A stretch of 64,000 nt of DNA from Sphingopyxis sp. HIX. Lineage in GTDB: Bacteria; Pseudomonadota; Alphaproteobacteria; Sphingomonadales; Sphingomonadaceae. Shown one piece after another: positions 1-64,000 of this stretch (the stretch's first letter is position 1; the number at the start of each line of letters is the position of its first letter). Where the stretch lies: positions 1-64,000 of the forward strand of contig NZ_LNSB01000016.1 of the NCBI RefSeq assembly GCF_001468285.1. The letters are read 5' to 3'. A program made the position numbers and the translations under genes. The notes under the pieces were generated by a model. That model worked only from the letters and a program-made list of their open reading frames with translations, was not told the origin of the DNA and made no database searches.

Positions 1-82
1 GGGCTGATGGGCAGGGGCGGACGCTCTTCTCCCCTCCCGCAAGCGGGAGGGGAGAAGAGCGTCCGCCCCTGCCCATCAGCCC
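1..82. repeat. Perfect 40-bp inverted repeat (REP-like palindrome / terminator)
   Basis: Bases 1-40 are the exact reverse complement of 43-82, with a 2-nt loop (aa). The inner core (ctcccctcccgc / gcgggaggggag) recurs at 49948-49977. The right arm covers the stop codon (76-78) of the minus-strand gene 76-336, so the transcript of that gene would end in this hairpin. There is no obvious T-run. It may act as a terminator or mRNA stabiliser, or be a copy of a dispersed palindrome family. The left arm touches the window edge, so the repeat may extend further. Confidence 0.9.
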
Positions 83-336
83 TCCCCAGCCCGATCGATC
101 AGATCCATGAAGTCGCGCGCCGAATTGCGGTCGGCCTCGTCCTTGAATGCGACATCCAGATCGGGCGCCGCGCCGAGCATGTAGAGCAAGGCCCATAAGG
201 CGAACCGCCGCGCGCCGTTGGTTTCCAGCCCGAAATCGACCTGCATGTGCTCGGTTCCCGCGACGAGCGCCGCGGGCGGAATCGCCCCAAGGTCGGCGGT
301 GCCGAAATAGCGGCGGAGCTGGTCGTCGAAATCCAT
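76..336 (-). CDS. Small conserved-looking protein of unknown function (86 aa)
   Basis: An 86-residue acidic protein beginning MDFDDQLRRYFG. The ATG at 336 is chosen because a strong Shine-Dalgarno (GAGGAGG) lies just upstream; an in-frame extension to 426 has no such site. It has no signal peptide or membrane segment and appears mostly helical. I do not recognise a named domain. It is divergent from the ATPase gene at 450, with 113 nt between them that must hold both promoters. Its stop codon lies inside the long palindrome. Confidence 0.7.
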   Translation of the reverse strand: MDFDDQLRRYFGTADLGAIPPAALVAGTEHMQVDFGLETNGARRFALWALLYMLGAAPDLDVAFKDEADRNSARDFMDLIDRAGEG

Positions 337-449
337 GCCCCCTCCTCGCCCCACGCGCTGTGCTTGGCAAGCATCGTCCCAGCAAAAATCGGACCAGCCG
401 CGCCGCGCTCCGGTTGTCATCGGCATGTGCGCCCGATAGGGCGGCGCGC

Positions 450-1922
450 GTGAACATCAGCATCGAAATCGGAACCGACGCCGGGGGGCAGCCGGTGCAG
501 ATCGACGTCCAGGAACTGCTGGCGACGCGCTTGCTCGTCCAGGGCAATTCGGGGTCGGGCAAGTCGCACCTCTTGCGCCGCCTGCTCGAGGAAAGCGCCG
601 CGATGGTGCAGCAGGTGATCATCGATCCCGAGGGCGATTTCGTCACCCTCGCCGACGCTTACACCCATGTCGTGATCAACGGCGGCGACTATAACGAGCG
701 CGAGATCGCGGCGATGGGCGCGCGCATCCGCGAGCATCGCGCGTCGGTCGTGCTCAGCCTCGAATCGCTCGACCTCGAGGCGCAGATGACCTGCGCCGCG
801 GCCTTCCTGAACGCATTGTTCGATGCGCCGCGCGAGCATTGGTTCCCCGCTTTGGTCGTCGTCGACGAGGCGCAGATGTTCGCGCCGAGCGTGTCGGGCG
901 ACGTTTCCGACACCGTCCGCCGCGCGAGCCTCAGCGCGATGACCAATCTGATGTGCCGCGGGCGCAAGCGCGGACTCGCGGGCGCGATCGCGACGCAGCG
1001 GCTCGCCAAGCTCGCCAAGAATGTCGCCGCCGAGGCGAGCAATTTCCTGATGGGGCGCACCTTCCTCGACATCGACATGGCGCGCGCTGCCGACTTGCTC
1101 GGCATGGAGCGCCGCCAGGCCGAGGCGATCCGCGACCTCGAACGCGGGCATTTCCTGGGTCTCGGCCCCGCCATCTCGCGCCGCCCGCTGTCGGTGCGCA
1201 TCGGCGCGACGCGCACCGCCACGCGCATGGGCACGCACAGCCTGATGCCGCTGCCGAGCGCCGACGGCGCCGACATGCGGTCGATGCTGTTCACCGAGAG
1301 GGAGGCGCCGGTCGTGCCGCGCGTCTTTGCGCCCGAACCCGCGCCGGTCGCCGCCGACGAGCTGCTCGAACGCATCGCCGCGCAGGACGCGCCGCACGAG
1401 GGCGAGGCGGCGCCGCCGGTGCTCGACATCGTCGCCGCGGTCGAGGTCGCCGAGGCGAGCGACGCGGTGATCGTCGCGACGCTGGCGGAAATGCTCGCCG
1501 ATCCCGACTGCGCCTTCCACCCCGAGGCGTTCCTCTACCAGGATTTCACCGTGCGCTGCCGGATGCAGCGATTGCAGAAGGTGCCGCTCGACCTCGCCGC
1601 CTTCCGCCGCCGCTTCGCGCTCGCCAAGGGCGGCGTGCTCGACCCCGGCGAGCCGCGCTGGCGCGAGGCGCTGGCGGTATCGGCACGCCTGCCCGACGAG
1701 ATGGTCGCGCCCTTCCTGCAGATCGTGCGCGCCGCGATGGACGGCGAGCCGTGCCCCGACGACGAGATCCTCGGCCGCGCCTATGGCAGCCGCTCGCCCG
1801 GCCGCATCCGCCGGCTGGTCGACTATATGGAAAAGCAGGGCGCGATCGTCGTCCGCTCGGATTTCGGCGGCCGCCGCTCGATCGGCATCCCCGATCTGGG
1901 GCTGAGCACCGAGGCCGAATAG
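450..1922 (+). CDS. HerA/DUF87-type P-loop ATPase
   Basis: A 490-residue cytosolic ATPase of the HerA/DUF87 (FtsK-HerA) group. The Walker A motif GNSGSGKS is at residues 32-39 and the Walker B VVVDEAQ has its acidic pair at about D139/E140. A C-terminal part after residue ~310 looks like a helical, winged-helix-like extension. The GTG at 450 is preferred because it begins the first conserved strand; the open frame upstream to 147 is arginine-rich and reads like out-of-frame sequence. Family members act as DNA-translocating or DNA-processing motors, but the substrate here is unknown. No NurA nuclease partner is adjacent. The next gene, a response regulator, starts about 55 nt downstream. Confidence 0.8.
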   Translation: MNISIEIGTDAGGQPVQIDVQELLATRLLVQGNSGSGKSHLLRRLLEESAAMVQQVIIDPEGDFVTLADAYTHVVINGGDYNEREIAAMGARIREHRASVVLSLESLDLEAQMTCAAAFLNALFDAPREHWFPALVVVDEAQMFAPSVSGDVSDTVRRASLSAMTNLMCRGRKRGLAGAIATQRLAKLAKNVAAEASNFLMGRTFLDIDMARAADLLGMERRQAEAIRDLERGHFLGLGPAISRRPLSVRIGATRTATRMGTHSLMPLPSADGADMRSMLFTEREAPVVPRVFAPEPAPVAADELLERIAAQDAPHEGEAAPPVLDIVAAVEVAEASDAVIVATLAEMLADPDCAFHPEAFLYQDFTVRCRMQRLQKVPLDLAAFRRRFALAKGGVLDPGEPRWREALAVSARLPDEMVAPFLQIVRAAMDGEPCPDDEILGRAYGSRSPGRIRRLVDYMEKQGAIVVRSDFGGRRSIGIPDLGLSTEAE

Positions 1923-1976
1923 CGCTGGAAACGGCGGGCCCTTTTCCGTAGCTTGGGCGCGGGGGGAACGGCGGCC

Positions 1977-2603
1977 ATGCAGGTCCTGATTTGCGACGAT
2001 CATCCGTTCATGGCGCGGGCGCTCGCGATGGCGATGGAGCATGCGCTCGGAGCCGAAGTCACCGTCGTCCATCGCTTTGCGGACGCGGCGACGACCGCCG
2101 CGACGCTGGCCGACCTCCGCCTCTGCCTCGTCGATTTCCATATTCCGGGCGAGGATAGCGGCGCGGGGCTCGCCGCGCTGCGCGCCGCGGCACCCGAGGC
2201 GCGGCTGCTGGTCTTTTCGGGGTCCGAGTCCGACGCCGACCTGCGTATCGCGCTCGCCGCGGGGGCGCATGGCTTCCTGCCCAAATCGGCATCGCCCGAC
2301 GTGATCGAGGCCGCGGTCAAGCTGGTGCTCGCGGGCGGCCGCTATTTGCCCGAGCGCGTCGAGACGCTCGCGTTCGGCAACGCCGAACCGGCCGCCGCCG
2401 CGCCCCGCGCCGAAGCGCTCACCGGCCGCCAGCGCGACGTGCTGGGCCATGTCGCGCGCGGGCTGTCGAACAAGGAGATCGCGCGCGAGCTCGCCATCTC
2501 GCCCGCGACGGTCAAGGTGCATGTCGCGCAGATCATCGGCATATTGGAAGCGAACAACCGTACCGAAGCCGTGGCGAACGCGCGCCGCGCCGGGCTGATC
2601 TGA
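1977..2603 (+). CDS. NarL/FixJ-type two-component response regulator
   Basis: A 208-residue regulator. The N-terminal receiver has the acidic pair in LICDDHPF, a phospho-acceptor Asp in LCLVDFHIPG and the conserved Lys in GFLPKSAS. The C-terminal LuxR-type helix-turn-helix is recognisable from LTGRQRDVLGHVARGLSNKE and ATVKVHVAQI. The ATG at 1977 follows a GGGGGGA Shine-Dalgarno, so an upstream TTG at 1953 is less likely. The stop codon directly abuts the start of the histidine kinase gene, so the pair is probably co-translated and cognate. The regulated genes cannot be told from the window. Confidence 0.92.
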   Translation: MQVLICDDHPFMARALAMAMEHALGAEVTVVHRFADAATTAATLADLRLCLVDFHIPGEDSGAGLAALRAAAPEARLLVFSGSESDADLRIALAAGAHGFLPKSASPDVIEAAVKLVLAGGRYLPERVETLAFGNAEPAAAAPRAEALTGRQRDVLGHVARGLSNKEIARELAISPATVKVHVAQIIGILEANNRTEAVANARRAGLI

Positions 2604-4325
2604 TTGTCCGCGAGCGACCCCGTAGCTGACGAGCGGCAGGCGCACCGCGAAATCCGCGCGAGCGAATCGCGGCTCGAATTCGCGATGGCGGGCATCTTCA
2701 CGATCCTGATCGCGGGCACCCTCTACTATGTTTACCAGCTGTTCGCGCCGCTGGTGCCCGCGACGAACCTCCACATTTGGGCGTCGTTCACCGCCTTCGT
2801 CACGCTGGTGATGGCGGTGACGCCGATCGTCTTCTTCATCCGCCGCCCGAGCGCGCAAGCGATAGAGCGCTACTGGAGCCCGTTCGGCAAGCTCGTCGCG
2901 ATCCTGTTCGACCTGTCGGCGGCGGCGAGCGTGTGGCTGCTCCTCCCCTTCGCCAGCGAGCCGCTGCAATTGCTGATGGTGATCTTCTATTCGGCGGCGA
3001 TCAGCGGACAGGTGATCTCGACCGCCGAATCGATCGGCACCAACGTCTTCGCGGTGCTCAGCATCTTCGGCTCGGCGGCGATCTTCTTCCTCCAGTCGGA
3101 CACCGAATATGCGGGGTCGGTCGCGGGTTTCCTGATGGCGTTCGGCGGGCTGATGATCGTCGTCGCGCTGATCTTGAAACAGGCGATCCGCTCGGCGATC
3201 GCCAGCCGCCTCGCCGCCGAACGGCTGTCGGGCGAACTCGCGGTCGCGCTCGAGGATGCGCAGGACGCGCGCGACGCCCGCACGCGCTTCATCGCCGCGG
3301 CGTCGCACGACCTCCGCCAGCCGCTGCAGGCGGCGATGCTGTTCTTCCAGCAGATGCGGCGCCATCCCGACCCCGCGCGCCGCGAGGAAGCCGCCGAGGG
3401 CGTGACGCACGGCTTTGCCGAGGCCAATGCCTTGCTCGAACGGATGATGGAGCACCTCCGCATCGAAAGCGGCGCGGTGACGGTGCATCCGGAAGCCGTG
3501 GCGCTAGCGCCGCTATTCGCCGCGCTCGCCGACGAGCTGCGCCCGGCAGCGGCGCAGGCAAAGTTGAAGGTCGATGTCGAGGCGACGCCCTTGTGGGTGT
3601 TTGCCGACCCGACGCTGGTGACGCGCATCCTGCGCAACCTGATGCAGAACGCGATCGTCCATTCGCGTGCTGCGCAGCTGCGCCTGTCCGCCGCGAGCGA
3701 AGGCGTGCAGGTGCGGATCACCGTCGCCGACGACGGCGTCGGTTTCGACGAGGATTTCGCGGCGGCGGCTTTCGACGCCTATTCGCAGGGCGGCCAAGGA
3801 ACGGGCATGGGTCTCGGCCTGTCGATCGCGCGCGAACTGGCACGGCTGATGGGGGGCGAGCTGGCGCTCGACGGCCGCGGCAAGGGTGCGTGCTTCGCGC
3901 TGACGCTGCCCGCCGCCGAAGCCGTCGTGGCGCCCGCGGCCGAGAACACGACGAGCGAAGTCGCGCTGACCGGAATCGCTGTACTGGTGATCGACGACGA
4001 CCGCGCCGGGGCGACGGCGCTGGCCAATCTTCTGACGCTTGCGGGGGCCGATGCGCGGGCGGTACATGACGCAGCGGAGATCGCGGCGGCCCGCGACGGC
4101 GCATGGCGCGCCGACGTCATCGTCACCGACTGGCATATCGGCCGCGAGATGACCGGCGCCGATGCCATCGCGATGCTGCGTCCCGGCTGGCCCGACGCGC
4201 GCGCGCTGGTGATGACCGGTGACGCCGCGCCCGCCACCGCGCGGGACATCGCGGCGACGGGCTGGCCCCTGTTCATCAAGCCGGTCGACCCGGCCGCGCT
4301 CGGCCGGGCCATCGTCGGCGGCTAG
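2604..4325 (+). CDS. Hybrid sensor histidine kinase with C-terminal receiver
   Basis: A 573-residue inner-membrane sensor. About six transmembrane segments lie between residues 28 and 200. A DHp domain follows with the H-box AAASHDLRQPLQAAM (H235), then an HATPase with DDGVGFDED and GTGMGLGLSIA, then a receiver with phospho-acceptor D509 (VIVTDWHIG). The HDLRQPLQ variant of the H-box is typical of one hybrid-kinase subgroup. The TTG start at 2604 touches the TGA of the upstream regulator, implying coupling; a later ATG at about 2685 is an alternative. The stop overlaps the convergent stop of the next gene by the 4 nt CTAG. The signal sensed is unknown. Confidence 0.9.
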   Translation: MSASDPVADERQAHREIRASESRLEFAMAGIFTILIAGTLYYVYQLFAPLVPATNLHIWASFTAFVTLVMAVTPIVFFIRRPSAQAIERYWSPFGKLVAILFDLSAAASVWLLLPFASEPLQLLMVIFYSAAISGQVISTAESIGTNVFAVLSIFGSAAIFFLQSDTEYAGSVAGFLMAFGGLMIVVALILKQAIRSAIASRLAAERLSGELAVALEDAQDARDARTRFIAAASHDLRQPLQAAMLFFQQMRRHPDPARREEAAEGVTHGFAEANALLERMMEHLRIESGAVTVHPEAVALAPLFAALADELRPAAAQAKLKVDVEATPLWVFADPTLVTRILRNLMQNAIVHSRAAQLRLSAASEGVQVRITVADDGVGFDEDFAAAAFDAYSQGGQGTGMGLGLSIARELARLMGGELALDGRGKGACFALTLPAAEAVVAPAAENTTSEVALTGIAVLVIDDDRAGATALANLLTLAGADARAVHDAAEIAAARDGAWRADVIVTDWHIGREMTGADAIAMLRPGWPDARALVMTGDAAPATARDIAATGWPLFIKPVDPAALGRAIVGG

Positions 4326-5629
4326 CGTCGCCGGTCGGCGCACTCGCCGACCTGCGTCGTGTAATTATAGGTCGTGTCGAAGACGTAGAAATTGGTGATG
4401 CCCGCGGGAACGTCGCTTTCGAGCTGCGCCCAGCTGGCGTCGGGGTTGTCGGTGATGCGCTGGCCGCGCGGGACCGAGACGACGCGCACCTTGGGCTCGC
4501 CGGCGAGCTTGATCCCGATCGGCAGCGCGCCGGGCGGCGGCGAGTAGAAGACCTTGTCCTCGACGGTCTGGTCCTTCCAGACGAGGTAGGGCCGATCGCA
4601 TTTCACCGGGTCGCCGTTCTTGGGCAGGTCGGTGCCGCGTTCGGCCGGCGCGCTGCGGAAGAGATGCTTGCCGCCGAACTGCGCGACCGACAGCCGCCGG
4701 CGGACGGTGCGATCGACCTCGCTGTCGATCGTCGTGCTCACCGCATTGCTCTCGCCATAGGGCCCGGTCAGAACGATCCGCACGCTCTTGCCGCGGCCGA
4801 TGTCGGGGACCTTCACCGTCAGCGTCGCGGGCAGACGATCAGGCGCGACGGGATTCTCGGTGTCGCAGGCATAGCGAAAGCTGCCATAGAGGCAGATGAT
4901 CTCGCTGCCCGGATCGAGCGGATGCCAGTTGATCACCGAACCCGACGCGGGCCGGATCTGCACGCTGTTGTACGGCACGAAGGGCACCTCACCCGTGGGC
5001 ACGAAATCGAGCTGCGCGGCGTTGAAGCCGGCCGAACGGTCGGTGACGCGCTCCTGGCTCGCGGTCGCCGAGGCGACGAGCGCGGGCTTGGCGGCGGCGC
5101 GCATGAAGCGGATGGTGAAGGTCCGGCTGATGCTGTTGCCGTTGCTCTCGCGCGCGGTGACGGTGACGCGGTGCTCGCCCGGCATCGTCGAGGGGAAGGC
5201 GCCGGTGCCGGTCACCTTGAGCATCCGGAACACCGGATCGGCCTCGAGGCTGGCGGCGGCCATCACGGGCTGCTGCTGGATGCCCGCGGTGACGATCGGC
5301 TGGCCGCCGACCGAGGTGATCGGCGGCGGGTCGACGAGGGTGAAGCGGCTGGCGTTCGCGCCGTCGACCGCGATCGACAGCGTCACCCTGCCCCCGCCGC
5401 CGACGGTGCGGATACGCAGCGGCACTTCGGTCGTCGACCCCACGCCGGTGCCGGTGGTGACGGGGAGCAGGATCGTCCCCGACGGCACCTCGGTGAAGCC
5501 GAGCGGCGCGATCTGCAGCGCGGGTTTCTTCGCCAGCGGGTTGTCGGGCAAGGGCTGGATCTGCGCCGCAAGCGGTGCGGCGATGGCGGCCAGGCTTATC
5601 GCCGCCAATATCAGTGGTTTCTGCATCAT
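4322..5629 (-). CDS. Exported protein of unknown function, last gene of secretin operon
   Basis: A 435-residue protein with a clear Sec signal peptide (MMQKPLILAAISLAAIAAP, cleavage near LAAQ). The rest is beta-rich, with Ig-like stretches and few cysteines. It has no membrane anchor and I recognise no family. A start at 5626 is equally possible because two ATGs are adjacent; a CGAGGAGA Shine-Dalgarno precedes them. It lies 50 nt downstream of another exported protein and behind a secretin gene, so it is probably a substrate or periplasmic partner of that system. It is convergent with the histidine kinase, sharing CTAG at the stops. Confidence 0.75.
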   Translation of the reverse strand: MMQKPLILAAISLAAIAAPLAAQIQPLPDNPLAKKPALQIAPLGFTEVPSGTILLPVTTGTGVGSTTEVPLRIRTVGGGGRVTLSIAVDGANASRFTLVDPPPITSVGGQPIVTAGIQQQPVMAAASLEADPVFRMLKVTGTGAFPSTMPGEHRVTVTARESNGNSISRTFTIRFMRAAAKPALVASATASQERVTDRSAGFNAAQLDFVPTGEVPFVPYNSVQIRPASGSVINWHPLDPGSEIICLYGSFRYACDTENPVAPDRLPATLTVKVPDIGRGKSVRIVLTGPYGESNAVSTTIDSEVDRTVRRRLSVAQFGGKHLFRSAPAERGTDLPKNGDPVKCDRPYLVWKDQTVEDKVFYSPPPGALPIGIKLAGEPKVRVVSVPRGQRITDNPDASWAQLESDVPAGITNFYVFDTTYNYTTQVGECADRRR

Positions 5630-5679
5630 CTTTCTCCTCGAAGTTCAAAGGATGGGACGACCCCTTGTTCTTATGCCGG

Positions 5680-6609
5680 TCAGCCCTCGCCCGGCCCCTT
5701 GGGTTTGGGCGCCGCGGGCGCGTTCGGATTGATCGGCTTGGGCTTCAGCGTGTCGGGGACCTGCGGCACCAGCGGCTTCGGCTTGCTCAGCGTCGAATTG
5801 TCGAAGAAGCGCACCGCGACCGTCTTGGTCACGCCGTTGCTCGTCACCTTGATGTCGCCGCCGCCATTGGTGCAGGTCCCGGGCGCCGCGGCGAAGATCG
5901 GCAGCGTCATCTGCTTGGGATCGGTGGGCCGCAAGAAAGGCGAGAAGAAGCGCCCGCGCGCCGGCGAACCCGGCACCGCGCTCTCGAAACAGGCCGGAAG
6001 GCTGATCTGCACCTGCTGGCTCTGGCACGGCAGCGGCTTGTCGAACCTGAAGGTGAAACTGCCCTGGCCGCCCGCGCCGATCGCCTCGGTCGAAGCGGTG
6101 AGTGTGGTCAGTGCCGACGCGGTTTCCGTGATGTTGCTGCAGGTGATCCGCCCGTTGAACCGGATTGCGCCATTGGCCTTCGAGATGGTGAAGGCGACCG
6201 TGTCGCCGACCTGCGCGCCGCGCTGGACATTGACTTCGAACGCCTTGACACCCGCCGCCGCGACGCTCTGCCGCCCGCCGAACTCGACGATCGGCAGCAG
6301 CACGCGCGCGAGACGGCCGTCGCTCGAGGTGAATTCGCTGCCGCTGACATTGGCGTCATCGTCGCTGAACTGCGTCGGGATCAGGTTGATGCCATGTTCA
6401 TAGACCCACAGGAATGTGTCGCTGCTACGTTCGATATCGACCGTCCCGCCCGGCGAGACGAAGGGCGTGTCGTTATCGTGGTCGGTCAGCTTGCCGATGT
6501 TCGCGCCGGGCGTGCTGTCGTGCGGCTCGACGATGATCCGCACTTCGGCGGATGCCGTCGCGATGGTCGATGTCGCCGCGAGCAGCGCTGCAAAATGTCT
6601 CCAGTTCAT
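5680..6609 (-). CDS. Exported protein of unknown function in secretin operon
   Basis: A 309-residue protein with a signal peptide (MNWRHFAALLAATSTIATAS), followed by a beta-rich body with several cysteines. The C-terminus is rich in proline and lysine (PKPKPLVPQVPDTLKPKP). The ATG at 6609 is preceded by a strong GAGGAGGG Shine-Dalgarno; the open frame beyond it to 6804 overlaps the secretin gene and is not needed. The body resembles adhesin-like or pilin-like beta domains in general character only. It sits 29 nt after the secretin gene and is probably secreted by it or forms its periplasmic partner. Confidence 0.75.
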   Translation of the reverse strand: MNWRHFAALLAATSTIATASAEVRIIVEPHDSTPGANIGKLTDHDNDTPFVSPGGTVDIERSSDTFLWVYEHGINLIPTQFSDDDANVSGSEFTSSDGRLARVLLPIVEFGGRQSVAAAGVKAFEVNVQRGAQVGDTVAFTISKANGAIRFNGRITCSNITETASALTTLTASTEAIGAGGQGSFTFRFDKPLPCQSQQVQISLPACFESAVPGSPARGRFFSPFLRPTDPKQMTLPIFAAAPGTCTNGGGDIKVTSNGVTKTVAVRFFDNSTLSKPKPLVPQVPDTLKPKPINPNAPAAPKPKGPGEG

Positions 6610-6638
6610 GTCTTCCCTCCTCGAAAAATGGTGGTGGT

Positions 6639-8300
6639 TCAGCTTCCCGGGGCGAGTTCCCCGATCATTTCGGCGGCGACCTGCCGCGCGCCGGGCATCG
6701 GCATCGCGACGTCGGCGCGGGTCATGCGCGTGAAAAAGGGCATGCGCGCCAGACGCTGCTCGGCGACGCGCGCGTCGCTCATCGGGTCGATGACGTCGGT
6801 CCATAATTTCGCGAGTCGCTCGACCTGTTCGGAGCGTGCCCAGGGCCGGCCGGGCAGCGCCATCGGCCGCGTCGGGGTGACGAGCACGAGCACCGAATCG
6901 CGGCGCTGCGTGCTATTGCGTTCGTTGAACAAATTGCCGACCAGCGGCACGTCGCCGAGCACGGGAGTCTTCGAGAAAGTCTTGTCGTCGACCGTCTCGG
7001 TCAGCCCCGAGAGCACGAGCGTCTCGCCGAAGCGGATCTCGGCGGTCGCCGCGACCTTCTGGCGGAAGGTGGTGAGCTGCTCGCTGAAGCTGCCCGCGGG
7101 GTCGCTGGTCAGGAAGCTGCGCCCCGTCTCGATGCGGATGCGCGTGCCCTCTGCGGTGATCTCGACCGGGGTGACCTTCATCTCGATGCCGATGTCGATC
7201 TGCTCGAGCGTGCCGAGGTTGACCCCGCTCACCGCGACGCGCACCTGGCGCCCGACGAAGAATTCGCTCTGCTCGCCGCGATAGGCGGTGAGCTGCGGCC
7301 GCGCGACGACCGAGTAGAATTGCCCGCCGCGGTTGAAGAGGTTGAGGTTGTAGTTGAGCTGCGGGATCGAAATCGAGGCGGTCAGCACGCGCTGGTAATT
7401 GTTGCCGTTATTGCCCTGCCCGTCACGGGTGATCGTGCGCGTCGACTGGCGCCCCAGCCCATATTGCAGCCCCAGCCCGTCGAGCAGGTTGATGCCGGTG
7501 CGCTCGCGGTGGGTGTTCTGCGCGAGGATGATCGCGACATCGAGCGATATCTGGTCGGGCGAGGCGGCGACGCCGGTCTCGCCCTCTTCGGATGCAGGCG
7601 GGGTATTGAGCGCGCCGGTCTGGAGCAATTGCATCGCGCGATTGCGGTCGCGCTCGGCCTCGGCGGGGACGAGCGCCGCGAGGCGGTCGAGACCTGCGAG
7701 TGCCGCCGCCCGGTCGCCCGACGCTGCGGCGGCGAAGGCAGCGACGCGCTGCGACGCAGCGTCGGCCGGGTCGAGCGCGACGGCGCGCTCGGCCGCCACT
7801 CCGGCTAGCCCCAGATCGCCGTTCATATAGGCCGCCGACGCCAGCGCCGCGAGCGCGCGACCGTCGGCGGGACGCAGCAAGGCGGCGCGCGCAAAATGGT
7901 CGGTGGCCTGGTCGTATTTGCCTTGGTCGAAGGCGACGCGCCCCGCCATCGCGGCGGGCCAATATTGCCCCGGCTCGGCGCGCCCGGCGAGGTCGTAGCC
8001 CGCCTGCGCGAGGTCGAGCGCCTGCGCGTCGGTCTCGCCGCGCATCTGCCAGGCGAGCGCCAGCAGCGCCTGATTGCCGCCGTGGCGCGGCTGGCGCGCG
8101 ACGAGTTCGGAGAGCAGCCCGATGGCCCTGGCGCTGTCGCCGCTGCGCAGCGCCGCGGCGCCTTGCCCCGCGAGCGCGGCGGGGCTTTCGGCCGAGAGGT
8201 CGACGGGCGCGGGTTCGCGCTTGCGTGCCTCGGCGGGCGCCGCCGCGAAGGCGAGCAAGGACGCGCCGGCGAGCGCCAGCGTCAGCGAATGACGGTTCAT
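6639..8300 (-). CDS. TPR-repeat secretin (type II/III secretion system outer-membrane channel family)
   Basis: A 553-residue protein with a signal peptide (MNRHSLTLALAGASLLAF). A TPR region spans about residues 35-250 and the C-terminal secretin domain about 270-480. The secretin signature is clear: TPVLGDVPLVGNLFNERN followed by DSVLVLVTPTRP at about residue 445-475. Secretins form outer-membrane multimeric gates for type II or III secretion, type IV pili or filamentous phage. Here there is no ATPase, inner-membrane platform or pseudopilin gene nearby. The ATG at 8300 overlaps the upstream gene's stop by ATGA. The frame upstream of 8300 belongs to the neighbouring gene in another frame. Confidence 0.88.
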   Translation of the reverse strand: MNRHSLTLALAGASLLAFAAAPAEARKREPAPVDLSAESPAALAGQGAAALRSGDSARAIGLLSELVARQPRHGGNQALLALAWQMRGETDAQALDLAQAGYDLAGRAEPGQYWPAAMAGRVAFDQGKYDQATDHFARAALLRPADGRALAALASAAYMNGDLGLAGVAAERAVALDPADAASQRVAAFAAAASGDRAAALAGLDRLAALVPAEAERDRNRAMQLLQTGALNTPPASEEGETGVAASPDQISLDVAIILAQNTHRERTGINLLDGLGLQYGLGRQSTRTITRDGQGNNGNNYQRVLTASISIPQLNYNLNLFNRGGQFYSVVARPQLTAYRGEQSEFFVGRQVRVAVSGVNLGTLEQIDIGIEMKVTPVEITAEGTRIRIETGRSFLTSDPAGSFSEQLTTFRQKVAATAEIRFGETLVLSGLTETVDDKTFSKTPVLGDVPLVGNLFNERNSTQRRDSVLVLVTPTRPMALPGRPWARSEQVERLAKLWTDVIDPMSDARVAEQRLARMPFFTRMTRADVAMPMPGARQVAAEMIGELAPGS

Positions 8301-8599
8301 GATCTTTCCCCCTGAGCCGCGGGGCGCCGGACACAGCGATCGGCGCGCCCCGCGGCGTCGATGCGATAGCTGTCGCTTTCGCGCGGGCAGGTCGTGGGCA
8401 GATAGCCCATCGCCATCGGCTGCCCCGCGCGATTGAGGCTGGCGCCGCACACGTCGCGCCCCTCGCGGACGAGCAGCCGCTCGTGGCTCGCGCGCTGACA
8501 GACGGGCGAGACCGAAGGCTCGGCCGCGGCGAACGCGGACGGTGCGCCCGCTGCCGCGATGATCGCGATGATCAAACCCACTGCCGGATCAGGCCGCAT
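8297..8599 (-). CDS. Small exported cysteine-containing protein, first gene of secretin operon
   Basis: A 100-residue protein with an N-terminal hydrophobic signal (LIIAIIAAAGAPSAFA). A short mature part has four cysteines, suggesting two disulfides in the periplasm. The ATG at 8599 follows AGGGGAG; a TTG at 8617 is an alternative. It overlaps the secretin start by 4 nt, so it is co-translated with it. I recognise no family. A role as secretin chaperone (pilotin-like) or secreted effector is conceivable, but this is context only; it has no lipobox. Confidence 0.65.
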   Translation of the reverse strand: MRPDPAVGLIIAIIAAAGAPSAFAAAEPSVSPVCQRASHERLLVREGRDVCGASLNRAGQPMAMGYLPTTCPRESDSYRIDAAGRADRCVRRPAAQGERS

Positions 8600-8680
8600 T
8601 GCCGACTCCCCTTTCAAGCAGGAGGAGTGTGCGGCGCCGCGGCGGCGGGCGCATCGCCCGGACGGGCTAGCCCGATGGCC

Positions 8681-8701
8681 TAGGCCGGCGGGCCCGGCCT
8701 A
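8681..8701 (-). terminator. GC-rich hairpin at the stop of the penicillin-binding protein gene
   Basis: The arms taggccgg (8681-8688) and ccggccta (8694-8701) pair perfectly around a 5-nt loop. The hairpin covers the stop codon of the minus-strand gene 8699-10735. There is no T-run after it, so termination would be inefficient or it may act as a 3' stabiliser. It separates the PBP gene from the secretin operon on the same strand. Confidence 0.45.
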
Positions 8702-10735
8702 TGGCGGCGGTGGCTGGGGCTCGGGCGGCGGCGTTTCGGATTTGGGGATCGGGAGCTTGAGATCGATACGCGTGCCGTTGATCTCGGTGGTGATCACCGC
8801 ATTGCCGTCCTGCACACCGACCTGCGTCGTCTCGCCCACCGGGATCGCCCCGATGTCGGGGACGTCGAGCGGCTGCACCGGGTCGGTGGGCCGGCTCTTC
8901 ACCGGCGGCGCGCGCTGGCCCTTGCCCGAGGCCTGGACCATGAAGTCGCGCCAGATGCGCGCGGGGATGCTGCCCCCGGTGACGCCCGCGAGCGGGGTGT
9001 TGTCGTCGTTGCCGACCCACACGCCGACGACGAGGCCATTGGCATAGCCGACGAACAGCGCGTCGCGGCTGTCCTGACTGGTCCCGGTCTTGCCGAAATT
9101 GGCGGTCGGCAGCCGCGCCGCGCGGCCGGTGCCGCGGTTGACCGCGGCGCGGAGCAATTGCTCGATCGCCTCATGATCGCCCGACGAGAAGCTGTCGGGG
9201 CCCGAGAAGAGGCTTTCGAACCAGCCCGGCTCATCGGCCTTGAAGGCGTGCGGCTCGACCGGATAGCGGTTGCCCGCGACCCCGGCATAGGCGGCGGTGA
9301 GCTCCATCAGCGTCATGCTCGACGTGCCGAGCGCGAGGCTGGGGTCGCCCTCGGCGAGCGGCGCGGTGACGCCGAGCGCGCGCGCCAGCGCGATGACCTT
9401 TTCGCTGCCGACCTCGTTGAAGAGGCGCACCGCCGCGACATTGCTCGACGAGGCGAAGGCATCCTCGAGCGTGATGCTGTCCGAATAGGCGCCGCCCGCA
9501 TTTTTGGGGCGGTACGATCCCGTCTCGATCGCACGGTTGTCGATCGTGTCCTCGGGATCCCACCCGGCTTCGAGCGCGGCGAGATAGACGAAGAGTTTGA
9601 AGGTCGAACCCGGCTGGCGCCGCGCCTGCGTCACGCGGTTGAAGGGCGAGGCGGCATAGTCGCGCCCGCCGACCATCGCGACGACCTCGCCATTGGGGCG
9701 CATCGCGACGAGCGCGACCTGCGCCTTGCCGAGCGACGCGCCGTTGACCGCGCGCCGCGCCGCCGCCTGCAACCGCGAATCGAGCGTCGTGGTGATCGTT
9801 TGGCGCGCGTAACCGACGTCGCTCTGCTTGCGCGCCTCGGGCAGCGCCCAGTCGGCGAAATAGGTGCCCGTCGGCAAGGTATTGCGCGTACGCACGTCGA
9901 TCCGCGGGGTGCGCATCGCCTTGGCCTCGGCCGCGGTCAGGTAACCGACGTCGGCCATCGCGCCGAGCACCAGCCGCATCCGCGCCTCGGCAAGCTTGGG
10001 GTTCTTGGTCGGCGCGAGGCGCGACGGCGCCTGCACCAGCCCCGCGAGCATCGCCGCCTGCGCCTTGGTCAGCTTTTCAGGCTGGCGGTAGAAATAATGC
10101 ATCGACGCAGCGCGCAGCCCATAGGTGTTGTCGCCGAAATAGGCGTTCGAGAGATAGCGTTCGAGGATTTCGTCCTTCGAAAGCCAGGCTTCGAGCCAGA
10201 AGGCGATGAGCGCCTCGCGCGCCTTGCGGCCGAGCGTCTTCTTGGGCGAGAGGAAGGTGAATTTGGCGAGTTGCTGGGTGATCGTGCTGCCGCCCTGCGT
10301 GCGCCCGCCGGTGACATTGGCCCAGACCGCGCGCGCGATGCTGCGCGGATCGACCCCCCAATGGCTGTAGAAGCGCCGGTCCTCGATCGCGAGAAAGGCC
10401 TGCTTCACATGGTCGGGCAGTTGGCTCGCCTTCACCGGATCGTCGACGATCGCCCCCATGCGCGCGATCGGCGTGCCGTCGGAGGCGAGCAAGGTGATCT
10501 GCGGCGGCGCGATCGGCTCCAATGACTTCGACAAGGGGGCGGTGATCGCGAGCCAGCCGACGAGCAGCAGGAAGAGCAGGAAGGCGATGGTGAGGACGCG
10601 CAGGAAACGCCGCCAGCGGCGCCGGCGCGGCGACTCGGGTTGCGGCGCAGGTCCGGCGCCGGGGTCGGGGATCGGCGCGAGGCCCGGCTCTTCGGTCGCG
10701 GGCGGCATGGTCACGGGACGGCGGAATGAAAACAT
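8699..10735 (-). CDS. Class A penicillin-binding protein (PBP1A family)
   Basis: A 678-residue bifunctional peptidoglycan synthase: glycosyltransferase polymerises lipid II and transpeptidase cross-links it. A cytoplasmic basic tail is followed by one transmembrane helix (FLRVLTIAFLLFLLLVGWL), then a GT51 domain with EDRRFYSHWGVD and GGSTITQQLAK. The transpeptidase has SxxK at S377-T-F-K, SSN in ASSSNVAAVRL and KTG in FGKTGTSQDS. The C-terminus ends in a proline run. The ATG at 10735 is chosen; upstream TTG at 10774 and downstream ATG at 10708 are alternatives, and no start has a strong Shine-Dalgarno. It appears monocistronic. Confidence 0.93.
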   Translation of the reverse strand: MFSFRRPVTMPPATEEPGLAPIPDPGAGPAPQPESPRRRRWRRFLRVLTIAFLLFLLLVGWLAITAPLSKSLEPIAPPQITLLASDGTPIARMGAIVDDPVKASQLPDHVKQAFLAIEDRRFYSHWGVDPRSIARAVWANVTGGRTQGGSTITQQLAKFTFLSPKKTLGRKAREALIAFWLEAWLSKDEILERYLSNAYFGDNTYGLRAASMHYFYRQPEKLTKAQAAMLAGLVQAPSRLAPTKNPKLAEARMRLVLGAMADVGYLTAAEAKAMRTPRIDVRTRNTLPTGTYFADWALPEARKQSDVGYARQTITTTLDSRLQAAARRAVNGASLGKAQVALVAMRPNGEVVAMVGGRDYAASPFNRVTQARRQPGSTFKLFVYLAALEAGWDPEDTIDNRAIETGSYRPKNAGGAYSDSITLEDAFASSSNVAAVRLFNEVGSEKVIALARALGVTAPLAEGDPSLALGTSSMTLMELTAAYAGVAGNRYPVEPHAFKADEPGWFESLFSGPDSFSSGDHEAIEQLLRAAVNRGTGRAARLPTANFGKTGTSQDSRDALFVGYANGLVVGVWVGNDDNTPLAGVTGGSIPARIWRDFMVQASGKGQRAPPVKSRPTDPVQPLDVPDIGAIPVGETTQVGVQDGNAVITTEINGTRIDLKLPIPKSETPPPEPQPPPP

Positions 10736-10806
10736 CTTCGGCGCCGTATTAAATGGCCAACACAGCCTTGGCAAATGCCTTGGTGGGTTGTGGGGGCGGG
10801 CGCTCT

Positions 10807-10956
10807 TAATCCTCCCTGCGGCGCAGCCGTGGGGAGGGGGACCATGCGAAGCATGGTGGAGGGGTCGAGGCTTTGGGCGCCGGCCTTATTCCGCCACCCC
10901 TCCACCACCGCTTCGCGACGGTCCCCCTCCCCATCGCTTCGCGACAGGGAGGATTA
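10807..10956. repeat. Inverted pair of palindromic repeat modules
   Basis: Two modules of about 60 nt (10807-10865 and 10896-10956) are imperfect inverted copies of each other, separated by a 30-nt spacer. Both start with taatcctccctg, carry ggggagggggacc in the middle and end with ggtggaggggt. The inner segments differ but remain self-complementary (for example atgcgaagcat against gtcgcgaagc). This compensatory pattern suggests selection or mobility as a structured element. Similar elements are common between sphingomonad genes. The rest of 10736-11059 holds no convincing gene. Confidence 0.85.
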
Positions 10957-11059
10957 GGAAGGCCGCCTTCGCCCACGTCCCGCCCGCAAAAGCCGATTGC
11001 CAAAATGCGCCGCTTCGCTATGGGCCGCACCGCGGGAACCACAAACTCCCGCATGATCG

Positions 11060-11254
11060 CGCCGGTGCCCGAAAGGGCTTAAAATGGGAACGCGGTGAGG
11101 AGGCCTGCGAGCAGGTTCTTCGATTCCGCGGCTGTCCCTGCAACTGTAAGCGGCGAGCGCGATGCACCGGCCCGATGATATCGGGCCAGCCACTGGGGCA
11201 ACCTGGGAAGGCGTGCATCGAGCCCTGACCCGCGAGCCAGGAGACCTGCCGGCG
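11060..11254 (+). promoter_or_regulatory. Cobalamin riboswitch 1
   Basis: The conserved elements are in order: a P1 strand cgccgg (11060-11065) pairing with ccggcg (11249-11254), a GGGAA box near 11086, the core ctgcaactgtaagcgg near 11138, and the B12 box gagccaggagacctgcc at 11234-11250. Adenosylcobalamin binding normally represses the downstream gene by sequestering the start region or by termination. It lies about 190 nt upstream of the TonB receptor gene at 11446, and probably controls the whole operon to 17215. Confidence 0.95.
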
Positions 11255-11445
11255 TGGGTCGCTCAATGCCTCGGTCCAGGGAAAGGCCAGGGCACGGAGA
11301 CTTCCGTCGAGCGACGACCAAGGCGGGCTGGAGCCGCCTTCGGTGCGAGGGATGCGGCGCCGACGCCCGTCCGCCCCTCGCCCGGCCGGTCGCGCCCGCG
11401 CCCCGGCAGGCTCCCGCCCTCGCTCATGGCGTTCGGGGGTTTTCG

Positions 11446-13296
11446 ATGTTCAAGCCGCTTCTGCTTTCCACCGCCGCGCTCGCGGCTGTCACGCCCTCTT
11501 TCGCCGCCGAGAGCCCCGAGGGCGACATCGTCGTCACCGCGTCGGGCATCGAACAGCCGCGCGACGAGGCGGGCCAGGCGATCACGATCATCGACGCCGC
11601 GACGATCGAGACGCGCCAGGCGGTCGATGTCGTCGACCTGCTCGCGACCACCCCCGGCGTGCGTTTCAGCCGCACCGGCGGCACCGGATCGGTCACCGGC
11701 ATCTCGCTGCGCGGCGCCGAGACGACGCAGACGCTCGTGCTGATCGACGGGGTCAAGGTCAACGACCCGAGCGGCATCGGCGACGGCTACGACTTCGGCC
11801 ATCTGCTGACCGCCAATATCGACCGGATCGAGGTGCTGCGCGGCTCGAACTCGGTCGTCCACGGCAGCCAGGCGATCGGCGGCGTGGTCAGCCTGACCAC
11901 CGCGACCCCGGCCGAGGGCTTCGCCGCCCATGCCTCGGCCGACTATGGCTATAGCGACACGCTCGGCGCCAAGGCCGATGTGTCGGGCACCGCGGGGCGC
12001 ATCTCGGGCGGCATCGGCGCCGCCTATTTCCGCACCGATGGCATCCCGGCGGTCACGGTCGGACCCGAGAAGGACGGCTACAAGAATTTTGCGGGCAACG
12101 CCCGGCTCAATATCGCGCTCGGCGACGCGCTCAGCCTCGACCTGCGCGGCTACTACATCCACGCCGACCTCGATTATGACAGCTTCTTCGGCGTGCCCGC
12201 GGACAGCCCCGACGTCGCGAAGCTCGACCAGTACACCGGCTATGCCGGGCTCAACCTCGCGCTGTTCGACGGGCGCTTCACCAGCCGCGCCGCGGTGACC
12301 TGGCTGCAGAACGACCGCGACTATTATTTCGTGCGCGGCACCGCGCCCGACTATGGCTATTCGGGCACCAACCTGCGCTTCGAATATCAGGGCGTCGTCG
12401 CGCCGAGCGAGGCGGCGAAGCTGATCTTCGGTTACGAGCACGAACGCCCCGATTACGACTTCTTCGGCTTCGGATCGACCGACAGCCAGAAGGCCAACAT
12501 CGACAGCGTCTATGCGCTCGCCATCGTCCAGCCGCTGGCCGGCCTGGCGCTGACCGGCGGGGTGCGCCGCGACGACCACAGCCAGTTCGGCGGCGCCACG
12601 ACGCTCGGCGCCAACGCCAATTATTCGCCCAACGGCGGCGCGACGAATTTCCGCCTGAGCTATGGCGAGGGGTTCAAGGCGCCGTCGCTCTACCAGCTGT
12701 TCGATGCGTTCAGCGGCAATGGCGCGCTGCGCCCCGAACGCTCGAAAAGCTATGACATCGGCGTCGATCAGAGCCTCGCCGACGGGCGCGCGACGCTCTC
12801 GCTCACCGCCTTCCTGCGCAACACCATCGACCAGATCAATTTCGACAATGCGACCTTCACCTATGGCAATATCGACCGCATGCGCGCGAAGGGCGTCGAG
12901 GCCGCGCTGGCGCTGCGCCCGGTCGACGCGCTGAACGTCACCGCATCGTACAGCCTGATCGACGCGCGCGACCGTTCGGGCCGCCCGGGTTTCGACGGCA
13001 ACCGCCTCCCTCGCCGCGCCGAGCATGCCGCCAGCCTGTCGGTCGATTATGACTGGGCGTTCGGCCTGTCGACCGGCGCGACGCTGACCCTGGTCGGCGA
13101 CAGCTTCGACGATTTCGCCAACAACACCCGCCTCGATGGCTATGCCCTCGCGGGCGTGCGCGCGTCGTTTGCGATCGGCGACCATCTCGAGCTTTACGGC
13201 CGCATCGACAATCTGTTCGACGTCGATTACGCGACCGCCTTCAATTACGGCACCTACGGCCGCTCGGCCTATGGCGGCGTGCGGGTGCGCTTCTGA
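11446..13296 (+). CDS. btuB: TonB-dependent cobalamin receptor (BtuB family), copy 1
   Basis: A 616-residue outer-membrane beta-barrel that imports corrinoids using TonB energy. It has a signal peptide (MFKPLLLSTAALAAVTPSF), a TonB box-like EGDIVVTASG, a plug domain (for example VLRGSNSVVHGSQAIGGV), and a barrel ending in the C-terminal aromatic signature (GVRVRF). The ATG at 11446 follows GGGGG and gives the signal peptide directly; the open frame upstream runs through the riboswitch. The stop overlaps the adenosyltransferase start (TGATG). Riboswitch control supports cobalamin as substrate. The second receptor at 17597 is related but clearly different. Confidence 0.93.
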   Translation: MFKPLLLSTAALAAVTPSFAAESPEGDIVVTASGIEQPRDEAGQAITIIDAATIETRQAVDVVDLLATTPGVRFSRTGGTGSVTGISLRGAETTQTLVLIDGVKVNDPSGIGDGYDFGHLLTANIDRIEVLRGSNSVVHGSQAIGGVVSLTTATPAEGFAAHASADYGYSDTLGAKADVSGTAGRISGGIGAAYFRTDGIPAVTVGPEKDGYKNFAGNARLNIALGDALSLDLRGYYIHADLDYDSFFGVPADSPDVAKLDQYTGYAGLNLALFDGRFTSRAAVTWLQNDRDYYFVRGTAPDYGYSGTNLRFEYQGVVAPSEAAKLIFGYEHERPDYDFFGFGSTDSQKANIDSVYALAIVQPLAGLALTGGVRRDDHSQFGGATTLGANANYSPNGGATNFRLSYGEGFKAPSLYQLFDAFSGNGALRPERSKSYDIGVDQSLADGRATLSLTAFLRNTIDQINFDNATFTYGNIDRMRAKGVEAALALRPVDALNVTASYSLIDARDRSGRPGFDGNRLPRRAEHAASLSVDYDWAFGLSTGATLTLVGDSFDDFANNTRLDGYALAGVRASFAIGDHLELYGRIDNLFDVDYATAFNYGTYGRSAYGGVRVRF

Positions 13297-13907
13297 TGAA
13301 GCCGCCCCGCACCGACGCCGAGCATAAGGCGAAGATGCAGAAGCTGCAGGCGGCGCAGGCGAAGAAGGTCGCGAAGAAGACCGTCGAAAAGGGGCTGGTC
13401 ATCGTCCATACCGGGCCGGGCAAGGGCAAGACGTCCGCGGCGCTGGGCATGGCGATCCGCGCGATCGGGCACGACATGAGGGTCGGCATCGTCCAGTTCG
13501 TCAAGGGCGCGATGGCGACGGGCGAGCGGGCGGTGTTCGACCGCTTTCCCGAGCTTGCCGAATTCAAGCCGATGGGCGAGGGCTTCACCTGGGACACGCA
13601 GGACCGCAGCCGCGACATCGCGGTCGCGCGCACCGCATGGGAAGAGGTCAAGCGCATGATCGCCGACCCCGCGTACAAGATGGTCATCGCCGACGAGCTC
13701 AACATCGTGCTGCGCTACGACTATCTGCCGGTCGACGAAGTGCTGGCGGCGCTCGCGGACAAGCCAGCGATGACGCATGTCGTGATCACCGGGCGCAACG
13801 CGCCGCAGGCGCTGATCGACGCCGCCGACCTCGTCACCGAAATGGGACAGGTCAAGCATCCCTTCCGCGAACAGAATGTCCGCGCGCAGGCGGGGGTCGA
13901 GTTTTGA
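13296..13907 (+). CDS. btuR: Corrinoid adenosyltransferase (CobO/BtuR type)
   Basis: A 203-residue cytosolic enzyme that transfers the adenosyl group of ATP to cob(I)alamin or cob(I)yrinic diamide. The family P-loop is clear (HTGPGKGKTSAALGM) near residue 40, and the C-terminus has the typical HPFREQNVRAQAGVEF ending. The N-terminus is lysine-rich and probably helical. It overlaps btuB by 1 nt upstream and the btuF start by 4 nt downstream. It would convert imported corrinoid to the coenzyme form that also represses the operon. Confidence 0.95.
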   Translation: MKPPRTDAEHKAKMQKLQAAQAKKVAKKTVEKGLVIVHTGPGKGKTSAALGMAIRAIGHDMRVGIVQFVKGAMATGERAVFDRFPELAEFKPMGEGFTWDTQDRSRDIAVARTAWEEVKRMIADPAYKMVIADELNIVLRYDYLPVDEVLAALADKPAMTHVVITGRNAPQALIDAADLVTEMGQVKHPFREQNVRAQAGVEF

Positions 13908-14761
13908 AGCGGGCCTGGCTCGGCGGTGCCACACTGCTGCTCGGCGGCGCGGGGGTGCTGTGGGCGGCTGCCCCTGCCCCGGCCGCCAAGGCGCCTGCCA
14001 CACCGCAGCGCATCGTCTCGATCAACCTCTGCGCCGACCAGCTCGTGCTCGCGCTCGCCGACCGCGGGCAGATCGCGGGGCTGACCAAGAATGCGACCGA
14101 CGTGGAAATGTCGGGCGAGGCCGCGAAGGCGCGGGGCATCCCGCAACTCAGCAATTCGGCCGAGCAGATACTGGCGATCGAACCCGACCTCATCGTCGGC
14201 ATGCCCGCGAGCCGCAGCGCGGCGCTCGCGGCACTGCCCGAGGCCGATTATCCGCTGCTCGACCTCGAAACCGCCGATCGCGTCGACCAGATCTACGCGT
14301 CGATCCACCAGACCGCCGCCGCGGTCGGCCATCCCGCGCGCGGCGAGGCGCTCGTCGCCCGCATGCAGGGCGAGCTGGCGGGCCTGCCCAGGCCCGGGCG
14401 CGGGCGGGTCGCGGCCTATTATCAGCGGCGCGGTTATATGACCGGCACCGGCACGCTGATCGACGAGCTGATGGACCGCGTCGGCCTGGTCAATCTCGCG
14501 GGCAAGCTCGGCAAGCCGCCGCTGTCGCAGCTGAGCCTCGAGGAAATGGTCGCCGCGCGGCCCGATTTCCTGATCGTCGAAAGCGCGACCGACACGGTCA
14601 CCGACCAGGGCAGCGAGATGCTCCACCACCCCGCGCTCAAGGACATCCCGCGGATCAGCGTGCCGCAAGCGTGGACCGTCTGCGGCAGCCCCGCCTACAC
14701 TTTGGCCGCGCGCAGCATCGTCGACCAGATCGCGCGCCACGATGCGGGAGGCGCGTCATGA
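13904..14761 (+). CDS. btuF: Periplasmic cobalamin-binding protein (BtuF family)
   Basis: A 285-residue class III substrate-binding protein. It has a hydrophobic signal (LGGATLLLGGAGVLWAA) and the typical opening PQRIVSINLCADQLVLALA, followed by two lobes. The TTG at 13904 overlaps the preceding stop (TTGA) and gives a good signal peptide, so it is preferred to upstream in-frame starts that would run through btuR. It delivers corrinoid to BtuCD, whose genes follow with a 4-nt overlap. Confidence 0.88.
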   Translation: MKRAWLGGATLLLGGAGVLWAAAPAPAAKAPATPQRIVSINLCADQLVLALADRGQIAGLTKNATDVEMSGEAAKARGIPQLSNSAEQILAIEPDLIVGMPASRSAALAALPEADYPLLDLETADRVDQIYASIHQTAAAVGHPARGEALVARMQGELAGLPRPGRGRVAAYYQRRGYMTGTGTLIDELMDRVGLVNLAGKLGKPPLSQLSLEEMVAARPDFLIVESATDTVTDQGSEMLHHPALKDIPRISVPQAWTVCGSPAYTLAARSIVDQIARHDAGGAS

Positions 14762-15759
14762 GCCGCTTCGCTTTGCCGCGCTGGACGCTGGTGGCGTCGC
14801 TCGCCGCGCTGACGCTGGTGGCGGCGGTTGCGTCGCTGCTGTTCGGCGCGGTCGACCTGTCGGTGCCGCGCCTGGTCGCCGCCGCGACGGGCGATGGCGA
14901 CAGGGTCGCGACGATCATCCTTTTCGACCTCCGCCTGCCGCGCACGGTTTTGGCGCTCGCAGTCGGCGCGATGCTCGGACTCGCGGGCGCCGCGCTCCAA
15001 GGCTATCTGCGCAACCCGCTCGCCGAGCCCTCGGTGCTCGGCACCTCGAACGCCGCCGCGCTCGGCGGGGTCGCGGCGATATATTTCGGGCTCGCCGAGT
15101 TGCATCCGCTGATGCTGCCGGTGCTCGCGACGGGCGGCGCCTTGCTGTCGCTGGTGCTGCTCTTCGCGCTCGCAGGACGCGCCGAGAGCCCGCTCACCCT
15201 GATCCTCGCCGGGATCGCGGTGGGCACGCTCGCGGTCGCTGGGACCAGCCTCGCGCTCAACCTGTCGCCCAACCCCTTCGCGGCGATGGAGATCATGACC
15301 TGGCTGCTCGGCAGCCTCGAGAACCGCTCGTTCGACCATGTCTGGATCGCGCTGCCGTGCATCGCGATCGGCGGCGCGATGCTGCTGTGGAACGGCCGCG
15401 CGCTCGACGCGCTGACGCTTGGGGAAGACGCGGCCCAGGCGCTCGGCACCGATATCGGCAAGCTGCGGCTGCGCCTCCTCGTCGGCACCGCGATCGGGGT
15501 CGGCGGCGCGGTCGCGGTGTCGGGGGCGATCGGCTTCGTCGGGCTGATCGTGCCGCACCTGATCCGCCCGCTCACCGACCGCAGCCCCTCGGCGATCCTG
15601 CTGCCCTCGGCGATCGGCGGCGCGGCGCTGCTGACCTTCGCCGACCTCGGCGTGCGGATCATCCCGACGACCAACGAGCTCAAGCTCGGCGTCGTCACCG
15701 CCTTCCTGGGGGTGCCGGTCTTCCTCCTCCACCTGATGCGGGAGCGGCGGATATGGTGA
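14758..15759 (+). CDS. btuC: ABC transporter permease for cobalamin (BtuC/FecCD family)
   Basis: A 333-residue FecCD-type permease with about ten transmembrane helices. Family motifs include FDLRLPRTVLALAVGAMLGL, GAALQGYLRNPLAEP and GFVGLIVPHLIRP. It forms the inner-membrane channel of the BtuCDF importer. ATGA overlap with btuF upstream and a short overlap with btuD downstream indicate a single transcript under riboswitch 1. Confidence 0.95.
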   Translation: MSRFALPRWTLVASLAALTLVAAVASLLFGAVDLSVPRLVAAATGDGDRVATIILFDLRLPRTVLALAVGAMLGLAGAALQGYLRNPLAEPSVLGTSNAAALGGVAAIYFGLAELHPLMLPVLATGGALLSLVLLFALAGRAESPLTLILAGIAVGTLAVAGTSLALNLSPNPFAAMEIMTWLLGSLENRSFDHVWIALPCIAIGGAMLLWNGRALDALTLGEDAAQALGTDIGKLRLRLLVGTAIGVGGAVAVSGAIGFVGLIVPHLIRPLTDRSPSAILLPSAIGGAALLTFADLGVRIIPTTNELKLGVVTAFLGVPVFLLHLMRERRIW

Positions 15760-16529
15760 GCCTGACCCTCGACGATGTCGGCGTAACGCTCGGCCGCCGC
15801 GCGGTGGTCACGGGCGTCAGCGCGGCCTTCGCCCCTGGCACGCTGACCGGCATCGTCGGCCCCAATGGCGCGGGCAAATCGACGCTGGCGCGCGCGATGC
15901 TCGCGCTGGTGCCAGCGACCGGGCGGGTCTTGCTCGACGGCGAAGATGTCGCCGCGACCCCGAGGGCGACGCTCGCGCGGCGAATCGCCTATCTGCCGCA
16001 GGGCCAGACCCTGCACTGGCCGCTCACGGTCGAACGGCTCGTCGGATTGGGCCGCCTGCCCCACCTCGCGCCGATGTCGAAGATCGCCGAGAGCGACAGC
16101 GCCGCGATCGCCCGCGCGATGGAGCGCGCCGACGTGCTCGGCCTCAAGGACCGCATCGCCACCGAATTGTCGGGCGGCGAGCGCGCCCGCACGCTGTTCG
16201 CGCGCGCGCTGGCGGTCGAGGCGCCCGCGCTGATCGCCGACGAACCGCTCGCCAGCCTCGATCCCGGGCACCAGATCGACGTGATGGAGCTGATGCGCAG
16301 CGAAGCCGACGCCGGCGCGCTGGTGATCGCGGTGCTCCACGACCTCACCATGGCGGCGCGCTATTGCGACCGGCTGCTGCTGGTCGACGGCGGCACGGTC
16401 GCCGCCGACGGGTCGCCCGCCGATGTGCTGACGCCCGAGCGGCTGCGCGCCGTCTATGGCATCGACGCACGCGTCGAGACCGGCGGCGCGTGGCCGACGG
16501 TGACCACCTTCGGCCGCGCACGGCCGTGA
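15753..16529 (+). CDS. btuD: ABC transporter ATP-binding protein (BtuD family)
   Basis: A 258-residue ABC ATPase with Walker A GPNGAGKS at about residues 36-43, the Q-loop in YLPQGQT, the signature LSGGERAR, Walker B ALIADEPLASLDP and the switch His in VLHDLTMAARY. It powers the cobalamin importer with BtuC and BtuF. The ATG at 15753 overlaps the btuC end; GTG at 15756 is an alternative. Its stop overlaps the following dioxygenase gene by GTGA. Confidence 0.94.
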   Translation: MVSLTLDDVGVTLGRRAVVTGVSAAFAPGTLTGIVGPNGAGKSTLARAMLALVPATGRVLLDGEDVAATPRATLARRIAYLPQGQTLHWPLTVERLVGLGRLPHLAPMSKIAESDSAAIARAMERADVLGLKDRIATELSGGERARTLFARALAVEAPALIADEPLASLDPGHQIDVMELMRSEADAGALVIAVLHDLTMAARYCDRLLLVDGGTVAADGSPADVLTPERLRAVYGIDARVETGGAWPTVTTFGRARP

Positions 16530-17215
16530 GCGCCGAGGATTTTGCTGCCGAGGGCTATGCCACCCTGCCCTTGTTCGACCGCGAGCAGGTGCTCGCCGCG
16601 CGCGCGGATATCGCCGAGCATATCGACCGGGTGTCGCGCGCGCTCTACCTGCCCTTCGACCAGACCGCGCCCGATGCCTCGCTGACCGAGCGCATCGACC
16701 GGGTGTTCGCGCACGAGCGCAGCGTCGCGAACCTGCTGCGCGTCGCGGTGTGCACCGACGCGCATCGCGGGCCGCGGCTGCAGGCGCTCGCGAACGACCC
16801 TCGCTTGATCGAAACCGCCGAAACGCTCTGCGGCCGCAAGCTTTCGGGCAGGATCGTCCGCGTGCGCGCCAGCATCGCCTGTTTCCCCGAGCATCGCCAC
16901 GCGTGGCACAGCGACGTCGCGCGCGACGACGGCACCGGCTGCGGCAAGGTGCTGGTCACCGCGTGGGTCCCGCTCGGCGACGCCGGGCCCGGCAGCGGCG
17001 GACTGGAAGTCGTCGCCGCGCGCCAGCCCGCGCCTCTCGGCGAGCAGGTCGATGACGGCTTCGAGATCCCCGACTATCGCCTTGCCGGGCTGCCGCGCGT
17101 GCGCCCCGATTGCCCCGCGGGCACGGCGCTGTTCCTCGACCGCTTCACCCCGCACCGCACCTTGCCGACGCGCACGACGCGCTTTGCGCTCGTCGTGTGG
17201 ATGAAGGCCGCCTGA
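16526..17215 (+). CDS. PhyH-type Fe(II)/2-oxoglutarate dioxygenase in the B12 uptake operon
   Basis: A 229-residue protein of the phytanoyl-CoA dioxygenase family. The HxD iron site appears in HAWHSDVA, and a distal His with a downstream Arg in FTPHRTLPTRTTRFAL would complete the facial triad and bind 2-oxoglutarate. The GTG at 16526 is coupled to btuD by GTGA. Nothing in known B12 uptake requires such an enzyme, so its substrate may be a corrinoid side chain or something unrelated. It is the last gene before the second riboswitch; a weak hairpin (17220-17234) follows. Confidence 0.8.
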   Translation: MSAEDFAAEGYATLPLFDREQVLAARADIAEHIDRVSRALYLPFDQTAPDASLTERIDRVFAHERSVANLLRVAVCTDAHRGPRLQALANDPRLIETAETLCGRKLSGRIVRVRASIACFPEHRHAWHSDVARDDGTGCGKVLVTAWVPLGDAGPGSGGLEVVAARQPAPLGEQVDDGFEIPDYRLAGLPRVRPDCPAGTALFLDRFTPHRTLPTRTTRFALVVWMKAA

Positions 17216-17273
17216 GCGCTGCTGCAACGCAGCAATTGACCGCCGCTACGGAATCGCGTTAGGGGCGCGACCA

Positions 17274-17439
17274 GCGACAGGTTCCCCGAGAGGGGATCAA
17301 AAGGGAATGGGGTGCAAAGCCCCGGCTGCCCCTGCAACTGTAAGCGGAGAGCCATCGGGCCACATGCCATTGGGACGAAAGTCCTGAGAAGGCGGCCCGG
17401 ACCGGCACCGACCCGCGAGCCAGGAGACCTGCCCGTCGC
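17274..17439 (+). promoter_or_regulatory. Cobalamin riboswitch 2
   Basis: It shows aaaagggaatggggtgc near 17300, the core cctgcaactgtaagcgg (about 17330-17346) and the B12 box gcgagccaggagacctgcc ending at 17433. The closing stem uses gcgac (17274-17278) and gtcgc (17435-17439). It precedes the second receptor gene by about 160 nt and probably governs the corrinoid assembly operon to 26651. It differs from riboswitch 1 in its peripheral arm (17348-17400). Confidence 0.95.
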
Positions 17440-17596
17440 CGTCGTCTTTCGTGCGGACAGGGTGTGCCGGGCGGACGGGGAGTGAACCCGAGCGACGACA
17501 AAGGTGGCCGTGCGCGTGCACGGGCCGATGTCGCGCGTCCGATCCCGGACCATCGCATCGACCCGGCGCGCGAGCGGCCTTGTCGATGGGGTTATC

Positions 17597-19537
17597 ATGT
17601 TCAGGACTATCATTCGTACCACGCTTTCCGTGGCCGCACTCACGGCCGCGCTGCCCGCCTTTGCCGAAGAAGAAGCGGGCGAGGCCGACAGCATCATCGT
17701 AACCGCGACGCGCGCGCCGCTGACGCTCGACGAGATCCCCTCGTCGGTCGCGGTGCTCGACAAGGAAGCGATCGACCGCAGCCAGGATATCGGCGTCACC
17801 GAATTGCTGCTGCGCACGCCGGGGATCAGCATCGCGCGCAACGGCGGTTACGGTACCTCGACCTCGCTGCGCATCCGCGGCGCCGAATCGGAGCATACGG
17901 TCGCGGTGATCGACGGGGTCAAGCTCAACGATCCCTCGTCGACCGGCGGCGGCTTCAACTTCACCAATTTGCTCGTCGGCGACATCGACCGGATCGAAGT
18001 GCTACGCGGACCGCAGTCGATCCTGTGGGGCAGCCAGGCGATCGGCGGCGTGGTCAACATCGTCACCGCCTCGCCCGAAAAGGCGCTCGAAGGCAGCTTC
18101 GATCTCGAGGCCGGATCGCGCGATACGGTGAGCGCGCGCGCCGCGCTCGGCGGCAAGACCGGCCCGCTCGCGTGGCGCATCGGCGGCCAGCGCTTCACCA
18201 CCGACGACATCTCGTCGCACGCCAAGGCGTTCGGCGGGGTCGAGGCCGACGGCTATCGCAACAGCAACGTCTCGGGCCGCGCCGAACTCACCCTCGCCGA
18301 CAATGTCAGCGTCGACCTGCGCGGCTATTATTCGAGCGGACGGGTCGAATTCGACGGCTTCAACACCGACAGCGCCGACTATGGCCTCAACAAGGAGTTG
18401 ATTGGCTATGCGGGGCTGAACCTCGATCTGGCGGGCGGGCGCTTCCGCAACCGCTTCGCCTATGCCTATACCGACACCAACCGCGACAATTTCAACCCGA
18501 CACGCGCGCGGCCGCAAAGCTTCGAGGCCGACGGCAAGAACAAGCGCTTCGAATATCAGGGCAGCTTCGACATCGCCGATCGCATCACCGCGATCTTCGG
18601 CGCCGAGAACGAACGCTCGACCTTCCGCAGCCGCTCGCCCTCGGCGTCGCTCGTGGTACCCGTCCCGGCCTTCGCGCGCGGCGAGGCCGAGATCACCAGC
18701 GCCTATGGCCAGCTCAGCGTCGAGCCCATCGATGGGCTGACCCTCAACGGCGGCGTCCGCTACGACGATCACGACCGCTTCGGCGGCCAGACCCTGTTCG
18801 CCGCGGGCGGCGTATGGCGGCTGTCCACCGGCACCGTGCTGCGCGCCAGCTATGGCGAGGGGTTCAAGGCGCCCAGCCTGTTCCAGCTGTTCAGCGAATT
18901 CGGCAACACGGCGCTCGACCCCGAGGAGGCGAAGGGCTGGGAAGCGGGCATCGAGCAGCAATTGTTCGATCGCAAACTCGTCGTCGGTGCCGCCTGGTTC
19001 GATCGCCGTACGACGAACCTCGTCATCTTCAACAGCTGCAGCGGCACCTCGACCAACCCTTTGTGCTTCGTCCCCGGCGATCCCGCCACGCGCCGCTCGG
19101 GCTATTATTCGAACGTCGCGCGCGCCGAGGCGCATGGCGTCGAGGCCAGCGCCGCGCTGACGCTCGGTGGGCTCAGGCTCCACGGCAATTACAGCTGGAT
19201 CGTCGCCGAGGACCGCTCGCCCGGCGGCGCCAATTTCGGCAAATGGCTGCCGCGCCGCCCGCGCAATATGGCGAACGCGTCGGTCAGCTATGGCTTCGAT
19301 TTCGGGCTCGAACTCGGCGCCGCGCTGCGCTGGTCGGGCAAGAGCTTCGACAACGCCAGCAACGCCCAGCGGCTCGACGATTATACGCTCGTCGACCTGC
19401 GCGCCGAGATGGCGCTGTCGGACGCGGTGAAGCTGTTCGCGCGCGCCGAGAATATCTTTGACGAAAGCTATATGACCGCGTTCCGCTACGGCTCGATCGG
19501 CCGCAGCTTCTACGCCGGCATCAGGGGGCGCTTCTGA
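17597..19537 (+). CDS. btuB: TonB-dependent cobalamin receptor (BtuB family), copy 2
   Basis: A 646-residue outer-membrane receptor with a signal peptide (MFRTIIRTTLSVAALTAALP), TonB-box region DSIIVTATRAPL, plug motifs (VLRGPQSILWGSQAIGGV) and a barrel with terminal IRGRF. The ATG at 17597 gives the signal peptide; upstream frame crosses the riboswitch leader. It shares organisation with the copy at 11446 but differs in barrel loops, including a CSGTSTNPLCF segment with two cysteines. Two receptors may recognise different corrinoids. Its stop overlaps the next gene (TGATG). Confidence 0.93.
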   Translation: MFRTIIRTTLSVAALTAALPAFAEEEAGEADSIIVTATRAPLTLDEIPSSVAVLDKEAIDRSQDIGVTELLLRTPGISIARNGGYGTSTSLRIRGAESEHTVAVIDGVKLNDPSSTGGGFNFTNLLVGDIDRIEVLRGPQSILWGSQAIGGVVNIVTASPEKALEGSFDLEAGSRDTVSARAALGGKTGPLAWRIGGQRFTTDDISSHAKAFGGVEADGYRNSNVSGRAELTLADNVSVDLRGYYSSGRVEFDGFNTDSADYGLNKELIGYAGLNLDLAGGRFRNRFAYAYTDTNRDNFNPTRARPQSFEADGKNKRFEYQGSFDIADRITAIFGAENERSTFRSRSPSASLVVPVPAFARGEAEITSAYGQLSVEPIDGLTLNGGVRYDDHDRFGGQTLFAAGGVWRLSTGTVLRASYGEGFKAPSLFQLFSEFGNTALDPEEAKGWEAGIEQQLFDRKLVVGAAWFDRRTTNLVIFNSCSGTSTNPLCFVPGDPATRRSGYYSNVARAEAHGVEASAALTLGGLRLHGNYSWIVAEDRSPGGANFGKWLPRRPRNMANASVSYGFDFGLELGAALRWSGKSFDNASNAQRLDDYTLVDLRAEMALSDAVKLFARAENIFDESYMTAFRYGSIGRSFYAGIRGRF

Positions 19538-20079
19538 TGGCGGCGCTGTCAGACCGCGGCGCCTTGGCGCTCTGGGTGTCGCTGCTCACCGCGGCGAGCA
19601 CAGCGACGACGCTCGTGCTCGCCTGCGCGACGCCCTTCCCTTCGCTCGCGGCGCTCGCGGCGGTGCATATGCGCCGCCGCGACGGCCTCGCGCTGATGCT
19701 GCTCGCCTGGGCGGCGAGCCAGTTCATCGGCTTTTTCCTGCTCGGCTATCCGCGCGACGGCAGCACGCTGGCGTGGGGCGTCGGGCTCGGCACCGCCGCG
19801 ATCGGCTCGGCGCTCGCGGGCTATGCAGCGCTGCGCGTCGCGGGATACCGCTCGGTCGCGGCGCAGCTGAGCCTCGCCTATGCGGCGGGTTTCACCGCGT
19901 TCAAGGGGATCATCCTGCTCTGGGCGCTCGTCCTCGGCGGGCTGCACACCGCGATGGCGCCCGACCTGCTCGTCGAGCAGTTCCTGCGCAACGGCGCGAT
20001 CCTGATCGGGCTTTACGCGCTCTATCGCCTACTCGTCTTCGTCGGCGTCCCCGCGCCGCCGAAGCCGGCGGCGGCATGA
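19537..20079 (+). CDS. Small integral membrane protein of B12 operon (possible corrinoid transporter)
   Basis: A 180-residue hydrophobic protein with about five to six transmembrane helices. It has a single cysteine (C30) in LACATPFPSLAAL between the first helices, and basic MRRRDG after it. Size, membrane layout, a lone Cys and riboswitch context resemble the solitary cobalamin S-component BtuM, in which a Cys coordinates cobalt. I cannot confirm sequence homology by eye, so the assignment is tentative. It overlaps btuB by 1 nt and is followed by the DUF1636 gene after 7 nt. Confidence 0.6.
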   Translation: MAALSDRGALALWVSLLTAASTATTLVLACATPFPSLAALAAVHMRRRDGLALMLLAWAASQFIGFFLLGYPRDGSTLAWGVGLGTAAIGSALAGYAALRVAGYRSVAAQLSLAYAAGFTAFKGIILLWALVLGGLHTAMAPDLLVEQFLRNGAILIGLYALYRLLVFVGVPAPPKPAAA

Positions 20080-20086
20080 TCGGCGC

Positions 20087-20494
20087 ATGCTGACCCCGGT
20101 CGACCCCGGCCCCGCGGTCGTGGCGTGCAGCACCTGCCGCCACGACCGCCTGTCGCGCACCGATGCCGCGGGCGTCGCCGGCGGCGCGCGGCTGGTCGAG
20201 GCGCTCGATCGCGTCAAGGCATCCAACCCGCGCTACGCCGGCATCGCGGTGCAGGCGATGCCGTGCCTCTTCGCGTGCCAGGATCATTGCACCGTCCACC
20301 TGCGGGCGCCGGACAAGGTCGGTTATGTCCTCGGCCGCTTCGCCCCCGACGAGGAAGCGGCGCGCGCAATCCTCGATTACGCCGTGCACTATGCCGCCAG
20401 CGAGCATGGCCGCGTCGCCTACGCCCTGTGGCCCGAAGGCGTGAAGGGCCATTTCATCACCCGCACCCCGCCGGCAGGATTTATCGCCGAATGA
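20087..20494 (+). CDS. DUF1636 metal-binding protein
   Basis: A 135-residue protein of the DUF1636 family, commonly encoded in cobalamin gene clusters. The cysteines ACSTCRHD near residue 15 and MPCLFACQDHC near residue 60 look like a thioredoxin-like [2Fe-2S] or metal-binding site. The biochemical role is not established; redox support of corrinoid reduction or metal handling is plausible. The stop overlaps cobT by ATGA. Confidence 0.85.
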   Translation: MLTPVDPGPAVVACSTCRHDRLSRTDAAGVAGGARLVEALDRVKASNPRYAGIAVQAMPCLFACQDHCTVHLRAPDKVGYVLGRFAPDEEAARAILDYAVHYAASEHGRVAYALWPEGVKGHFITRTPPAGFIAE

Positions 20495-21507
20495 CCATCT
20501 TCGCCTCCATCGCCGCCTTCGAGGCCGCGCTCGCCGACCTGCCGGGCCCCGACAGCGAAGCGCAGCATGCCGCCCGCGCACGGCAGGCGCAGCTCACCAA
20601 ACCCGCGGGATCGCTCGGGCGACTTGAGGAGATCGCAATCTTCTTCGCCGGCTGGCAGCGCCGCGAGCGCCCGCGCGTCGAGCATGGCCGCGCCGCGATC
20701 TTCGCGGGCAATCATGGGATGACCGTCCACGGCGTCAGCGCCTTTCCGCCCAGCGTCACCGAACAGATGGTCGCCAATTTCCGGAGCGGCGGCGCCGCGA
20801 TCAACGCGCTCGCGGGCGCCGCGGGGCTGGACCTCGTCATCGTCCCGCTCGACCTCGATCGCCCGACCGCCGATTTCACCGTCGGCGCCGCGATGTCCGC
20901 GACCGAATGCCTCGACGCGCTCAATACGGGCGCCGCGGTGGTCGACGAAGGCCTCGACCTGCTGCTGCTCGGCGAGATGGGGATCGGCAATTCGACCGCC
21001 GCCGCCGCGCTCTGCGCGCGCAGCTTCGGCGGCACGGCGGTCGACTGGACCGGCCCCGGCACCGGGGTCGATCGCGATGGTATCGCGCGCAAGATCGCGG
21101 TGGTCGCGCGCGCGCTCGAAGTCCACGCCTATGCCGCGACCTCGGCGTTCGAGAGTTTGCGCCGCGTCGGCGGGCGCGAGATCGCGGCGATGGCGGGCGC
21201 GGCACTGCGCGCGCGCCAGCTCGGCGTGCCGGTGCTGCTCGACGGTTTCATTTGCAGCGCGGCGCTCGCCCCGCTCGCCGCCGATAATCCGGCGATCACC
21301 GACCATTGCCTCGCGGGCCATTGCTCGGCCGAGCCGGGGCATCGGCGTCTGCTGGACAGCCTCGGGCTCGAACCCATCCTGTCGCTCGGCATGCGGCTCG
21401 GCGAGGGCAGCGGCGCGGCGGTCGCGGCGAACATAGTCCGCGCCGCGCTCGCCGCACATGGCGAGATGGCGACCTTCGCCGAAGCCGCGGTGTCGGAATC
21501 GCTGTGA
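20491..21507 (+). CDS. cobT: Nicotinate-nucleotide--dimethylbenzimidazole phosphoribosyltransferase
   Basis: A 338-residue enzyme that makes alpha-ribazole phosphate, activating the lower ligand for attachment. Family features include TKPAGSLGRLEEIA, FAGNHGMTVHGVSAFP, the LGEMGIGNSTAAAAL loop and the C-terminal LRLGEGSGAA-like motif (MRLGEGSGAAVA). The length is typical. ATGA overlaps link it to DUF1636 upstream and GTGA to the phosphatase downstream. No bluB gene for making dimethylbenzimidazole is in the window. Confidence 0.96.
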   Translation: MTIFASIAAFEAALADLPGPDSEAQHAARARQAQLTKPAGSLGRLEEIAIFFAGWQRRERPRVEHGRAAIFAGNHGMTVHGVSAFPPSVTEQMVANFRSGGAAINALAGAAGLDLVIVPLDLDRPTADFTVGAAMSATECLDALNTGAAVVDEGLDLLLLGEMGIGNSTAAAALCARSFGGTAVDWTGPGTGVDRDGIARKIAVVARALEVHAYAATSAFESLRRVGGREIAAMAGAALRARQLGVPVLLDGFICSAALAPLAADNPAITDHCLAGHCSAEPGHRRLLDSLGLEPILSLGMRLGEGSGAAVAANIVRAALAAHGEMATFAEAAVSESL

Positions 21508-22064
21508 AGCCATACGCGCTCCACCTGCTCCGCCACGGCGCGCCCGAAACGCCGGGATTGCTGCTCGGCCGCACCGACATGGCGCCCACGGCAGACGGCA
21601 TCGCCGCCTGCGCGGCGCAGGCCAAGGGTCTTGCGATCGAGACGCTGATCAGCTCGGACTTGGCACGCTGCCATGCCGCCGCCACGGCGATCGGCGAGGC
21701 GGCTGGCCTGCCCGTGACGACCGACCCGCGCTGGCGCGAACTCGACTTCGGCGACTGGGACGGCCAGCCCGGCTCCGCGATCGACGCCGAAGCGCTCGGC
21801 CGCTTCTGGAGCGATCCCGACGCCAACCCGCCGCCCGGCGGCGAGCCCTGGTCGGCGCTCGCCGCGCGCGTGGCGGCGGCGCTCGCCGACCTCGCGCCAT
21901 GCGCCACCTTGGTCGTCACCCACGGCGGCACGATCCGCGCCGCGCTGCACCGCCTCTGCGGCTTCGACCAGCGCCAGCTCTGGTCGTTCGACCTGCCCTA
22001 TGGCGTGCTCGTGTCGTTGCAGGTCTGGCCTGATAGCGCGCAGCTCGTGGCGATCCGGCCATGA
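21504..22064 (+). CDS. cobC: Alpha-ribazole phosphatase-like histidine phosphatase (CobC)
   Basis: A 186-residue histidine phosphatase superfamily member with the catalytic LLRHGAPE near the N-terminus, the second Arg in SSDLARCHAAA, an acidic ELDFGDWDG and the second catalytic His in VVTHGGTIRAAL. It would dephosphorylate alpha-ribazole or adenosylcobalamin 5'-phosphate. The GTG at 21504 overlaps the cobT stop. Context between cobT and cobS supports this over a generic phosphoglycerate-mutase-like activity. Confidence 0.9.
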   Translation: MKPYALHLLRHGAPETPGLLLGRTDMAPTADGIAACAAQAKGLAIETLISSDLARCHAAATAIGEAAGLPVTTDPRWRELDFGDWDGQPGSAIDAEALGRFWSDPDANPPPGGEPWSALAARVAAALADLAPCATLVVTHGGTIRAALHRLCGFDQRQLWSFDLPYGVLVSLQVWPDSAQLVAIRP

Positions 22065-22780
22065 AAGGGCTCGTCGTCGCGATCCAATTCCTGACGCGCC
22101 TGCCGACGCCGCGCATCGCGGTGTCGAGCGAGGAATTCGCCGCCTCGATGCGCTGGTTCCCCGCCGTCGGCCTGATCGTCGGCGCGCTCGTCGCGGCGGG
22201 CGGCTGGGCGGGCGCACGGCTCGATCCCTGGACCGGCGCGCTCGCCGCACTGCTGCTCTGGGTCGCAGTCACCGGCGCGCTGCACCTCGACGGGCTCGGC
22301 GACATCGCCGACGCCGCGGGCGCGGCACACAAGGACCGGGACCGGATGCTCGAAGTCATGTCGGACCCGCATGTCGGCAGCTTCGCGGTGGTAGCGATCG
22401 CTCTGCAACTCATCGCCAAGCTGGCCCTGCTGCACGCGCTGATCGAGGGCGAAGCCTTCATTGCCATCGCGCTCGTCCCCTTCGTCGCGCGCATCGGCCC
22501 CCTGCTCTGGTCGCGCTGGTTGCCCGACCTCCACGCCGGGCTCGGCGCGCGCTTCCGGGGTGTGATCCGCCCCGTCGATCTCGCGATCTGGGCGCTGCTG
22601 CTTTTCACCGCCGCCTGGTGGTCGCCATCGCTGCTGCTTACTCCGCTGCTGCTCGCCGCATGGGGCTGGTGGCTGCTTCGCAAGATCGGCGGCATCTCGG
22701 GCGATGGCCATGGCGCCGGGATCGAGATCGTCGAAAGCGCGCTCCTGCTCGCCGCGCTCGTCTGGCCGCACGTCGCATGA
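22061..22780 (+). CDS. cobS: Adenosylcobinamide-GDP ribazoletransferase (cobalamin synthase)
   Basis: A 239-residue inner-membrane enzyme that joins adenosylcobinamide-GDP to alpha-ribazole, the last assembly step. It has multiple hydrophobic helices and the family motifs IQFLTRLPTP near the start, LHLDGLGDIADAAGA with acidic metal ligands, and VMSDPHVGSF. The ATG at 22061 overlaps the cobC end (ATGA) and the 3' end overlaps cobD the same way. Confidence 0.95.
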   Translation: MKGLVVAIQFLTRLPTPRIAVSSEEFAASMRWFPAVGLIVGALVAAGGWAGARLDPWTGALAALLLWVAVTGALHLDGLGDIADAAGAAHKDRDRMLEVMSDPHVGSFAVVAIALQLIAKLALLHALIEGEAFIAIALVPFVARIGPLLWSRWLPDLHAGLGARFRGVIRPVDLAIWALLLFTAAWWSPSLLLTPLLLAAWGWWLLRKIGGISGDGHGAGIEIVESALLLAALVWPHVA

Positions 22781-23751
22781 CCGGGGCCTGGACCTGGCAC
22801 GGCGGCAACCTCGCCGCCGCCAAGCGCCGCTTCGGCGGCGGCGATTGGATCGACCTGTCGACCGGGATCAATCCGTTGCCTTGGCCGGACGCAAACCGAA
22901 TTCCTATCGACTGGCAGCGCCTGCCCGACCGCGACGCGCTTGCAGAACTGGAGGCCGTCGCCGCCGCCTTTTTCGGCGCCGATCCCCACCACGTCTGCGC
23001 CGTTCCCGGCACCGAAATCGGCCTGCGCCTCGCCGGGCGGCTGATCGGCGGCGAAGCGCGGCATGCGGCGCCGAGCTATCGCACGCACAGCGAGATGATC
23101 GCGGGCAGCCTTGCCGCCGCCGACGCCGACCTCGCGGTACAAGGCGGCACGATCATCCTCGCCAACCCGAACAACCCCGACGGGCGTATCCTCGCACCGG
23201 AAGCCCTCGACGCACTCCTCGCTACGCGCGGCGACGCCGGCTGGCTGCTCGTCGACGAAGCCTTCGCCGATTGCGACCCGGCGCCGAGCATCGCCGCGCG
23301 GATCGCCGACGACCGCCGCCTGCTCGTCTTCCGTTCCTTCGGCAAATTTTTCGGCCTCGCCGGGGTGCGGCTCGGTTTCGTCCTCGGCCCCGAGCCCTTC
23401 CTGCAAGACCTGCGCGCGATGCTCGGCGCCTGGCCGCTTTCCGCGGCTGCGATCGCCATCGGGACTGCGGCCTATGCCGATACCGACTGGATCGCCGCCG
23501 CCCGCCGTCGCCTGCCCGGCCAAGCCGCTGCGCTCGATGCCATACTGGCTGGAGCTGGCTACCGCCCGCAAGGCGCCTGCCCGCTGTTCCGGCTGATCGA
23601 AACCGAAGCCGCGCCCGCGCTGTTCGACCGCCTCGCCCGCCGCGCGATCCTCGCCCGCCCCTTCGCCGACCAGCCGCATTGGCTGCGCCTCGGCCTGCCC
23701 GCCGACGACGAAGCGCTCGTCCGCCTCAGCGCCGCGCTCGCCGATGGCTGA
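22777..23751 (+). CDS. cobD: Threonine-phosphate decarboxylase / CobC-type aminotransferase-fold enzyme
   Basis: A 324-residue PLP enzyme of fold type I. It opens with WHGGNLAAAKRRFG and WIDLSTGINPLPWP; the PLP lysine lies in FRSFGKFFGLAGVRLG, and ILANPNNPDGRI is typical of the family. It supplies (R)-1-amino-2-propanol phosphate for CbiB in Salmonella nomenclature; the same family is called CobC in aerobic producers. It overlaps cobS by 4 nt and cbiB by 8 nt. Confidence 0.92.
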   Translation: MTGAWTWHGGNLAAAKRRFGGGDWIDLSTGINPLPWPDANRIPIDWQRLPDRDALAELEAVAAAFFGADPHHVCAVPGTEIGLRLAGRLIGGEARHAAPSYRTHSEMIAGSLAAADADLAVQGGTIILANPNNPDGRILAPEALDALLATRGDAGWLLVDEAFADCDPAPSIAARIADDRRLLVFRSFGKFFGLAGVRLGFVLGPEPFLQDLRAMLGAWPLSAAAIAIGTAAYADTDWIAAARRRLPGQAAALDAILAGAGYRPQGACPLFRLIETEAAPALFDRLARRAILARPFADQPHWLRLGLPADDEALVRLSAALADG

Positions 23752-24682
23752 GCCGGTCGCTCTTGCCGCGCTGGCGCTCGATGCCGCGTTCGGCTGGCCC
23801 GCCGCGCTCTATCGCCGCGTAGGTCACCCGGTCGGGCTATTCGCATGGCTGATCGAGGGGCTCGAGCGGCGCTGGAACCGGCCCGAACAAAGCTTCGCCA
23901 CCCGCCGCCTGCTCGGCCTGTTCGCGCTGCTCCTGCTCGTCGCGCTCGTCGGCGGCACCGCATGGCTCATCCAAAGCACGCTGCTCCGCCACCTCGGCAC
24001 CCACGGCTGGCTCGCCGTCGCCTTCCTCGCCTGGCCCGCGCTCGCGCAGCGCAGCCTCTTCGAGCATGTCCGCGCCGTCGCCGACGCGCTCGAACACCAC
24101 GGCCTTCCCGCAGCGCGCGAAGCCGTCGCCGCGATCGTCGGGCGCGATACCGCCGCGCTCGACGAAAGCGGCGTCGCGCGCGCCGCGATCGAGAGCCTCG
24201 CCGAAAGCTTCTGCGACGGCGTCGCCGCACCGCTCCTCTGGCTCCTCCTCCTCGGCCTGCCCGGCATCTGGATCTACAAAGCGGTCAACACCGCCGACAG
24301 CCTGATCGGCCACCGCGAGCCCCGCTGGCGCGCCTATGGCTGGGCGTCAGCCCGCACCGACGACGCGATGAACCTGATCCCCGCGCGCCTTGCCGCTGTC
24401 CTTATCTGCCTCGCAGGAAGCAGCGGCTGGCGCATCATGGTCCGCGACGCGCGCAACCACGCCTCGCCCAACGCCGGCTGGCCCGAGGCCGCGATGGCGG
24501 GCGCATTGGGGCTTCGGCTCGCGGGACCGGTCGCCTATGAGGGCGTCATGCACGACAAGCCCTGGATCGGCGACGGCAGCTCCGCCGCCACCGCCTTCGA
24601 TATCCGCCACGCGCTCCGCATCTACCGCATCGCCTGTGCCCTGCTCTGGCTGATCGCGGGAGGCGCCGCATGGGCGCGCTGA
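23744..24682 (+). CDS. cbiB: Adenosylcobinamide-phosphate synthase (CbiB/CobD)
   Basis: A 312-residue integral membrane protein. Conserved features are [11 protein letters not shown] at the N-terminus, [29 protein letters not shown] and [17 protein letters not shown]. It condenses adenosylcobyric acid with the aminopropanol (or its phosphate). The start overlaps the preceding gene by 8 nt and the end overlaps cobQ by 13 nt. Confidence 0.95.
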
Positions 24683-26127
24683 TGCTGCAGGGTACCGGCT
24701 CGGACGTCGGCAAGTCGGTGCTCGTCGCCGGCCTCTGCCGCGCCTTCGCCAACCGCGGGCTGACCGTGCGCCCCTTCAAGCCGCAGAATATGTCGAACAA
24801 CGCCGCGGTCACGATCGATGGCGGCGAGATCGGGCGCGCGCAGGCGCTTCAGGCGCTCGCCTGCCGCACCCAGCCGCACAGCGACATGAACCCCGTGCTA
24901 CTGAAACCGCAGGCCGACCGGACGTCGCAGCTGATCGTTCACGGCCGGGTCCGCGGCACGCTCGGCAGCGGCAATTTCCGCGAGGCGCGCGGCAGCCTGT
25001 TGGCCGAGGTCATGCAGAGCTACGACCGGCTCCGCGCCACGTGCGACCTCGTCGTCGTCGAAGGCGCGGGCTCGCCCGCCGAGATCAACCTGCGCGCCGG
25101 CGACATCGCGAACATGGGTTTCGCGCGCGCCGCGGCCGTCCCCGTCGTGCTGATCGGCGACATCGACCGCGGCGGCGTGATCGCCTCGGTCGTGGGGACC
25201 AAGGCGGTGATCGATCCCGCGGATGCCGCGATGATCCGCGGCTTCCTGATCAACAAGTTCCGCGGCGACCCCGCGCTGTTCGAGGACGGCTATCGCGAAA
25301 TCGAAGCGCGCACCGGCTGGCCGGGTTTCGGCGTCATCCCCTGGCTCGCCGCCGCCGCGCGGCTGCCGAGCGAGGATGCGGTAATCCTCGAACGCCCCGC
25401 CGATCTGCGCGAGGGGCGCAAGCTGATCGCCTGCCCGATCCTGCCGCGCATTTCCAACTTCGACGACCTCGACCCGCTCAAGCGCGAACCCGCGGTCGAG
25501 CTGGTCATGGTCCCGCCCGGCCGCCCGATCCCCGCCGAGGCGGCGATGATCGTCCTGCCGGGATCGAAGGCGACGATCGCCGACCTCGCCGCGCTGCGCC
25601 GCGAGGGCTGGGACATCGACATCAAGGCGCACCACCGCCGCGGCGGCATGATCCTGGGGCTGTGCGGCGGCTACCAGATGCTCGGCCGCAGCGTCGCCGA
25701 CCCGCTCGGCATCGAAGGCGAAGCCATGCACGCCGAGGGGCTCGGGCTGCTCGACGTCGAGACGATCCTGTCGCCCGCGAAAAGGCTGCGCCATGTGAAG
25801 GGCGAAGCGCTCGACGTCCCCGTTGCGGGCTACGAGATGCATATGGGCGAAACCGGCGGCCCCGGCACCGCGCATCCTTTCGCGCGCCTCGACGACGGCA
25901 CGAGCGACGGCGCGATCAGCGCCGACGGCCGCGTCATCGGCTCCTATCTCCACGGCCTGCTCGCCGCGCCGGACCTGCGCAGCGCCCTGCTCGCGCGGCT
26001 CGGCCTCACCGGCAACGGCCGCGACCATAAGGCCGACGTCGACGCCGCACTCGATGACATCGCCGGCGAACTCGCTGCGCATGTCGACATAGATGCCTTG
26101 CTCGCGCTCGCGAGGCGCGGCGCATGA
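24670..26127 (+). CDS. cobQ: Cobyric acid synthase
   Basis: A 485-residue glutamine-dependent amidase that amidates positions b, d, e and g of adenosylcobyrinic a,c-diamide. The N-terminal P-loop-like [18 protein letters not shown] and [10 protein letters not shown] are diagnostic. The C-terminal class I glutaminase has its nucleophile in [10 protein letters not shown]. Its presence without the corrin-ring and a,c-diamide synthase genes in the window means the substrate must come from elsewhere in the genome or from outside. ATGA overlap links it to cobU. Confidence 0.96.
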
Positions 26128-26651
26128 CCAGCCTCTTCGTCCTCGGCGGCGCGCGCTCGGGCAAGAGCCGCTACGCGCAGGCCCGCGCCGAGGCCATCGC
26201 GGGGCGCCATATCTTCGTCGCCACCGCCGAAGCCTATGATGCCGAAATGGAAGAGCGCATCGCGCGCCACCGTGCCGACCGCGACGCGCGCTGGACGACG
26301 GTCGATGCGCCTTACGACCTGCCCGCCGCCATCGCCGATCACAGCGCCCCGGACGCGGTATTGCTCGTCGACTGCCTGACGCTCTGGACCTCGAACCTGC
26401 TGCTCGCCGGACGCGACATCGACGCCGCGACCGCCGACCTCTGCGCCGCGATCGCGCGTTTCGAAGGCCATGTCCTGCTCGTCGCCAACGAGGTCGGGCT
26501 CGGCATCGTGCCCGACAATGCGCTCGCCCGGGCCTTCCGCGACGCGGCGGGACGCCTCAACCAGGCGGTCGCGGCAACCACCGCCGAAGTCGTATTGATC
26601 GCCGCGGGCCTGCCGCTGACGCTCAAGTCCCCGCCCTCCTTTCGCGAGTAA
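26124..26651 (+). CDS. cobU: Adenosylcobinamide kinase / GMP transferase
   Basis: A 175-residue bifunctional enzyme, also called CobP. It has Walker [32 protein letters not shown] with the guanylylated-His region, [14 protein letters not shown], and [11 protein letters not shown]. It phosphorylates adenosylcobinamide and transfers GMP, allowing salvage of imported cobinamide. It is the last gene of the second riboswitch-led operon; no clear terminator follows in 26652-26715. Confidence 0.95.
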
Positions 26652-26715
26652 CCATAACAAGTTGGTCGACTTCGCTTCGCTCGCTGTTAGGATGGCGCGG
26701 GTGTAGGGGATCGCA

Positions 26716-29700
26716 GTGCTCGGCTTTTTCGCTTTTCTGTCGACTGTCGTTCTTTTCCTTCTGCTGATGGACGCACGGGCCCGGCTCAAGCGGGCCGAGG
26801 CGACGCTCGCCGAAGCCGCCAAGCGCATCGGCGCGTTGCAGCGCCACGCCGGATTGCTGCCTCCCAAGGAAGGCGAGAGCCCCGAACAGGCGCGCGCCAA
26901 TGCGGCCGCCCCGTTGCCCACGGCGACCCCGTCGCCCGCTCCCGCACCGGCGCCCTCGTGGGTCGCGCCCTCGCCCGAAACGATCGACCGCTGGAAGCCG
27001 AAGCCCGACGTACCGGCGCCCGAAGAACCGGCACCCGCGGAAATCGAGCCCGAGGCGGCTGTCGAACCCGAAACCGAAGACCTGCCCGCACCGGTCGCCG
27101 CCGCGAGCGCGCCGCTGCCGTCGATCGAGCAGGAAGCCCCGGTCGAGGATGAGCCGATCGTTCCTGAACCCGTCGCCGCCGAACCCGCGGCGCCGGAACC
27201 GGTTGCCCCCGAACCCGCGGTCGAGGAGCCCGTTCTCAAGGCCAAGTTGCCCGAGCCCGAACCCCCTGCCGGACCGCCCCCCGCCCCGCCCGGACCGCCG
27301 CCGACGATGGCGTCGCGCTTCGAGAACCTGTTCGGCAAGACGCTGCCGATCTGGGCCGGTGGCATCACCCTCGCGATCGCGGGCGTGCTGATCGTCCGCT
27401 ATGCGATCGACGCGGGCTTCTTCGCGCGCGTCTTCACCCCCGGTGTCCAGGTCATCGCCGGCATGCTCTTCGGCCTCGGGCTGATCGGCGGCGCCGAATA
27501 TGCCTGGCGCAACGAGGACAAGGTGCGCGACCTCCGCGTGCCGCAGGCGCTGTCGGGCGCGGGCATTGCGACGCTCTATGCCGCGATATTGGTCGCGGCC
27601 AATGTCTATGGCCTCATCGGCCCGCTGGCGGCCTTCGTCGGGCTCGCCGTGGTTACCGCGGGCGCGCTCGGACTGTCGCTACGCTTCGGCCCGCCCAGCG
27701 CGCTGCTCGGGCTGGCAGGCGGTCTCGCCGCGCCCGCGCTCGTCGGAGCGATGGAACCCAATGTGCCGCTGCTCGCGGTCTATCTCGGCCTCACCATCGC
27801 AGGGCTCGCGGGGGTCGCGCGGATGAAGCGCTGGCCGTGGCTCGCGCTCGCCGCCTTCTTCGGCGGGGTGGGCTGGAGCCTGTGGATGCTGCTCGCGACC
27901 ACCGCGCTCGACACTTTGGGCTCGCTGTCGATCGGCGGCTATGTGCTGCTCCTCGCGCTGGCGCTGCCGATGATCGCCTTCGACGGCCCGCGCGCCGCGC
28001 TGCTCCGCGCCGGATCGGCGATCGTGGGCGCGTTGCAGCTCGCGCTGCTCGTCGGCATCGGCGGCTTCGCGCCGCTCCACTGGGGGCTGTTCATCCTGAT
28101 CGCCGCGGCGGGCCAGTGGCTCGCCTGGCGCGAAAAGGACTTCGCGATCGTCCCCTCGATCAGCCTCGCGCTGTCGATCCTGCTGCTCGCCGTCTGGCCC
28201 GATCCGGCGGCGGGCTGGTTCGCCACCATCGGCCTCGCGCTCGCCGCGATCCACGCGCTGCCCCTGCTCGCGAAGCTGTGGGGCGAGACGCGGACCTTGC
28301 GCCGCACGCTCGAGCTTTGCGCGCTGGCGCTCGCCGCGCCGCCGCTGGTCAAATGGCATTTCTGGGATATCGCCGACAGCGCCCTGGCGCTCGTCGCACT
28401 CGGCGCCGCGCTCGTCGCCGGCACGGGCATCGCGCTCGGCTGGAAGGCCGAGGATCGCACCGCCGACAGCCGCTTCGCCTGGCTGACCGCGACCGGCGGC
28501 ATCCTGCTCGCGCTCGCGGGCATCCTCCTGCTGCCGCACTGGATGACGCCCTTCGCGATCGGCGGCGTGGCGGCCGCGCTGCTCTTCTTCGGCAAGACGG
28601 CGGGCGACAAGCGCATCGAGCCGATCGCTGCGGGTTTCGCGGCCACGGCGCTGGTGTCGCTGGTCGCGACCCCGCTCGCTTTCGCCGAACTGCCGCGCCT
28701 CTTCGTCGGCGCCGGTGACGGCTTCGCCACGCAGGCGCTGCTGCGCTGGGCGGGCCTGACGGCGCTGCTGGCGCTGTTCGCCGGCAAGGCCGAGGGCCGC
28801 GTCCTGCGCGCCGCCGCGCTCGCCATCGCCGGCGGCCTCGCCTATGGCATGCTCGCACAGGTCGTCCCGGGATGGAGCCTGACGCTCGCGATGGGCGCGG
28901 TCACGCTCGGTCTCTTCCTCCTCGCGCGGCGCGGCGCCTCGCTGCCGGTCGAACTCCTCTCCGCCGCCTTCGGCCTCGCCGCGCTCGCGCTGCTCGCCGC
29001 GACGGGCCCCAATCTGCCCGCGCAATGGAGCCGCTTGTTCGGCAGCGACGCCGCGGTCGCCGCGACCGACGTCATCCGCTGGGCGGGCATGACCGCGCTG
29101 TTCGCGCTGTTCGCGGCGAAGGCCGGCCATCGCGCCCTGCGCTTCGCCGCGCTCGCGACCGCGGGCGCGCTCGCCTATGGCACGCTCGCGCAGGTCGTTC
29201 CCGGCTGGAGCCTGCCGCTCGCGATGGGCGCCGTGGCGATGGCGCTCTTCGCCATCGGCCGGCGCCGCGCCGCCTATCCGGTCGAATTGCTCTCGCTCGT
29301 CTATGCGCAGCTCAGCCTGTTGCTGCTCGCCGGAACGGGCCCGAACCTGCTCGCGCAATGGACCCGCCTCTATGGCAGCGACGCCGCGGTCGGGGCGACC
29401 GAAGTGCTGCGCTGGGCCGGCCTCGCTTTCGCGGGCCTCGCTTATGCGCTCCGGTCGGACACCCCCGTCATCCGGCGCGCCGGCCAGATCGCCGCGGCGC
29501 TACTCGCTTATGGCGCCTTCGCGCAGATCGTCCCCGGGGGCTGGCTGATGCTGGTCCCGGCGATCGGCGGCGCGACCGCCTTGCTCGCGGTGCGGCGCAT
29601 CGCCTTGCCGCGCATCGACGGCGCGGCCGCCAGCTTTGCCGTGCTCAGCCTCGCCTGGGCTGCGGTCCCGGTCGCGGCCTGGGCGCTCGAGGCGCTGATG

Positions 29701-30603
29701 TCGATCGCGGGACAGCCGATGCTGCTCGCCCACCCCGCGCTCGCGGTCGACCAGTTGCTGCTGCGCCTGCTGATCCCCGCCGCGCTGTTCGCCGCGCCCC
29801 TGTGGCTGATCCGCGACCGGCTGCCGCGCTGGCTGCTCCTCGCCGGCTTCGCCATCGCGGGCATCGTGGGCGGCATCGCGGTCCATTGTCTCTATCGCCT
29901 CGGCTTCGCGGCGGTCGCCGGCGACGATTTCGTGACGACCGGCGTCGGCCAGCGCGTACTGTGGGAGGCATTGCTGATCGGCGGCGGCTGGCTGGCGATG
30001 GCGCGGCAATGGACAGGCCTCGCCCGCGCGCTCGTCTTCGCGGGGACGGCGCATGCGGTCTGGTACGGGCTGATGCTCCACAATCCCCTGTGGAAGGCGC
30101 AGGCGGTCGGCGACTGGCCGGCCCTCAACCTGCTCATCCCCTTCTTCCTGCTGCCCTGGCTGGGGCTGAAGCTGATCCAGCGGCTTTTCCCGAACGCCCC
30201 CGCGCTGCTCGACCGTGTGGTGCAGGTTGCGACGATGCTGCTCGTCGCGGGTTTTGCCTGGGCGACGCTGCGCCAGCTCTTCCACGGGGGCCTGCTGGTC
30301 GAACCGGGGGTCACCGCGACCGAGAATATCCTGCGCTCGATCCTGATCCTCGCGCTCGCGATCGGCTTCCTGCTCTGGGGTATCCGCCGCAACCGCCACG
30401 ACTGGCGCATCGCGTCGCTGATCCTGATGCTCGGCGCGGTGGGCAAGGTGTTCCTGTTCGACGCCTCGGGGCTCGAAGGATTGCTGCGCATCGGGTCGTT
30501 CGTGGTGCTGGGGTTCAGCCTGATCGGCATCGGCTGGCTCTACAGCCGCCAGCTCGCGCGGCCATCGGCACCGGCGCCAGAGGCACCTGAAAAGCTGGAG
30601 TGA
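26716..30603 (+). CDS. Giant DUF2339 multi-pass membrane protein
   Basis: A 1295-residue protein. It has one N-terminal helix (LGFFAFLSTVVLFLLLMD), a short coiled coil, a Pro/Ala/Glu-rich linker at about residues 55-195, then a very long polytopic region with roughly 30 or more helices starting at FGKTLPIWAGGITLAIAG. The GTG at 26716 is used, after a GGGGAT site. Three tandem units of about 110 residues start at about 676, 786 and 897, each with xxRWAGLxAL and later AQVVPGWSL. The family function is unknown; envelope or transport roles have been guessed. It appears monocistronic. Confidence 0.85.
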   Translation: MLGFFAFLSTVVLFLLLMDARARLKRAEATLAEAAKRIGALQRHAGLLPPKEGESPEQARANAAAPLPTATPSPAPAPAPSWVAPSPETIDRWKPKPDVPAPEEPAPAEIEPEAAVEPETEDLPAPVAAASAPLPSIEQEAPVEDEPIVPEPVAAEPAAPEPVAPEPAVEEPVLKAKLPEPEPPAGPPPAPPGPPPTMASRFENLFGKTLPIWAGGITLAIAGVLIVRYAIDAGFFARVFTPGVQVIAGMLFGLGLIGGAEYAWRNEDKVRDLRVPQALSGAGIATLYAAILVAANVYGLIGPLAAFVGLAVVTAGALGLSLRFGPPSALLGLAGGLAAPALVGAMEPNVPLLAVYLGLTIAGLAGVARMKRWPWLALAAFFGGVGWSLWMLLATTALDTLGSLSIGGYVLLLALALPMIAFDGPRAALLRAGSAIVGALQLALLVGIGGFAPLHWGLFILIAAAGQWLAWREKDFAIVPSISLALSILLLAVWPDPAAGWFATIGLALAAIHALPLLAKLWGETRTLRRTLELCALALAAPPLVKWHFWDIADSALALVALGAALVAGTGIALGWKAEDRTADSRFAWLTATGGILLALAGILLLPHWMTPFAIGGVAAALLFFGKTAGDKRIEPIAAGFAATALVSLVATPLAFAELPRLFVGAGDGFATQALLRWAGLTALLALFAGKAEGRVLRAAALAIAGGLAYGMLAQVVPGWSLTLAMGAVTLGLFLLARRGASLPVELLSAAFGLAALALLAATGPNLPAQWSRLFGSDAAVAATDVIRWAGMTALFALFAAKAGHRALRFAALATAGALAYGTLAQVVPGWSLPLAMGAVAMALFAIGRRRAAYPVELLSLVYAQLSLLLLAGTGPNLLAQWTRLYGSDAAVGATEVLRWAGLAFAGLAYALRSDTPVIRRAGQIAAALLAYGAFAQIVPGGWLMLVPAIGGATALLAVRRIALPRIDGAAASFAVLSLAWAAVPVAAWALEALMSIAGQPMLLAHPALAVDQLLLRLLIPAALFAAPLWLIRDRLPRWLLLAGFAIAGIVGGIAVHCLYRLGFAAVAGDDFVTTGVGQRVLWEALLIGGGWLAMARQWTGLARALVFAGTAHAVWYGLMLHNPLWKAQAVGDWPALNLLIPFFLLPWLGLKLIQRLFPNAPALLDRVVQVATMLLVAGFAWATLRQLFHGGLLVEPGVTATENILRSILILALAIGFLLWGIRRNRHDWRIASLILMLGAVGKVFLFDASGLEGLLRIGSFVVLGFSLIGIGWLYSRQLARPSAPAPEAPEKLE

Positions 30604-30606
30604 CGG

Positions 30607-30965
30607 GAAAAGGTGGGACGATTCTGTTGCCCGGCTCGTCCCCAGCCGCTGGTATCCGATTCTGTTGCCCGGTTCGGTCCGAACCGCGTTCTATTTGAAT
30701 AACCTTAGGCCGTGAGGCTTATCGGTTACGCAGCCAGAGCGAGTGCTTCGTTATCGTTAGCACTTATTGGTTTTGAGCCTTTAACGGGTTACTCAGCCCG
30801 GAAGAAACCACCGTCTTTGAACACACGTCGATCCTGGTTCGGCCCCGTCAGAAACCCGCGCACCCCTTCTGGAAGGGCGCGGGTTCGTGGTGGAGCCGCC
30901 GGGTACTGCCCCCGGGTCCGCTGTGCCTATTCCACGGCAACATTTATCCTCATAGTCGGCCGAGG
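30607..30965 (-). ncRNA. ssrA: Two-piece (circularly permuted) tmRNA
   Basis: Read on the minus strand, the acceptor piece comes first and ends ggctccACCA, with CCA at 30890-30888. A 41-nt intervening sequence (30887-30847) contains a strong hairpin. The coding piece starts at 30846 with GGGGCCG. This pairs with CGGCTCC (30898-30892) as a 7-bp acceptor stem with a G3-U70 wobble, the alanine identity, and discriminator A. The tag frame GCT...TAA at 30761-30726 encodes ANDNEALALAA, the sphingomonad-type tag. The outer ends are estimates. Confidence 0.95.
30619..30672. repeat. 16-nt direct repeat within the tmRNA 3' region
   Basis: The sequence cgattctgttgcccgg occurs at 30619-30634 and 30657-30672, offset by 38 nt. 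Both copies fall near the 3' end of the tmRNA coding piece on the minus strand. They may mark duplicated pseudoknot or hairpin elements, so the mature 3' end could lie after either copy. Confidence 0.85.
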
Positions 30966-30984
30966 CCGACCTTCCCCATATAGG

Positions 30985-31021
30985 AAGCCCGCCCGCGCTT
31001 GGAAAGGGCGCGGACGGGCTT
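30985..31021 (-). terminator. Terminator of mscL
   Basis: A stem of 14 positions with one wobble or mismatch (30985-30998 against 31008-31021) surrounds a short ggaaag-type loop. It lies 22 nt beyond the mscL stop and just upstream of the tmRNA acceptor piece on the same strand. On the minus strand it is followed by cttcc, so the U-tract is weak. Confidence 0.65.
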
Positions 31022-31043
31022 GCCGTTGAAAAGCGGTGGAAAA

Positions 31044-31460
31044 TTATTTCTTGCGCAGTTCGTCGCGGATTTCGGCCAGCAGTTCGACCTCGGTCGGGCC
31101 CGCGGGCGCGTCGGGTTCCCTGCGCACGGCCTTGTTCACCGCCTTCACGAGCAGGAAGATGATCCACGCCAGGATCAGGAAATTGATCGTCGCGGTGATG
31201 AATGCGCCATAGCCGAACATCGCGACCCCGGCTTCCTTGAGCTTGGCATAGTCGGTCGGCGAGACGCCCGCGGGCACGTCGCCCAGCAGGATGAACATGT
31301 TCGAAAAATCGACCCCGCCGAAGATCCAGCCGACGACGGGCATGATCAGATCCTCGGTCAGCGACTTGGTGATCGTCGCAAAGGCGCCGCCGATGATCAC
31401 ACCGACCGCGAGGTCTATGACATTGCCGCGCGCGATAAATTCCCTGAACTCTGCCAACAT
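31044..31460 (-). CDS. mscL: Large-conductance mechanosensitive channel
   Basis: A 138-residue inner-membrane channel that opens under membrane tension to release solutes during hypo-osmotic shock. The N-terminal [20 protein letters not shown] is the family signature with the pore-lining TM1. It is followed by a periplasmic loop, TM2 ([16 protein letters not shown]) and a cytoplasmic helix [12 protein letters not shown]. The length is typical. It is divergent from lemA, with 118 nt between. Confidence 0.97.
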
Positions 31461-31578
31461 CTTGGCTCTCCCCGGATGGTTGGTCCTGCGTGCCGAAGGT
31501 GCCGCGCGGATTGCACAAAGGCAAGCACCATCCTATTATCTGTATTGTTGCGGCAAAACGCCGCCGGAGGGAGCCTCG

Positions 31579-32181
31579 ATGACCATGACCATGCGTTCCG
31601 CCCGCTGGATGATCCTGCCCGTCGCCGCGCTGAGCCTGTCCGCCTGCGGCATCAACAGCGTGCCGACCAAGGAAGAGGCGGCGAAGGCGAAATGGGCGAA
31701 TGTCGAAAATGAATATCAGCGCCGCGTCGACCTCTACCCCAATATCGAAGCGCTGGTGAAGGGCGCGATGAACCAGGAGAAGTCGGTGTTCGTCGGCGTT
31801 GCAGAGGCGCGTTCGAAAGCCTCGTCGATCCAGCTCACCGGCGACGACCTCAAGGACGCCGCCAAGGTCGAGCAATATCAGCAGGCGCAGGACCAATATG
31901 GCAGCGCGCTGAGCCGCCTGCTCGTCACGGTCGAGCAATATCCGAACCTCGTCTCGCCCAAGAATGTCGAGACCGCGCAGATCCAGATCGAGGGCACCGA
32001 GAACCGCGTGTCGCGCGCGCGCGAGGAATATAATGGCGCGGTGCAGGACTATAATACGACGATCCGCACCTTCCCCGACATCATCGGCGCGAAGATCGTG
32101 CACGGCGCCGAGCCGATGGTGCCGTTCAAGGCGGTCACCAAGGGCGCCGACGAAGCACCGAAGATGAACCTCGGCCAATAG
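31579..32181 (+). CDS. lemA: LemA family lipoprotein
   Basis: A 200-residue protein with a lipoprotein signal ending LSLSAC, then a long helical coiled-coil-like body with the LemA pattern WANVENEYQRRVDLYPN and VEQYPNLVS. The ATG at 31579 follows GGAGGGAG. LemA proteins are of unclear function and are usually encoded with TPM-domain proteins, as here. The stop is 1 nt before the next gene. Confidence 0.93.
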   Translation: MTMTMRSARWMILPVAALSLSACGINSVPTKEEAAKAKWANVENEYQRRVDLYPNIEALVKGAMNQEKSVFVGVAEARSKASSIQLTGDDLKDAAKVEQYQQAQDQYGSALSRLLVTVEQYPNLVSPKNVETAQIQIEGTENRVSRAREEYNGAVQDYNTTIRTFPDIIGAKIVHGAEPMVPFKAVTKGADEAPKMNLGQ

Positions 32182-32182
32182 G

Positions 32183-32713
32183 GTGCGCGCAGGCGCGGTC
32201 CTGACGGCTTTGGCAACGGCCTTGCTGCTCGTAGGCTGCAAGGCTGCCCCCGCCCCGGAGAAGGCAGCCGCGGCCGAGGACGCCGAATGCGCGCCGGTGC
32301 CGAAAGTGGAACTGGCCGGCCGGGTGACCGACGCCGCGGACATTCTCGCCGCGGCCGATGAAAGCCGGCTGGAAGCCCGCCTCGCCGCCTATGAGCAGGC
32401 GACGCGCCACCAGATGGTCGTCCTGACCGCGGCGAGCCTAGCGGGCCAGCCGATCGACACCTTCGCCACCTGCACCGCCAACCGCTGGGGCATCGGGCGC
32501 AAGGATGCGGACGACGGCATCCTGGTCCTCGTCGCGCCGGCGGAAAGGCAGGTGCGGATCGCAACCGGCCTCGGCATGGAAAAGACATTGACCGACGCGA
32601 AGGCGGCAACGGTGATCGACAGGATGACCCCGCATTTCACGGCAGGCGACTATGCCGGAGGCATCGACACCGCCATCGCCGCGATCGAAGCGGAAACGGG
32701 AGGGAGCCAATGA
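32183..32713 (+). CDS. TPM-domain lipoprotein
   Basis: A 176-residue protein with a lipobox (LLLVGC) and a TPM domain: GRVTDAADILAAADESRL followed by MVVLTAASLAGQ and DDGILVLVAPAERQVRIATG. TPM domains occur in YgcG-like and thylakoid lumen phosphatase-like proteins. The GTG at 32183 is the only start giving the lipoprotein signal. It is lemA-coupled and overlaps the next TPM gene by ATGA. It lacks the C-terminal membrane helix of its neighbour. Confidence 0.85.
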   Translation: MRAGAVLTALATALLLVGCKAAPAPEKAAAAEDAECAPVPKVELAGRVTDAADILAAADESRLEARLAAYEQATRHQMVVLTAASLAGQPIDTFATCTANRWGIGRKDADDGILVLVAPAERQVRIATGLGMEKTLTDAKAATVIDRMTPHFTAGDYAGGIDTAIAAIEAETGGSQ

Positions 32714-33441
32714 TCGGGCGCTTGCTCGCGCTGCTCACGATGCTTGCGGCATTGGCGCTGTCGCCCGCCGCCGCGCAGACGATCCCCAAGCTCACCGGCC
32801 CGGTCATGGACCTCGCCGACCAGCTCGACCCCGCGCAGGAGGCGGCGCTCGACGCCAAGCTTCGCGGTTTCCAGTCGGCGACACAGCAACAGTTCGTCGT
32901 CGTCACCCTGCCCGACCTCGAAGGCTATGACATTTCCGACTGGGGCTATCGGATGGGTAATGCCTGGAAGCTGGGCGACGCCGAGCGCGACGACGGGCTG
33001 ATCCTGATCGTCGCGCCCAAGGAGCGGCGCCTGCGGTTCGAGGTCGGCGACGGCATCGAGGGCGCCTTTCCCGACGCCATGGCGTGGATCATCATCCGCG
33101 ACGACATCACCCCGCGATTCAAGGCGGGCGATATTCCCGGCGGCATCGACGCCGGGGTCGACGCCGCGATCAAGCAACTGCAACTGCCCCCCGAGGAGGC
33201 CGCCAAGCGTGCCGCCGCCGCCGACAAGGCCGAGCGGGACAGTGCCGACGACGGCGACATCGGCGGGCTGATCTTCGTCGCGATCATCATCTTTTTCTTC
33301 TTCGTCCTGCCGATCCTCTCGAGCCTCGGGCGCAAGGGGAAGAAGCGGCGCCGCAAGAACAGCCCGTGGGGCGCCCCGATCATCATCTGGGGCGACGATG
33401 ACGACTGGGGCGGCGGCGGCGGATCGTCGGGCGGCTGGTAG
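32710..33441 (+). CDS. TPM-domain membrane protein with Gly-rich tail (YgcG-like)
   Basis: A 243-residue protein with a Sec signal (MIGRLLALLTMLAALALSPA), a periplasmic TPM domain (PVMDLADQLDPAQEAAL ... DDGLILIVAPKERRLRFEVG), one transmembrane helix (GLIFVAIIIFFFFVLPIL) and a basic, then glycine/tryptophan-rich tail. This layout is standard for the LemA-associated TPM protein. The function is unknown; envelope stress or protein quality roles are inferred for related proteins. Confidence 0.9.
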   Translation: MIGRLLALLTMLAALALSPAAAQTIPKLTGPVMDLADQLDPAQEAALDAKLRGFQSATQQQFVVVTLPDLEGYDISDWGYRMGNAWKLGDAERDDGLILIVAPKERRLRFEVGDGIEGAFPDAMAWIIIRDDITPRFKAGDIPGGIDAGVDAAIKQLQLPPEEAAKRAAAADKAERDSADDGDIGGLIFVAIIIFFFFVLPILSSLGRKGKKRRRKNSPWGAPIIIWGDDDDWGGGGGSSGGW

Positions 33442-33452
33442 GAGGACGGACG

Positions 33453-34139
33453 ATGCCACGCAAAGTGAGCCATGTGAGCAGCGCCGATCACGACCTCGTC
33501 ACCGCCGCGGTCGCCGCAGCCGAGGCGCGCACGAGCGGCGAGATCGTCACCGTCGTTGCGGCGCAGTCGAACGATTATGACGATGTCGCGCTCGTCTGGG
33601 CGAGCGTCATCGCCTTCATCGCGATGTCGGTGATCGCGCTCTTCCCCGAATTCTACCGCGGGCTTTACGACCGCATCACCGGCGGCTGGGGGCATGAGCT
33701 CACCGCCAATCAATGGCTGGGCACGGTGATCGCGGTCGGCGTCATCAAATGGATCGGCATGTGGCTGATCCTGCTGTGGCGCCCGCTGCGGCTGTGGCTG
33801 ACCCCGCGCGCGATTCTGGCGGGCCGCGTCCGCGCGCGCGCGGTCGACCTGTTCAAGGTCGGCACCGAGGCCAAGACGCAGGGCCGCACCGGCGTGTTGC
33901 TCTACGTCAGCCTCAAGGAGCACCGTGCCGATATCGTCGCCGACCAGGCGATCGCCGCCAAAGTGTCGCCCGAGGTGTGGGGTGACGCCATGGCGGCGCT
34001 GATCGACCATGTCCGCGCGGGCCGCCCCGGCGAAGGCATGGCCGAAGCGGTGCGCCAGATGGGCGCCGTGCTCACCGAGCATTTCCCGCGCGGCAGCGAA
34101 AATCCGAACGAACTGCCCGACCGGCTGATCGAGCTCTAG
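33453..34139 (+). CDS. TPM-domain membrane protein (third in array)
   Basis: A 228-residue protein with a split TPM domain interrupted by two transmembrane helices (VALVWASVIAFIAMSVIAL and WLGTVIAVGVIKWIGMWLIL). The C-terminal half carries TGVLLYVSLKEHRADIVAD, as in TPM proteins. It has no signal peptide. Shine-Dalgarno GGAGGA precedes the ATG. It completes a lemA-TPM-TPM-TPM operon and is followed after 14 nt by the NUDIX gene. Confidence 0.85.
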   Translation: MPRKVSHVSSADHDLVTAAVAAAEARTSGEIVTVVAAQSNDYDDVALVWASVIAFIAMSVIALFPEFYRGLYDRITGGWGHELTANQWLGTVIAVGVIKWIGMWLILLWRPLRLWLTPRAILAGRVRARAVDLFKVGTEAKTQGRTGVLLYVSLKEHRADIVADQAIAAKVSPEVWGDAMAALIDHVRAGRPGEGMAEAVRQMGAVLTEHFPRGSENPNELPDRLIEL

Positions 34140-34153
34140 AAAGAGAATAGCCC

Positions 34154-34702
34154 ATGTCCCGCCCCGCCCCCGGCACCCCCATCGAAACGCGCTGGGAGGG
34201 CCGCTTCGTCACGGTGAAGCAGCAGGGCACGTGGGAATATGTGTCGCGCGCGCGCGGCATCCATGCCGCGGTGATCCTGGCGATCGACGATGCCCCCGAC
34301 GGGCGCCATGTCATCCTGGTCGAGCAATATCGCGTGCCGATGGGGATGAACTGCCTCGAGATGCCCGCGGGGCTGGTCGGCGACGACACCGCGGGCGAGG
34401 CGGCCGAGCTCGCCGCGGCGCGCGAACTCGACGAAGAGACGGGTTATGCCGCCGCCCACTGGCGCAATGTCGGCGAATTCTACTCCTCGCCCGGCATGGT
34501 CAGCGAAAGCTTCACCCTGCTGGTGGCGACCGGCCTCACCAAGGTCGGCGAAGGCGGCGGGGTCGATAGCGAGGATATCATCGTCCACCGCGTGCCGCTC
34601 GCCGGGATCGAGGATTTCGTCGCGGCGAAACGCGCCGAGGGCTGCGGCATCGACGTGCGCGTCGCGATGCTGCTGGTGGGCGGGCTGCTCGCGGGGGTCT
34701 AG
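34154..34702 (+). CDS. NUDIX hydrolase (ADP-ribose pyrophosphatase-like)
   Basis: A 182-residue protein with a complete Nudix box: G-x5-E in GDDTAGE, seven residues, then RELDEETGY. It also has VILVEQYRVPMGMNCLEMPA upstream of the box, typical of ADP-ribose pyrophosphatases. It probably hydrolyses nucleoside diphosphate sugars. The stop overlaps the convergent rhomboid gene by CTAG. Confidence 0.88.
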   Translation: MSRPAPGTPIETRWEGRFVTVKQQGTWEYVSRARGIHAAVILAIDDAPDGRHVILVEQYRVPMGMNCLEMPAGLVGDDTAGEAAELAAARELDEETGYAAAHWRNVGEFYSSPGMVSESFTLLVATGLTKVGEGGGVDSEDIIVHRVPLAGIEDFVAAKRAEGCGIDVRVAMLLVGGLLAGV

Positions 34703-35334
34703 CGCCCCTTGAAGCGCCAGCGCAGCAGCGGGCGCGCCAGCAGCAGTCCGGCGAGGAAGCCGCCGACATGCGCCCAGATCGCGATATTGGCGAAGTCGCC
34801 GCCGCCCGCGATGCCGATGAGCAGTTGCAGCCCGATCCACGCCGCGGCGAGCCACAAGGCGCGCACCCAGGGACCGGGGATCGGCCCGATCGCCGAAGTC
34901 CGCGTGCGGCTGAAGATCAGCGCATAGACCGCGAGCAGCGCCGAAATCGCCCCGCTCGCGCCGATCACCACGACGAGCGATGCGGGATTCGCGATCCATT
35001 GCGCGAGCGCGCCGGCATAGGCCCCGGCGACGAGCAGGAAGGCCGTCGCCGAGGAACCGAGCGGCGTTTCGAGCTGGCGTCCGATGAACAGCAGCATCAC
35101 CATGTTGAAGACGAGATGCAGCACCCCGGCGTGCAGGAAGGCCGAGGACAATGGCGTCAGGGCGAAGGGCAGCAGCGTCCCGGGCGGCGCGATCAGCTCG
35201 CTGCCGAAACGCCCCGGGATGAACCCGGCGCCGACGAAGGCCTGCTGCTCATAACCCGTGATCGCCAGCAGCACGAAGATGACGACGCACGCCACCGCAT
35301 AGCCGGTGATCACGGGGGTCCGGGCGGCGTTCAT
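34699..35334 (-). CDS. Rhomboid family intramembrane serine protease
   Basis: A 211-residue membrane protein with six or seven helices. The catalytic Ser is in IGASGAISALL and the His in WAHVGGFLAG. The oxyanion-side HxxxN is in HLVFNMVML. The ATG at 35334 is chosen; a GTG at 35346 is possible and would begin 4 nt after the greA stop. It cleaves membrane substrates of unknown identity. Proximity to greA on the same strand suggests cotranscription. Confidence 0.9.
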   Translation of the reverse strand: MNAARTPVITGYAVACVVIFVLLAITGYEQQAFVGAGFIPGRFGSELIAPPGTLLPFALTPLSSAFLHAGVLHLVFNMVMLLFIGRQLETPLGSSATAFLLVAGAYAGALAQWIANPASLVVVIGASGAISALLAVYALIFSRTRTSAIGPIPGPWVRALWLAAAWIGLQLLIGIAGGGDFANIAIWAHVGGFLAGLLLARPLLRWRFKGR

Positions 35335-35350
35335 CGACGCGGGCACCCGG

Positions 35351-35827
35351 TCAGACGAATTCGATCTTGGTCACCAGATAATATTTGTCGCCCGCGGGCA
35401 CGGTCACCTCGATCTCGTCGTCGACGCGGCGCCCGATCAGCGCGCGGCCCAGCGGCGAGTTGTAGCTGATCTTGCCGTCCTTGGCATCGGCTTCAGCCTG
35501 CCCGACGATCTGGTAGCGGATCGGCTTGTCGTCCTCGTCGGCGAGGGTAACGGTCGCGCCGAACACGATGCGGTCGCCCGACAGCGTCGTCGGGTCGATC
35601 ACCTGCGCGCGCGACAGCCGGTCCTCAAGGTCGCCGATCGTCGCTTCGACCTGGCCCTGACGCTCTTTCGCGGCGTGATATTCGGCATTTTCCGAAAGGT
35701 CGCCATGCGCGCGCGCTTCCTCGATCGCATCGACGATCAACGGTCGCTCGGCCTTGAGAGCGCTGAGCTGTGCGCTCAGCTTCTCATAGCCTTCTGCCAG
35801 CATCGGCACCTTTTCAACGCTTGCCAT
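35351..35827 (-). CDS. greA: Transcription elongation factor GreA
   Basis: A 158-residue factor that stimulates cleavage of backtracked transcripts by RNA polymerase. The N-terminal coiled coil contains [14 protein letters not shown] and [19 protein letters not shown], with the acidic tip residues. The C-terminal FKBP-like domain ends in [17 protein letters not shown]. The ATG at 35827 gives the standard 158-residue length; a TTG at 35848 is not needed. Confidence 0.97.
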
Positions 35828-35857
35828 TATCCTGTTGTCCTTCGTCAATAATCCTGC

Positions 35858-35877
35858 CCCGGCGGGAGAGCGCCGGG
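35858..35877 (-). terminator. Hairpin between carB and greA
   Basis: A 7-bp GC stem (35858-35864 with 35871-35877) has a 6-nt loop and lies 47 nt beyond the carB stop on the minus strand. The following minus-strand bases are only moderately T-rich. It may terminate the carAB transcript or attenuate read-through to greA. Confidence 0.5.
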
Positions 35878-35923
35878 CGGCAGAGCCGCTGGTTCCGTCG
35901 ATGTCGGGGGGTGGAGCGGTCCC

Positions 35924-38900
35924 TCAATAATAGTCCTGAAGCGGCTTTACTTCAAGACTGTGCGCGCGCAGCGCCCCGATCGCCTGCGTCGCGGCTTCGC
36001 TTGCGGCGGCCGTGGTGTAATAGGCGATGTCGGCCGCCAGCGCCGAGGCGCGGATCGACTGCGAGTCCTGCAGCGACTGCCACCCCTCGGTGGTGTTGAA
36101 GATCAGCTGCACGTCGCCGTCCTTGATCCGGTCGACGATATGCGGGCGTCCTTCGGCGACCTTGTTGACGCGCTCGACGGCGATGCCCTGTCCATCGAGA
36201 TAGTCGGCGGTGCCGCCCGTCGCGATGACGCGCCAGCCCCAGGCGCGCAGCTGCCGCACCGCATCGACGATGCGCGGCTTGTCGCTGTCCTTGACCGACA
36301 CGAACAGCCGCCCGTCGGTCGGCAGGCGGTCGCCCGCGCCGAGCTGCGCCTTCGCAAAGGCCAGGTTGAAATTGCTGTCGATTCCCATGACTTCGCCGGT
36401 GGACTTCATCTCGGGCGACAGCACCGGGTCGGTGCCGGGGAAGCGCGCAAAGGGGAACACCGCTTCCTTCACCGCGACATGCGCGATGTCGCGGTTGATC
36501 TTCGGCAGGTCGGCGAGCTTCTCGCCCGCCATCACCCGCGCCGCGATCTTGGCGATCGGCGACCCCACGGCTTTCGCGACGAAGGGCACGGTGCGGCTCG
36601 CGCGCGGGTTGACCTCGATCAGGTACACCTCGTCGCCCTTGACTGCGAACTGGATGTTCATGAGGCCACGGACTTCGAGCGCGCGCGCCAGCGCATCGGC
36701 CTGGCGCTCGATCTCGGCGACGATCTCCGCCGACAGGCTGTACGGCGGGATCGAGCAGGCGCTGTCGCCCGAATGGACCCCGGCTTCCTCGATATGCTGG
36801 AGCACCCCCGCGACGACGACGTCGGTGCCGTCGCACAGTGCATCGACATCGACCTCGATCGCATCGCGCAGATAGCGGTCGATCAGCACCGGCGAGTCGC
36901 CCGACACCTGCACCGCGGTCTCGATATAATTTTCGAGCTGCGCCTGGTCGTCGACGATCTCCATCGCGCGGCCGCCGAGCACGTAGCTCGGGCGCGTCAG
37001 CACCGGGTAACCGATGCGCGCCGCGACCGCGACGGCTTCCTCGCGGCTGCGCGCGATGCCGTTCTCGGGCTGCTTGAGCCCGAGCTTGTTGACCAGCGCC
37101 GCAAAGCGCTCGCGGTCTTCGGCAAGGTCGATCGCATCGGGCGAAGTACCGAGGATCGGGATGCCCGCGGCGGCGAGCGCCTGCGCGAGCTTGAGCGGTG
37201 TCTGCCCGCCGAACTGGACGATCACGCCGACCAGCGTGCCCTTCGACATCTCGACGTGCAGGATCTCCAGCACATCCTCGGCGGTCAGCGGTTCGAAATA
37301 GAGGCGGTCCGAGGTGTCGTAATCGGTGCTCACCGTTTCCGGGTTGCAGTTGATCATGATCGTCTCGTAGCCCGCATCCTCGAGCGCAAAGCACGCGTGG
37401 CAGCAGCAATAGTCGAACTCGATCCCCTGCCCGATGCGGTTCGGGCCGCCGCCGAGGATGACGATCTTCCGCCGCTCCGACGGATTCGCCTCGCACTCGG
37501 GGGTGCCGAAGGTCGGCGCCTCATAGGTCGAATAGAGATAGGGCGTCTGCGCCTGGAATTCGGCGGCGCAGGTGTCGATCGTCTTGAACACCGGCCGCAC
37601 GCCCAGCTTGTGGCGCAGGTCGCGCACCTCGGCCTCGGTCACGCCGCCGGTCATCGCCTTCACCGCCTCGTGGATCAGGCCCGAACCACGCGCGGTCGCG
37701 CGCTGGGCGCCCGGATGGAGGTTCGCCGACTGGAGCGCCAGATAGGCGAGGCGCTTGTCCGAAAAGCCCATGGCTTTGAGCTTGCGCAGCCCCTCGGCAT
37801 CGCGCGGCAGGCCGTTGGTGCAGACCTCGGTCTCGGCTTCGACGATCTCGGCAATGCGTTCGAGGAACCACATGTCGTAGCCCGCGACGCGGTTGATCTC
37901 GGCGAGCGGCAGGCCCTCGCGGATCGCCTGCGCGGCGTTGAGCAGCCGGTCGGGGGTGCGCTGCGCGAGTTCGCTGCGCAGCTGGTCGTGGCTCGCGCCC
38001 TTGAGGCGGTCGACGAAGTTGAAGCCCGAAAGGCCCGTTTCCAGCCCGCGCAGCGCCTTCTGCAGGCTCTCGTGGATCGTGCGCCCAATCGCCATCACCT
38101 CGCCGACCGACTTCATCGCGGTCGACAAGGTCGCCTCGGCGCCCTTGAATTTCTCGAAGGCGAAGCGCGGGATCTTGGTGACGACATAATCGATCGTCGG
38201 TTCGAACGACGCCGGGGTCACCCCGGTGATGTCGTTCATGATCTCGTCGAGCGTATAGCCGACCGCCAGCTTCGCCGCGACCTTGGCGATCGGGAAACCC
38301 GTCGCCTTCGACGCCAATGCCGACGAGCGCGACACGCGCGGGTTCATCTCGATCACGATCAGGCGGCCGTCCTTCGGATTGACCGCGAACTGGACGTTCG
38401 ACCCGCCGGTCTCGACCCCGATCTCGCGCAGGCACGCGATGCTCGCGTTGCGCATGATCTGATATTCCTTGTCGGTCAGCGTCAGCGCCGGCGCGACGGT
38501 GATGCTGTCGCCGGTGTGCACGCCCATCGGATCGACATTCTCGATCGAACAGATGATGATGCAATTGTCCTTGCGGTCGCGCACCACCTCCATCTCATAT
38601 TCTTTCCAGCCGAGGAGCGATTCCTCGATCAGGACCTCGGTGGTCGGCGAGGCGATCAGCCCGCCGCGGACGATATGTTCGAACTCCTCGCGGTTATAGG
38701 CGATGCCGCCGCCGGTGCCGCCGAGCGTGAAGCTCGGGCGGATGATCGAGGGCAGCCCGGTGCGTTCGAGCACCGCAAAGGCTTCCTCCAGCGTGTGCGC
38801 GACGCCGCTGCGCGCGCTTTCCAGGCCGATCTTGTCCATCGCGTCGCGGAACTTCTGCCGGTCCTCGGCCTTGTCGATCGCCTCGGCATCGGCGCCGATC

Positions 38901-39244
38901 ATCTCGACGCCGTACTTCGTCAGCGTGCCGTCGTTGAACAGCGCCAGCGCGGTGTTGAGCGCGGTCTGCCCGCCCATCGTCGGCAGCACCGCATCGGGAC
39001 GCTCCTTGGCGATGATCTTCGCGACGATCTCGGGCGTGATCGGCTCCACGTACGTCGCGTCGGCGAGGTCGGGATCGGTCATGATCGTCGCCGGGTTGGA
39101 GTTGACGAGGACGATGCGATAGCCCTCCTCCTTCAGCGCCTTGATCGCCTGCGTCCCCGAATAGTCGAACTCGCACGCCTGGCCGATAACGATCGGGCCG
39201 GCGCCGATGACGAGGATGGATTGGATGTCGGTTCTTTTGGGCAT
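35924..39244 (-). CDS. carB: Carbamoyl-phosphate synthase large subunit
   Basis: A 1106-residue enzyme that makes carbamoyl phosphate for arginine and pyrimidines. Two ATP-grasp halves are evident: [16 protein letters not shown] near the N-terminus and its counterpart [19 protein letters not shown] in the middle. Repeated [10 protein letters not shown] and [18 protein letters not shown]-type segments follow, and an MGS-like regulatory domain occupies the last ~130 residues. The ATG at 39244 overlaps the stop of the small upstream gene. Length is normal. Confidence 0.98.
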
Positions 39245-39612
39245 TATTCTTTTTCTCGAAATTCGATTTGAACGTCGTGGCCGTTTTTGCGGGCGACTTC
39301 AAAAATGCAGGAAAATGCTTTGCTATTTTTTTTGACGACCGGAACTTCGGTAGCCCCAGGGCTACTGTGCGGAGTACGCGGATGTGCTCGAAACACGTAG
39401 TCCTCGCCGCCACATCCATGCACCAGCTTCGCGCTGACCGATCCATTCCGGCCGTCTTCGTAGACCATCGAAGGCAGGCTTGTTCCGTAGTCGTCGATAA
39501 TCAGAACCGCTTGCTCCACGGGGCGCTGGCTCCATGCGAGGTAAGCAACGCACGAGATCGCGCTGGCCGTTGCCGCACCAGCCAAAAAAGCGCGTAGCAA
39601 ACTGATCTTCAC
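39244..39612 (-). CDS. Small exported protein between carA and carB
   Basis: A 122-residue protein with an N-terminal hydrophobic helix ([21 protein letters not shown]), probably an anchor or signal, and a polar periplasmic part. The GTG at 39612 overlaps the preceding stop (GTGA), and its own stop overlaps the carB start. The composition is noticeably more AT-rich than its neighbours, suggesting later acquisition. I recognise no family. A DNA open frame antisense to it seems meaningless. Confidence 0.6.
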
Positions 39613-39914
39613 TGCACATTCCGATCAACGCCGATCTGCGGGTCGGTCCCGCCGACCTCGGCGATGAAGTCGAGCACCGGCCGCGCCGTCGCCGCAACCC
39701 AGGCAGAGTCGGGCACGACATCCTCATATTCGAAGATCAGATGATGCCGCCCGACCCCGCGCGCTTCGGCAAAGCCACGCGCCTCTGCAAGCTGCACCGC
39801 CTCATAGGGCAGCCGCCGCGCGCAGGTGATGTTGAGCCGCACCCCCGCGCCCCAGCGCTCGGGATGCGCCGCCGCATCGGCCGCCAGCGCGTCGAGCTGG
39901 TCGGCAAAGCTCAC
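39609..39914 (-). CDS. Small unknown protein coupled to carA
   Basis: A 101-residue soluble protein starting SFADQLDALAADAAAHP, with a HHLIFEYEDVVPDSAW segment. The GTG at 39914 overlaps the carA stop by GTGA, and its stop overlaps the next gene the same way. High-GC codon use matches the neighbours, so it is a real gene. No domain is recognised. Its position suggests cotranslation with CarA, but no role in carbamoyl phosphate synthesis is implied by the sequence. Confidence 0.65.
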   Translation of the reverse strand: MSFADQLDALAADAAAHPERWGAGVRLNITCARRLPYEAVQLAEARGFAEARGVGRHHLIFEYEDVVPDSAWVAATARPVLDFIAEVGGTDPQIGVDRNVQ

Positions 39915-41107
39915 TTCAGCCCACCCACGAACTTCTCGAACAGGTAGAAGCTGTCCTGCGGCCCCGGGCTCGCCTCGGGGTGATATTGCACGCTGAACGC
40001 GTTCTTGCCGGTGATCGCGATGCCGCAGTTCGATCCGTCGAACAGGCTGCGGTGCGTCTCGACCACGCCCTTGGGCAAGGTCGCGGTGTCGACCGCGAAG
40101 CCGTGGTTCATGCTGGTGATCTCGACGATTCCGTCCTCGCTGCGCTGTACCGGGTGGTTCGCGCCGCGGTGGCCCTGATGCATCTTCACGGTCTTGGCGC
40201 CCGCCGCCAACCCGAGCAACTGATGGCCGAGGCAGATGCCGAAGATCGGGACGTTACGCTCGAGCAACCCCTTGATCACCGGCACCGCATAGTCGCCCGT
40301 CGCCGCGGGATCGCCCGGGCCGTTCGACAGAAACACCCCCGCGGGGCGCAGCGCGACGATCTCGTCGAGGCTCGTCTTCGCGGGCACCACCGTCACCCGC
40401 GCACCGGCCTTGACCAGATTGCGGAAGATATTGTCCTTCGCGCCATAGTCGACCGCGACGACATGCGGCGCAGCGTCGGCGGCGCGCTTGTGATCCGAGA
40501 CCTCATAGCCCGACCCCAAATGCCAGACGCCCCCGTCCCAGCTTCCCTGCCGTTCGCGCGTGACCGTCTTGGCCAGGTCCATGCCCTCCAGCCCCGGCCA
40601 GCCCTGCGCGAGCAGCAGCAGCCGGTCGATGTCGAACTGGCCGTCGGGGCTGTGTGCGACGACCCCGGTCGGCGCGCCCGCATCGCGGATGCGGCGCGTC
40701 AGCGCGCGCGTGTCGATGCCGGCGAGCCCGATCAGCCCCTGCGCCTTCATCCAGTCGGGCAAGGTCTGCACGCTACGAAAGCTGCTCGGCGCGGTCGGCA
40801 GTTCGCGGGTGATGCAGCCGATCGCGGCGCGCTTCTCGCGCTCCATATCCTCGGGATTCGCGCCGACATTGCCGATATGCGGGAAGGTGAAGGTGATGAT
40901 CTGCCCGGCATAGCTCGGGTCGGTCAGGATTTCCTGATAGCCGGTCATCGCGGTGTTGAAACAAATCTCGCCCACACCCGCGCCCGCGGCGCCATAACCC
41001 ACGCCCCACAGGATCGTGCCGTCGGCGAGGACCAGGACGCCGGTCGCGCCATCGGGCTGACTTTTGGGCGCGACTTTAGGCGCCTCTGGGGGGTTGGCTG
41101 GTGCCAT
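39911..41107 (-). CDS. carA: Carbamoyl-phosphate synthase small subunit
   Basis: A 398-residue glutaminase subunit. The N-terminal GVLVLADGTILWGVG and TGYQEILTDPSYAGQII are typical. The class I amidotransferase has its nucleophile Cys in GICLGHQLLGLAAG, a second-shell HPEASPGPQD, and the His/Glu pair there. It supplies ammonia to CarB. The first ~20 residues are a Pro/Ala/Lys-rich extension. It leads the minus-strand operon carA-orf-orf-carB and is divergent from yqeY (132 nt between). Confidence 0.97.
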   Translation of the reverse strand: MAPANPPEAPKVAPKSQPDGATGVLVLADGTILWGVGYGAAGAGVGEICFNTAMTGYQEILTDPSYAGQIITFTFPHIGNVGANPEDMEREKRAAIGCITRELPTAPSSFRSVQTLPDWMKAQGLIGLAGIDTRALTRRIRDAGAPTGVVAHSPDGQFDIDRLLLLAQGWPGLEGMDLAKTVTRERQGSWDGGVWHLGSGYEVSDHKRAADAAPHVVAVDYGAKDNIFRNLVKAGARVTVVPAKTSLDEIVALRPAGVFLSNGPGDPAATGDYAVPVIKGLLERNVPIFGICLGHQLLGLAAGAKTVKMHQGHRGANHPVQRSEDGIVEITSMNHGFAVDTATLPKGVVETHRSLFDGSNCGIAITGKNAFSVQYHPEASPGPQDSFYLFEKFVGGLK

Positions 41108-41239
41108 TCAACATGCTCCGGACGGGGGGCTAAACGGCCGACCAAGTAGGAGGCAAAAAAGTGATTCACAAGCTATCGGTTTTGGAAACTTGCCGCTAGA
41201 GAGGGCCTTTCCGAAATTTGCAGCGCATGGGAACACGCA

Positions 41240-41692
41240 ATGATTCGTGACGACATCAAGGCTGCGCAGGTTGCCGCGATGAAGGCCGGCGACAAGGCGC
41301 GGCTCGGTACCATCCGGCTGATGCTGGCCAAGATCAAGGACAAGGACATCGAACTGCGCACCGGCACCGCGCCGGCCGACGACGATGTGCTGGTCACCGA
41401 TGTCCTGCAGAAGATGGTCAAGCAGCGCCGCGAGTCGATCGCGATGTACGAACAGGGCGGGCGGCAGGAGTTGGCCGACATCGAGGCGGCCGAGGTCGTG
41501 GTGATCGAGGATTTCCTGCCCGCGCAGCTCAGCGAAGCCGATGCGACCGCGGCCATCAAGGCGATCGTCGACGAACTCGGCGCGACGAGCCTCAAGGACA
41601 TGGGCAAGGTCATGGCCGCGGTGAAGGACCGGCTGGGCTCGCAGCTCGACATGAGCAAGGCGAGCGGGTGGGTGAAGGCGGCGCTGAGCTGA
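41240..41692 (+). CDS. yqeY: GatB/YqeY domain protein
   Basis: A 150-residue helical protein of the YqeY family, related to the tRNA-binding tail of GatB. It has IKAAQVAAMKAGDKARLGTI and the conserved EDFLPAQLSEADATAAI and GKVMAAVKDRL segments. The function of the stand-alone protein is not established. It precedes dnaG by 55 nt, a gap that contains a short GC hairpin near 41704-41724. In many bacteria rpsU or yqeY occupies this position before dnaG-rpoD. Confidence 0.93.
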   Translation: MIRDDIKAAQVAAMKAGDKARLGTIRLMLAKIKDKDIELRTGTAPADDDVLVTDVLQKMVKQRRESIAMYEQGGRQELADIEAAEVVVIEDFLPAQLSEADATAAIKAIVDELGATSLKDMGKVMAAVKDRLGSQLDMSKASGWVKAALS

Positions 41693-41747
41693 ACCCCAGC
41701 GTCCCGCCCCGCTTGCGGGCGGGCGCGGGGGTGGGCATATCCGGATT

Positions 41748-44579
41748 ATGGCGCTCACCCCGCAATGGCTGGACGAACTGCGTTCGCGCATCACGCTGTC
41801 GACCCTGATCGGGCGCACGGTGAAGGTCACGCGCGCCGGCCGCGAATATAAGGCCTGCTGCCCCTTCCATAACGAAAAGACCCCCAGCTTCACGATCAAC
41901 GACGAGAAGGGCTTCTACCACTGCCTGGCGGCGGACACGCCGGTCATCACCGAAAACGGCCGGATGCCCATAGCGACGCTTGCCGACCGGACCGTGCGTG
42001 TTCTGTCGCGCAACGGCGAATGGGTCGCCGCTCCCTTCAGATCCTATGGCGAGCAACAGCTCTGGAAAATAGGGCTTTCGCGTAACGGCGTCCGCAAGGA
42101 AATCTATGCCACGTCGGGCCACCGCTGGTTCGTGAACGATCGGTCCCGAACCTATACCACCGAGGAACTGAGACCGGGACATGCCCTTGAAGCGGCACTT
42201 CCGGCCAAGCGATCGGATTGGGCACTCGATCCGGACGGCGTGCGGCACGGCATCGTCTTTGGCGACGGGACCATCAGCAAGGCCGTTTACGGCACCCTGA
42301 ACCTTCATGGCGAGAAGGATGCCCAATTGCGGCACTGGTTCCCGGCCCAGGAGCATCATGTCCACGAGCGCAAGGGTGGAGCCCTTTATCTGCGCATCTA
42401 TGGCGGTCGCGCCTTTTCGCATATGAAGACGCTGCCCGGCGCCGGCCGGTCGCAAGCCTATCTGCTGGGCTTTCTCGCGGGATATCTGGCCGCCGATGGC
42501 CATGTCGCGAAAGACGGCACTGTGATTCTCAACTCATCCTCGGCAGAACATCTGGAAGCGGTCCGCGACATCGCGACGACGCTGGGCATCACAACCTATG
42601 GCCGGACGACCCTGATGCGCAAAGGCTATGGAGCCGACCCGAGCCCATTGCATCGCATCCATTTCGTAACCTCCACCCTGTCGGAGGAATTGTTTCTGCT
42701 CGATACGGCGCGGCAGCGCTTTGCCGCACGAACGAAGAAGTTCGACCGGTTGCGCTGGGTGGTGCGCTCGGTCGAACCCACGGACCGCATCGAAACCGTC
42801 TATTGCGCCGAAGTCCCACGCCACCATGCGTTCGCGCTCGACGACAATATCCTCACCGGCAATTGCTTCGGCTGCAGCGCGCATGGCGACGCGATCCGCT
42901 GGATGACCGACCAGCGCGGCCTCAGCTTCATGGATGCGGTCAAGGAACTCGCCGCCGAGGCCGGCATGGAGGTGCCCGCCGCCGACCCGCGCGCCGCGAA
43001 AAAGGCCGAGGAGCAGGCGAGCCTGCGCGACGTGACGCAGGCCGCCGCCGACTGGTTCACCCAGCAGCTCGGCAGCAGCAACGGCGCCCCGGCGCGCGAC
43101 TATCTGGCGAAGCGCGGCATTTCGGAGGCGACGCGCAAGGCCTTCGGCTTCGGCCTTGCCCCCGACAGCCGCAGCGCACTCAAGGAAGCGCTCAAGAAAT
43201 TCCCGACCGCGATGCTCGTCGAATCGGGGATGCTCATCGCGGTCGACGACAAGGAGCCCTACGACCGCTTCCGCGGGCGGCTGATGATCCCGATCCGCGA
43301 CGCGCGCGGGCGCGTGATCGCTTTCGGCGGCCGCATTTTGGGCGACGGCGAGCCCAAATATCTGAACTCGCCCGACACGCCGCTCTTCGACAAGGGGCGC
43401 ACGCTCTACAATCTCGACAAGGCCTCGCCCGCCTCGCGTCAGACGAACCGGATCATCGTCGTCGAGGGCTATATGGACGTCATCGCGCTCGCCGAGGCGG
43501 GGATCACCGACGCCGTCGCGCCGCTCGGCACCGCGCTCACCGAGAACCAGCTCGGCATGATCTGGCGCATGGTGCCCGTGCCCGTCCTGTGCTTCGACGG
43601 CGACGCGGCGGGACAGAAGGCCGCGATGCGCGCCGCCAACCGCGCGCTGCCGCTGCTTCGCCCGGGCTTCAGCCTCGCCTTCGCAACGCTGCCCGCGGGG
43701 CAGGATCCCGACGACCTCGTCCGTGCACGCGGCGCCGCGGGTTTCCTCGAAGTTCTCGAAGACGCGCAGCCGCTCGTCGAGCGCCTCTGGGCGCATGAGG
43801 TTGCCGCCGGCCCGCTCGCGACCCCCGAGGAGCGCGCCGCGCTCAAGACGCGCCTGCTCGCGCATGCCGATGCGATCGAGGATGCCGACGTCCGCCACCA
43901 TTATCGCGAAGCCTTTCGCGAGCGGCTCGACACGCTCTTCACGCGCAAGGCGCCCGAGCGCGGCCCGCGCGTCCCCTGGGCGCCGCAAGGCCCGCGCGGC
44001 GGTGGCCGCGGCCGCTTCGCCCCCGACCCGCGGCTGCAACCTCCGGCCGACGAGACGCGTAGTATCGGCCAGGCCGGAATCGCCGCGCCGCTGATCGCCG
44101 CGCTGCTCGGCGGATTGCTGCGCCACCCGGAGGCGCTGCGCCGCCACGAGGAGGCACTTTGCCGCCTGCCGGTCGGCGATTCCAGCGACGCCGAACTGCT
44201 CGGCACAATGCTTGACACGGCCATGCGCCAAGAAGGGCTTGATACTGAGGGCTTGCTTGCCATATTGGAGCCGATGAAAGTGTATAATAGGGCGACGACA
44301 TTGCTCAGAGCCGATGGAATGCACTTCTCGTTCAATCGCAGGCTGGACAGCAAGGACGGGGCCGATGCGGCGCGGAAGGCCGCGCTTCGCGACCTCGACG
44401 AATTTATCGGCGTGCTCGTGACGCAGCCCGAAATCCGCGCCCGGCTCGCCGAGGCGACCGCGGATTTCCAGCGCACGATGGACGACGCAGGATTGGAGCG
44501 ACAGCAAAAGCTGCGCGCGATGGACGAGGATCTGACCCGCCGCCTGGCCGCGCTGTCCGAAGACAGCCCGCAGGCTTGA
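41748..44579 (+). CDS. dnaG: DNA primase DnaG containing an in-frame intein
   Basis: The 943-residue precursor is predicted to splice to a 629-residue primase that makes RNA primers at replication forks. The zinc-finger ligands C38 and H41 lie before the insertion and C373 and C376 after it. In the spliced protein these become C38-H41-C59-C62, matching the normal 3-18-3 spacing. The catalytic TOPRIM segment includes IIVVEGYMDVIALAEAG, followed by a helicase-interaction C-terminus. The precursor cannot have an intact zinc site, so primase function should depend on splicing. It is 23 nt upstream of rpoD. Confidence 0.96.
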   Translation: MALTPQWLDELRSRITLSTLIGRTVKVTRAGREYKACCPFHNEKTPSFTINDEKGFYHCLAADTPVITENGRMPIATLADRTVRVLSRNGEWVAAPFRSYGEQQLWKIGLSRNGVRKEIYATSGHRWFVNDRSRTYTTEELRPGHALEAALPAKRSDWALDPDGVRHGIVFGDGTISKAVYGTLNLHGEKDAQLRHWFPAQEHHVHERKGGALYLRIYGGRAFSHMKTLPGAGRSQAYLLGFLAGYLAADGHVAKDGTVILNSSSAEHLEAVRDIATTLGITTYGRTTLMRKGYGADPSPLHRIHFVTSTLSEELFLLDTARQRFAARTKKFDRLRWVVRSVEPTDRIETVYCAEVPRHHAFALDDNILTGNCFGCSAHGDAIRWMTDQRGLSFMDAVKELAAEAGMEVPAADPRAAKKAEEQASLRDVTQAAADWFTQQLGSSNGAPARDYLAKRGISEATRKAFGFGLAPDSRSALKEALKKFPTAMLVESGMLIAVDDKEPYDRFRGRLMIPIRDARGRVIAFGGRILGDGEPKYLNSPDTPLFDKGRTLYNLDKASPASRQTNRIIVVEGYMDVIALAEAGITDAVAPLGTALTENQLGMIWRMVPVPVLCFDGDAAGQKAAMRAANRALPLLRPGFSLAFATLPAGQDPDDLVRARGAAGFLEVLEDAQPLVERLWAHEVAAGPLATPEERAALKTRLLAHADAIEDADVRHHYREAFRERLDTLFTRKAPERGPRVPWAPQGPRGGGRGRFAPDPRLQPPADETRSIGQAGIAAPLIAALLGGLLRHPEALRRHEEALCRLPVGDSSDAELLGTMLDTAMRQEGLDTEGLLAILEPMKVYNRATTLLRADGMHFSFNRRLDSKDGADAARKAALRDLDEFIGVLVTQPEIRARLAEATADFQRTMDDAGLERQQKLRAMDEDLTRRLAALSEDSPQA
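41922..42863 (+). other. Intein with LAGLIDADG-type endonuclease region in DnaG
   Basis: A 314-residue in-frame insertion (precursor residues 59-372). Block A begins CLAADTPVITENG with Cys1; block B has the TxxH in YATSGHRWF. LAGLIDADG-like motifs appear as GIVFGDGTIS (about 166-175) and GFLAGYLAADGH (about 241-252). The C-terminal blocks read RHHAFALDDNILTGN followed by Cys+1. The last intein residue is Asn, but the penultimate residue is Gly rather than the usual His. Codon use is less GC-biased than in flanking dnaG, consistent with horizontal arrival. Confidence 0.95.
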
Positions 44580-44602
44580 TGACTTTTCGCCTCTAGGCAG
44601 GA

Positions 44603-46624
<2,022 letters not shown>

Positions 46625-46648
46625 GCGGGATTTGCTCGGTTAGATTTA

Positions 46649-46680
46649 GGGCGCGGGGTAAAACCCGCGCCCTTTTGTTT
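46649..46680 (+). terminator. Intrinsic terminator of rpoD
   Basis: A perfect 9-bp GC stem (gggcgcggg at 46649-46657 with cccgcgccc at 46664-46672) has a 6-nt loop gtaaaa and is followed by ttttgttt. It begins 25 nt after the rpoD stop. Confidence 0.92.
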
Positions 46681-46804
46681 GGAGCGCATCGTCGAGGACC
46701 GATATCGGGCGACGGTTTGGGGAACGTCCGCTCTCCACCCCAACACCGCCATCCTGCGACAAATGCTTTGAACCCCGCCCCCGTATTTGCCATTGGCGTA
46801 AATA

Positions 46805-47656
46805 ATGCCCGCCACGCCGACCTTCGCCGAAACCGCCGCCGAGGCCTGGGCGCCCATAAGCGGCTGGGGCGCCAAAGCGCGCAGCGCCGCGCGCGCCGCG
46901 CGCATCCGGCTCGAAGCGCTGAAGCGGCGCCCGCAAACCGCGCCCTTCGTTCGCTGCCTCTACGCCCACGCCGTCTTTCCCGACACCGTCCCGACCTTCC
47001 GCGCCTTCCTCAAGGCCGCGAAGCAGGAAGGCGAGTTCGTCGACACGCCGACGCTCCGCGCGATCATCGCGGACGGCAGACCCAGCGACGGCCGCTTCTT
47101 CCACCTGAGCTTCGACGACGGCTTCGCCAGCGTCTACGAAGCCGGCGGGCCGGTGATGGAGGAGGAGCTTGTCCCCTATACGATGTTCGTCGCGACCGAC
47201 CTGATCGACGCCGACCCCGACACGCTCGCCGCCTATTTTGCGCATATGCCCGCCTACCGTGCGCGCGTCCGCACGCTCGACTGGCCGCAAGCGAAGGCGG
47301 CCGCCGCGGGGATCGGCGAGATCGGCTGCCACACGCGCACCCATGCCCGGCTGTCGAAGATCGCAAACGACCCCGCGCGTCTGACCGACGAGATCGCGGG
47401 CGCCAAGGCGATCATCGAGGGGCATGTCGGCCGGCGCTGCGACAGCTTCGCCTGGCCCTATGGCACCGCGAGCGACATCGACGCCGCGGGCCGCGCGGCG
47501 ATTGCCGACGCGGGCTTCACCAGCAATTTCAGCGCGGTGCGCGGCGCGGTCCGGCCCGGCGCGACCGACGTCATGGACATCCCGCGCCACCAGCTCGAAT
47601 TCCACTGGCCGCTGCACGAACTGATGGTCTGGGCGCGGGGTTTCCGCGAGGGATGA
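46805..47656 (+). CDS. Polysaccharide deacetylase-family protein (NodB-like)
   Basis: A 283-residue protein of carbohydrate esterase family 4. The catalytic motifs are visible as [10 protein letters not shown] (TFDDG-like with the metal and base aspartates) and [12 protein letters not shown] (HxxxxH metal site), plus [10 protein letters not shown]. It has no signal peptide, so it probably acts in the cytoplasm on a nucleotide- or lipid-linked sugar. Its stop overlaps the following formyltransferase by ATGA, strongly suggesting a shared pathway. Confidence 0.88.
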
Positions 47657-48426
47657 CGCTGCGCGTCGCCCTGATGACCAGCGGCCCGATCGGCGGCTCG
47701 GGCGTCGTGCTCGAACGGCTGACGCGCGTTCCCGAGGTCGATCTCGTCTGCCTGATCGTCTCCGAGACGATCGTCGCCAAGCGCAGCCGCAAGAAGATGC
47801 TCCAGAAGATCTGGAAGATCGGGCCCCTCGGCGCGCTCAACGGCATCCGCATCCGCAAATGGTTCGGCCACGACATGCGCACCGACGCGCGCGAGGTCGC
47901 GAAGGCGCACGGCATCCCGATCGTCACCGTTCCGCGCGTCAATTGCGACGAGACCGTCGAAGCACTCAAGCAATACGCCCCCGACGTCGGCCTCTCAGTC
48001 GGCAACTCCTATATCGCCTCGCGGGTTTTCAGCGTGCCCGCGCAGGGCTTCGTCAATTTCCACGGCGAGCTGCTCCCCGAATATCCGGGCGCGCAGAGCG
48101 TCGTCTGGCCGATCTATTTCGGGCGGACGCAGTCGGGCTACACGATCCACCGCATCAACAAGGGCATCGACACCGGCGACATCCTCTACAAGCGCGCGGT
48201 CGACATCGAATTCCAGCCGAAGCTCGCCGACACGATCCGCCGCACCAACGACAAGGTGCGCGAGGAGTTGCCCGAGGCCTTCGCCGCGCTGCTCACCGAC
48301 TGGGACACGCACGCCGCCGCGGCGGTTCCGCAGCAGGCCGGGCGCCATTTCACGACCCCGACCTTCTGGGAATATCTGCGCATGGAGCGCAACAACAAAA
48401 GGCTGTGGCGCGAAGCCCAGCGCTAA
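47653..48426 (+). CDS. Formyltransferase family protein
   Basis: A 257-residue protein with the N10-formyl-tetrahydrofolate transferase fold. It has MTSGPIGGSGVVLERL at the start, VGLSVGNSYIASRVF, and the catalytic-type NFHGELLPEYPGAQ. Further on, SGYTIHRINKGIDTGDILY matches the FMT/ArnA pattern with the catalytic Asp. It lacks a clear FMT C-terminal tRNA domain, so a sugar or amine N-formyltransferase is more likely than methionyl-tRNA formyltransferase. The ATG at 47653 is coupled to the deacetylase gene. An intrinsic terminator follows. Confidence 0.85.
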   Translation: MTLRVALMTSGPIGGSGVVLERLTRVPEVDLVCLIVSETIVAKRSRKKMLQKIWKIGPLGALNGIRIRKWFGHDMRTDAREVAKAHGIPIVTVPRVNCDETVEALKQYAPDVGLSVGNSYIASRVFSVPAQGFVNFHGELLPEYPGAQSVVWPIYFGRTQSGYTIHRINKGIDTGDILYKRAVDIEFQPKLADTIRRTNDKVREELPEAFAALLTDWDTHAAAAVPQQAGRHFTTPTFWEYLRMERNNKRLWREAQR

Positions 48427-48441
48427 GCATCGGCACCCGCG

Positions 48442-48463
48442 ATTGTGCATCGCACAATTTTTT
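48442..48463 (+). terminator. Intrinsic terminator after the formyltransferase gene
   Basis: A 7-bp stem (attgtgc at 48442-48448 with gcacaat at 48452-48458) and 3-nt loop are followed by five thymidines. It lies 15 nt past the stop codon. The rest of the 311-nt gap to 48737 holds no gene and contains the sigma-54 promoter. Confidence 0.88.
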
Positions 48464-48662
48464 CCGCCAAGCCTCTTAAAATCTTCATCTTTGCGCCCCA
48501 GATAGCGCCCCGGCCATGATCGCGGCGGGCATGTAACCATCGGCATTATCGCTGCGAACAAATGGTCGATTTTCCCGCTCAATGGGAATTCGCCCAAGAC
48601 TAAAAACACCTGCCCGCGCGGCCAGAACCCGAAAAAGCCCGGAAATCCGGGACTGCGCAAAA

Positions 48663-48679
48663 TTGGCACGCCCATTGCT
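48663..48679 (+). promoter_or_regulatory. Sigma-54 (RpoN) promoter of the PspC-domain gene
   Basis: The sequence TTGGCACG-CCCA-TTGCT matches the consensus YTGGCACG-N4-TTGCW, with GG at -24 and GC at -12 in correct spacing. Transcription would start near 48690, about 48 nt before the ATG at 48738. Psp operons in proteobacteria are classically driven by sigma-54 with the activator PspF, which fits the gene downstream. A small inverted repeat (cccgg at 48638-48642, ccggg at 48647-48651) lies just upstream, and its role is unknown. Confidence 0.85.
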
Positions 48680-48737
48680 TAACATGGGACAGAGCCGCGG
48701 TATCCCCCAACCGCGGGCAAGAGGAAAGACGAGACAC

Positions 48738-49022
48738 ATGAGCCAGGACAATCTCTTCCAGCGTCGCGACACGATGTTCGGCATCTGCGAAGCCGTCGGT
48801 CAGGACTTCGGCTTCAACCCGACCTGGCTGCGCCTGGCGTTCATCGCCCCGCTCTTCTTCTTCCCGGTCCAGACCTTCGCCGCCTATTTCGGCCTCGGCG
48901 CCGTCGTGCTCGCCTCGCGCCTGATCTTCCCCGCGAAGAAGGCCGCGGCCCAGCCCGCGCTGACCGCGGTCGAGGGCTCGCGTCCGGCCGAAGCCACCGA
49001 AGAACTCGCGCTCGCAGCTTGA
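48738..49022 (+). CDS. PspC-domain membrane protein
   Basis: A 94-residue protein with a PspC domain: FQRRDTMFGICEAVGQDFGFNPTWLRLAFIA, here split for reading as GICEAVGQDFGFNPTWLRL and the following helix. One or two transmembrane segments (LRLAFIAPLFFFPVQTFA and GLGAVVLASRLIF) follow. The start codon follows GAGGAAAG. PspC proteins sense or relay envelope stress in the phage-shock response. Its sigma-54 promoter supports that role. No pspA or pspF is next to it in the window. Confidence 0.88.
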   Translation: MSQDNLFQRRDTMFGICEAVGQDFGFNPTWLRLAFIAPLFFFPVQTFAAYFGLGAVVLASRLIFPAKKAAAQPALTAVEGSRPAEATEELALAA

Positions 49023-49111
49023 TCGACGCCGGGCGGGCACTCCCTCTCCCCGCGCCCGCCCGCGCTTCGATCCGCCCGGCCGCCGGACGATCTCCCGGCC
49101 GTGCAGCAACC

Positions 49112-49150
49112 GGCGCCGGCAAGCATCCCCCGCTTGCCGGCGCCTTTGTG
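49112..49150 (+). terminator. Intrinsic terminator of the PspC gene
   Basis: A 12-bp perfect stem (ggcgccggcaag at 49112-49123 with cttgccggcgcc at 49133-49144) and 9-nt loop is followed by tttgtgt. It lies about 90 nt after the stop codon. Confidence 0.85.
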
Positions 49151-49273
49151 TCTCGGCCTGACACACAGATTCCGCAGATGGCGGACCCCTCATAAACGCG
49201 CTGTTTACTGCGTTGCGCTATGCCGTCCGGATGAAGTTCGGCAGCATCGCTGCCCGCAGGCAAGGAAGTCGCG

Positions 49274-49942
49274 TTGAGCCAGTCGCCCCAGCTCCAGCCG
49301 CAGGCGCGCAGCGTCGCCGAAATGCTCGATTCGCTGGTCGCCAGCGAGGGCACCGGCGCGCATCGCCATGTGCGCGCGGGCGGGTTGTCGAACGGCCCCG
49401 ACGCGATGCGCAACCTCGCCGACGCCGTCCATTTCCTCTGCCTGCTCCACGGTCGCCATCCGGGCGTGATCGACCTCGCCGCGCGCAAGTCGGTCGACCC
49501 CGTGTCGCGCGAATGGATGGACGAGGCCGCCGACGCCTTCGTCCAGGAACGCGCCTTCCTCTCGAAGATCGCCGCCGCGGTCGGCCCGGTGCCCAGCACC
49601 CAGGGCCAGGACCAGTGCGAGGCCGCGGTCGCCGCGCAGCGCAAGGCGCTCGACATGCTCGCCGAATCGGACCGCCACGGCTGCGCCGTCGGCGCCGCGA
49701 TCGCGCTGACGCTCGACTGGCGCACGATCCGCGTGCTGCTCGACATCAGCGCGCAGCGGCTCGACATGGCACCGCCGCGCTGCGCCCTCCCCGACCTCCG
49801 CGACACCGCGCGCCTTGCCGGCGCGGTCGCCGACACCCCCGCCGCCGAACGCGCCTTGGTCTTCGGTGCGCAGCAGCTGATCGCGCAGCACAGCGGCCTC
49901 TGGGACCTGCTCGAAGCCCGCGCCGCGAGCCGCCACCATTAA
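49274..49942 (+). CDS. Unknown helical protein (222 aa)
   Basis: A 222-residue soluble protein with long amphipathic helices. Segments such as LADAVHFLCLLHGRHPGVID and AERALVFGAQQLIAQHSGL are regular and alanine-rich. No signal peptide, membrane helix or recognised catalytic motif is present. The TTG start at 49274 follows AAGGAAG. It is flanked by a terminator upstream and a palindromic repeat downstream, so it is probably monocistronic. I do not recognise the family. Confidence 0.75.
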   Translation: MSQSPQLQPQARSVAEMLDSLVASEGTGAHRHVRAGGLSNGPDAMRNLADAVHFLCLLHGRHPGVIDLAARKSVDPVSREWMDEAADAFVQERAFLSKIAAAVGPVPSTQGQDQCEAAVAAQRKALDMLAESDRHGCAVGAAIALTLDWRTIRVLLDISAQRLDMAPPRCALPDLRDTARLAGAVADTPAAERALVFGAQQLIAQHSGLWDLLEARAASRHH

Positions 49943-49947
49943 ACCAT

Positions 49948-49977
49948 ATCTCCCCTCCCGCAGGCGGGAGGGGAGAT
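49948..49977. repeat. Short palindrome sharing the core of the repeat at 1-82
   Basis: The arms atctcccctcccgc (49948-49961) and gcgggaggggagat (49964-49977) are perfect complements around a 2-nt loop. The core ctcccctcccgc is identical to that at 29-40. It lies 6 nt past the stop of the gene at 49274-49942 and could serve as its terminator or as a dispersed REP element. Confidence 0.88.
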
Positions 49978-50047
49978 TAGATTTGCACCCTCCCCCGCCC
50001 CCCGCTATGCCCCTTGACGTTCACGTTAAGGGAAAGGCTCTCCGCCC

Positions 50048-50893
50048 ATGCGCTTCGAAGGAACCAGCGCCTATATCGCGACCGACGACCTGAAGGTCGC
50101 GGTCAACGCCGCGACACTGCTGCGCCGCCCGCTGCTCGTGAAGGGCGAACCCGGCACCGGCAAGACCGTGCTGGCCGAGGAAATCGCGAAGGCCTTCGAC
50201 GCGCCGCTGATCACCTGGAACATCAAGTCGACTACGAAAGCCCAGCAGGGCCTCTACGAATATGACGCGGTCGCGCGCCTCCGCGATGGCCAGCTCGGCG
50301 AAGAGCGCGTCCACGACATCCGCAACTATATCCGCAAGGGCAAGCTGTGGGAGGCGTTCACCTCGCCCAAGCTCCCCGTGCTGCTGATCGACGAGATCGA
50401 CAAGGCCGACATCGAATTCCCGAACGACCTGCTCCAGGAACTCGATCGCATGGCCTTCCATGTGTACGAGACCGACGAGACGATCGTCGCGAAGGAACGC
50501 CCGATCGTCGTCATCACCTCGAACAACGAGAAGGAACTGCCCGACGCGTTCCTCCGCCGCTGCTTCTTCCACTATATCAAATTCCCCGACCGCGACACGA
50601 TGGCGTCGATCGTCGAGGTTCACTTCCCGGGCATCCAGAAGACGCTCGTCAGCCGCGCGATGGACATCTTCTACGAAGTCCGCGACGTCCCCGGGCTCAA
50701 GAAAAAGCCCTCGACCAGCGAGCTGATCGACTGGCTGAAACTGCTCCTCAACGAGGACATGCCGCTCGAGGTGCTCCAGAACCGCGACGTCGGCAAGGCG
50801 ATCCCGCCGCTCCACGGCGCGCTGCTCAAGAACGAGCAGGACGTGATGCTGTTCGAAAAGCTCGCCTTCATGGCGCGCCGCCAGGGCAGCTGA
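50048..50893 (+). CDS. MoxR-family AAA+ ATPase
   Basis: A 281-residue ATPase with Walker A KGEPGTGKTVLAEE near residue 35, Walker B PVLLIDEIDKADIEF, sensor 1 in VVITSNNEKELPDAF and an arginine finger in LRRCFFHYI. MoxR ATPases act as chaperones paired with VWA proteins, often to insert metals or assemble complexes. The partner is probably the CoxE-like VWA gene at 53744, 2.85 kb downstream on the same strand. The start follows a GGAAAGG site. Confidence 0.92.
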   Translation: MRFEGTSAYIATDDLKVAVNAATLLRRPLLVKGEPGTGKTVLAEEIAKAFDAPLITWNIKSTTKAQQGLYEYDAVARLRDGQLGEERVHDIRNYIRKGKLWEAFTSPKLPVLLIDEIDKADIEFPNDLLQELDRMAFHVYETDETIVAKERPIVVITSNNEKELPDAFLRRCFFHYIKFPDRDTMASIVEVHFPGIQKTLVSRAMDIFYEVRDVPGLKKKPSTSELIDWLKLLLNEDMPLEVLQNRDVGKAIPPLHGALLKNEQDVMLFEKLAFMARRQGS

Positions 50894-50984
50894 CCGCCTG
50901 CCTTCCGCTCATATGGCGAGCGCTGCGGAATTGCAGCGCCCGCGCGGTCTGATATCCTTCGCGCCGATAACGACGGGGTGAGGC

Positions 50985-51404
50985 ATGGCGGACACGAACG
51001 GCAAATCCTTTTCGGGCAGCTGCGCCTGCGGCGTAGTGACCTATCGCATCGCGGGCGAGCCCTTTGCGGTGCGCCAATGCTGGTGCCGCCATTGCCAGAA
51101 ATTGTCGACCGGCGGCCCGACGCACAACGCCTTCTTCCGCACCGACGCGATCACCGCCGAGGGGACGATCGCATCGAACGTCCACGCCGCCGACAGCGGC
51201 AACCAGCTGACATGGTATTTCTGCCCCGCCTGCGGGACGCAATTGTTCGGCGCGTCGTCGGCGCGGCCCGAGATGCGCGCGGTGCGCCTCGGCAGCCTCG
51301 ATCAGGCGCACGAGCTGGAGCCCACTATCGCGATCTGGGTGCAGGAAGCGCCCGCCTGGGTCCGCATCGACCCCGCGCTGGAACAGCATCCGGGCCAGCC
51401 ATAG
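50985..51404 (+). CDS. GFA family (glutathione-dependent formaldehyde-activating-like) protein
   Basis: A 139-residue zinc protein with the GFA/CENP-V cysteine pattern: SGSCACGVVTYRI, QCWCRHCQKLSTG and YFCPACGTQLF. The cysteines bind two structural or catalytic zincs. Family members are mostly of unknown substrate; glutathione-adduct chemistry is known only for Gfa. It ends 10 nt before the convergent chemoreceptor gene. Confidence 0.9.
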   Translation: MADTNGKSFSGSCACGVVTYRIAGEPFAVRQCWCRHCQKLSTGGPTHNAFFRTDAITAEGTIASNVHAADSGNQLTWYFCPACGTQLFGASSARPEMRAVRLGSLDQAHELEPTIAIWVQEAPAWVRIDPALEQHPGQP

Positions 51405-51414
51405 GCCCCTCGGT

Positions 51415-52812
51415 TCAGAGCTGGTACGCGACCTCGACGTCGCCCCAGCGGCGCCCGCCGATCACCACCGGCATATAGACGTTGCGCACCGTGACATAGT
51501 TGGTGCCGTCGCCTTCCTGGCGATAGACCGCCATGAAGAAGGGCGCATTGCTCTTCTTCGCGGCCTTGTCGGTGTCGTCGAACAGGATGCGCCCGTTGCG
51601 GCAATGCGCGGTGTCGTGGACGACATCGCCGGTCGGCGCGCGCGAGCAGTCGGTGATGTGCGTCGGCAAAAAGCCGTTCATGTCGCCCGCCGAGGACATC
51701 TTCACCTCGGGATGATTGCTCACGATATGGTCGAACAGCGGCCGCCAATTGGTGTCGGCCCAGTCGCAGAGGCTCGTGCGGAAACGTTCGGGGTTCGACC
51801 CCGGCACGCGGACATAATTGGTGTCGAACAGCTGCTCGGTCGACAGCTCGCCCTTGGCGAGCGCCAGTTCGGCGATCGCGACGAACTGGTCGCGCACGCG
51901 CGAGGCAAGCTCGACCACCGCCGAATCCTTCGGCGACACCCCGGCCGAGATCACGGCGTTGAACATGCGGTTCGACACATGCTCCATCTTCAGGATCGAA
52001 TCGCGCGTGCCGTCGAGGGTCGCGCTATTGTCGCGCACCGACGCGACGACGCGGTCGACCGCGTCGCGGACCTTGGCGCCATTGGCATGCACCATCGCGC
52101 TCGACTGCGCGATGCGGTCGCTCTGGTCGTCGAGCAAGGCGACAAGGTGCGTCGCGTCGTGCAGCGCGTCGGTGATCGTCTCGAACTGCGCCTCGGCGCG
52201 GCTCGACTGCTCGACCCCCGACTGGATTTCGGTGACGAGGCCCGACGCCTCGGTCGCGAGGCTGCCGATCGACCGGCGAATCTCGTCGGTGGCGCTGCGC
52301 GTATTCTGCGCCAGCTTCTTCACCTCGGCGGCGACGACGGCGAAGGTGCGCCCGGCATCGCCCGCGCGCTCGGCCTCGATCGCGGCGTTCAATGCGAGCA
52401 TGTTGGTGGTCTTGGCGATCGACTCGATCGACTGGCTGACCTGCTGCACCTGCTCCATCACCGCGGCGAAATTGGTGACGTGCGTGCCGAGCCGCGCGAT
52501 CAGGTCGATGACCGAACGGAACTCGCTGACCGCGGCGTTGACGCGTTCGGCGCCGGTGTCGAGCTGCTCGCAGGCGCGCGCCGACAGCAATTTCGCCTCA
52601 TCGGTCGAATCGGCGATCTGGCGCTGGTCGGCCTCGAGGCCGACGACAAATTCCTCGAGCCGCCCGAGCTCGACGATCTGGCGGTCCATCTGGTCGGTCG
52701 AACGCTTGATCCGCCCCGCCGCCTCGCTGCACCCGACGGCGAGCTCGCCGCAGTCGCCCGCGACCGACTGGTCGAGGATCGGAGCCGCCGGATTTATGGA
52801 CTCGAATTTCAT
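51415..52812 (-). CDS. Soluble methyl-accepting chemotaxis-type protein with C-terminal sensor domain
   Basis: A 465-residue protein without transmembrane segments. The N-terminal half is the signalling coiled coil, with the receptor tip [20 protein letters not shown] and [15 protein letters not shown]. The C-terminal ~150 residues form a separate domain with [33 protein letters not shown] and DVEVAYQL. This order (signalling first, sensor last) is inverted compared with membrane chemoreceptors, and the cysteine/histidine-containing sensor may bind a metal or heme. The ATG at 52812 is used; GTG at 52824 is an alternative. No other chemotaxis genes are nearby. Confidence 0.9.
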
Positions 52813-52923
52813 TGCGCCACCCACTCTGAATTAATCCGCAGGTGATGACCGATAATGGTTAACGGGGGGTCAATGGGAAGCGAGAGCCAAAAGTCGGCTT
52901 TGGGGTGGGAAGCCGACGCCCCC

Positions 52924-53436
52924 TCAGCATAACCTAATTGCGGCTCTGATCCCCTCTTTGGAGAGTGCGTGGGCCAGCCACTCGGCTTCCGCTTTCGTGC
53001 CAATTCGGAAATGAGGAAAGGATTGTAGCAAGGCGGCGGTATCAGCGTTCGATAACGACAATGTGCGTTTTGCAATGTGAACGGAATTTGGCTTATCCGC
53101 ACCCTCTACCAAAACTTCCCACGTACCTTGAGATTTAAGCAACTCAGCGCGCAGGTCGGCGGGACCGCTCCCAGTCCCGTCCTCTTCTGCTTTCCCCGAA
53201 ATTGGGCATGTAATCGAACGGTACCACCGTAGCTTACCGTCGATGGCCGACTGCCCGAAGACGGCGTGATCGAGCCCGCCGCAGTAAGGGCAGGAAACTG
53301 CCGTCACAGATTGATCGAAATTTGTGCCCACGGGTCTGCTGATGACAGTGCTTTCGAATGTCCGCAACCGGTCGTTAGCGGCCATTTGCGCCAACCCGAT
53401 CAAAAACCGCTTTCCGAATAAATCCCGCTGTGGCAT
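52924..53436 (-). CDS. Unknown zinc-ribbon-like protein with L7/L12-like C-terminus
   Basis: A 170-residue soluble protein. A CPYC pair (VSCPYCGGLDHAVFG) with a later Cys (ITCPISGK) suggests a partial zinc ribbon. The last ~65 residues follow the rhythm of the ribosomal L7/L12 C-terminal domain: WEVLVEGADKPNSVHIAK, then AALLQSFPHF and AEAEWLAHALSKEGIRAAIR. The ATG at 53436 follows GAAAGAAG. Base composition is clearly more AT-rich than its neighbours, indicating recent acquisition. Function unknown. Confidence 0.65.
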   Translation of the reverse strand: MPQRDLFGKRFLIGLAQMAANDRLRTFESTVISRPVGTNFDQSVTAVSCPYCGGLDHAVFGQSAIDGKLRWYRSITCPISGKAEEDGTGSGPADLRAELLKSQGTWEVLVEGADKPNSVHIAKRTLSLSNADTAALLQSFPHFRIGTKAEAEWLAHALSKEGIRAAIRLC

Positions 53437-53743
53437 GTTCTTCTTTCGTTCTTTGATTCCGTGGATATCCGCCCGCCGTCCCCGCCGTCCGGGGCAATCC
53501 TCGTGGTCGGCCACCGGAGACAAAACCCGTCGCCCAACCAGCAGGGAAGACCTCGGAAAAAATGCGTCATTGGGCTGAACTTTCCTGAACTTTGCCCCGG
53601 CGCCGGTTAAAAATCGCGCCGCATCGCTAATTCGCGAATGAAGGTGCGCCGGTTTCCGCCACTCTGTCGCGATCCAATGGCGCGCACTTTCCGTTTACGT
53701 AAAGCAGTTGCGCCCGCCCCCGCGACCGTTTACGCTTTACCCC

Positions 53744-54922
53744 ATGCTGTTCGGCTTCCTCGAAGAACTCCGCACCGCGGGTATTCCCGTGAGCATGAAG
53801 GAGCATCTGCTGCTGCTCGAGGCGCTCGACCGCGAGGCGATCGACCGCAGCCCCGAGCAATTCTACTACCTCAGCCGCGCGATCTATGTGAAGGACGAGG
53901 GCCTGCTCGACCGCTTCGACCAGGTGTTCAACAAGGTCTTCAAGGGCCTGCTCACCGATTACGGCCAGAACCCGGTCGACGTCCCCGCCGACTGGCTGAA
54001 GGCGGTCGCCGAGAAATTCCTGACCCCCGAGGAAATGGCCGCGATCGAATCGCTCGGCGACTGGGACAAGATCATGGAGACGCTGAAGGAGCGGCTCGAA
54101 GAACAGCAAAAGCGCCACGAGGGCGGCAGCAAGTGGATCGGCACCGGCGGTACCTCGCCCTTCGGCAATTCGGGATATAACCCCGAAGGGGTGCGCATCG
54201 GCGGCGAGAGCAAGCACAAGCGCGCGCTGAAGGTCTGGGAAAAGCGCGAGTTCCAGAATCTCGACAACACCAAGGAGCTCGGCACCCGCAACATCAAGAT
54301 CGCGCTCCGCCGCCTCAGGAAATTCGCGCGCGAGGGCGCGGCCGACGAGCTCGACATCCCGGGAACGATCGACGGCACCGCGCGCCAGGGCTGGCTCGAC
54401 ATCCGCATGCGCCCCGAGCGGCGCAATGCCGTCAAACTGCTGCTGTTCCTCGACGTCGGCGGCTCGATGGATCCCTTCATCAAGCTCTGCGAGGAACTCT
54501 TCAGCGCCGCGACGACCGAGTTCAAGAATCTCGAATTCTTCTATTTCCACAATTGCCCCTACGAAGGCGTGTGGAAGGACAACAAGCGCCGCTGGTCCGA
54601 ACGCCACCAGATGTGGGATATCCTCCACAAATATGGCCATGATTACAAAGTGATCTTCGTCGGAGACGCGTCGATGAGCGCCTATGAGATCACCCATCCG
54701 GGCGGCAGCGTCGAACATTTCAACGAGGAATCGGGCGCGGTTTGGATGCAGCGCATCACCCATGTCTATCCCGCCGCGGTGTGGCTCAATCCGGTGCCCG
54801 AGGCGCATTGGGGCTACACCCAGTCGGTCAAGCTGATCAAACAGCTTATGAACGACCGCATGTACCCGCTGACGCTCGCCGGCCTCGACGACGCGATGCG
54901 CGAGTTGACGCGCAAGCATTGA
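53744..54922 (+). CDS. CoxE-like von Willebrand factor A domain protein
   Basis: A 392-residue cytosolic protein with a helical N-terminal half and a C-terminal VWA domain. The MIDAS-like motif is LFLDVGGSMDPF (DxGGS form), with later IFVGDASMSAYE and HVYPAAVWLNP. Family members work with MoxR ATPases, as in CoxD/CoxE for CO dehydrogenase maturation, but no dehydrogenase genes occur here. The ATG at 53744 is preferred over an in-frame start at 53708. The likely partner is the MoxR at 50048. Gap 53437-53743 holds no convincing gene. Confidence 0.9.
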   Translation: MLFGFLEELRTAGIPVSMKEHLLLLEALDREAIDRSPEQFYYLSRAIYVKDEGLLDRFDQVFNKVFKGLLTDYGQNPVDVPADWLKAVAEKFLTPEEMAAIESLGDWDKIMETLKERLEEQQKRHEGGSKWIGTGGTSPFGNSGYNPEGVRIGGESKHKRALKVWEKREFQNLDNTKELGTRNIKIALRRLRKFAREGAADELDIPGTIDGTARQGWLDIRMRPERRNAVKLLLFLDVGGSMDPFIKLCEELFSAATTEFKNLEFFYFHNCPYEGVWKDNKRRWSERHQMWDILHKYGHDYKVIFVGDASMSAYEITHPGGSVEHFNEESGAVWMQRITHVYPAAVWLNPVPEAHWGYTQSVKLIKQLMNDRMYPLTLAGLDDAMRELTRKH

Positions 54923-54953
54923 CGCGGGCCATGGCGGCGCTAGGGGCGCGAAG

Positions 54954-55760
54954 ATGTTCGACCTCCCTCTCCTGACCATCCTGCTGCTCACCGGCTTCAT
55001 CAACCTGATCGGCGCGCTCGCTTATGCCGCGCGCATCGCCGGGGTGCGGACGCGGCGGATCGCCATGTCCTTCGCGCTGTTCAACATCCTCGTGCTCTTC
55101 TCGCGCACCTCGAACAGCTTCCTCGGCCCCTTCCTTGCCAAGCGCATCGAGACGCGCATCCACGACGGCAGCGGCCTCTCGCTCTTCCTAGACATGCAGT
55201 TCGTGCTCGCCGCGGCGAGCGTCGCGACGCTGGTCGGCATCCTCCTCGTACCCACCGGCCAGCGCATGTTCGCCGCGGCGATCGGCTGGTATCAGGACAA
55301 CCGCTCGACGACGCGGCTCGCGCTGAAAGCCGTCAGCCCGACCGGCCTGCGCACGCTCCGCCAGTCGCTGACCTTCCCCAGTCTGTCGCACCTCAAGAGC
55401 TGGAAAATGCCGAAGGGCATCGGCTGGGGCGTGCTGATCGCCAACTGCCTCGCACAGTCGCTGCTCGCCGTCGGCGTCGTCGCCTCGCTCTACGCCGGCT
55501 ACCTCGCCCCCGAATTCCGCGTCACCGCGTCGCAGCTGTCGGCGCTGATCAACGGTTTCGCGACGATATTGTTGTTCGCCTTCATCGACCCGCAATTGTC
55601 GGTGATGACCGACGACGCGGTCGAGGGCAAAGTCGACGAGGCCGATTTCCGCCGCGCGATCACCTTCATCTCGCTGAGCCGCCTCGCCGGCACGGTGCTG
55701 GCGCAGGCGCTGCTGCTCCCCGCCGCGATGCTGATCGCCTGGGTCGCCGTGCATGTCTGA
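54954..55760 (+). CDS. Amj-like (DUF2837) lipid II flippase family protein
   Basis: A 268-residue polytopic membrane protein with about six helices. The N-terminal FINLIGALAYAARIAGVRTR followed by FALFNILVLFSRTSNSFLGP is characteristic of the DUF2837/Amj family. Bacillus Amj can substitute for MurJ in flipping lipid II. Start ATG at 54954. It overlaps the DUF817 gene by 8 nt. The match is by recognition of conserved segments only. Confidence 0.7.
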   Translation: MFDLPLLTILLLTGFINLIGALAYAARIAGVRTRRIAMSFALFNILVLFSRTSNSFLGPFLAKRIETRIHDGSGLSLFLDMQFVLAAASVATLVGILLVPTGQRMFAAAIGWYQDNRSTTRLALKAVSPTGLRTLRQSLTFPSLSHLKSWKMPKGIGWGVLIANCLAQSLLAVGVVASLYAGYLAPEFRVTASQLSALINGFATILLFAFIDPQLSVMTDDAVEGKVDEADFRRAITFISLSRLAGTVLAQALLLPAAMLIAWVAVHV

Positions 55761-56613
55761 GCCCGCGTCGGGCCAAGGGGGGGCGCACAGCCGCTTCCAC
55801 ACGGTCCGCTCCCGGCTCGAGGCGATGGCGGTCGAGCCAGGGCCGCGCGGCTGGTTCCTCGAATTCCTCGTCTTCGGTTTCAAGCAGGGCTGGGCATGCC
55901 TGTTCGGCGGCCTGATGCTCGCGCTGCTGCTCGGCACGCATCTCTTCTGGCCCGAAAGCGCGCCGCTCCATCGCTACGACGCGATCACGATCGGCGCGGT
56001 GCTGATCCAGCTCTTCATGCTCGCCTTCCGGCTCGAGACACCGAAGGAAGCGCTGGTCATCCTGATCTTCCACATCGTCGGCACGGTGATGGAATTGTTC
56101 AAGACCGCCGCGGGCTCGTGGCAATATCCCGAGGCGAGCCTGCTCCACATCGGCGCCGTCCCGCTCTTCTCGGGCTTCATGTACGCCGCGGTCGGCAGCT
56201 ATATCGCCCGCGTCTGGCGCATCTTCGATTTCCGCTACACCGGCTATCCGCCGCTATGGGCGACCTATGCGCTGGCGGCCGCGATCTACGTCAATTTCTT
56301 CGCGCACCACTGGCTGCCCGACATCCGCTGGCTGCTTTTCGCCGCGACCGCGTGGCTCTTCTGGCGCTGCCAGGTGTGGTTCCGCCCGCTCCACATCCAC
56401 CGCCGCATGCCCCTGCTCGTCGGCTGGGCCATGGTCGCGCTGTTCATCTGGTTCGCCGAAAATATCGGCACTTTCGCCAGAGCCTGGACCTACCCCAGCC
56501 AGGACGGCGGCTGGCACATGGTCGGCCTGGAAAAGCTCGGCAGCTGGTATCTGCTGATGATCATCAGCTTCGTGCTGGTCAGCCTCGTGCAGCGACCGAA
56601 GGCGCCCGATTAA
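55753..56613 (+). CDS. DUF817 integral membrane protein
   Basis: A 286-residue protein with about eight transmembrane helices. Recognisable family segments are FVFGFKQGWACLFGGLML, FRLETPKEALVILIFHIVGT and WTYPSQDGGWHMVGLEKLGS. The family function is unknown. It is translationally coupled to the Amj-like gene and convergent with the M24 peptidase gene, sharing TTAA at the stops. Confidence 0.85.
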   Translation: MSEPASGQGGAHSRFHTVRSRLEAMAVEPGPRGWFLEFLVFGFKQGWACLFGGLMLALLLGTHLFWPESAPLHRYDAITIGAVLIQLFMLAFRLETPKEALVILIFHIVGTVMELFKTAAGSWQYPEASLLHIGAVPLFSGFMYAAVGSYIARVWRIFDFRYTGYPPLWATYALAAAIYVNFFAHHWLPDIRWLLFAATAWLFWRCQVWFRPLHIHRRMPLLVGWAMVALFIWFAENIGTFARAWTYPSQDGGWHMVGLEKLGSWYLLMIISFVLVSLVQRPKAPD

Positions 56614-57854
56614 GCGAACGGCCGGTCGATCGACGGCGGCGGTTCGCTGAACCATTTGGGGCCCGTCTCGGTCATGTAGAAACAATCCTCGAGCCGGATC
56701 CCGAATTCGCCGGGGATATAGATGCCCGGCTCGTTGGAGAAGCACATGCCCGGCGCGAGCTTCGTCGTCTCGCCGCGCACCAGGTTGACCGGCTCGTGCC
56801 CGTCGAGCCCGATGCCGTGGCCGGTGCGGTGCGAGGTGCCGGGCAGCTTGTAATGCGGCCCCCAGCCGAGCCCCGCATAATAGCGGCGCACCGCATCGTC
56901 GACCGCCCCCGCCGGCGTGCCGAGCTTCGCCGCGGCGAAGGCGACGTCCTGCCCCTTGCGCATCTGGTCCCACACCTGCCGCTGGCGCGGGTTCGCCTTG
57001 CCGTAGACGAAGCTGCGCGAAATGTCGGACTGATAGCCGTGGACGGTGGCGCCGCAGTCCATCAGCACGACTTCGCCGTCGCGCACCGCCTGCGGCTTGC
57101 CCGACCCGTGCGGATAGGCGCTCGCCTCGCCGAGCAGGATCAGCTCGAACTCGCTGCGCCCGCCGAGCGCGGTCGTCGCGGCCGCCATGATCGCGCCGAT
57201 GTCGGCGGGGGTCATCCCCGCCTCGATCCGCGGCGCGGTGTGGCGATAGGCGGCGATGGTGATGTCCGACGCGATCTGCATCAGCGCGATCTCGGCTGCC
57301 GACTTGTGCATCCGGCACCCGCGCACCACCGGCGCACCGTTGACCACCGTCGCCTCCGGCATCGCCTTTTCGAGCCCGTCGACCGCGAAATAGCGCACCG
57401 TTTCCTCGACGCCGATCTTGCCCTTCGCCAGCCCGCGCTTGCCGAGCCAGGCCGCGACCGCCGCGAGCGGATTCTCGTCCTCGTTCCACGTCAGAACCTC
57501 GGCATCGATGCCTAGGCTCTCGCGCACCGACGGTTCCTCGAAAAAGGGCGTGACGACCGCGACCTCGCCTTCGCGGGTCAGGATCGCCGCGGTCAGCCGC
57601 TCGCTGCGGTTCCAGCGCACCCCGGTGAAATAGATCAGGCTCGACCCCGGCTCGATCAGCAGCGCGCCGATGTCGTTCGCGGCCATCAGTTCCTTCGCCT
57701 TGGCGAGGCGCGCCAGACGCTCGGGCTTGCCGATCGGCACCGCCTTCGCCGCGAGGTTCGGGAGGCCCGCGGTGTCGGCGGCGAGCACCGATGCCGGCAG
57801 CGTCGCCGCCAGCCCGGTCAGCGCCGCGGTTCCCAGAAAGTGCCGCCGGTACAT
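56610..57854 (-). CDS. Tat-exported M24 (Xaa-Pro aminopeptidase-like) metallopeptidase
   Basis: A 414-residue peptidase with a twin-arginine signal MYRRHFLGTAALTGLA and AxA-type cleavage site (SVLAADT). A creatinase-like N-terminal domain is followed by the pita-bread catalytic domain with metal ligands in LMDCGATVHGYQSDISRSF, HRTGHGIGLDGH, FSNEPGIYIP and RLEDCFYM. The ATG at 57854 is preferred because GAGGGG precedes it; an ATG at 57872 would overlap the upstream gene. It probably trims proline-containing peptides in the periplasm. Confidence 0.92.
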   Translation of the reverse strand: MYRRHFLGTAALTGLAATLPASVLAADTAGLPNLAAKAVPIGKPERLARLAKAKELMAANDIGALLIEPGSSLIYFTGVRWNRSERLTAAILTREGEVAVVTPFFEEPSVRESLGIDAEVLTWNEDENPLAAVAAWLGKRGLAKGKIGVEETVRYFAVDGLEKAMPEATVVNGAPVVRGCRMHKSAAEIALMQIASDITIAAYRHTAPRIEAGMTPADIGAIMAAATTALGGRSEFELILLGEASAYPHGSGKPQAVRDGEVVLMDCGATVHGYQSDISRSFVYGKANPRQRQVWDQMRKGQDVAFAAAKLGTPAGAVDDAVRRYYAGLGWGPHYKLPGTSHRTGHGIGLDGHEPVNLVRGETTKLAPGMCFSNEPGIYIPGEFGIRLEDCFYMTETGPKWFSEPPPSIDRPFA

Positions 57855-57864
57855 CGTTTTCCCC

Positions 57865-59073
57865 TCAGTCATAGATCAGCAGATCGGCGATCTCGGCGCG
57901 CCACGCCGCCTCGTCAGGCCCCGCCAGTGCATCGAGATCCCCCGCCTCGGCCGCGGCATCGTCGACCCATTCGCGCAGGCCCGTGCCGCCGTTGATCACG
58001 TCGATCGCGAGCACATCGTCGGTATATTCATATTTGAAATCCTTGCCGCGCCAGATCGGATAGTCGGGATAGAGCGACCGGATCGCCTTGAACCCCAGCG
58101 CCTGCACGCGCCACGGCCGGAACGCCGCATGATCGTACCAGCCGCCCTCGGCATGGATGAACACGCCGTTGTTCAGCACCTTCATATGCTTGTGGAAGGT
58201 CGGCTCGAACCAGATGTCGCGCAGCCTGCACCCCGCGAGCCATCCGGGCGCGAGCCGCTGCATCTCGGCGATCACCCCCTTGGCGTCGATATCGGGCGCG
58301 CCGAAGAGTTCGAGCGGACGCGTCGTCCCGCGCCCCTCGCTCAAGGTCGCGCCCTCGACCATCACCGTCCCCGCATAGGCGCGCGCCATGTTGAGGTTCG
58401 CGGCATTGGGGCTGGGGTTGATCCACACGCGCTCGGTGGGCCAGCCGAAGCCCGGGCCATCGGGCTGCCACCCCTCCATTTCGATCACGCGGTACTCGAC
58501 GTCGAGCCCGAAATGGCGGATGAACCAATGCCCCATCTCGCCCATCGTCAGCCCGTGGCGCATCACCATCGGCCCCGCGCCGACAAAGCTTTCCCAGCCC
58601 GGCTGCAGTAGAGTGCCTTCGACCGGTCGCCCGGCGGGATTGGGCCGGTCGAGCACCCACACGCCCTTGCCATGCGCCGCCGCGGCTTCGAGCACATAGA
58701 GCAAGGTCGTGACATAGGTATAGATGCGGCAGCCCAGGTCCTGCAGGTCGACCAGCATCACGTCGAAGGTGTGCATCGACTGCCCGCTCGGCCGCCGCAC
58801 CTCGCCATAAAGGCTGAACACGGGCATGCCATAGGTCGGGTCGGTGAAGTCGGGCGACTCCATCATATTGTCCTGCAGGTCGCCGCGCACGCCATGCTGC
58901 GGCCCGAACACCGCGGTGACGTCGATCCCGGCGGCGACCAAGGCGTCGATGCTGTGCGTGAGGTCCGCGGTAACCGAAGCCGGATGCGCGAGCAGCGCGA
59001 CCCGCTTGCCCTCGAGCGGTTTGCGAAGCGCGGGGTCGGCGAGCAGGCGGTCGATACCGAAGGCAATTGTCAT
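57865..59073 (-). CDS. namZ: NamZ-type exo-beta-N-acetylmuramidase (DUF1343)
   Basis: A 402-residue protein of family DUF1343. The N-terminal Rossmann-like part has VALLAHPASVTADLTHSI, VFGPQHGVRGDLQDNM and VMLVDLQDLGCRIYTYVTT. Later WINPSPNAANLNMARAYAGT and GGWYDHAAFRPWR are family-typical. Bacillus NamZ removes terminal N-acetylmuramic acid from peptidoglycan fragments. No signal peptide is obvious from the ATG at 59073, so it would act in the cytoplasm, perhaps in recycling. It overlaps the DOMON-like gene by ATGA. Confidence 0.85.
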   Translation of the reverse strand: MTIAFGIDRLLADPALRKPLEGKRVALLAHPASVTADLTHSIDALVAAGIDVTAVFGPQHGVRGDLQDNMMESPDFTDPTYGMPVFSLYGEVRRPSGQSMHTFDVMLVDLQDLGCRIYTYVTTLLYVLEAAAAHGKGVWVLDRPNPAGRPVEGTLLQPGWESFVGAGPMVMRHGLTMGEMGHWFIRHFGLDVEYRVIEMEGWQPDGPGFGWPTERVWINPSPNAANLNMARAYAGTVMVEGATLSEGRGTTRPLELFGAPDIDAKGVIAEMQRLAPGWLAGCRLRDIWFEPTFHKHMKVLNNGVFIHAEGGWYDHAAFRPWRVQALGFKAIRSLYPDYPIWRGKDFKYEYTDDVLAIDVINGGTGLREWVDDAAAEAGDLDALAGPDEAAWRAEIADLLIYD

Positions 59074-59654
59074 GCGGGCGGAGGTGCCCCAAGCGTCAGC
59101 GCAAAGCAATCGGGATGATGGAAGTCGGGCTTGCCCGGCGGATGGCGCAGCGCCCAGTAGCTTTTGGTGCCGTCGGTTTCTTCGACGACGGCGGAGAGGG
59201 CTGCTAGGAGCGGAGCATCCGTCCACCCCCGCGGCAACTGAACCGTCGCCTCCAGCGCGAGATGCGAGGCACTGCAATCAAGGAATATCGCGGGGGGCTC
59301 AATATCGAGATTCTCGCCGCCGTCGCGATAGCTCGCAAACCGGTACGCCGCCCATTGGCTCGACGGCGAAAAGTTGAACTCCAGATATCCCGGCTCGCCG
59401 GGCTGCTTGAGAAAGAGTTCACAGCACGTCGTTTTCCAGAGCCCGTCGGCCCGGTCGCGTTCCGCCGGGTCAGGAAGCGTGAGGTCAGTCTCGGGCACTT
59501 CGATATGATAGCGCAGCCACAGGGCGCCGTCGGGAGACAACTCGAATTGCACTTCGACGCTCTCAACCGCGCGCGCCGGCGCTTCGGGGTGCGCGATGAG
59601 CATCAAGCCTACGGTAGGCTCCGGCCAATCCGGCTCGAGATCAAGCGGCATCAT
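59070..59654 (-). CDS. DOMON-like domain protein
   Basis: A 194-residue beta-rich protein of the DOMON-like type, with LWLRYHIEVPETDLTLPD, DGLWKTTCCELFLKQPG and YLEFNFSPSSQWAAYRF. Such domains usually bind heme or sugars. Two adjacent ATGs occur; the one at 59654 follows AGGGAGA. There is no signal peptide. ATGA overlap with namZ implies a joint role, possibly recognition of cell-wall sugars. Confidence 0.8.
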   Translation of the reverse strand: MMPLDLEPDWPEPTVGLMLIAHPEAPARAVESVEVQFELSPDGALWLRYHIEVPETDLTLPDPAERDRADGLWKTTCCELFLKQPGEPGYLEFNFSPSSQWAAYRFASYRDGGENLDIEPPAIFLDCSASHLALEATVQLPRGWTDAPLLAALSAVVEETDGTKSYWALRHPPGKPDFHHPDCFALTLGAPPPA

Positions 59655-59777
59655 ATTCTCCCTGGCTGCCGCGAACTAAAACCAAGGACCGTCCGCATAC
59701 AAGCTTGAGACAAGCCGATTGGTCGGAAACGAACCGAGTTGGGTTTACCCGTTTCCCATGCTAAGCGCCCGCGCGCT

Positions 59778-61004
59778 ATGACCAGTTACAAATCCGATCT
59801 GCTCCGCGTGCTCGACAGCCGCGGCTATATCCACCAACAGACCGACGCGGAAGGGCTCGACGCCCTTGCCGCCAAGCAGATCATTCCCGCCTATATCGGC
59901 TTCGACGCCACCGCACCCAGCTTGCACGTCGGCAGCCTGGTCCAGATCATGATGCTGCGCCGCCTGCAGCAGACGGGGCACAAGCCCGTCGTGCTGATGG
60001 GCGGTGGCACCACGCGCATCGGCGACCCCACGGGCCGCGACGAGAGCCGCAAGATGCTGGACGACGCGACGATCGAGGCCAATATCGCGTCGATCCGCAC
60101 GATCTTCGAACCCTTCCTGACCTTCGGCGACGGCCCGACCGACGCGGTGATGGTCAACAACCACGACTGGCTGGGCCAGCTCGGTTATATCGAGTTGCTG
60201 CAGGAGGTCGGAACCCACTTCACGATCAACCGCATGCTGACCTTCGACTCGGTCAAATTGCGGCTCGAGCGCGAACAGCCGATGACCTTCCTCGAATTCA
60301 ACTACATGATCCTGCAGGGCTACGACTTCCGCCACCTGTCGAAGGCGATGGGCGTGCGGCTGCAGATGGGCGGGTCGGACCAGTGGGGCAACATCGTCAA
60401 CGGGATGGAGCTTGGCCGCCGCATGGACGGCGCCGATCTCTATGGCCTGACGACTCCTCTGCTGACCACCGCGGCGGGCGCCAAGATGGGCAAGACCGCC
60501 GCCGGCGCGGTATGGCTAAATTCGGATCAACTGTCCCATTTTGATTACTGGCAGTATTGGCGCAACGCCGACGACCGCGACGTCGGCAAGTTCCTGAAGC
60601 TGTTCACCGACCTGCCGCTCGACGAGATCGCCCGCCTCGAAGCGCTCGAAGGCGCCGAGATCAACGAGGCGAAGAAGATCCTCGCCGACGCCGCGACCGC
60701 GCTGTGCCGCGGCGACGAAGCGGCGCGCACCGCCGCCGAGACCGCCGCGCAAACCTTTGAAAAAGGGCAGATCGGCGGCGATCTCCCGCAGGTCGCGGCG
60801 CCCGCCGAAGGCATCCGTATCCTCGATGCGCTCCGCGAACTCGGCTTCGCGGCGTCGAACAAGGAGGGGCGGCGCAAACTCGACGAGGGCGCAGTCAAGG
60901 TCGATGGCGTCGTGATCCGCGACCCCAATCATGTGATTTCGCCCGCCGCCGACCCGGTGCCGCTGAGCCTCGGTGCCAAGAAGCACGGGCTGGTCACACG
61001 CTGA
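59778..61004 (+). CDS. tyrS: Tyrosyl-tRNA synthetase
   Basis: A 408-residue class I synthetase. The HIGH-like motif is [10 protein letters not shown], the tyrosine pocket includes FDATAPS and GGSDQWGNI, and the KMSKS-like motif is [10 protein letters not shown]. The C-terminal S4 RNA-binding domain includes [20 protein letters not shown]. The ATG at 59778 gives the normal length; an upstream frame to 59739 is not needed. Confidence 0.97.
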
Positions 61005-61022
61005 CGGCTTGCCGCAGCGTTT
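60999..61022 (+). terminator. Possible terminator of tyrS
   Basis: The stop-overlapping segment cgctgacggcttgccgcagcgttta can fold with arms cgctg-cgg and ccgcagcg (one bulged A) and is followed by ttt. It is weak but is the only candidate before the PilZ gene, which starts at 61081. Confidence 0.4.
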
Positions 61023-61080
61023 ACCACTTCTTAGGTGAATCGCGGCGATCACTTCGCGCTCGACCAGCGAGAGTGATGGA

Positions 61081-61419
61081 ATGCGCAAGATCGACACCAA
61101 CAAGGCCCATTATGTCGGGCTCGACCAGCGGCTTTCGCCGCGCAGCGACGTCTATTGCCGCCTGCCGATGATCCTGCCCGACGGCGGCCAAGATATGTGC
61201 ACCTGCGTCAACATCAGCTCGGACGGGCTGCTGATGCGCTACGAACGCGGGCTCGAAATCGGCGACCTCGTGGTGTTCCGCATGCCGATCATCGGCCGCA
61301 TCGCCGCCAAGGTCATCTGGTCGCTCGCCGGCAAGACCGGCGTCCAGTTCGAAAAGATGATCGCGGTCGAGGATTATCTGCCGATGATCCGCGCCATGGG
61401 CGCCCGCGGCGACCTCTAA
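61081..61419 (+). CDS. PilZ-domain protein
   Basis: A 112-residue stand-alone PilZ domain. The c-di-GMP-binding signatures are present: R-x3-R in DQRLSPRSDVY and (D/N)xSxxG in VNISSDGLLMRY. It probably binds c-di-GMP to adjust motility, polysaccharide or cell-cycle outputs. The stop overlaps the convergent recG stop by CTAA. A GAGAG site lies upstream of the ATG. Confidence 0.88.
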   Translation: MRKIDTNKAHYVGLDQRLSPRSDVYCRLPMILPDGGQDMCTCVNISSDGLLMRYERGLEIGDLVVFRMPIIGRIAAKVIWSLAGKTGVQFEKMIAVEDYLPMIRAMGARGDL

Positions 61420-63479
61420 CCGCTCCGGAGCAGCGGCACCGCCGCATCGCGTTCGAACAGATAAAGGCAGAGCCGCACCGCCTCGCCGCGTGCGCCGTCC
61501 ATGCCGCCGTCGCGCTCGACGAACAGCCGCGCATCGTCATGCGCCACGGGCAGCAGCCGCACGAGCTGCTCGGCGCTCGCGACGCGGTAATCGGCGTCGC
61601 CCGACTGCTTGAGCCCCAGGAGTTCGCCGCCGCCGCGCAGTTCCAGATCCTTCTCGGCGATCACGAACCCGTCGTTCGTTTCGCGCATCAGCGCCAGCCG
61701 CTCGCGCGCGGTCTCCGAGAGGGTCTGCGAGCGCAGCAGCAGGCACACCGATTTCGCCGCGCCCCGCCCGACGCGCCCGCGCAGCTGGTGGAGCTGCGCC
61801 AACCCGAAATTCTCGGCATGCTCGACGATCATCAGGCTGGCGGCGGGAACATCGACCCCGACTTCGATCACCGTCGTCGCGACGAGCACGCCGATCCGGC
61901 CCGCCTGGAAGCGCGCCATGACCTCGTCCTTGTCGGGGCCCTTCATCCGCCCGTGCACCAGCCCCACACGATCGTCACCGAGCCGCAAGCGCAGCAGCGC
62001 CGCCCGCTCCTCGGCCGCCGCCAGCTCGCTCGCCTCGCTCTCGGCGACCAGCGGGCACACCCAGTACGCCTGCGCCCCGCTCGCGAGATGGCGTTCGAGC
62101 CCGCCGATCACCTCGTCGAGCCGGTCGACCGAGACGACGCGCGTATCGACCGGGGTGCGCCCCGGCGGCATTTCGTCGATCCGCGACACGTCCATCTCGC
62201 CATGATTGGCGAGTTGCAGCGTGCGCGGGATCGGGGTCGCGGTCATCACCAGCAGGTGCGGCGGCCGCTGGCCCTTGGCGGTGAGCATCAGCCGCTGTGC
62301 GACGCCGAAACGATGCTGCTCGTCGACGACGACCAGCGACAGGTCGCGGTAATTCACCGCCTCCTGGAAGATCGCATGCGTGCCGACCAGGATATCGATG
62401 CTGCCGTCGGCCAGCCCCATCAGCGTCGATTCGCGCACCCGTCCCTTGTCGCGCCCGGTCAGAATCGCGATGTTCACCGGCAGCCCCGCGAGCATCGCCT
62501 GCAAGGTCGCGAAATGCTGGCGCGCCAGTATCTCGGTCGGCGCGAGCAGCGCCGCCTGCGTCCCCGCCTCGACCGCGGTCAGCATCGCGCGCAGCGCGAC
62601 CAGCGTCTTGCCCGACCCGACATCGCCCTGCAGCATGCGCAGCATCGGCACGTCCTGCGCCATGTCGCCCGCGATCTCGCGCCCGACGCGTTCCTGCGCA
62701 CCCGTGAGTCCAAACGGCAGCTTGAGCGCCCCGGTCAGCCGCCCGTCGCCGGCGATCCCGCGCCCCTTGCGTTTGCGCAGCCCCTCGCGGATCAGCATCA
62801 GCGCGACCTGGCTCGCGAAAATCTCGTCATAGGCGAGGCGGTCGTGCGCCGCGGCATCGTGCGGGCTGGCATGCGCGCGCGCCAGCGCCTCCTGCCACGC
62901 CGGCCAGCTGCGCAGCGCCAGCAGCGGTCCGTCGATCCACTCGGCGAGCTCGGGGCGCCGTTCGAGCGCGATCTCGACCAGCTGGTTCAACCGCGCGTTG
63001 GTGAGCCCCTCGGTCAGCGGATAGACCGCCTCGCTCGTCGCGATCTCCCCCTCGCCCGGCTCGCCGACATGGTCTGGATGGACGATCTGGCGCATGTCGC
63101 CATAGGCGTCGAGCCGCCCCGACACCTGCCGCGGCTCGCCCAAGGGGAAAAGCTTCTTCGCCAGCCCCGCGGTGCGCCCGAAATAGACGAGCCGGACATG
63201 GTCGCCCGCGCCGTCGAAGGCCTCGACGCCGAAAGGCGCGCGCGGGGACCGCCCGGGGCGATAATCCTGCGCGGTCAGCGTCACGATGATCTGCTGCCCG
63301 ACCTGTGCTTGGTCGAGCCGATCGACCGGATAGCGCTGCACCAGCCCGGTCGGCAGGTGGAACAGCACGTCGACCACGCGCTCGAGCCCGAGCCGCGTCA
63401 GCGGCTTGGCGAGCTGCGGCCCGACGCCCTTCAGGTCGGTCAGCGCGGCAAAGAGCGGATTGAGTATCTCGGGTCGCAT
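61416..63479 (-). CDS. recG: ATP-dependent DNA helicase RecG
   Basis: A 687-residue superfamily 2 helicase that remodels stalled forks and branched recombination intermediates. The N-terminal wedge domain has DLKGVGPQLAKPLTRLGLE. Walker A is QGDVGSGKTLVAL, the DExH box LVVVDEQHRFG, motif III TATPIPRTLQL, and motif VI LHQLRGRVGRG. Length is typical. It is divergent from sdhE with 81 nt between. Confidence 0.98.
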   Translation of the reverse strand: MRPEILNPLFAALTDLKGVGPQLAKPLTRLGLERVVDVLFHLPTGLVQRYPVDRLDQAQVGQQIIVTLTAQDYRPGRSPRAPFGVEAFDGAGDHVRLVYFGRTAGLAKKLFPLGEPRQVSGRLDAYGDMRQIVHPDHVGEPGEGEIATSEAVYPLTEGLTNARLNQLVEIALERRPELAEWIDGPLLALRSWPAWQEALARAHASPHDAAAHDRLAYDEIFASQVALMLIREGLRKRKGRGIAGDGRLTGALKLPFGLTGAQERVGREIAGDMAQDVPMLRMLQGDVGSGKTLVALRAMLTAVEAGTQAALLAPTEILARQHFATLQAMLAGLPVNIAILTGRDKGRVRESTLMGLADGSIDILVGTHAIFQEAVNYRDLSLVVVDEQHRFGVAQRLMLTAKGQRPPHLLVMTATPIPRTLQLANHGEMDVSRIDEMPPGRTPVDTRVVSVDRLDEVIGGLERHLASGAQAYWVCPLVAESEASELAAAEERAALLRLRLGDDRVGLVHGRMKGPDKDEVMARFQAGRIGVLVATTVIEVGVDVPAASLMIVEHAENFGLAQLHQLRGRVGRGAAKSVCLLLRSQTLSETARERLALMRETNDGFVIAEKDLELRGGGELLGLKQSGDADYRVASAEQLVRLLPVAHDDARLFVERDGGMDGARGEAVRLCLYLFERDAAVPLLRSG

Positions 63480-63560
63480 GGCTAGTGCATCCCGTCTATC
63501 GCTTGCTTGCCCCGTGCGCCACTCCCGGCGTCATGGGCTATCGGGATTCGTACCGTGCCC

Positions 63561-63821
63561 ATGACCGACCGTCTCAAACGCCTCAAATTCCGCGCCTGGC
63601 ATCGCGGCACGCGCGAGGCCGATTATATGATCGGCGGCTTTTTCGACCGCTATTCGCCCGAATGGAGCGACGACGACATCGCATGGTACGAACTGGTGGT
63701 CGAGGAGGATGACGTCGACATCATGGCCTGGGCGCTCGGCACCGGGCATCCGCCCGCGCATCTCGACCGCCCCGACATGATCGCCGCGATGCGCCGGCTG
63801 GACTATATCCCGCTGCCATGA
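63561..63821 (+). CDS. sdhE: FAD assembly factor SdhE
   Basis: An 86-residue protein of the SdhE/SDHAF2 family that promotes flavinylation of succinate dehydrogenase. It has KFRAWHRGTREADYMIGGFF, containing the R-G-x-x-E motif, and the acidic WYELVVEEDDVDIMAW. The ATG at 63561 gives the usual length; an upstream start at 63507 adds an unlikely extension. It overlaps mfd by ATGA; recG-sdhE-mfd is a common alphaproteobacterial order. Confidence 0.95.
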   Translation: MTDRLKRLKFRAWHRGTREADYMIGGFFDRYSPEWSDDDIAWYELVVEEDDVDIMAWALGTGHPPAHLDRPDMIAAMRRLDYIPLP

Positions 63822-64000
63822 CTCGAAGTGCCGCCGACATCTTTGCCGCCATCGCGTCGGCACCCGCGCCGCTGACGATTTCGCGCGCGGCCGACGGTTT
63901 CCTGCCGCTGCTGCTCGCCGACTTGGCGCGCGCCAGCGACAAGCGCCTCGTCTATGTCGCGACCGACGATGCCGCGATGCAGGCGGTCGCCGACGCGGCG
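63818..64000 (+). CDS. mfd: Transcription-repair coupling factor Mfd (partial, N-terminus only)
   Basis: Only the first 61 residues are in the window (MTRSAADIFAAIASAPAPL, then FLPLLLADLARASDKRLVYV and ATDDAAMQAVADA). They fit the UvrB-homology start of Mfd, including the segment that aligns to the early strand-helix of domain D1. The position after sdhE and close to recG is the usual one for mfd in alphaproteobacteria. The frame stays open to the window end. Without the helicase domains the call relies on context. Confidence 0.75.
   Translation, partial: MTRSAADIFAAIASAPAPLTISRAADGFLPLLLADLARASDKRLVYVATDDAAMQAVADAA

Follow-up and report, generated by a model that had tools for sequence, protein, structure and literature searches.

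A mobile class 1 intein predicted in the CHC2 zinc finger of the DnaG primase of Sphingopyxis sp. HIX

Introduction

The primase DnaG is already in print as a host of inteins. Table 1 of PMC5874633 lists it among the proteins that harbor inteins in Eubacteria; these DnaG inteins, which have the same host protein as the element described here, are given without site or species in the accessible text. Other described inteins resemble this element in part. Mycobacteriophages carry TOPRIM and RDF inteins (Kelley 2016, PMC5050341), which are likewise mobile, reside in phage replication proteins and, in case of the RDF intein, share its penultimate Gly. The TOPRIM inteins, however, are described as active-site insertions in a topoisomerase-primase, and the available parts of that paper make no mention of a zinc finger. 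Mycobacterial DnaB intein 1 (PMC7360933; PMC6195587) also has a replication protein as its host and a cysteine as its nucleophile, but it belongs to class 3, is followed by a Ser at the +1 position and, as far as the accessible text of these papers goes, sits at a junction without a host metal ligand. Lastly, PI-PfuI, TliVMA and PI-SceI have the same combination of a Hint and a two-motif LAGLIDADG fold that our structural model predicts for the present intein, but they are 10-18% identical to it, come from archaeal or yeast hosts and occupy other sites.

Within the open-licence PMC literature, to the extent that its texts were accessible, we found no paper naming the DnaG finger site, an intein in a MobF relaxase or a freestanding form of such an intein. 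One older database entry, which takes its name from a Nocardioides TOPRIM protein, may be a DnaG intein.

In the following, we describe an element found in a stretch of 64,000 nucleotides from Sphingopyxis sp. HIX, to which we refer as a whole as the window. It is very probably a mobile class 1 intein, located in the CHC2 finger of the single DnaG of this organism and predicted both to splice and to home.

Results

The dnaG gene of the window is one open reading frame (Table 1), whose 943-residue product matches the DnaG model TIGR01391 in two stretches with 423.7 bits in total; in a whole-genome search, these cover model positions 3-60 and 57-413. Nucleotides 41922-42863 are translated without a stop codon into 314 residues, which begin with CLAAD and end with LTGN, followed by CFGC. 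Two zinc-ligand residues, C38 and H41, precede this segment, and two, C373 and C376, follow it. Upon its removal, they become C38, H41, C59 and C62 of the spliced protein, with a spacing of 3-18-3, and the joined finger aligns through all four ligands to two primases of known structure, 1d0q (E 3.7e-24) and 2au3 (E 1.8e-15). The residues of 1d0q aligned to C38, H41, C59 and C62 bind zinc.

By sequence comparison, an intein directly before the third zinc ligand of the DnaG CHC2 finger is thereby confirmed. The initial annotation had already placed an intein here, with Cys+1 as the third ligand and with the ligand spacing recovered after removal of 314 residues; the in-frame borders, the split TIGR01391 match and the alignments to 1d0q and 2au3 agree with it on each of these points. 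Its estimates of about 69 kDa for spliced DnaG and about 34 kDa for the intein are close to the calculated masses of 68.8 and 35.0 kDa (103.8 kDa for the precursor), and the separate intact dnaG that it had named as a refuting finding was not found in a search of the whole Sphingopyxis sp. HIX genome. With one dnaG in the genome, an unspliced product would be without any backup that we could see. A point absent from the initial annotation is that, in the unspliced precursor, Cys1 of the intein takes the position of the third ligand, which leaves only one of the four positions unfilled before splicing.

A chance or misassembled insertion is ruled out by 30 other DnaG loci, which carry a relative of the intein at the same residue.

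Table 1. Positions of the DnaG intein, its host and its motifs in the window, and of related elements at other loci
Feature	Position	Strand	Details and basis
dnaG ORF with intein	41748-44579	+	single frame, 943 aa
N-extein of DnaG, residues 1-58	41748-41921	+	TIGR01391 and PF01807 matches; alignment to 1d0q
Zinc ligand C38 in N-extein	41859-41861	+	alignment to 1d0q
Zinc ligand H41 in N-extein	41868-41870	+	alignment to 1d0q
Predicted class 1 intein, 314 aa, Cys1-Asn314, penultimate Gly313	41922-42863	+	translation, 32-row alignment, intein fold match
Cys1, presumed first nucleophile	41922-41924	+	invariant 32/32
Block B TxxH, intein T64-H67	42111-42122	+	T64 and H67 invariant 32/32
First LAGLIDADG motif, GIVFGDG, with D115	42249-42269	+	D115 invariant 32/32
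Second LAGLIDADG motif, LAGYLAADG, with D192	42474-42500	+	PF14528 over cut-off; D192 invariant 32/32
Block F Cys295	42804-42806	+	invariant 32/32
C-extein of DnaG, DNAG_N and Toprim domains	42864-44579	+	Pfam
Cys+1, third zinc ligand, start of C-extein	42864-42866	+	kept in 30/30 precursors
Cys+4, fourth zinc ligand, C-extein	42873-42875	+	kept in 30/30 precursors
Freestanding intein-derived LAGLIDADG ORF	L037:4881-5957		directly upstream of intein-free dnaG
Freestanding intein-derived LAGLIDADG ORF	L168:1474-2688	-	directly upstream of intein-free dnaG
MobF relaxase of plasmid pSR-4	L038:449-5908, intein 4001-4927		intein 51% identical

To define the conserved residues, we aligned the window intein with 30 DnaG relatives and a plasmid copy (alignment A1, 32 rows). 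C1, T64, H67, D115, D192, C295, T312, G313 and N314 are invariant in all rows. Cys1, the TxxH motif of block B and the terminal Asn (32/32) are features of class 1 inteins, as is Cys+1, which is present in all 30 precursors. A Hint fold is indicated by the match of our structural model to the mini-intein structure 6frg, and the insertion is exact and in frame, its removal restoring the host finger as judged by the alignment to 1d0q and by 30 of 30 empty sites. The penultimate His, which is usual but not obligatory in class 1, is absent, and a Gly takes its place in 32 of 32 sequences. The LAGLIDADG-like motifs reported in the initial annotation are likewise found: the two motifs with their acidic residues D115 and D192 are those of a LAGLIDADG endonuclease, and LAGLIDADG_3 (PF14528) scores above its Pfam cut-off (38.3 versus 22.5 bits). 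Intein_splicing (PF14890; E 8.8e-5, 22.8 versus 35.8 bits), which 24 of the 32 relatives match at E 0.01 or better, and the NCBIfam model intein_Nterm (TIGR01445; E 0.0014, 19.5 versus 24.5 bits) remain below their cut-offs, which counts against this reading. A score above the cut-off of a curated intein model is a criterion of the tool and does not define class 1 inteins. Overall, the element belongs to class 1, carries a LAGLIDADG domain with two motifs and is predicted to splice.

Two other assignments were considered and rejected. BIL domains usually have neither a +1 nucleophile nor a homing nuclease, whereas Cys+1 and a LAGLIDADG domain are both present here. Class 3 inteins have no nucleophile at position 1, as stated in the accessible text of PMC5050341, whereas Cys1 is present in our element.

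A PDB sequence search with the single intein protein returned no solved relatives, and a search with an intein profile returned only two matches (E 0.07 and 0.09). A structural model of residues 1-432 of the precursor was built from 30 aligned precursors (pLDDT 82.3, pTM 0.71). In Foldseek, this model matches TliVMA (7qsu, E 4.3e-13) as well as the folds of PI-PfuI and I-DmoI; in VIA-align, it superimposes on PI-PfuI 1dq3 with a Z of 22.7 (rmsd 3.4, 301 aligned) and on the Ssp DnaB mini-intein 6frg with a Z of 19.9 (rmsd 1.8, 130 aligned). The confidence of the model drops in the finger's N-terminal half, where residues 1-60 have block means of 56-76, and reaches its minimum, below 50, at residues 374-379, which is compatible with a finger that would be unformed until splicing.

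In our genome collection, a scan with the single intein protein yielded 31 loci. In 30 of these, the intein resides in DnaG at the same site, with H, Y or F before its first Cys and with TGN followed by CFGC at its end, while the 31st (L037) lies outside any host protein. The 30 carriers belong to Sphingopyxis, Novosphingobium, Sphingomonas, Azospirillum and Actinobacteria, the latter including Glycomyces, Nocardiopsis, Nonomuraea and Streptomyces; among the nearest relatives is L007, at 89%. Full-length matches occur in 6 of 80 genomes of the genus, in 2 of 298 of the family sample, a count that leaves out G124 (34% over 100 residues, one internal stop), and in 3 of 385 of the class sample, where G394 (an RNR intein) is left out and one match is new (L050, in DnaG with the same junctions). 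A sample of 398 Pseudomonadota returned the full-length match of the organism's own genome and two weak partial ones. Among 346 Actinobacteria, full-length matches are the centre G751, which has the intein in DnaG, and L057, which has it in a dCMP-deaminase-like host; L057 and L058, the latter with an RNR-like host, were set aside by eye before counting, and 13 weaker matches were left out.

A DnaG-type zinc ribbon is found in 73 of the 80 genus genomes, split by the intein in 6 and matched continuously in 67. All 30 intein-free loci that we examined in the genus have an uninterrupted site, identical to the joined flanks of the window in 107-115 of 120 bases, and the DNA flanking the insertion site is strongly conserved among carriers. 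One carrier of the same genus, G313, has an additional unsplit ORF of 618 aa with a DnaG-type zinc ribbon (G313:C3:188360-188632) and may therefore possess a spare primase.

Of 298 genomes sampled from the Actinomadura family, 30 gave matches, the unclassified L191, L194 and L197 and the weak L199-L201 included. Sixteen loci (L173-L188) contain full DnaG inteins at the site, although some of their species repeat those of the 31-locus scan. Four DnaG inteins are reduced in their nuclease and comprise 154, 172, 207 and 276 aa (L195, L196, L193 and L192, respectively): their nuclease motifs are missing or broken, while C1, TxxH and the terminal TGN with its following C are retained, as expected with selection on splicing. 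Further relatives of the intein were noted by eye in RtcB-like proteins (L189, L190, L198).

The two freestanding ORFs, found in Actinomadura rupiterrae (L037) and in a second genome of that genus (L168), are without Cys1, TxxH or the terminal GN-C. The adjoining dnaG is intact and free of an intein, although in L168 it is visible over 478 aa only, up to the edge of the sequence; a scan of 65 genomes of the genus gave these two as clear matches and two more as weak ones. The nuclease part of L037 is 77% identical to actinobacterial inteins, which share 78% among themselves, whereas its two splicing halves are 40% and 34% identical to them, compared with 70% and 87% among these inteins. Comparison of the two freestanding ORFs with each other gives a pN/pS of 0.23 for the nuclease and values of 0.62 and 0.75 for what remains of the splicing parts; given this low value and the retained identity, against the decay of the splicing parts, the nuclease seems to be still under selection. 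In eight sphingomonad inteins, pN/pS is 0.27 in the Hint domain, 0.20 in the nuclease and 0.10 in the first 45 C-extein codons, and both intein domains look constrained, even if these three values, obtained by a simple count, are rough because silent sites are near saturation in many pairs. Taken together, the empty, full, reduced and freestanding forms would make up a homing cycle. The homing history suggested in the initial annotation is supported.

In viral contigs, a scan with the single intein protein found no relatives. A profile scan found 12, a wider profile scan 112, of which 80 were kept, and a scan seeded by the phage intein L072 four. Host contexts were read for 75 loci, namely the 12 and a further 63 (61 of the 80 kept loci together with L165 and L166), 19 of the kept loci being left out because they lie on the same contig or are apparent near-copies. 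Eleven of the 75 contexts, ten of them distinct, are primase fingers (L072, L073, L078, L081, L086, L087, L088, L103, L125 and L166); by eye, many of the other hosts are ribonucleotide reductases or unrelated proteins. On these counts, a preference of the whole lineage for zinc ligands is not established. The insertion, again judged by eye, lies before the third ligand in nine of the ten and before the fourth in L081. All ten match PHROG DNA primase families, while the Pfam CHC2 finger is above its cut-off in two and weakly matched (E 0.0017 to 0.1) in three more, so that in the remaining carriers the finger was assigned by reading. The intein of L072 is 55-59% identical to the alphaproteobacterial copies and 47% to the actinobacterial ones.

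Two phage loci contain more than one intein. From position 4001 of L075, a ribonucleotide-reductase-like ORF harbors two related inteins in tandem, Cys1 of the second doubling as Cys+1 of the first. In L078:3791-7531, a primase-helicase carries, besides the finger intein, another intein of the HNH type that precedes its DnaB_C part.

The plasmid copy is found on pSR-4 of Skermanella rosea, in a host protein that combines a TrwC relaxase and a helicase domain with a CHC2 zinc ribbon, and occupies the same position in the CHC2 finger as the DnaG inteins. This plasmid is typed as non-mobilizable in PLSDB; relatives of the relaxase part occur in 98 plasmid records, but a search of this collection for the intein matched the pSR-4 record only.

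Discussion

We propose that the intein would excise itself by the class 1 route: Cys1 would attack the bond following His58, the ester would move on to Cys+1, and Asn314 would cyclise, whereupon the exteins would be ligated. The product would be a primase of 629 aa with the finger ligands C38, H41, C59 and C62. In cells with intein-free copies, the LAGLIDADG endonuclease would cut the highly conserved dnaG stretch, and repair would copy the intein into the cut site and thereby spread it. Its strong conservation and the availability of a Cys+1 probably make this site a favoured one, and it may be incidental that the Cys+1 also serves as a zinc ligand.

Alternatively, the intein could be regulatory. 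Zinc or oxidation would keep the precursor unspliced and pause the maturation of the primase; C38, H41 and Cys1 would form a site with Cys+1 and Cys+4 close by, and zinc would capture the splicing nucleophiles. C38, H41, C59 (Cys1), C353, C373 and C376 are indeed invariant in 30 of 30 precursors, and the accessible text on the mycobacterial DnaB intein describes its inhibition by zinc bound to the nucleophile (PMC7360933) and its redox sensitivity (PMC6195587). Yet Cys1 and C295 are equally fixed in relatives outside zinc fingers, the patchy occurrence in 6 of 80 genomes of the genus is unlike that of a function required by the host, and unrelated inteins are likewise inhibited by zinc, so that such inhibition would lack specificity. 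We thus consider a regulatory role rather improbable. Similarly doubtful in our eyes is a broader proposal, in which one residue of this lineage is both splicing nucleophile and host metal ligand, and C38, H41, Cys1 and a downstream Cys would form a zinc gate on primase splicing, while the lineage moves between the primases of phages, the relaxases of plasmids and host DnaG; if true, this gating would couple priming to the metal or redox state.

We return to the mobile intein and its spread. On average, the inteins of sphingomonads and Actinobacteria are 48% identical and their exteins 34%; the corresponding values are 51% and 33% for Azospirillum and Actinobacteria, and 58% and 45% for sphingomonads and Azospirillum. 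The inteins are thus closer than their host proteins across phyla, which argues for horizontal transfer. In a midpoint-rooted intein tree of 78 rows, which has long branches and a very long one for L081, the actinobacterial DnaG inteins and the two freestanding forms constitute one clade (100/99), with phage L073 as its sister (99/95). The plasmid copy pairs with phage L086 (100/98), and the alphaproteobacterial DnaG inteins are weakly grouped (83/32). The primase-finger copies do not form a single clade. Inteins seem to have arrived at the finger site at least twice, and their neighbours in the tree are phage copies. We hold it very unlikely that the inteins descended vertically, with many losses, from an ancient DnaG intein of Alphaproteobacteria and Actinobacteria: while intein and extein identities correlate, with a Spearman coefficient of 0.86 overall and 0.72 within Actinobacteria, the correlation is absent within Azospirillum (-0.05, 15 pairs), and both the excess of intein over extein identity between phyla and the two phage sister groups speak against it. 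Given the midpoint rooting and the long L081 branch, we can only infer the direction of transfer, from phage to host; likewise, we infer that phage primases are the reservoir of this intein lineage.

The initial annotation had also noted atypical codon use. The GC3 of the intein is 0.73, compared with 0.88 and 0.86 in the exteins, but it is not unique in the window: of 91 gene-length segments taken from 14 ORFs, 11 have a GC3 no higher than this. However, two of the three low-GC3 ORFs are without a Pfam match and may not be genes. Relative to the C-extein, the GC3 of the intein is reduced by at least 0.04 at 12 of 13 tabulated sphingomonad loci and equal at L013; it is lower at the Azospirillum locus L020 and equal at L019, and lower by 0.02-0.08 in three Actinobacteria. 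As a separate observation, the window region 30635-32343 contains a tmRNA gene overlapped by a 516-aa ORF with a GC3 of 0.57 and without a Pfam match, which may stem from foreign DNA or be spurious.

The penultimate Gly had originally been taken to point to slow splicing. This is not supported, since every one of the 32 aligned inteins has Gly313 and a phage RDF intein with a penultimate Gly, as the available text reports, splices completely and is slowed by a change of Gly to His (Kelley 2016, PMC5050341); a penultimate Gly does, therefore, not rule out membership in class 1. That the element is a slow or splicing-dead relic, and that the cell relies on another primase or on the unspliced protein, is the reading to which we give the least credence, for despite the missing penultimate His and the Pfam Intein_splicing score under the cut-off, no second dnaG was found in the genome, all splicing residues are retained, and the invariance of the Gly and the published Gly intein also speak against it.

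For the biology of the family, the mobile intein matters in three respects. The splicing centre and the metal site of an essential enzyme share one cysteine, which makes the question of a selfish or a regulatory element testable. One intein lineage occupies one site in phage primases, a plasmid relaxase and the DnaG of cellular hosts, a finding relevant to the passage of inteins between phyla. Finally, in two Actinomadura genomes, the intein appears to have turned into a freestanding endonuclease that adjoins its former target.
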